DNA of 20,071 nucleotides from a virus. The translations under genes were made by a program, and so were the position numbers. Below are positions 1-20,071 of this stretch, in pieces (position 1 is the stretch's first letter; each line of letters opens with the position of its first letter). The stretch is from the IMG/VR virus record IMGVR_UViG_3300024062_000089, positions 1 to 20,071 of that record. One strand, written 5' to 3'. The notes below the pieces were generated by a model. That model made no database searches. It had not been told where the DNA came from and saw only the letters and a program-made list of their open reading frames with translations.

Positions 1-793
1 GCAGTATGCCAGAGTCGTTAGCTATTTTGAGTGTACGCAACTTAACTGAGTTCGGGATGCTGTCATCAGTAAGAATACGTTTCATAGGAGTAGTTACTCC
101 TTTGTATAGCCATGAGTCAGTAAACAGGCTTGGTGCTATCTCAGCAACAGGCTCACCTTCTATTGGCTCAATCTGTTTCTGCAGATTAGCTATCTCTTCT
201 TCAGCAGACTTCTGCGCGGCAATCCTTCTTTGCATTGGGATTGTGACCAAGCCACTAATAGCACCGCCAAGAACAAACGAAGCACCAATGTTTAATGCAG
301 CCTCTTCTTTTGTAGCTAAAGGATCAAGCGGATAACGAATAGCCTCCTGACCAGCAACGACAGCAGCGGTAGATGCACCACCTCTAACAGCAGCGCCAGC
401 AAAGGTTGCAGCACGAGCAAACGGAATACCAATGTAGTTAATAGGATCAAACAGTTCCGCAGCAAACTGTGGTATAATACCTGATCTAGAAAGATCTTGG
501 CGTGTCTTTAATCCATCTCTTAAGTTTTGAACCAAAAACTCCATATGCTGTTGGCTTGTAGCTCTAAGCAATGTCGAGCCATACTGCTTCATATCATCAG
601 GAATATTGTCTATTGCCCTGTATCCATCTTGAGGCAAAGAAGGAAAGCGAGCTGTTTCCTTAGCTCTGTCTAGTAATGGATCATACTTATAAGCTAGTGA
701 TGCGCCAACAGTCCTCATAAAAGAAACATCGGGCAAAGGTCTTACTCCCTGCCCTGTTTCAATTTCTCTTAATGCCGTCAGCCCATTCTTCAT
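1..793 (-). CDS. Internal virion protein, N-terminal part (gp16-like position), cut by window edge
   Basis: This reading frame stays open from an ATG at 793 to the left edge, giving 264 residues beginning MKNGLTALREIETGQGVRPL. The start overlaps the previous stop as ATGA, which suggests translational coupling. Residues about 125-185 hold two Ala/Gly-rich, weakly hydrophobic stretches (FARAATFAGAAVRGGAS and IGASFVLGGAISGLVTIP), followed by a charged, coil-like segment. It follows two internal virion genes, the place where T7-like phages carry the largest core and DNA-ejection protein (gp16). I infer a role in the ejection complex, where hydrophobic stretches could contact the host membrane. 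No transglycosylase motif is visible in this part. The gene could instead be an unrelated late structural protein. Confidence 0.65.
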   Translation of the reverse strand, partial: MKNGLTALREIETGQGVRPLPDVSFMRTVGASLAYKYDPLLDRAKETARFPSLPQDGYRAIDNIPDDMKQYGSTLLRATSQQHMEFLVQNLRDGLKTRQDLSRSGIIPQFAAELFDPINYIGIPFARAATFAGAAVRGGASTAAVVAGQEAIRYPLDPLATKEEAALNIGASFVLGGAISGLVTIPMQRRIAAQKSAEEEIANLQKQIEPIEGEPVAEIAPSLFTDSWLYKGVTTPMKRILTDDSIPNSVKLRTLKIANDSGIL

Positions 794-3729
794 TCCAAGA
801 GACCTTTATTAATTTCTTCGTACTTTTTTTCGATGTAATCAGGCTCTTGCATTTTAAATATTTCTTGCTGTCTAGCCTCTTGTTTTTTTAGCTTAGCATC
901 AAGCTCACTTGCTTTTTTAGCCATATGATCTGCAATGTCACTACGATCAAATGTAGGCCACATAGGTTGACCATCTTGCTCAATAATCAATGGGCGCAGT
1001 TCCTCCCCCTCATCTACAAAGTAAGCAAAGTAATTTAAGCCAGCAGTGCTTTCATCGGGCACAAGCATTACACGTTTTTCATCTGCATCTAAGTTTGGAA
1101 TAAGACTATAACCAGATGGAAGTTGCTCATTTACTCTAGTAATAAATGCATTCCGATCATCTTTTTCAGGAAATACAGCCTGTAAAGAATAACGTGATCT
1201 CTTGATTGAGCCAGCAGGAAAGCGCGGATCAGCAATAAAACGGCTCTTTGCATACTTGCTATTAACAGTTGATCTTAACACAGAGTTAATCTGCGATGCA
1301 CTTTTTCCAGTAAGCGCCATATACTCAACCACAGACGCTAATTCTTCAGCAATAATAGGATCATCTACTTGATTTAGAGCATATGCAGTTGGCGTCATCT
1401 TATCTAAAACCACATCCATATTAAGTTTAGACTTAGGATCACGCTGCCTCTCAATTAAGTCCATTGCAATCTCATTAACGCTCTGACCAGTAATCAACCT
1501 TATTTCATGTATATCAGTTAGAAGTTGAGGATTTTTTATTGAATCCCCAAACGTACTAACAAAAGTGCCAGTCCCAGTGGGAGTATTGGATAAAACAGAA
1601 AACAAATCTAAATACTGCTCTGCATTAGGAACTTTTAATCCAGAACTAATTCTATCTAAATTAGTTATTAATCCCTGTGGTGGAGCGCTTCTCATTATAG
1701 AAAGCGCAGCAGCCCGTTGTGTATCGGGAAGCTGATCAAACTGCGCTAAGTCAATGTCAGCATTGTCCAGAATTTCCTGAACAATGTCTCTGTCAGCTTT
1801 TTCGTTAGCATTTCCACCGCCAGCAAGAATACGAATAGAGTTATTTTGAAGCTCAATTGCTTCTTTCATCTGTGTTTCTTCAGAAGCTACTGTAGATCTA
1901 AGCCCATTAATTTTACTAACGACAGCATCAACGTCATCTGTGGTTTCTAAGATTCGATTGCCAGCAGCGACTACATTATCTGGCATGCCTTCACGCTTAC
2001 CTCGGCTGTCTATATATGCAGCAAGATTATTAAGGCTGCGAGAGTTAGCGCGAGCGGCAAAGGTTGTGACCTCACCAAAGGCTCTAAACTTATTTAAACG
2101 AGCTAATTCAGATGCAGCCTTATCTGCGGTTAAGCCATCTGGACCAACACTACCTTTAATTCTAGTCACTAATGAATTAAATTCTTTATCATTAAGAGCG
2201 CCAGACTCAGCAGCAGTTGCGGCCTCTGTTACTGAATTATAAATATCAAGACGTAAGTTATCTCTATCTCTGTCTTTTCTAATTTGATTAATGTTTGCTG
2301 ATAGAACTTCTCTAGCAAACCCAGTGTCCTCATTGGGATCAAAAAAGTCAGTGTTGTAAATCTCAGAAATAAATGTGCGCTGCTTTAATGACAACTTGCT
2401 CATGTCTTCTGGATTATTGCTTACTAATGCAATCCGAAACTCTTCTACATTACCTTCAGCAGCCGCTTGAATTAAGTAAGGGCGAAGAAGATTCTGGCGA
2501 GCATCCCTTAAGTCACCCTCTCTTTCTGATCTGCTATAGCTTTCATCAGATAAGAAACGTTGATCTAACTTAGACTGAACATTTGCATACAGATCATTTG
2601 TTAAGTTAAGGCCAGCTTGTATAGAGTAAGCTTCATCTGAGGCAAAGGCATCAGACGCATTAAGACTAGATGTAGTAAGAAGGGTATCAATAGTATCGGG
2701 TAAAGTAAGCTCTACCTGTCTTGCTTTTAACTTTGCTAAGCTTGACGCTTGCTGGATTTGATCCTGCTCAACAGCATTGTAATCGCTAGATACAACCGAG
2801 CTATGTCTAAGAACCGCTTCTATATTTGCTGGCTCAACATACGCCAAAAGACTTTTAACTTCTTCCCGCAAGCCCTTTGGCAATCCTGACATCTGATTAC
2901 CGCGGGTTCGTATAGCAAGATCAATCGCATTTCGCTCTGATTTGTTTGCAGTGCCAGAAAGAAGAAACTCAACAGCACCTAATGCAATAGATTGTTTAAG
3001 TTGACGTGAAGCCGTTTGATCAGCGCCAACCTTTAGAAGCGAAGAAGATACACCGTTCTGAGCATTTGCAAACTCTCTATCATGTATTGCTTGAGCCTCA
3101 CTAACCTCTTCACTTTCACGAGCAATAAAGCCACCAGCGCGAGCAATGCTATAAGCATCGTCTTGACTTGCGCTAAGACCAGTTAAGATAGAGTTGGCTG
3201 CATTCTGTCTAGATCTTGTAGCAACGCGCTCTTGAATATTTAACTTTGTAAGCGCTAAGAATTTAGCACCCGTTGTTTCAACAAATGTTTTGTATCTTCC
3301 CTCAGCACCCTTAGACATTTGACCAATGTAATTACTCATTACATCATCATATGATTCAGGGTCGTATTGATATTTTAAGGCAATCTCTTGAGCTTTGATT
3401 CTTAATTCAGAACCAATTGAGTCTTCATATCTTTTATTAATAACACTTTGATATGCAGCAGATGCTATACGTCCAAATCCTTTAGGCGCTTTAAATGCCT
3501 CAGGCTTACCAGTCTCTGGATTAATAGTCCTTAGTTTCTTTTCCTCAACAGCCTCAGCAATCTCTATACCCTTTTTTTGAGCATCCTCGGCTGCCTCACG
3601 AAAGGCAATGTTTTGAAACGTAGAGGCGACATTACTAATTGCACGACCAATATCTTGACTTCCAGCATCAGTGCGAACAACACCTACAGGCTGATTAAAT
3701 ACTTGTGTTCGTTGTCTAATCACAGCCAT
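790..3729 (-). CDS. Large internal virion protein (gp15-like)
   Basis: This 979-residue protein begins MAVIRQRTQVFNQPVGVVRT, an opening I recognise from internal virion proteins of marine short-tailed phages. The next 100 residues are helical and contain LRTINPETGKPEAFKAP. The rest is long, mostly helical and hydrophilic, with no signal peptide and no visible enzyme motif; the C-terminal 60 residues are Lys/Glu-rich coil. In T7 the proteins at this position form the inner core and are ejected with the DNA to span the cell envelope. The ATG directly abuts the preceding TAA, and the stop overlaps the next start as ATGA, so it belongs to one translationally coupled block. Size and position fit gp15; assignment to a numbered T7 homologue is inference. 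Confidence 0.8.
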   Translation of the reverse strand: MAVIRQRTQVFNQPVGVVRTDAGSQDIGRAISNVASTFQNIAFREAAEDAQKKGIEIAEAVEEKKLRTINPETGKPEAFKAPKGFGRIASAAYQSVINKRYEDSIGSELRIKAQEIALKYQYDPESYDDVMSNYIGQMSKGAEGRYKTFVETTGAKFLALTKLNIQERVATRSRQNAANSILTGLSASQDDAYSIARAGGFIARESEEVSEAQAIHDREFANAQNGVSSSLLKVGADQTASRQLKQSIALGAVEFLLSGTANKSERNAIDLAIRTRGNQMSGLPKGLREEVKSLLAYVEPANIEAVLRHSSVVSSDYNAVEQDQIQQASSLAKLKARQVELTLPDTIDTLLTTSSLNASDAFASDEAYSIQAGLNLTNDLYANVQSKLDQRFLSDESYSRSEREGDLRDARQNLLRPYLIQAAAEGNVEEFRIALVSNNPEDMSKLSLKQRTFISEIYNTDFFDPNEDTGFAREVLSANINQIRKDRDRDNLRLDIYNSVTEAATAAESGALNDKEFNSLVTRIKGSVGPDGLTADKAASELARLNKFRAFGEVTTFAARANSRSLNNLAAYIDSRGKREGMPDNVVAAGNRILETTDDVDAVVSKINGLRSTVASEETQMKEAIELQNNSIRILAGGGNANEKADRDIVQEILDNADIDLAQFDQLPDTQRAAALSIMRSAPPQGLITNLDRISSGLKVPNAEQYLDLFSVLSNTPTGTGTFVSTFGDSIKNPQLLTDIHEIRLITGQSVNEIAMDLIERQRDPKSKLNMDVVLDKMTPTAYALNQVDDPIIAEELASVVEYMALTGKSASQINSVLRSTVNSKYAKSRFIADPRFPAGSIKRSRYSLQAVFPEKDDRNAFITRVNEQLPSGYSLIPNLDADEKRVMLVPDESTAGLNYFAYFVDEGEELRPLIIEQDGQPMWPTFDRSDIADHMAKKASELDAKLKKQEARQQEIFKMQEPDYIEKKYEEINKGLLE

Positions 3730-4188
3730 TTAGTTTTCTCCACCGTCAGCAGTAGCAGACGTTTTTCCATAATCATAAATGCCCTGAGCCATAGTTCCAG
3801 CTGCATTAAACAATGAAGAGGTGTAAGCGTTTCTGCCGCGGCGCTTTTCAGCCATTGCTTGCATTTCAGACCTCATTGCATTCATACTTTTTTGACGAGC
3901 AATTCGGCCAAGATCATCCCCTACTAATTCCTGCTGTCTTTCAAGAAAGGCTTGAACACTTTTATCTGAGCCCACATCCCGACCAGAAGCATAAAATGAA
4001 GCAATGTTAGCAGAAGTGGCTAAATCATATTCTTCTTTTCTAGCTCTAGCTTGCTGCATTGCTTGAGTTTCATTTAAAACTTTATCTGTTTTAATGTTAA
4101 ATGCATTTAAATCAGCAGATTCTTTAGCAGCTTGACCGGCAGCTATCTGTCCAATCGCACTTATTCCAGCGCCAATAAGTTGCAACAT
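3730..4188 (-). CDS. Small internal virion protein (gp14-like)
   Basis: This 152-residue protein has an Ala/Gly-rich, mildly hydrophobic N-terminus (MLQLIGAGISAIGQIAAGQ) followed by a long amphipathic helix with many Gln, Arg and Glu residues. A Gly/Ala segment (LFNAAGTMAQGIYDYG) lies near the C-terminus. This architecture is typical of the gp14-like core protein of T7-like phages, which is ejected and inserts into the outer membrane. Its ATG overlaps the tail tubular B stop as TAATG, and its own stop abuts the next gene. The helical hydrophobic ends and the place between tail tubular B and the large internal protein support the call; sequence similarity alone would be weak. Confidence 0.75.
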   Translation of the reverse strand: MLQLIGAGISAIGQIAAGQAAKESADLNAFNIKTDKVLNETQAMQQARARKEEYDLATSANIASFYASGRDVGSDKSVQAFLERQQELVGDDLGRIARQKSMNAMRSEMQAMAEKRRGRNAYTSSLFNAAGTMAQGIYDYGKTSATADGGEN

Positions 4189-6749
4189 TAGATTATTAAC
4201 TCCGCTACTAATCCGTTTACTTGAAGTTCTAGTGGAGAATCCTGTTCAATAGTTATTTGAGGATTCCTACTGTAACCAAGTAATCTTATTTCTTTTTTGC
4301 CAGTAAACTCAAAAACATTAACTGACCTACTGTTAATTTTTAAAGAGCTAGTTCCCTTCAAATCAACAACAACATTTGTAATTCCTCTAAGCGATCCAGT
4401 AGCAGGGCCATTTCCTGCAGAAACGTCAACAGGATTAGTCACAAGCTTAATGTCAAATTTCTTACCTACATATGCCTTTGTATTGTCATCAGGAGTATGA
4501 GTCAGCAAATCAATGTAGTTTGTATCACCAGATAAAACAGTTGCTGTTGAATAAGATGTACTTCCATTATCAGTCTTTATTAAATCAACCGTATCACCAG
4601 AAGAATAAGTTGTTCCAACATTCAAAATTCTTTTGGGAAAAAGAGTAACACCAGATGCAGAAGTCCAATCAACCGTAGAGTCACTGCTAGGTGTATATCC
4701 AAGTGTATAATTATAAGTCACAAAGTAAGTAGTGGTAGATCCAATAGTGCTTGAACCTCTTGTAAATAATTCTTTAGGCGAGTCATTTAGGTTTGAAAGA
4801 TATATACCCTTTGCGGAAAATTGATTGCTGAAAGCAGAATTTGTTAATCCAGTAAGAATAATAAAGGATTTATTATCTGGGCGCTGAGCTTCTGTACCGC
4901 CATAAAATTTAATTTTTGCGCTAGTAGAGCCATCTATTATCGTAGCTTCTATTCGTGTTACGTCAAAGCTAGTGTTTAAGTATGTAGCACTTAAATAATT
5001 ATCTAAGCCAGACTCGTCCGTAAACTCACATAACTGCAACTTATCATCATACCAAACGTCAGCAAACAAACGATTGTGAATAGAGGCTACAGAAGAAAAA
5101 TTACCATCTGTTGTTACTCTGCTCCAAGAAGCTCTCTTCTCTGCTCTGTTTGAACTGAATAAAGCAATGTCGCCAGTACCTAACGTTATTGCAGCATAAG
5201 AATCCGGTAGTCCAAATCCACTATGAACAACAGATAAATACTTAGGGTTATCTATAAGGTGTGAAGCTATAGCGGATATAGAAGTTGATGTGTAAGCCTC
5301 TTCTGATTCAGTATAAAGATACTCCCTAATTCCCTTCTTACCTTTTTCAGCAAAGATAGTAGCACCATCTATTGATAAAGGGCCAAGAAATTCACAGCCA
5401 TATGGTGTTTGCTTTCTTATCTGAGCATTTGTTGGAGTAATGGCTTGGTTTAAGTAAGTAGGTATATACAATTCACCAGTCGCAGTAAAAACCTGCAAGT
5501 CACGGTTGGAAACTAAATATCTGATTTGATTTACATCACCCGTTGCAGCAACCAGTTGAATTGAATCATCATCAGCAGCCTCGCCAACATCAAAGTTAAA
5601 GAAGCTGCCAATCTTACTCATCCAAATATTGTCTGGCTCTGCTATCGTTCCACCAAAACACAATCTGTTTTCATGAAAGGTAACAGCAGCAGGATAGCCT
5701 CGAACAGCAGACCAAGACTGCTCGTCCCAATCCCGAATAGGAGCATGAGAAACTACTTTAACATTACCGCCGCCATCCTCACTTAGATTTGAAGTGCCTC
5801 CGGCCTGATAAGTATAAGTATTTTCATCTATAATTTCTCTAACTTGATCAGTAGCATTTAATTGAGAAGTATTAATTCCACCTGTTGCACTAGCGCCCTC
5901 AATTGTAATGGCATCACCAACATTAAGGCCATGATTTAGGTGACTAACTTCAACAAGATTTGAGCCATCAGCCGTTCTTAACGGGTTCAAAACAGATAAG
6001 CGTATTTTAAGGGTATCAATTACACTAGCTTGAACTGTAGTGGCTGATACATAATTAGTTATTAAAATTTCAGACTCATGATACCTAACAGTAACGCCAA
6101 CATGATCTGGCACCCAGTAGTTTTCGCTTGTTGTAAGCGTAACATTGCCACTTATTGCTGATGGATCTAGGGTTACGCCATTGTCTTGGAATGTAGAGTA
6201 TGGCTGATAGGTTATTTTATTATCAGCACGAGCATCAAAGCTATAAACGCTAATCTCAAAAGCATCCAATGCAGTTCTGGTTAGAATGCGAGGAGCAAAC
6301 AAGGGATGGCAAATAAACATTGCATCACCATACTGAGCAACAGTGTATTCTTGTAAATACTCCTGATCAAATGGTAAATCGTTGCTGCTTGTGTCTTGAG
6401 TAATTGTTTCCACTAAATACAAGTTGCCAGCTGTTGTATAAGTGCCAGAATTATCTAGGAAAAAACAGCGAACTTCTTCATGACCAATTGATATAATGTA
6501 TGACTCATTATCATCAAACTCAAATTTAAATAAATGAGATTGCTCTGGATAAGCGCTGTTATAGTTTATGCTGTAGTCATGGTGGTTTTTTAGGCCAAAT
6601 CTTTTTTTTACTGAACCCTCTGCGGTAACTACCATATTCTCCACATGCTGCGCTGACGCAGAATAAACAGGAGAATCGGTTCTCATTATCAAAGAGTCAC
6701 TAATCTCGCCAAATTGAAAGCTATTCTGTGCTACTCTAACTTTCTGCAT
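4188..6749 (-). CDS. Tail tubular protein B (gp12-like nozzle)
   Basis: This 853-residue protein opens MQKVRVAQNSFQFGEISDSL and contains ENMVVTAEGSVKKRFGLKN near residue 40. Both are characteristic of gp12-like tail nozzle proteins, whose N-terminus has an F-x-x-G-E-[IL]-S motif and an R-x-G segment. The protein is rich in beta-forming residues, Ser, Thr and Asn, as expected for a beta-propeller nozzle. It would form the distal tail tube together with tail tubular protein A. Its start overlaps the tail tubular A stop as TAATG, and its stop overlaps the next start as TAATG. A middle segment around residues 255-330 (VEVSHLNHGLNVGDAITIEG) resembles an inserted beta domain that could vary between relatives. 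Confidence 0.9.
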   Translation of the reverse strand: MQKVRVAQNSFQFGEISDSLIMRTDSPVYSASAQHVENMVVTAEGSVKKRFGLKNHHDYSINYNSAYPEQSHLFKFEFDDNESYIISIGHEEVRCFFLDNSGTYTTAGNLYLVETITQDTSSNDLPFDQEYLQEYTVAQYGDAMFICHPLFAPRILTRTALDAFEISVYSFDARADNKITYQPYSTFQDNGVTLDPSAISGNVTLTTSENYWVPDHVGVTVRYHESEILITNYVSATTVQASVIDTLKIRLSVLNPLRTADGSNLVEVSHLNHGLNVGDAITIEGASATGGINTSQLNATDQVREIIDENTYTYQAGGTSNLSEDGGGNVKVVSHAPIRDWDEQSWSAVRGYPAAVTFHENRLCFGGTIAEPDNIWMSKIGSFFNFDVGEAADDDSIQLVAATGDVNQIRYLVSNRDLQVFTATGELYIPTYLNQAITPTNAQIRKQTPYGCEFLGPLSIDGATIFAEKGKKGIREYLYTESEEAYTSTSISAIASHLIDNPKYLSVVHSGFGLPDSYAAITLGTGDIALFSSNRAEKRASWSRVTTDGNFSSVASIHNRLFADVWYDDKLQLCEFTDESGLDNYLSATYLNTSFDVTRIEATIIDGSTSAKIKFYGGTEAQRPDNKSFIILTGLTNSAFSNQFSAKGIYLSNLNDSPKELFTRGSSTIGSTTTYFVTYNYTLGYTPSSDSTVDWTSASGVTLFPKRILNVGTTYSSGDTVDLIKTDNGSTSYSTATVLSGDTNYIDLLTHTPDDNTKAYVGKKFDIKLVTNPVDVSAGNGPATGSLRGITNVVVDLKGTSSLKINSRSVNVFEFTGKKEIRLLGYSRNPQITIEQDSPLELQVNGLVAELII

Positions 6750-7327
6750 TAGCTACGCCTTTGACTTATAAACCTCGAAGTGTTTAGCTTTTTAGTTGTT
6801 TGCTGTTGTGAATCAAGTCTACGCGCTCTCATTAAAAACTGCTCACCTTTTTGCTCCATCAAGGAAGCAAGCTGAGCATCACGCGCAACTGAAATAGAAA
6901 GCATGGCAGCAACTTGGAACTCTACAGCCATTGTAAAGTAAGGAGGCCAGTAAGCCTCGTCTGCTCTAAAGATATAATCAGCTACAAGAACCTCAGTCTC
7001 GTTAGCATCGCAATAAACCTTATCTCCATAAGTATCATAGATGATAGGCTCATCGTTTATTGTTACAGCACTTAGCATAATAAGATCAGACGGAAGCTGG
7101 TAAGCCGCATCGAATCGACCCGTTGGTGCCGCTACGAGTCTACTAATCTGCTGTTGATTGGTAGCAAAACGCCATCTTGAGTTAGTTAGCGCAGCGCGAG
7201 CAACATCCTCATATACAGCGTCAACTACATCAGCTTCTACCGTACCCTCGTCAAACGATTGGATAGGAGAGCCACCCATTAGGATAGATGCGCGGGAACA
7301 TACTTTGATTGCTGTATTTGCTGGCAT
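6749..7327 (-). CDS. Tail tubular protein A (gp11-like gatekeeper)
   Basis: This 192-residue protein has the usual length and pattern of gp11-like adaptors: an N-terminal helical segment (VCSRASILMGGSPIQSFDEG), then VYEDVARAALTNSRWRFAT, the sheet segment YQLPSDLIMLSAVTIND, and a C-terminal helix with MARRLDSQQ-like charge. It forms the ring between portal and tail nozzle. It lies just after the capsid gene, as in T7, separated by a short hairpin at 7336-7353. No strong Shine-Dalgarno precedes the ATG in the 31-nt gap, so translation may depend on coupling or on the fold of that hairpin. The stop overlaps the tail tubular B start. Confidence 0.9.
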   Translation of the reverse strand: MPANTAIKVCSRASILMGGSPIQSFDEGTVEADVVDAVYEDVARAALTNSRWRFATNQQQISRLVAAPTGRFDAAYQLPSDLIMLSAVTINDEPIIYDTYGDKVYCDANETEVLVADYIFRADEAYWPPYFTMAVEFQVAAMLSISVARDAQLASLMEQKGEQFLMRARRLDSQQQTTKKLNTSRFISQRRS

Positions 7328-7353
7328 AAGAAGTTAGGGGGCTTTCGCCCCCC
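7328..7353 (-). terminator. Hairpin terminator candidate after the capsid gene
   Basis: Read on the minus strand, the RNA has GGGGGC-GAAA-GCCCCC (7352-7337), a six-pair GC stem with a stable GAAA tetraloop, followed by UAACUUCUUAUG. The tail is only moderately U-rich, so termination would be partial. T7 has its main terminator in the same place, after the capsid gene, which raises capsid mRNA above downstream tail mRNA. The same role here is inference from structure and position. Confidence 0.6.
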
Positions 7354-7358
7354 TCCTA

Positions 7359-8167
7359 TTAGTTGTTGTCGAGAACTTCAAATACACCGTCATCATCGAT
7401 AACGACAGAACCCATAGACATCATTGATGTCGCAAGGTGCGCTACCTTCTGCGGTACATAGTTGAGCTCGGTTTGAACATCAGAGTTAATGCCAATGCCC
7501 ACAGCACGAGCGTGGTAAGCAAAGTTTTTACCGCCAGCTACTGCTGAAGTTGAAAAGATCTTGAATCCCAAGAACTCTTTCATTGTCATGCCACCAGCAA
7601 ACGGAAGGCTTTGCGCCCCAACGTAGTCTGATGAAGCAAACTCATTGATGTTAAACAAGTCAGCAAATCCAGCAGGAGACATAGCCAAGTAGCGCTGTCC
7701 GTCTTCTGGAACATCTTCTGCACCAAATGTTTGGAACAAAGTCAGAAGGTCTGCTTTACCAAGCGCTCCACTTGTATCAGCAATCTGAGTTGAGTTAGCA
7801 CCAGCATCCATAGCTGCTACAATCAAAGCATCAGTTTGGCGACCTAAAGCAGCAGCAGCAGATTGCGCTACAGCTTGACGCTCATTGATGTTGATTTTCA
7901 ATTCATCCAGCTTGTCGATATACTCAGCTGCATAGTAGTCAGCCATAGTCGCTTCGACATTGGTGTGCGCTAGTTCCATTGTAGAAACATCGCCATTGCG
8001 TGTTTTAGTTGATGCAGTGCCTTTTCCAATTACTTGAAACGTGCAGTTGAACCAGTCACATTGGTTGAGCGTACTGTGTTGCGGAGTTTAGAACCCATAC
8101 GCTGATATGCCATGTGAACTTCTGATTCAAACTGTTTGATAAAAGCTTGGTCAATAGTATTAGCCAT
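7359..8167 (-). CDS. Major capsid protein, gene broken by an apparent one-base deletion
   Basis: From the ATG at 8167 (upstream AGGA, 9 nt spacing) the frame reads MANTIDQAFIKQFESEVHMA to residue 45 and then meets TAA. In the -1 frame the expected protein continues from FQVIGKGTASTKTRNGDVST through HTNVEATMADYYAAEYIDKL to the stop at 7359. Adding one T to the TTT run at 8037-8039 restores a single 269-residue protein. The joined sequence matches the N-terminal half of T7-like capsid proteins (RFQ.IGKG...HTNVEA..ADYYA). It is somewhat shorter than T7 gp10A. The likely causes are a base lost in a homopolymer by sequencing, or a real mutation. The ATG at 7979 begins an internal fragment and is unlikely to be the true start. 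Confidence 0.9.
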
Positions 8168-8201
8168 TTTACAGTCCTATTTTGAAGTTACAGTTGCCAA
8201 C

Positions 8202-8235
8202 GGGTATCCACTCTTTCACTTCAACAAGGGTATCC
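8202..8235. repeat. Direct repeat pair upstream of the capsid gene
   Basis: The 79-nt gap between the gp13-like gene and the capsid gene holds two copies of GGGTATCC at 8202-8209 and 8228-8235 (GGATACCC on the coding strand), 26 nt apart start to start. That is about 2.5 helical turns. The gap is the longest break in the structural gene block, so a promoter, processing site or protein-binding site is possible. I see no convincing sigma70 -35/-10 pair here. No other exact copy was noticed in the window by eye. Confidence 0.4.
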
Positions 8236-8246
8236 TCTCGGGCCTT

Positions 8247-8768
8247 TCAGTGCGTTATGGGCCGTAATTCCCCATCGTAAACACTTTTTTTGTTTGGATT
8301 GCAACGCACAAAATCAACGTACTTATGCGGAGGTGATATGCTTACACCTACCGGCTCAAAGCCAAGCCACACCGCCCAGTCTACCATAATCTCATAATCA
8401 GCAAGTATGGTCATAGTCATTTGAGGCTGCGTTTGCTCTAAATAATTAAGCAACATCTTTGAGCCACGAGCTATAGATGTAAAGTTTTCTTTAATTCTAT
8501 GAGAAAACATAAAGAACATCTGCGGGTAATCTTGGTCTTCGTTATACCAAAGGCCACCAACCGCAGTAAATACTTCACCCTCCTTGCGAACTAAGTAACA
8601 CTCAGAGCATTCGTACATTTCTGTAATGGCTTGCTTAATATCCAAGTGCCCAAGGATTTTAAGCTCTCTTATATTCTCATGACTTAGATTGGCAGCAACC
8701 TCATCAATATGGTCAAGAGTAAAAGGGGTTAAGTAGAACTTACCCCTCTTGAGGATTTTAACCTCCAT
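8247..8768 (-). CDS. gp13-like internal virion protein with GNAT-like fold
   Basis: This 173-residue protein has the layout of a GNAT acetyltransferase: an N-terminal strand with a helix (FTLDHIDEVAANLS), a central strand pair (VFTAVGGLWYN and YPQMFFMFSH), and a late helix-strand pair (MVDWAVWLGFEPVG) like the W-x-x-x-x-GF motif of phage gp13 proteins. T7 gp13-type proteins (DUF2833) keep this fold and are needed for virion assembly, although they may not be enzymes. I do not see a clear Q/R-x-x-G-x-G/A acetyl-CoA loop, which argues against catalysis. It overlaps the scaffold gene by 11 nt. Its place between scaffold and capsid differs from T7, where gene 13 follows the tail genes. Confidence 0.7.
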   Translation of the reverse strand: MEVKILKRGKFYLTPFTLDHIDEVAANLSHENIRELKILGHLDIKQAITEMYECSECYLVRKEGEVFTAVGGLWYNEDQDYPQMFFMFSHRIKENFTSIARGSKMLLNYLEQTQPQMTMTILADYEIMVDWAVWLGFEPVGVSISPPHKYVDFVRCNPNKKSVYDGELRPITH

Positions 8769-9486
8769 AAAGACGCTTAAAGCCTTCTTCTACTTGCTTA
8801 ACATAAGCAGTGTCATTCTTATCCCAGTATCTAGGATCTTGCATCATTTGGTCCAATTCAGCTTGAGTTGTTTGACCTGTTGGCTGGGCACCATCAGAAA
8901 AAGATCCATCCTTAGTTGCTTCCATAATTGCCTCAAGAGCAAGAATGCCCTCATGACTTTCGCACATGCGCTCGATAGCTGGCAAAGATTTCTCAGGGAA
9001 AAACTTGTTTGCAAACATAGACGCTGCTTGAATGCGGTCATTTGCATTGTCGCCAAGTTTTAAAGCTTCAGCCTCAAGATCAGGTTGGCTTCCATTAATG
9101 GCTTGAGCATACATCTCAATGCCCTTCTGGAACTCTTCTTGTCCATAACCATTTTCAAATGAATGCTCTGACCACCACTGTAATAACTCATTATCTACAG
9201 CAAGGTCATCATCAACAATATCAGGAAGCTGATAATCACCAGCAGAATCAGGCCGATCCCCAAATGCTTCTGTTTGTATTTCCTCAAGAAGCTTATTGCG
9301 AATGTCTTCTTCTTTATTTCCCAGCTTTGATTCAAGCTCTTTGTAAGCCTTAGCTAAGTCTTCACCGCTGCTGTACTTCTCAGGCAACCACTCAGGGCGC
9401 TCTGGCTGGCTGTCTTCCGCTACAACAAAGTCACGCTGCTCTTCTGCTGCTGGCGCTTCATTGCCTTCCATCAAGCTCTCGCTCAT
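8758..9486 (-). CDS. Capsid assembly scaffolding protein
   Basis: This 242-residue acidic protein has a disordered, Glu-rich N-terminus followed by RPEWLPEKYSSGEDLAKAYK and ELESKLG, a signature seen in scaffolds of T7-like and related short-tailed phages. The C-terminus (DQMMQDPRYWDKNDTAYVKQ) resembles the basic/aromatic tail that binds the capsid protein. Scaffolds act inside the prohead and leave before DNA packaging. The gene sits between the portal and capsid genes, the standard place. Its ATG overlaps the stop of the 86-residue gene as ATGA. Position, charge and the WLPEKY segment agree, so the call is strong. Confidence 0.88.
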   Translation of the reverse strand: MSESLMEGNEAPAAEEQRDFVVAEDSQPERPEWLPEKYSSGEDLAKAYKELESKLGNKEEDIRNKLLEEIQTEAFGDRPDSAGDYQLPDIVDDDLAVDNELLQWWSEHSFENGYGQEEFQKGIEMYAQAINGSQPDLEAEALKLGDNANDRIQAASMFANKFFPEKSLPAIERMCESHEGILALEAIMEATKDGSFSDGAQPTGQTTQAELDQMMQDPRYWDKNDTAYVKQVEEGFKRLYGG

Positions 9487-9743
9487 TTGTTCTTACTCCT
9501 ATGTGAATGTGCAATACGTTGCTCTATTAGGCCAACGATATAACGCTGGCCCTCTATATGTCGCAACTCTTCCGTAGTCACATTAGGCCCATTAACCATT
9601 TCTATGGTAATAGAGCGCAGGTAGCGAAGAACTTCCTTGCCCGTAGAAGTATTAAATATCTCAGAAATGTTCTGACTTATTTGAACATCCTTTTCAGAAC
9701 CCCTTTGGATTCCATCTAATCCGATATTAACCTTGTTCGGCAA
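9483..9743 (-). CDS. Small conserved phage protein between portal and scaffold (Bbp19-like)
   Basis: This 86-residue protein contains FNTSTGKEVLRYLRSITIE and ELRHIEGQRYIVGLIEQRI. The pattern, F-x-x-x-x-G-x-x-V-L-x-x-L followed by an E-G-x-R helix, is the one I know from small proteins at the portal/scaffold junction of many short-tailed phages, including the Bbp19 type. The function is not established; an accessory role in head assembly is inferred from position alone. The gene overlaps the end of the portal gene by 17 nt and the start of the scaffold gene by 4 nt, so all three are probably translated together. Confidence 0.7.
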   Translation of the reverse strand: MPNKVNIGLDGIQRGSEKDVQISQNISEIFNTSTGKEVLRYLRSITIEMVNGPNVTTEELRHIEGQRYIVGLIEQRIAHSHRSKNK

Positions 9744-11256
9744 TCATCTGTCCTTGCTGTTGTTGCGCCATTTGCTGCGCTAATGCAGCTATTTGTCTAC
9801 GCTGTTCTTCGTCACGAATCAAGCTCTCTGGCACACCAAATTTTTTCGCAAGGTGAATTGCCGTTTGTTCACCGTCAATTAGAAGCTGCAACATCTCTGG
9901 CCCAAAGGCTCCACCAACCAATTCAAGGAAGCGAGCAACACTTGAAATGTCTTGATTTGATTGAGCTTGTGCAAGCGGAGACACAGAACGGACTTTTACT
10001 TCCCGTCCGTTTACTGTAGGAACTTCTATGCGGCCCTGCTTCTTTAAGATGTATATTACACGTTGAAGTACGGGCTGCACGAGTTCTGCTTGCAAACGTC
10101 CAAACGCAGATCCCATTCTTCTAGCCAAGTCACCCATGCGTTCTGCTACCTCAGTTGCAGTCGCAGGTGTTCTATCAGGATTACCAAGCATGTCATTGTA
10201 TAGCGCACGTTTAATATTCAAACGCATATCGCTAAGAACAAGCTGAGCTACATCAAAACGACCAGCAGCCTGTATAGGCTGAAGGCCAGCAGATCCCATA
10301 GCTTTTGGTATAATCGAACCGGGCACTAAATTAATCGTGTCAGGGTTGATTACGCCATCGTCTTCCATCTGGTAAATTCCAGAGATAGACATCTGAGCAT
10401 TCTCAAGAATAAGCTCAATAGTAAGATTAGTAGTTTTAATAGCAGATAGGGCGTTAAGAAGTGGGCCGCGTCCGTAAATCTCACCAGCGCATTTACCCCA
10501 ACGAAAGCAAACAAAGGGATTAGAGCCAAGACCAGTCATTTCTTTAGCGTAAAGCAAAGTCTTAGTGGTCATGCAGATTGCATAGTGAAAGTAAGCTTCT
10601 TCGTTTTTCTTCTTGTAGTCTCGGCAAACAACCTCAAGCACAGTCGTTTCACGATCAGATCCCATTAAAGAAGTAACCTTCTGATCAAAGGTTCCCTTGG
10701 GATACATAATGGGAAGATGATCGAACTTAACTTTCTTTCGCTCACGATAGACGTGATCGATCTTATCATCGGGACCGGTGTCAAGGACTACATGAGGAAG
10801 CGGTATAGCTGAGAAATTTACAGGATTAATTGCATCTCCCTCTTCTACGCACAAGACACCAGTACCCACAGCCAAATCCATGAATGACTCATGAACCTCT
10901 TGGCTGAAATTAGAGTTCTGAAGAACCTCAAATACATACTCGGTTACTTCATCGAGATCATTATCTACAGCCTCACGCTGCTCAGGCGGCACTTCACTGC
11001 CAGCCATAAGATCAGCCCAACGCGCAAAGTTCGGAACCAAGCCAGACTGCAAACGACTAGCAAACTCTTGCACACCAACCACAGCAGTCTCATCAAAGAT
11101 CTTGTCATCTCTGCGCTGTCCAGCTTCTTCATAGTAAAATGACTCACGTTGAGGCAAAGCATACTCATAGCATTCCTCGAACAACGGAACCCAGTTCTCA
11201 CGAAAGGCTTTTGCCTTTTGATAACTTTGAATATATTGCTTTGCTATATCAGCCAT
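9727..11256 (-). CDS. Portal (head-tail connector) protein
   Basis: This 509-residue protein begins MADIAKQYIQSYQKAKAFRE and continues with WVPLFEECYEYALPQRESFY, the typical start of gp8-like head-tail connectors. Further family segments are DETAVVGVQEFASRLQSGLV, NPFVCFRWGK-type sheet followed by YGRGPLLNALSAIKTTN, and the C-terminal TATEVAERMGDLARRMGSAF. It forms the dodecameric ring at one head vertex through which the terminase packs DNA. The Gln-rich tail (QQMAQQQQGQ) is the usual low-complexity end. Length matches the family (about 500-540). The ATG overlaps the stop of the 76-residue upstream gene as TAATG. Confidence 0.93.
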   Translation of the reverse strand: MADIAKQYIQSYQKAKAFRENWVPLFEECYEYALPQRESFYYEEAGQRRDDKIFDETAVVGVQEFASRLQSGLVPNFARWADLMAGSEVPPEQREAVDNDLDEVTEYVFEVLQNSNFSQEVHESFMDLAVGTGVLCVEEGDAINPVNFSAIPLPHVVLDTGPDDKIDHVYRERKKVKFDHLPIMYPKGTFDQKVTSLMGSDRETTVLEVVCRDYKKKNEEAYFHYAICMTTKTLLYAKEMTGLGSNPFVCFRWGKCAGEIYGRGPLLNALSAIKTTNLTIELILENAQMSISGIYQMEDDGVINPDTINLVPGSIIPKAMGSAGLQPIQAAGRFDVAQLVLSDMRLNIKRALYNDMLGNPDRTPATATEVAERMGDLARRMGSAFGRLQAELVQPVLQRVIYILKKQGRIEVPTVNGREVKVRSVSPLAQAQSNQDISSVARFLELVGGAFGPEMLQLLIDGEQTAIHLAKKFGVPESLIRDEEQRRQIAALAQQMAQQQQGQMIAEQG

Positions 11257-11486
11257 TAGCCAAACCTACCCAAGAATCCACCGCCACCGGCTTTAAACAA
11301 AGAACGTCTACCAGTACCACCACGCATACCACGTCTTTGAGTTCTTCTATCTATAGCCTCAGAAATATCTTCTCGCTTTGCTTCTGCTTTTTTCTTAACT
11401 TCTTCTTGTTTTGCCAAATCAGCTTCGACACGCTGCTCAGCAGCAGCCTTTTTCTCAGCCTTGCTTGGGCCACCACCAAAACACAT
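11256..11486 (-). CDS. Small MCFGGG protein, basic and coiled
   Basis: This 76-residue protein begins MCFGGGPSKAEKKAAAEQ, continues as a Lys/Glu/Ala-rich helix, and ends in an Arg/Gly tail (RRGMRGGTGRR and GGGGFLGRFG). A good ribosome binding site (AAAGGAGAT) precedes the ATG. Small proteins starting MCFGGG occur just upstream of the portal gene in many marine short-tailed phages; their function is unknown. The N-terminal Met-Cys could leave a Cys end, and the Gly/Arg tail suggests nucleic acid or capsid contact, but both points are inference. A second MCFGGG protein is encoded at 14789-14965, suggesting a pair of related genes. Confidence 0.75.
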   Translation of the reverse strand: MCFGGGPSKAEKKAAAEQRVEADLAKQEEVKKKAEAKREDISEAIDRRTQRRGMRGGTGRRSLFKAGGGGFLGRFG

Positions 11487-11540
11487 ATCAATCTCCTTTG
11501 TTTCTTACTCGTAAGCATAGAAGGCGACAAACATCAATGC

Positions 11541-11572
11541 ACAAAAAACTACAGCCTAGACCAGAAGCTAGG
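11541..11572 (-). terminator. Weak terminator candidate after the large terminase
   Basis: On the minus strand CCTAG (11572-11568) pairs with CTAGG (11559-11555) around an 8-nt loop, and a run of six T (11548-11543) follows after CTGTAG. The stem includes the large terminase stop codon region. Five pairs give only modest stability, so this may reduce rather than stop transcription. It lies at the start of the 62-nt gap before the MCFGGG and portal genes. Confidence 0.4.
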
Positions 11573-13072
11573 TTTGTTTCTTTGTTTTGCACCTCTACTG
11601 AATACATCAAAGTTACGCTTAGCAACCACAGGTTTGGCTGGCTTCTGGCTGTTCATCAAAGCTCTTCCCTCACCAGCACCTAAAAACAAATACTGAGCCG
11701 CATCATGAACGTGGCTAAACATATTCTTATCTGGTTTATCTGCGTATCTCTCGCCGCTTACCTCCATGCGCTTATAGGCATAGCCGCCCTCAAACCCTTT
11801 GATTAACTGAGGGCAGCGCCTGTCTATTAGTAGTGCTGGCTTACCTTCGACCATCTTCGTCAACTGGGAGGAAACCGACTCTAGTCGGAGGTCAACAGAG
11901 TTGGAAGGCGCAGGAAACGCCTTCAAGCCAGCACCGCGCAGAATGTGAAAGGGAGTCGATTCATCAGTCTGCGCTCTAAAATCACCCGCAGGATCGCCGT
12001 AAATAATTACCTCAGAGGCAGCAGCAAACCTAGTGGATAGTTCATTTCTAAGAACCTCGGCAAAACGCACGATGCCCATGTCTACCGCCACAATTTCTGA
12101 CTGTAGAAACCACCGCCCCCTTACCTTTTGACCAAAGACCGCAGCAGGAGTTAGACCAAAATCCACACCAACATAGACTGGCATGTTTGCAGCAACGGGT
12201 ATTTCTTCTTGAGCTATGTGAACTTCGGATGCAAACATTGGATATACAGGCTTTCCGTCTTGAATATGACCCAATCGGTTCATCACATAAACATCTATCC
12301 ATGATTTAGTCTTTCCTCGAATGAGGTTAGGATAGTAGCTCTTAAGCATGTTCTTTGTGTTTTCAGCCTTTGGGTTTGGATCATAGTCTTCTATTTCTCC
12401 GTCTTCTGCTTTCCTCTCAACCATCCCAGAGGGCTGGGTATAGAAAGACCAGTTATCCGGTTTGACCAGCATCTTAGCTTGCTCACGCGGAATATGATCT
12501 GGGATTGGAACTTCGCCAGACATAATCGGCCACCAGTGATCTTCCTCAGGGGCGTTTGTATCGGCAATAACGCCAGTCCAAGAAGGCCCACCATCACGCA
12601 TAGAAGGAAAGCGGCCAACACGCATCGTACAGGCATCGATAATACTCTTAGGAATTTCTCTAGCTTCGTTGATCCAGATCCCTGTAAGCTCCAAGGAAAG
12701 AAGCTTCTTAACGTCTTCGGGCCTATCAAGAGCCAAGAAAAGAACCTCAAGATCTATGTCTCCCTTTTGAATCCTATGGGTGTATGGCACTGACCAAGTA
12801 AACTTGCCCCAGTCTGATTCCGGAAACCAGTCCAGCCAAGTCTTGATAGTAGTAGTTCTAAGCTGTGGATTGGTATTACGAATAATAGCCCAGCGGCTTT
12901 TGCGTATTCCGTCTGGGCCTTTCTTCTGCTGTATAGCGCGGCGAAACACTTCAACGCAGCAGCCAACCGATTTACCAGAACCAACTGGGCCTCTTACGCC
13001 ACGAAAGAAGGTATCATCTTTCATAAAGGTCTTGAGTACATCGCCATCGGGTTTGTACTTAAAGTTAATCAT
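11549..13072 (-). CDS. terL: Terminase large subunit (packaging ATPase and nuclease)
   Basis: This 507-residue protein has a Walker A motif GPVGSGKS at residues 28-35, a hydrophobic Walker B-like segment GIWINEAR at 131-138, and a C-terminal RNase H-like nuclease with VYVGVDFGLTPA (Asp304), VIIYGDPAG (Asp360) and HDAAQYLF (Asp458). It powers DNA translocation into the prohead through the portal and cuts the packaged concatemer. Length and motif order match terminase large subunits of phages with short tails. The ATG overlaps the upstream stop as ATGA, so it is coupled to the small-gene cluster. The small terminase gene lies about 2.4 kb upstream, which is unusually far. Confidence 0.96.
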   Translation of the reverse strand: MINFKYKPDGDVLKTFMKDDTFFRGVRGPVGSGKSVGCCVEVFRRAIQQKKGPDGIRKSRWAIIRNTNPQLRTTTIKTWLDWFPESDWGKFTWSVPYTHRIQKGDIDLEVLFLALDRPEDVKKLLSLELTGIWINEAREIPKSIIDACTMRVGRFPSMRDGGPSWTGVIADTNAPEEDHWWPIMSGEVPIPDHIPREQAKMLVKPDNWSFYTQPSGMVERKAEDGEIEDYDPNPKAENTKNMLKSYYPNLIRGKTKSWIDVYVMNRLGHIQDGKPVYPMFASEVHIAQEEIPVAANMPVYVGVDFGLTPAAVFGQKVRGRWFLQSEIVAVDMGIVRFAEVLRNELSTRFAAASEVIIYGDPAGDFRAQTDESTPFHILRGAGLKAFPAPSNSVDLRLESVSSQLTKMVEGKPALLIDRRCPQLIKGFEGGYAYKRMEVSGERYADKPDKNMFSHVHDAAQYLFLGAGEGRALMNSQKPAKPVVAKRNFDVFSRGAKQRNKPSFWSRL

Positions 13073-13275
13073 CTATAACCTTTGTTGACTCCAAAGCGGA
13101 TCATCTCTTCCACTACTTCAGGCGCAATGCTTTCAATCAGCTTATCGCAAGCAGAGTCACTAACCAAGTGGCTGCTTTGACCAAACTTCTCCACAACGTA
13201 AGCAAGATGCACCTTGCGTACAATGCCACGAAGAAGCTGCAAGTCTTCTTGTTTAATCGTGTTTATAAAGCTCAC
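13069..13275 (-). CDS. Unknown small helical protein, GTG start
   Basis: I do not recognise this 68-residue protein with certainty. It is helical (TIKQEDLQLLRGIVRKVHLA, then ACDKLIESIAPEVVEEMIRF) and nearly neutral, unlike its basic neighbours. The start is GTG: the junction with the upstream gene reads GTGA, and the stop overlaps the terminase ATG as ATGA, so the gene is coupled on both sides. Small helical proteins just before the large terminase are common in T7-like phages. A role in packaging or regulation is possible but not shown. Confidence 0.7.
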   Translation of the reverse strand: MSFINTIKQEDLQLLRGIVRKVHLAYVVEKFGQSSHLVSDSACDKLIESIAPEVVEEMIRFGVNKGYR

Positions 13276-13433
13276 TTCTTAGCAGCTTTCTTCTTTGGTG
13301 CTGGCTTTGGGTCTGGCCCTTCAACAAGTCGCCGCGAAGAAGGAGTTCGAGTAGCCCCAGAGTAAGTTGTACCGCCCAATGTGTGAGTCGGCCCTGTGTA
13401 AATCTTATTATCGTTTGCTGTGTACCAAGCCAT
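13272..13433 (-). CDS. Small conserved phage protein (AWYTANDNKIYTG type)
   Basis: This 53-residue protein begins MAWYTANDNKIYTGPTHTLG, then YSGATRTPSSRRLVEG, and ends in a Pro/Lys-rich basic tail (PAPKKKAAKK). The repeated [VI]YTG-x-T-H-T / YSGATRT pattern is one I know from small proteins of marine phages and is a likely small beta fold with a Lys tail. Its function is not known. The start overlaps the upstream stop as TAATG and the stop overlaps the next start as GTGA. The frame is too regular and too well coupled to be chance. Confidence 0.75.
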   Translation of the reverse strand: MAWYTANDNKIYTGPTHTLGGTTYSGATRTPSSRRLVEGPDPKPAPKKKAAKK

Positions 13434-13669
13434 TATGTTCTGTACTTCCTTACTTTCTTGGCAATAGCTTTCGGTTGAGCCACATGCTGCTTACCTGCTG
13501 CCTTACCCTTTCGTTTAGCTGCGGTTGTAGCTGCATATTCAGAACTACTAAGAGCAGCGATAGCCTTACTAGGAAGATAACGCTCACCTGTCTCACTAGA
13601 CTTCTTGCCAGACTTGGTGCGCCACTTCTGCTTGCCCCAGTTAAGTAATGACTTCTGCGGAGCTTTCAT
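13433..13669 (-). CDS. Small basic phage protein (TGERYLP type, domain of unknown function)
   Basis: This 78-residue protein is very basic. It contains KSLLNWGKQKWRTKSGKKSS, TGERYLPSKAIAALSSSEYA, and ends KQHVAQPKAIAKKVRKYR. I recognise this as a family spread among phages and environmental bacteria, with a conserved W-x-x-x-x-W-x-T-x-S-G-K start, TGERYLP centre and QPK-x-IAKKV-x-KYR end. It is catalogued as a domain of unknown function, and I am not certain of the number. Charge suggests binding to DNA or RNA. It is coupled to both neighbours by TAATG overlaps. Confidence 0.8.
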   Translation of the reverse strand: MKAPQKSLLNWGKQKWRTKSGKKSSETGERYLPSKAIAALSSSEYAATTAAKRKGKAAGKQHVAQPKAIAKKVRKYRT

Positions 13670-14010
13670 TAGTTCGTCTTAGGTTTATACAAAGAACGCT
13701 TAGAATATTCCTGAGGCATCATCATTCTGCCACCAGCGCCGCCACTTCTACGAGGCTTAACTTTGCTTGCGGGTTGTTTTTTCTTCTCTTCGTTTTCTTT
13801 CTTTCTTTTTATCTCAGCGTCTAATGCGTCTTCTCTTTTTCTAAGTATAACAAGCTTTTTACTTCTTTCTTTAGACGCCCTTGACGGGGGCGAATCAAAA
13901 TCTCTAGCCGCTAAATCTTGCTGCTGCTCTTCATAGTTTGATTCAGCAAGATCAAATATTTTATCCATTAATTGATCTCTGCGCTTCAAAAGGGTCTTTA
14001 AGCGAGCCAT
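13669..14010 (-). CDS. Unknown basic coiled-coil protein
   Basis: I do not recognise this 113-residue protein. Residues 1-30 form a helix (RLKTLLKRRDQLMDKIFDLA), residues 45-80 a second, highly charged coil with KRKKENEEKKK, and the C-terminal 30 residues are Gly/Arg/Met-rich (PRRSGGAGGRMMMPQEYSKR). It fits the cluster of basic tiny proteins between the terminase genes. TAATG overlaps join it to both neighbours. Its composition would suit a nucleic-acid-binding or head-internal protein, but nothing specific shows this. Confidence 0.7.
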   Translation of the reverse strand: MARLKTLLKRRDQLMDKIFDLAESNYEEQQQDLAARDFDSPPSRASKERSKKLVILRKREDALDAEIKRKKENEEKKKQPASKVKPRRSGGAGGRMMMPQEYSKRSLYKPKTN

Positions 14011-14177
14011 TATCTATATCCTCCACCAGCAGCCTTATACCGCTTTGCTAAAAGTTGCGCTTTCCTCGCTGACCACTTGCCAGCAGCAGTACCTTGAACA
14101 TTAGCAGCCTTTATTCTGTTAAACAAAGACTTCCGCATTTTAGGCTTGGTATAGTTACCAGCTTCATTAACTGCCAT
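14010..14177 (-). CDS. Small basic phage protein with WSARKAQLLAK motif
   Basis: This 55-residue protein opens MAVNEAGNYTKPKMRKSLFN and ends with WSARKAQLLAKRYKAAGGGY plus Arg. The pair YTKP-x-[ML]R-x-x-[LI]-F-x-x-I-K-A and W-S-A-R-K-A-Q-L-L-A-K-x-Y-K-x-x-G-G-G-Y is a conserved signature I know from many phage and bacterial small proteins of unknown function. Here the usual Gly-Lys-Gly-Gly loop between the two halves is replaced by NVQGTAAGK. Strongly positive charge again suggests nucleic acid contact. Starts and stops overlap neighbours as TGATG and TAATG. Confidence 0.85.
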   Translation of the reverse strand: MAVNEAGNYTKPKMRKSLFNRIKAANVQGTAAGKWSARKAQLLAKRYKAAGGGYR

Positions 14178-14464
14178 CACTTTAACAAGATTGTTCTTGT
14201 CCCCTTAATAACCTCTGCGCCTTTATACTCTTCAGCCTCTTTAATCAAAGACTTCATTCGCTCACGCTTCTTAACTAAAGACTCTTTAGACTCTTTTCCC
14301 TTGAGGGCGCGAATGCCGCGACGAAGAGCAGTAACAGCATCAGACATAGCCGCAAAACCAGCGCCCTTCTCTACTGTACCAAACTTATAGTCGGGAATAG
14401 TAGAAAGCTCTTTGTCAATTTTCTTAATAAGAGTTTTTGCTCGACCGGATTCTGTTTTGGGCAT
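14177..14464 (-). CDS. Unknown basic helical protein
   Basis: I do not recognise this 95-residue protein. It is helical and Lys-rich: RAKTLIKKIDKELSTIPDYK, a central AAMSDAVTALRRGIRALKG, and KKRERMKSLIKEAEEYKG near the end. No enzyme motif, membrane segment or Cys pair is visible. It is joined to its neighbours by TAATG and TGATG overlaps and shares their basic composition. The codon-level continuity of this chain of overlaps supports a real gene. Confidence 0.7.
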   Translation of the reverse strand: MPKTESGRAKTLIKKIDKELSTIPDYKFGTVEKGAGFAAMSDAVTALRRGIRALKGKESKESLVKKRERMKSLIKEAEEYKGAEVIKGTRTILLK

Positions 14465-14712
14465 TACATATGCTTCCCTTCTTTATCCCACTTAGCCTCA
14501 ATAGACTTAAGCTGCTTTAATAAACTCTTATACTTAGGATGCCTGTCGCGGAAATACTCTACAGCCTTGCGCGTCTTATTAACATATCTACGCTTCATCT
14601 TGTCAGACGAAGAGGCATCAGGTTCGTCTCGAGCAACGTCAGGAACCATCTCCTCAAACTTAGCCATCTCCTTAGAAAGACGGTCATAACGCTGCTCTAC
14701 AGTTTCAGCCAC
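14464..14712 (-). CDS. Unknown charged helical protein, GTG start
   Basis: This 82-residue protein starts at GTG: the junction with the preceding 25-residue gene reads TAGTG. It is a charged helix with an acidic first half (QRYDRLSKEMAKFEEMVPDV) and a basic second half (KMKRRYVNKTRKAVEYFRDR, KSLLKQLKSIEAKWDKEGK). I do not recognise the family. The split of charge could suit an adaptor between a basic surface and DNA, which is speculation. The stop overlaps the next ATG as TAATG. Confidence 0.68.
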   Translation of the reverse strand: MAETVEQRYDRLSKEMAKFEEMVPDVARDEPDASSSDKMKRRYVNKTRKAVEYFRDRHPKYKSLLKQLKSIEAKWDKEGKHM

Positions 14713-14789
14713 TACTTCTTCTTTCCACTTGGCTTCTGCTTGGGAGGACGTCCAACCTTAGATCCATAAGTTCCCTTACCTTGTGGCAT
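14712..14789 (-). CDS. 25-residue basic peptide with AT-hook-like core
   Basis: The frame encodes 25 residues, beginning MPQGKGTYGSKVGRPPKQ and ending KPSGKKK. The core K-V-G-R-P-P-K matches an AT-hook (G-R-P flanked by basic residues), a short motif that lies in the minor groove of AT-rich DNA. I recall similar GKGTYG-S/T-K-x-GRP peptides from other marine phages. Both ends fit the coupled chain: the ATG overlaps the upstream stop as TAATG and the TAG overlaps the next GTG. It is short enough to be missed by most gene callers. DNA binding is inferred from the motif. Confidence 0.7.
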   Translation of the reverse strand: MPQGKGTYGSKVGRPPKQKPSGKKK

Positions 14790-14965
14790 TAATAACCCCC
14801 CAATAAAGTTCTACGCTTCATTCCCTTCCGCATCTTGGGAACATCTCCCAACATCTGCTCAGAACGATCAACCTTCTCAGTTCTCAAAGATGGCAAAGGC
14901 TTAGCCTCTGGCTTCATCTCCTGATACATCTGATCAGCACTCTTACCTCCACCACCAAAACACAT
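14789..14965 (-). CDS. Second small MCFGGG protein
   Basis: The frame encodes 58 residues starting MCFGGGGKSADQMYQEMKPE and ending KMRKGMKRRTLLGGY. It shares the MCFGGG start and the basic G-M-[RK]-x-R-[RT]-[ST]-L end with the 76-residue protein at 11256-11486, but the middle is shorter and unrelated. The gene is coupled on both sides (TGATG at its start, TAATG at its end), so it is very probably translated. Function is unknown. The repeated N- and C-terminal pattern suggests both proteins meet the same partner. Confidence 0.72.
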   Translation of the reverse strand: MCFGGGGKSADQMYQEMKPEAKPLPSLRTEKVDRSEQMLGDVPKMRKGMKRRTLLGGY

Positions 14966-15255
14966 CAGCTTTTCTTATGCCTCCTTGCAAAATTCCTAGC
15001 AGCCTCAACACTACCAAAACCCCAAGCCTTTAAAGCTAAAGCCTTTCGAGTAGGGCGACCCTTCTCATCCTTCATCGGACCCTTCATGCCAGCAAACCGA
15101 GCAGCAAAAGAAACCTTCCGGCCAAAATCCTTACTCTCCTTAGAAGGAGTCTTCTTAACAGGAGCCCTTAAATTAGACCCCTCCTTCCGCTTGAAATAAG
15201 CGCGACCAGCAGCATTCAAGCCGCCCTCAGGATTCTGATACTTCTTCGCTACCAT
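14965..15255 (-). CDS. Small basic phage protein (GLNAAGRAYFKR type, DUF6321-like)
   Basis: From the ATG at 15255 the frame gives 96 residues: MVAKKYQNPEGGLNAAGRAY, then SNLRAPVKK, KVSFAARFAGMKGPMKDEKG and RPTRKALALKAWGF. The order G-L-[NS]-A-x-G-R, S-N-L-[RK]-A-P-V, R-K-S/V-F-x-A-R, G-M-K-G-P-M-K and P-T-R-K-A-L-A-L belongs to a widespread phage family of unknown function that I recall as DUF6321, with moderate certainty of the number. A GTG nine bases further upstream (15264) is an alternative start. The protein is strongly basic. Its stop overlaps the next ATG as TGATG. Confidence 0.85.
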   Translation of the reverse strand: MVAKKYQNPEGGLNAAGRAYFKRKEGSNLRAPVKKTPSKESKDFGRKVSFAARFAGMKGPMKDEKGRPTRKALALKAWGFGSVEAARNFARRHKKS

Positions 15256-15340
15256 ATCCAACACTCTTCAATGCAGCCTTCACAACAGTCATATCTGCTC
15301 GCGGTGGCTGTGCCTCTGGCTTCTTCTTATACCTACTCAT
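15227..15340 (-). CDS. 37-residue basic peptide, first of the small-gene cluster
   Basis: An ATG at 15340, preceded by AGGGG about 6 nt upstream, opens a 37-residue frame: MSRYKKKPEAQPPRADMTVV, then KAALKSVGYGSEEVSES. It overlaps the start of the following gene by 29 nt. I do not recognise it. The basic Pro-rich first part and the place at the head of the cluster fit its neighbours, but the longer overlap and short length lower confidence. Confidence 0.5.
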   Translation of the reverse strand: MSRYKKKPEAQPPRADMTVVKAALKSVGYGSEEVSES

Positions 15341-15480
15341 GAAATACCCCTACACTAAAAAAAATATAACTGACAATGCACAAACCTTTAGGGCTAATAA
15401 TGTGAGAGAGGGACTATTACAGTAACTGACTAGCTAACTTTTCCCCCTACCCCCACTGCCACACCATAGCCAGCAACGAA
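15341..15480 (-). other. Gap between small terminase and small-gene cluster
   Basis: This 140-nt gap separates the small terminase stop from the first small gene. I see an A-rich run near 15357-15366 and a pyrimidine-rich run near 15439-15453, but no convincing promoter, terminator or open frame. It is one of the few real breaks in the late block, so an unrecognised late promoter is possible. Confidence 0.3.
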
Positions 15481-15852
15481 TTACCCTAGATCTATGCTCA
15501 CCTTGATGTCACCAGCCACCTGTACTTGGCTTCTATCTATAGGCTTGTAGCCAGCCCTGTCTAATAAATCCTTACTAGCTTCAAGCTGAACATACTCAGA
15601 CTTAGCACCCTGTGACAGCCTACGCACTGTGTTAACAGCTAGAGTAGCGCTAATCCCAAACTCCTCATTCATTCGCTGCATCATGTACTGCTGCACATGG
15701 GCTGTCTTCAAAGCTCTATAAGCTGAGACGTATCCAGCCTTGCCCTCAGCATACCCAGCTTCAATGGCAGCTTTAGCAGGAGGCAATCCTTTTGCTACCA
15801 TTATATCCACCAGCGCAGCCTGTTTATCAGTTAACTTCTTAGCAGGAACCAT
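15481..15852 (-). CDS. terS: Terminase small subunit
   Basis: This 123-residue protein begins MVPAKKLTDKQAALVDIMVA and continues KGLPPAKAAIEAGYAEGKAG, the N-terminal helix-turn-helix of small terminases in which an A-A-x-x-A-G-Y motif is typical. A central oligomerisation segment follows (RALKTAHVQQYMMQRMNEEF), and the C-terminus is a short acidic strand (VAGDIKVSIDLG). It recognises the packaging start site and passes DNA to the large subunit. It is the first late gene on the minus strand. The Shine-Dalgarno AAGGA lies 5 nt before the ATG but inside an 11-pair inverted repeat, so translation may be controlled. Confidence 0.88.
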   Translation of the reverse strand: MVPAKKLTDKQAALVDIMVAKGLPPAKAAIEAGYAEGKAGYVSAYRALKTAHVQQYMMQRMNEEFGISATLAVNTVRRLSQGAKSEYVQLEASKDLLDRAGYKPIDRSQVQVAGDIKVSIDLG

Positions 15853-15854
15853 AT

Positions 15855-15943
15855 CAATCCTTCTTCTCAGCAGTGACTAACATATAGCTAACTGCTGTCG
15901 TCTGTGTTTGCTAGATGCAGCAAGCTATCATTAAGAAGGATTG
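15855..15943 (-). promoter_or_regulatory. Three-way-junction leader covering the small terminase ribosome binding site
   Basis: A perfect 11-pair inverted repeat joins 15855-15865 (CAATCCTTCTT) with 15933-15943 (AAGAAGGATTG). Inside lie two more hairpins: 15868-15874 with 15891-15897 (CAGCAGT/ACTGCTG, 16-nt loop) and 15906-15912 with 15919-15925 (seven pairs including one G-T pair, 6-nt loop). In the minus-strand RNA the outer stem contains AAGAAGGA, the Shine-Dalgarno of the small terminase, so the closed form would block initiation. I infer a translational switch for the first late gene. A DNA-level role such as a packaging site is an alternative. Confidence 0.6.
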
Positions 15944-15976
15944 TTTATACATTGGGGCTTATATCTCATTCACTAG

Positions 15977-15999
15977 CCCCCCTCTCCCTCTCTCCCCCC
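15977..15999. repeat. Homopyrimidine mirror repeat (homopurine on the minus strand)
   Basis: These 23 bases are all C or T, with C6 at both ends and alternating CT/CCC between. The tract reads the same backwards except for two positions, making it a near-perfect mirror repeat. Such tracts can form intramolecular triplex DNA, and the G-rich strand (G6, G3, G6 runs) could form G-quadruplex-like structures or stall polymerase. It sits between the promoter region and the small terminase leader. A biological role is inference. Confidence 0.5.
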
Positions 16000-16023
16000 A
16001 TTAGGACACTATTTCTACAGTGC

Positions 16024-16053
16024 TTGTCAATAGTGACGTTACGTAACTATACT
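16024..16053 (+). promoter_or_regulatory. Rightward sigma70-like promoter
   Basis: TTGTCA (16024-16029) and TATACT (16048-16053) are 18 nt apart; each matches the consensus at five of six positions. Transcription would begin near 16060 and run through the structured region into the gene at 16687, giving a leader of about 620 nt. A second perfect -35, TTGACA at 16085-16090, has only a poor -10 (GCTAAG at 16108-16113); if active, its start would fall near 16120, just before the first long helix. Host RNA polymerase is the expected user, since no phage polymerase is visible. Confidence 0.5.
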
Positions 16054-16069
16054 AATTACCCTACGTCAC
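16033..16069. promoter_or_regulatory. Operator-like dyad over the promoter
   Basis: GTGACGT (16033-16039) is matched by ACGTCAC (16063-16069), 23 nt between, bracketing the -10 box. Within the promoter spacer lies a perfect 10-base palindrome, GTTACGTAAC (16038-16047). Overlap with a promoter is the typical place for a repressor site. The ligand is unknown; the HTH proteins encoded at 19475-19883 are candidates. A related 15-base copy lies at 17726-17740. Confidence 0.45.
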
Positions 16070-16119
16070 ACCTGATTATTCCAGTTGACACCATAAATAG
16101 CACAACCGCTAAGCGCCCT

Positions 16120-16665
16120 AGATGGTGACGCCAAGACACGCTAGTTCATAGGCATCTCCTCGCATCTGACGTGCAAGCACACTCCAGCTGATGCGCCCAG
16201 CCTTGCGTCACCCCGATGCAAACAGTCTACTCCGTGAGCACTTGAAGCGCTAACTCACCATCTTGCATAGAGTGACTTGCCGATGGCAACATCTCCCTGC
16301 CCTGCTGATTCGGCTACAAGCCCGCCCTTAGTTACTGGCTCAGACTGCCATCCAATAGAACCAAAGCTGGCAGCAAGATCTCTGACCATACTTATGCGTA
16401 TTCATTGCGGTCCACCTTCTAAAAATGATGCCTACTAAAAGACCGCCAGCCTGAGAACGAAAAGCTTAAGGCGCATCGTCCTGTCTTAGGCATGTCTGGC
16501 GTTCCCCTGTGAGTGGAGGCTGCGGTTATCCCCTGCCCGTCTTTGTTGAGCATCGGGCAGAAACAGTTCGCAACAACACTCGTTCCTCGGATATTGCGAA
16601 CTGCAAGCGCCTCTGGGCGTTTCTGCTCCGTGCTTCAAGTCGCCGTGCGGGGATAGTCCTCGCAC
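16120..16665 (+). ncRNA. Candidate large structured RNA or long structured 5' leader
   Basis: No convincing gene lies in these 546 nt, but strong helices do: 16124-16135 with 16202-16212 (11 pairs, one bulged C) enclosing 16161-16166/16190-16195; 16216-16221 with 16263-16268 enclosing 16234-16238/16254-16258; 16345-16350/16368-16373; a continuous 5' strand 16445-16460 pairing with 16496-16500, 16484-16490 and 16476-16479 (16 pairs, two bulges); 16564-16573/16594-16603 (10 perfect pairs); and 16645-16653/16657-16665 (nine pairs, one G-T). The last helix ends 9 nt before the Shine-Dalgarno of the next gene. This may be a stand-alone RNA or a leader. It matches no RNA family that I can name from sequence alone. 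A replication origin is an alternative. Confidence 0.5.
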
Positions 16666-16686
16666 CACATCACAGGAGAACTAGAC

Positions 16687-17097
16687 ATGACTAAGAAGAA
16701 CGCTACACCTACACTTTTCGATCTCAAGCTAGCGGTAATTAACCATCATAAAGGTGACCACAATGAATATCTTCGCATAAGTATTGCCAGAGATGCTTGC
16801 TACACCAGCTTCAATTCTATCGAATGGAAGTCAGAGCAAATGTCAGTAACTAAGAACGAGCTTGCAGCCCTTGCTGAATCAGCAGGACAGGAAGTTGTTG
16901 ACATTAACATCGGCAAGAAGATCTCACTCTATCGCAAGATGGAGGCTGAGTTAGCAGAGCTTCAAGAGCGTCACGAAGCAGACAAGAATGTTTACACCGA
17001 GGTAACACAAGGCGAAGTTTGGACGCACAAGCCGAAGCGCACTTACAAATCAGATGGACTTGGAGATGCCAACGAACTCAAGCGCATCTTGGGTTAA
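16687..17097 (+). CDS. Unknown early protein, first gene of the rightward block
   Basis: This 136-residue protein begins MTKKNATPTLFDLKLAVINH and has a ribosome binding site AGGAGA 7 nt upstream. Residues 85-120 form a charged helix (YRKMEAELAELQERHEADKN), probably a coiled coil, and the C-terminus is basic then acidic (THKPKRTYKSDGLGDANELK). I do not recognise a family. It is followed at once by a hairpin terminator, so it may be a separate transcription unit expressed from the long structured leader. That arrangement suggests a regulated, perhaps first-expressed, phage protein. Confidence 0.75.
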   Translation: MTKKNATPTLFDLKLAVINHHKGDHNEYLRISIARDACYTSFNSIEWKSEQMSVTKNELAALAESAGQEVVDINIGKKISLYRKMEAELAELQERHEADKNVYTEVTQGEVWTHKPKRTYKSDGLGDANELKRILG

Positions 17098-17102
17098 CCA
17101 TC

Positions 17103-17136
17103 AGGGCGGCTTAACGGTCGCCCTATTTCTTTGTTT
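17103..17136 (+). terminator. Hairpin terminator
   Basis: AGGGCG (17103-17108) pairs with CGCCCT (17119-17124) around a 10-nt loop, followed by the T-rich ATTTCTTTGTTT. It starts 6 nt after the stop of the 136-residue gene and ends before the next ribosome binding site, the expected place for an intrinsic terminator or attenuator of the first rightward unit. Confidence 0.7.
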
Positions 17137-17151
17137 ACAACAGGAGGTGTT

Positions 17152-17229
17152 ATGCCAACACCACTCGATCTCATCACAGCAGTGTCGCTCTTCGCGGCAC
17201 TGTTTCTATGCTTATCATTGCTAACTTAG
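17152..17229 (+). CDS. 25-residue single-pass membrane peptide
   Basis: An ATG at 17152 has a near-ideal Shine-Dalgarno, AGGAGG, 4 nt upstream. It encodes 25 residues, MPTPLDLITAVSLFAALFLC followed by LSLLT, with one hydrophobic segment from about residue 7 to 24 and almost no charge. The stop (TAG) runs into the AGGAGA of the next gene, so translation of the two is probably linked. Small hydrophobic phage peptides include holin-like and host-membrane-targeting toxins, but no family can be named. The strength of the ribosome binding site and the terminator just upstream support a real gene. Confidence 0.65.
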   Translation: MPTPLDLITAVSLFAALFLCLSLLT

Positions 17230-17237
17230 GAGACAGC

Positions 17238-17402
17238 ATGCTCAAGACAGTTTGGATTGCGTTCGTTGCATTCTCTTCGCCAGAAGAATGCGACCGTTAC
17301 GTCGAGCTTAACTCGGATCTAATTCATGGCGAAATACAATGCGTCATTCACCAGCACGAAGTGCCACAAGTAAAACCAAAACGAAAACCAAAAAAGGATT
17401 GA
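17238..17402 (+). CDS. Unknown 54-residue early protein
   Basis: The likely start is the ATG at 17238, with AGGAGA just upstream; an earlier in-frame ATG at 17208 lies inside the membrane peptide gene and has no ribosome binding site. The protein begins MLKTVWIAFVAFSSPEECDR, has a Cys at residues 18 and 34, and ends in a strongly basic tail (VKPKRKPKKD). The first 12 residues are hydrophobic but too short for a clear signal peptide. I do not recognise it. It lies 4 nt before the nuclease gene. Confidence 0.65.
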   Translation: MLKTVWIAFVAFSSPEECDRYVELNSDLIHGEIQCVIHQHEVPQVKPKRKPKKD

Positions 17403-17406
17403 GTAA

Positions 17407-17739
17407 ATGCCAAGCACGCCAATTCAAAAGAAGTTTCAAAGATTAAAGCAAAGCTATGGCATAGATCAAAGGTGGATAGATGCTCAGTTAGAGTGGCAAG
17501 AATATTGCTGCGATGGATGTAAGCGTCCATTCAATGAGCATGTTAGATATGTTGTAGACCATAAGCATGACACCTCAATAAAAGTTGTTCGACATCTTCT
17601 ATGTGATTCATGCAATGGAGCTTTAGGAACATTGGAAAAGCTACAAAAGAATGAAGCTGTCTTTAAAAGATTACAGCTAATAGCTCAGAGATATATGCAT
17701 TATGAAGATTTATATCCTCAACAAAGTGACGTAAGGTAA
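17407..17739 (+). CDS. Endonuclease VII-like (His-Me finger) nuclease
   Basis: This 110-residue protein has the zinc and catalytic pattern of the recombination endonuclease VII family: C35-x-x-C38 (CCDGC), then VVDHKHD (Asp51, His52, His54), then LLCDSCNGALG with C66-x-x-C69 and Asn70. Such proteins cut branched DNA (T4 gp49), resolving junctions before packaging, or act as free-standing HNH-type nickases. The length is shorter than T4 gp49 (157), lacking a C-terminal dimer domain, so junction resolution is not assured. The ribosome binding site AAGGA lies 8 nt upstream. It is downstream of two small early genes and just before a promoter-like region. Confidence 0.85.
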   Translation: MPSTPIQKKFQRLKQSYGIDQRWIDAQLEWQEYCCDGCKRPFNEHVRYVVDHKHDTSIKVVRHLLCDSCNGALGTLEKLQKNEAVFKRLQLIAQRYMHYEDLYPQQSDVR

Positions 17740-17783
17740 CTAATGACTTTAACTATTGTCACTGCAATAATGCAGGACATAAC
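17726..17783 (+). promoter_or_regulatory. Second promoter-like region with two operator-like motifs
   Basis: TTGTCA (17756-17761) stands 16 nt before CATAAC (17778-17783), a moderate sigma70-like match. The spacer contains the perfect dyad CTGCA-ATAA-TGCAG (17762-17775), closely like CTGCA-TTAG-TGCAG before the HTH gene at 19475. Upstream, over the nuclease stop codon, GTGACGTAAGGTAAC (17726-17740) matches 13 of 15 bases of the dyad half in the main promoter (16033-16047). Together these suggest a controlled promoter for the 17799-19455 genes. Confidence 0.45.
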
Positions 17784-17798
17784 CAACGGAGAACTAAT

Positions 17799-17975
17799 AT
17801 GGATCTTAATTCAACTCAATTAAACACACTGATCGTGCAATACATTCGTGAAGTAGTGCGCGAAGAACTGCATCAGCAAAGCCCAAAGGACTGGGATATA
17901 TCTGATTATACAGATGAGCTTGTTGATTTAATTCATGAGCAGATCAACAACGCAACTATAACTATAGACGTATAA
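17799..17975 (+). CDS. Unknown 58-residue acidic early protein
   Basis: The ATG at 17799 is preceded by GGAGAAC. The product has 58 residues: MDLNSTQLNTLIVQYIREVV then REELHQQSPKDWDIS and ELVDLIHEQINN. It is acidic and mostly helical, without Cys or membrane segments. I do not recognise it. Small acidic early proteins of this kind often bind host enzymes, but there is no specific evidence here. The next gene follows after 11 nt with the same ribosome binding site. Confidence 0.7.
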   Translation: MDLNSTQLNTLIVQYIREVVREELHQQSPKDWDISDYTDELVDLIHEQINNATITIDV

Positions 17976-17986
17976 GGAGAACTAAC

Positions 17987-18184
17987 ATGAAACTCAACTA
18001 TATTGATTATGCAGACTTACCTGTGTCGGTAATGTTTGTAAAAGATGACATCGAATTGCTTCATGAATTCTTTTCATTTGTTGATGCAAACTTAGACGTG
18101 GCTGAAGATTTCAGACGGCCCATTTCACTAAGGCAAATCATAACATGCTTTGCAGAAATACATGCAAAACTAGAGGAGGTATAG
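17987..18184 (+). CDS. Unknown 65-residue acidic early protein
   Basis: Start ATG 17987 follows AAGGAGAAC. The 65-residue product (MKLNYIDYADLPVSVMFVKD, ELLHEFFSFVDANLDVAEDF, ending AEIHAKLEEV) is acidic and helical. I do not recognise it. The end of the gene contains GAGGAGGT, which serves as the ribosome binding site of the DUF932 gene starting 2 nt after the stop, so the two are coupled. Confidence 0.7.
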   Translation: MKLNYIDYADLPVSVMFVKDDIELLHEFFSFVDANLDVAEDFRRPISLRQIITCFAEIHAKLEEV

Positions 18185-18185
18185 C

Positions 18186-19019
18186 ATGAAACATTTCTCA
18201 ATGAACGACTTCAACTTTCCAGTTGAGCAACAACCAATCCATGATCAGCTTGGCAATATCATTGCTGGTCATCAAGCTGTTGTGCGTACCGACACCGATC
18301 AGGTGTTAGGCGTACATGGTTCACGCTACAAGATTGTATCGCACGATGATGTAGTCAACTCAGTTCTCGATGGGATCAAGACAGCAGATCTATCAGACGA
18401 TTATGAAGTCAGCGTCGATGTGCTTGAAGACGGTCGCAAACTAAGAGGTGAAATACTATTTAATAATCTTACTGTTGAACCAGCAGTCGGTGACTACGTT
18501 AAGTTCAGAGTCAGCTTCTTCAATAGCTACGATGCATCTTGGTCTTTCTCTCAGCAAGCCAATGGCTTACGGCTATGGTGCCTCAATGGTTGCACCACAC
18601 CGGACACAGTAGCGCGCAGTAGATACAAGCACACTGCATCGATCAACGTCGAAGGCGCAGCAGCCAAGGTAATCAATGGCCTTGAACACTTTCAATCTCG
18701 CAAGGATGTCTGGCAAAGCTGGATGCACACCAAGCTAGAGCAACCACAGATCGAGAACTTCTTTAAGAAGACTGTCTGCAAAGCATTCACACGCCAGCAG
18801 TCAGTCACCAAGACCAACGAAAAGCAACTGGAAAACTTGCTAAGTATTTGGATCGACGAGCGCAGCAGCCTCGGCTCCAATAAGTGGGCGCTATACAACT
18901 GCCTTACTTATTGGGCTACGCACACACAAGATCTGCGCAAACCAGAGATTGCTAAATACAATCGTGAACTACAGATTGCCAGCGCAATGAAATCAAAACA
19001 ATGGACGGAGATGGCATGA
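18186..19019 (+). CDS. DUF932 family protein
   Basis: This 277-residue protein carries the DUF932 signature: HGSRYKIVSHDDVVNSVLDG at about 45-64, FFNSYDASWSFSQQANGLRL at 111-130, WCLNGCTTPD at 131-140 and RYKHTASINVEGAAAKV at about 146-162. Members are common in phages, plasmids and their hosts and are usually encoded near replication or recombination genes. Their biochemical role is not established. The length is within the family range (about 240-350). A very strong ribosome binding site, GAGGAGGT, precedes the ATG. The stop overlaps the next short gene as ATGA. Confidence 0.88.
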   Translation: MKHFSMNDFNFPVEQQPIHDQLGNIIAGHQAVVRTDTDQVLGVHGSRYKIVSHDDVVNSVLDGIKTADLSDDYEVSVDVLEDGRKLRGEILFNNLTVEPAVGDYVKFRVSFFNSYDASWSFSQQANGLRLWCLNGCTTPDTVARSRYKHTASINVEGAAAKVINGLEHFQSRKDVWQSWMHTKLEQPQIENFFKKTVCKAFTRQQSVTKTNEKQLENLLSIWIDERSSLGSNKWALYNCLTYWATHTQDLRKPEIAKYNRELQIASAMKSKQWTEMA

Positions 19020-19099
19020 AGAAACTTTTAGCAGAGTTAGATGAAATGCTCGCAACGTTGAAACGTAAAGTTAAGGAGATGCAAAATGCGAATGAGTAA
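19016..19099 (+). CDS. 27-residue helical peptide
   Basis: The frame overlaps the DUF932 stop as ATGA and encodes 27 residues, MKKLLAELDEMLATLKRKVK then EMQNANE, one amphipathic charged helix with Leu and Met at regular spacing, like a short coiled coil. It lacks its own ribosome binding site and would depend on coupling. The next gene starts within it, 14 nt before its stop. I keep it because of the overlap and clean helix, with moderate confidence; it may instead be a spacer that carries the next AAGGAG site. Confidence 0.5.
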   Translation: MKKLLAELDEMLATLKRKVKEMQNANE

Positions 19100-19289
19100 A
19101 CAACACTATGAATTTATTGCAGACACGATTGGGCCAATGGTAGGTTGGCCCTCTCACCTACACTCAATAGCTGATGAGCTAGAGAAAACTAATCCACGTT
19201 TTAATCGTGAGAAGTTTCTGCAACGTGCAACCAAAGCTTGGGAGGACAACCATGACATACCAGATGTTGATGACCACATCCCATATTGA
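19086..19289 (+). CDS. Small conserved phage protein (NPRFNREKF type)
   Basis: The ATG at 19086 has AAGGAG 6 nt upstream; a second ATG two codons later is possible. The 67-residue protein begins MRMSKQHYEFIADTIGPMVG and contains TNPRFNREKFLQRATKAWED. The pattern M-S-x-x-H-[YF]-x-x-I-A ... N-P-R-F-[ND]-x-x-[KR]-F is common in small phage proteins of unknown function. It is helical and neutral. Its end overlaps the next gene by 38 nt. Confidence 0.75.
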   Translation: MRMSKQHYEFIADTIGPMVGWPSHLHSIADELEKTNPRFNREKFLQRATKAWEDNHDIPDVDDHIPY

Positions 19290-19455
19290 ATGCCCAGAGT
19301 GCTACGGTCATGGCACTCTGACTTACACTAGGTTTATTAGGCAAGGTTTCGATGTCGATGTAGGCTACGAAGAAGAGTACAAAGACACTTGCTTTAATTG
19401 CAACGGTGATTGTGAGATTGAAATAGAACCAGAGGATCTTGACAACGATGAGTAA
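19252..19455 (+). CDS. Small zinc-ribbon protein (DnaJ-like Cys motifs)
   Basis: The likely start is ATG 19252, 6 nt after GGAGG, giving 67 residues; the longer frame from 19207 has no ribosome binding site. It contains C-P-E-C-Y-G-H-G and C-F-N-C-N-G-D-C, two C-x-x-C-x-G pairs like one zinc centre of DnaJ, and ends with a very acidic tail (EIEIEPEDLDNDE). Similar small proteins occur among early phage genes, where they may bind nucleic acid or proteins. The function is not known. It overlaps the preceding gene by 38 nt. Confidence 0.75.
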   Translation: MTYQMLMTTSHIECPECYGHGTLTYTRFIRQGFDVDVGYEEEYKDTCFNCNGDCEIEIEPEDLDNDE

Positions 19456-19459
19456 CTTG

Positions 19460-19473
19460 CTGCATTAGTGCAG
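19460..19473. promoter_or_regulatory. CTGCA-N4-TGCAG dyad at the HTH gene start
   Basis: CTGCA-TTAG-TGCAG ends one base before the ATG of the HTH gene at 19475. It occupies the place where a ribosome binding site would lie; none is visible there. A near copy, CTGCA-ATAA-TGCAG, sits in the putative promoter spacer at 17762-17775. As DNA it is a likely operator for autoregulation by the HTH protein; as RNA it is a 5-pair hairpin that could affect translation. Either role is inference. Confidence 0.5.
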
Positions 19474-19474
19474 T

Positions 19475-19759
19475 ATGAAGTCGTATCTAAAACACCTACA
19501 AGATAGAGCAGAGGAAACAGACATCTCTCTGCTCACCTCTTTCAAACGAGCCAGCGTTCCAACGTCTACTTATTATAGATCAATAAACGGAGACACCGAA
19601 CTGAGATACGATACCGCAGTGAAAGTAATCAATGCTATCGAAGAACTTCACTCGATACAACAAGCCCGTGAGCATACCGAAAGACTACGATCTTCTGGTA
19701 AAGATATTAACCGACGCTCGGTACGAGCTAAGTTTAAGCCAAGAAGCATTAGCTCATAA
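19475..19759 (+). CDS. Cro/C1-type HTH regulator
   Basis: This 94-residue protein has a helix-turn-helix of the Cro/C1 type at about residues 17-57: ISLLTSFKRASVPTSTYYRS then GDTELRYDTAVKVINAIEEL. The turn (ASVPTSTYYRSI) and following R-Y-D-T-A-x-K-V helix match small phage repressors. The C-terminal 35 residues are basic and unfamiliar. The second half overlaps the next HTH gene in another frame. The start has no normal ribosome binding site but carries the dyad at 19460-19473. I infer a regulator of the rightward genes. Confidence 0.78.
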   Translation: MKSYLKHLQDRAEETDISLLTSFKRASVPTSTYYRSINGDTELRYDTAVKVINAIEELHSIQQAREHTERLRSSGKDINRRSVRAKFKPRSISS

Positions 19760-19883
19760 AATCGGATGCACTGTATCACTGATCCACAAGTGGGAAGCAC
19801 AGAAGCGTATCCCATCTGGATTCATGCTGATGTGTTGGCTGGATGCTTTAGGCTATGACATCGAAGTCAAAAAGCGCGATTGA
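19632..19883 (+). CDS. Second HTH (XRE-type) regulator
   Basis: The frame encodes up to 83 residues. From residue 14 (PVSIPKDYDLLVKILTDARY) it reads as a typical small XRE protein with the helix-turn-helix LSLSQEALAHKIGCTVSLIH then KWEAQKRIPSGF and a C-terminal CWLDALGYDIEV. I know close phage patterns (SQEAL..KIG...S.IHKWE..KR.PSGF...WLDALGY). The start is uncertain: ATG 19632 or GTG 19668; neither has a Shine-Dalgarno. It overlaps the first HTH gene by 92-128 nt in a different frame, so part of this DNA codes for two proteins. Confidence 0.78.
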   Translation: MLSKNFTRYNKPVSIPKDYDLLVKILTDARYELSLSQEALAHKIGCTVSLIHKWEAQKRIPSGFMLMCWLDALGYDIEVKKRD

Positions 19884-20071
19884 TTGCATTGCGTGTCAAA
19901 CCACTACCACTTGGTTCGTTGCAATACTTAAAAACAATGGCGCAGCTACTTACGAGAAGCATTGGTATGTCTGCCTTCATTGCTATGAGGAGGACAAATG
20001 GCAAACCGTAACAAGAACAAAGGAACTTACCACGAGAAGTGGTTCGTCGACTGGCTTACGAAAGCGAAGAT
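19855..20071 (+). CDS. Small zinc-finger protein, runs to window edge
   Basis: An ATG at 19855 inside the end of the second HTH gene opens a frame MTSKSKSAIDCIACQTTTTW that stays open to the edge (72 residues). It contains C-I-A-C and, 27 residues later, C-L-H-C-Y-E-E-D, a C-x-x-C pair typical of small zinc ribbons. From 19998 it overlaps another gene with a strong ribosome binding site, so it probably ends soon after the window edge. The two C-x-x-C motifs support it; the long overlaps on both sides lower confidence. Confidence 0.55.
   Translation, partial: MTSKSKSAIDCIACQTTTTWFVAILKNNGAATYEKHWYVCLHCYEEDKWQTVTRTKELTTRSGSSTGLRKRR
19998..20071 (+). CDS. Start of a further gene, cut by window edge
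   Basis: ATG 19998 is preceded by GAGGAGG at 5 nt spacing, one of the best ribosome binding sites in the window. The 24 visible residues, MANRNKNKGTYHEKWFVDWL then TKAK, resemble the start of small phage nucleases of the resolvase/PDDEXK kind (N-[RK]-x-K-G-T-x-x-E-x-x-[FV]-x-x-[WY]-L), in which the Glu is catalytic. Too little is visible to be sure. If right, it would join the endonuclease VII-like gene in a DNA-processing block. Confidence 0.6.
   Translation, partial: MANRNKNKGTYHEKWFVDWLTKAK

Follow-up and report, generated by a model that had tools for sequence, protein, structure and literature searches.

An early phage gene and its inverted mirror form a 1.03-kb near-palindrome whose arms change together across relatives

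Introduction

Eukaryotic hairpin-RNA loci and young MIRNA loci arise by inverted duplication of a target gene; to our knowledge, bacteria possess no such RNA interference machinery. Near-palindromes whose arms exceed 400 bp are expected to be unstable in bacteria. Several described systems nevertheless offer partial parallels to the locus presented here. Template-switch mutation in quasipalindromes produces matched changes in both arms, of all types and sometimes as multi-nucleotide clusters that alter codons (PMC7202029; PMC8604942). The mitochondria of Nematomorpha carry perfect inverted repeats of up to 284 bp inside protein-coding DNA (PMC6649704), and in staphylococcal phages a structured RNA, cabRNA, is transcribed from the terminase genes (PMC10686824). 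A targeted literature search, with many subscription journals outside its coverage, returned no description of a phage gene whose leader contains its mirror image.

We analyzed a stretch of 20,071 nucleotides (the window; IMG/VR record IMGVR_UViG_3300024062_000089), a 20-kb virus fragment in which the structural genes (terminase, portal-like and tail) point leftward and the early genes rightward. The large terminase shares 65% identity with that of Pelagibacter phage Hodr. A sequence-only reading had singled out positions 16120–16665 as a gene-free, helix-rich region that might be an undescribed large phage RNA. The interval is in fact the left half of a near-palindrome, the right half of which is the first rightward gene. 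The main feature was overlooked in that reading; the partner of the interval sits outside it.

Results

When the record was searched against itself, 16095–16516 was identified as an inverted, bulged copy of 16665–17128 (71% identity, 72 gap columns in 479, E 1e-50). The right arm (16665–17128, plus strand) contains the ribosome-binding site (RBS), the entire early gene and its terminator. The left arm (16095–16516, minus strand) is a frameshifted, inverted mirror of these three elements, with its translation broken in all frames. Together with the intervening loop (about 16517–16664), the arms make up a near-palindrome of 1.03 kb in which the copied gene occupies 16687–17097; as an imperfect inverted repeat with a loop, the locus qualifies as a quasipalindrome. 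The palindrome is no assembly accident, since relatives have their own versions of it. The early gene (plus strand) encodes 136 residues, predicted to be all-helical. Its product has no match in Pfam or PHROG, a PDB fold search with the predicted protein gave no significant match, and no phage records resembling the locus DNA or the gene product were found. A gene resembling endonuclease VII, whose family resolves DNA junctions, is located close to the palindrome at 17407–17739.

The strength of the fold depends on the inclusion of the gene arm. Folded as a whole, 16095–17094 reaches a minimum free energy of −609 kcal/mol on the minus strand (z −23.7) and −461 kcal/mol on the plus strand (z −19.1), and in the full-arm relatives that we folded the minus strand is likewise more stable, by 100–200 kcal/mol. 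The interval 16120–16665 by itself is only marginally more stable than its dinucleotide shuffles, with z −1.73 on the plus strand (where 5 of 100 shuffles do as well) and −1.90 on the minus strand (2 of 100). Structure beyond chance is therefore present, and far beyond it, but as a property of both arms together.

The proposal of a large folded RNA survives in a reduced form. An ORF check agreed that the interval holds no credible gene. However, it is not a self-contained large RNA, as some 420 nt are a mirror of the next gene, and the suggested kinship with GOLLD, ROOL or HEARO is unsupported: covariance models matched no Rfam family anywhere in the window at the gathering score, nor in 15900–17300 when relaxed to E values up to 1. 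A search for tRNA and tmRNA genes found none. The helix proposed at 16124–16135/16202–16212 can be read directly from the sequence, but its bases find better partners in the gene beyond the interval. What does remain is a structured leader of about 115 nt within the palindrome loop (16550–16665, plus strand), consisting of an outer stem, a long hairpin, a small hairpin and a hairpin immediately 5′ of the RBS. This architecture is alike in relatives with and without long arms, with both-sided changes in 9 of its 19 consensus pairs. Two of the previously noted helices, 16564–16573/16594–16603 and 16645–16665, belong here, and both are kept in relatives with both-sided changes present. Between the arms of the palindrome, compensatory changes, which the sequence-only reading had proposed as a check, also occur and keep pairs intact, although copying at the DNA level predicts them too.

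The sigma70-like site reported upstream was recovered as the predicted rightward promoter (16024–16053, TTGTCA-18-TATACT, p=0.05), located just left of the left arm. An operator-like palindrome, GTGACGTTACGTAAC, lies between its boxes, and similar sites precede later rightward promoters. A leftward promoter is predicted on the minus strand at 16003–16030 (TTGACA-16-TGTCCT), outside the palindrome; the two divergent predicted promoters (16003–16053) have −35 bases in common (TTGTCAA). Of the 29 relatives scanned, 23 have an exact TTGACA at the leftward promoter position, and right of the palindrome the scan found no leftward promoter consistently. The early gene is followed by an intrinsic terminator (17103–17134, plus strand), where the right arm ends; right-arm ends lie near the terminator in the full-arm clades. 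As the predicted rightward promoter and the terminator enclose both arms, a rightward early transcript would be expected to hold both. A phage RNA polymerase was sought in ten relatives with no match, but a control search was equally silent and the result is uninformative. Separately, the tract CCCCCCTCTCCCTCTCTCCCCCC (15977–15999), which lies directly upstream of the gene for the small terminase, hardly varies among distant relatives and is possibly a packaging or regulatory site.

Relatives of the early gene were collected from IMG/VR, initially as 32 loci and then as 113 matching stretches, of which 80 were kept. A permissive arm alignment overran the true arms and was dropped for a stricter one. 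The whole gene is mirrored in 20 of the 51 family members analyzed, and six are intermediate. Most of the remainder retain only a core stem, typically pairing about −310 to −170 with about −107 to +50 of the gene and covering the RBS, the start and the first codons; a few, such as L092, show little beyond chance. Full-arm members are spread over very deep protein divergence. One relative of the early gene (L127, PBGS01000047.1) comes from a contig assigned to a Euryarchaeota MAG, possibly a phage contig that was binned wrongly.

The two arms change together across relatives, and each phage's arm matches that phage's own gene. In BLAST searches, the left arm of the window matches genes of its own close clade and not those of the relatives L011–L025. 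At gene positions that differ between phages, pairing with the own arm is 0.903, compared to 0.263 with the arm of another phage (5085 position comparisons, nine phages), with the own alignment favoring own pairing somewhat; the result is the same for L067, the arm of which aligns almost gap-free. Bulge positions are partly common to deep lineages, with 22 columns bulged in at least 4 of 7 lineages against a null mean of 1.9.

The left arm is itself coding sequence in Pelagibacter phage Hodr and its relatives, where it encodes the terminase small subunit (terS). The Hodr arms align with a local score of 68, compared to a maximum of 32 in synonymous shuffles. In Hodr (L037, OQ414635.1, 11735–12900) and its relatives L039–L048, the coding sequences of the small terminase and of a divergent early gene are reverse complements of each other, with many bulges, for hundreds of bases. 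A putative leftward promoter (TTGACA-17-TATACT) can be read inside the Hodr left arm, in which case the terS mRNA would hold one arm only.

Mismatches between the arms are strongly polarized by strand. In the gene zone of nine full-arm phages, mismatches that read as G·U on the minus strand (A·C on the plus strand) outnumber the reverse by 271 to 9. The other plus-strand mismatches follow the same asymmetry, with 75 A·A vs 4 U·U, 41 C·C vs 4 G·G, and 100 C·U vs 37 A·G. Plus-strand G·U is thus among the rarest mismatches, at 9 against 2457 Watson-Crick pairs. Core-only relatives show less polarity (67:15 in the RBS/start zone), and in Hodr and its relatives it is absent (5:5 in Hodr). Among one-sided changes in the closest pairs, G·U is favored over A·C. 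After allowing for a rough mutation supply, on the estimate of which the polarity argument also leans, minus-strand G·U is retained no better than U·U or G·A.

Matched double changes were counted in ten close pairs (n=82) and comprise 45 transitions and 37 transversions, close to the background transition:transversion ratio of about 1.22. RNA compensation through G·U intermediates would favor transitions, and no such excess is seen; the ratio suggests DNA-level copying instead. Matched changes of all mutation types occur in both arms, as expected of template switching. Some fall in short clusters, such as four within 8 nt between the window and L010, but their clustering is not above that of all gene changes, and bulges often persist. 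Third-position synonymous divergence of the early gene is 2–4 times below that of its neighbors in four of six close pairs (window/L010, window/L008, L014/L015 and L022/L016) and not lower in the remaining two, while its amino-acid divergence is at least that of the neighbors in some pairs (e.g., window/L010 and L083/L084). No rate difference was seen between paired and bulged third positions, the bulged sites being few. Across the family, codons are mostly free to vary synonymously, and an overlapping element fixed in the codons of the gene was rejected on this ground. An adenine-only signature like that of a diversity-generating retroelement was likewise rejected from the substitution table, as C, T and G also differ.

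Discussion

Our preferred reading, offered tentatively and as something short of probable, is that the likeness of the arms is a product of template switching, and that selection acts at the same time to stop the early mRNA from locking up. The palindrome would have been seeded by an ancestral leader stem spanning the RBS and first codons, which likely controls the early gene, and in some clades the palindrome would then have been extended over the gene up to the terminator. Arm similarity would be kept up for the most part at the level of DNA, as short tracts are copied during replication template switching in the quasi-palindrome. Since the predicted rightward mRNA holds both arms, selection would retain those mismatches and bulges that loosen it, and the mismatches retained in the clade of the window do look chosen for non-pairing in the plus-strand mRNA. 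Several observations count against this reading, among them a clustering of matched changes no greater than that of gene changes in general. Blind copying should erase bulges, yet these are partly common to deep lineages. The low synonymous divergence is unpredicted by neutral copying, although mosaic recombination could contribute. In addition, the position of right-arm ends near the terminator suggests limits set at the transcript level rather than at the DNA level.

At first sight, the strand polarity implies that a minus-strand RNA must pair. The main rival explanation accordingly posits a leftward transcript over gene, loop and mirror that forms a 400-bp minus-strand RNA hairpin under selection to pair; such an RNA might, for example, mask the antisense it carries against the early gene or serve as a dsRNA decoy. 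This rival would account for the more stable minus-strand folds, the near confinement of G·U to that strand, the preference for G·U among one-sided changes, the reduced synonymous divergence and the bulges common to lineages. Three results point elsewhere, namely the ratio of matched changes with no excess of transitions, a promoter layout in which the conserved leftward promoter lies beyond the left end of the palindrome with no consistent one to its right, and the lack of polarity in the Hodr relatives. As G·U is also no better retained than U·U or G·A, we regard such a hairpin as rather unlikely. Doubtful to a similar degree is a strand-specific device in which the leader of the early gene contains a mirror of the whole gene that is actively kept matched. 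The device would be either a giant leftward hairpin RNA with a role of its own or a built-in template from which short tracts are copied, driving fast amino-acid change in the early protein.

Regulation in cis seems unlikely for a different reason. If the early mRNA folded on itself so as to hide its RBS and coding sequence, to be opened by a signal or helicase, then plus-strand G·U would be expected to be tolerated best of all mismatches, whereas it is among the rarest; this holds even though a stem over the RBS, start and first codons is present in nearly all relatives, the structured leader within the loop is conserved, and the extent of the palindrome agrees with the predicted transcript ends. 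A function as single-stranded DNA or as a cruciform, in an origin, packaging or recombination site, would fit a locus at the divergence point of the early and late gene blocks, where the cumulative GC skew flattens and an endonuclease VII-like gene is nearby, and would fit Hodr, in which complementarity is retained though the arms are two genes. However, a cruciform includes both strands and so cannot alone yield strand polarity, and the arm ends track transcript signals; we consider this improbable. Finally, the frameshifted, noncoding left arm could be taken for a recent inverted duplication that is now a decaying pseudogene. Decay would lose the match between arms, but long arms are present in members separated by very deep protein divergence and continue to fit the gene of the same phage (90% vs 26% pairing), on which basis we rejected this highly improbable account.

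Despite the instability expected of such a repeat in bacteria, this palindrome persists across deep divergence, with a conserved gene as one of its arms. The locus would offer a natural record of arm-to-arm copying and of the escape of an mRNA from its own antisense, and is perhaps a new phage control element. It also carries a caution, in that covariation within a long inverted repeat need not imply a selected RNA structure.

Comparison with the known systems places the locus beside several of them. Like cabRNA as described, it would link a structured phage RNA to terminase genes; unlike cabRNA, which comes from those genes, it is a palindrome beside terS. With hairpin-RNA and MIRNA loci it shares an inverted gene copy that co-varies with its gene, but here mirror and gene lie in one predicted transcript. 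The coding palindromes of Nematomorpha are likewise long repeats in coding DNA, a likeness that extends to both arms in the Hodr relatives, but they are perfect and lie within genes, whereas the phage repeat is imperfect, has about 420 bp per arm and consists of a gene and its own leader. Template-switch quasipalindromes have in common with it an imperfect inverted repeat and matched changes in both arms. The described repeats are short, however, while in the phage locus an arm spans a whole gene, the likeness between arms lasts across deep protein divergence, and the mismatches are strand-polarized.
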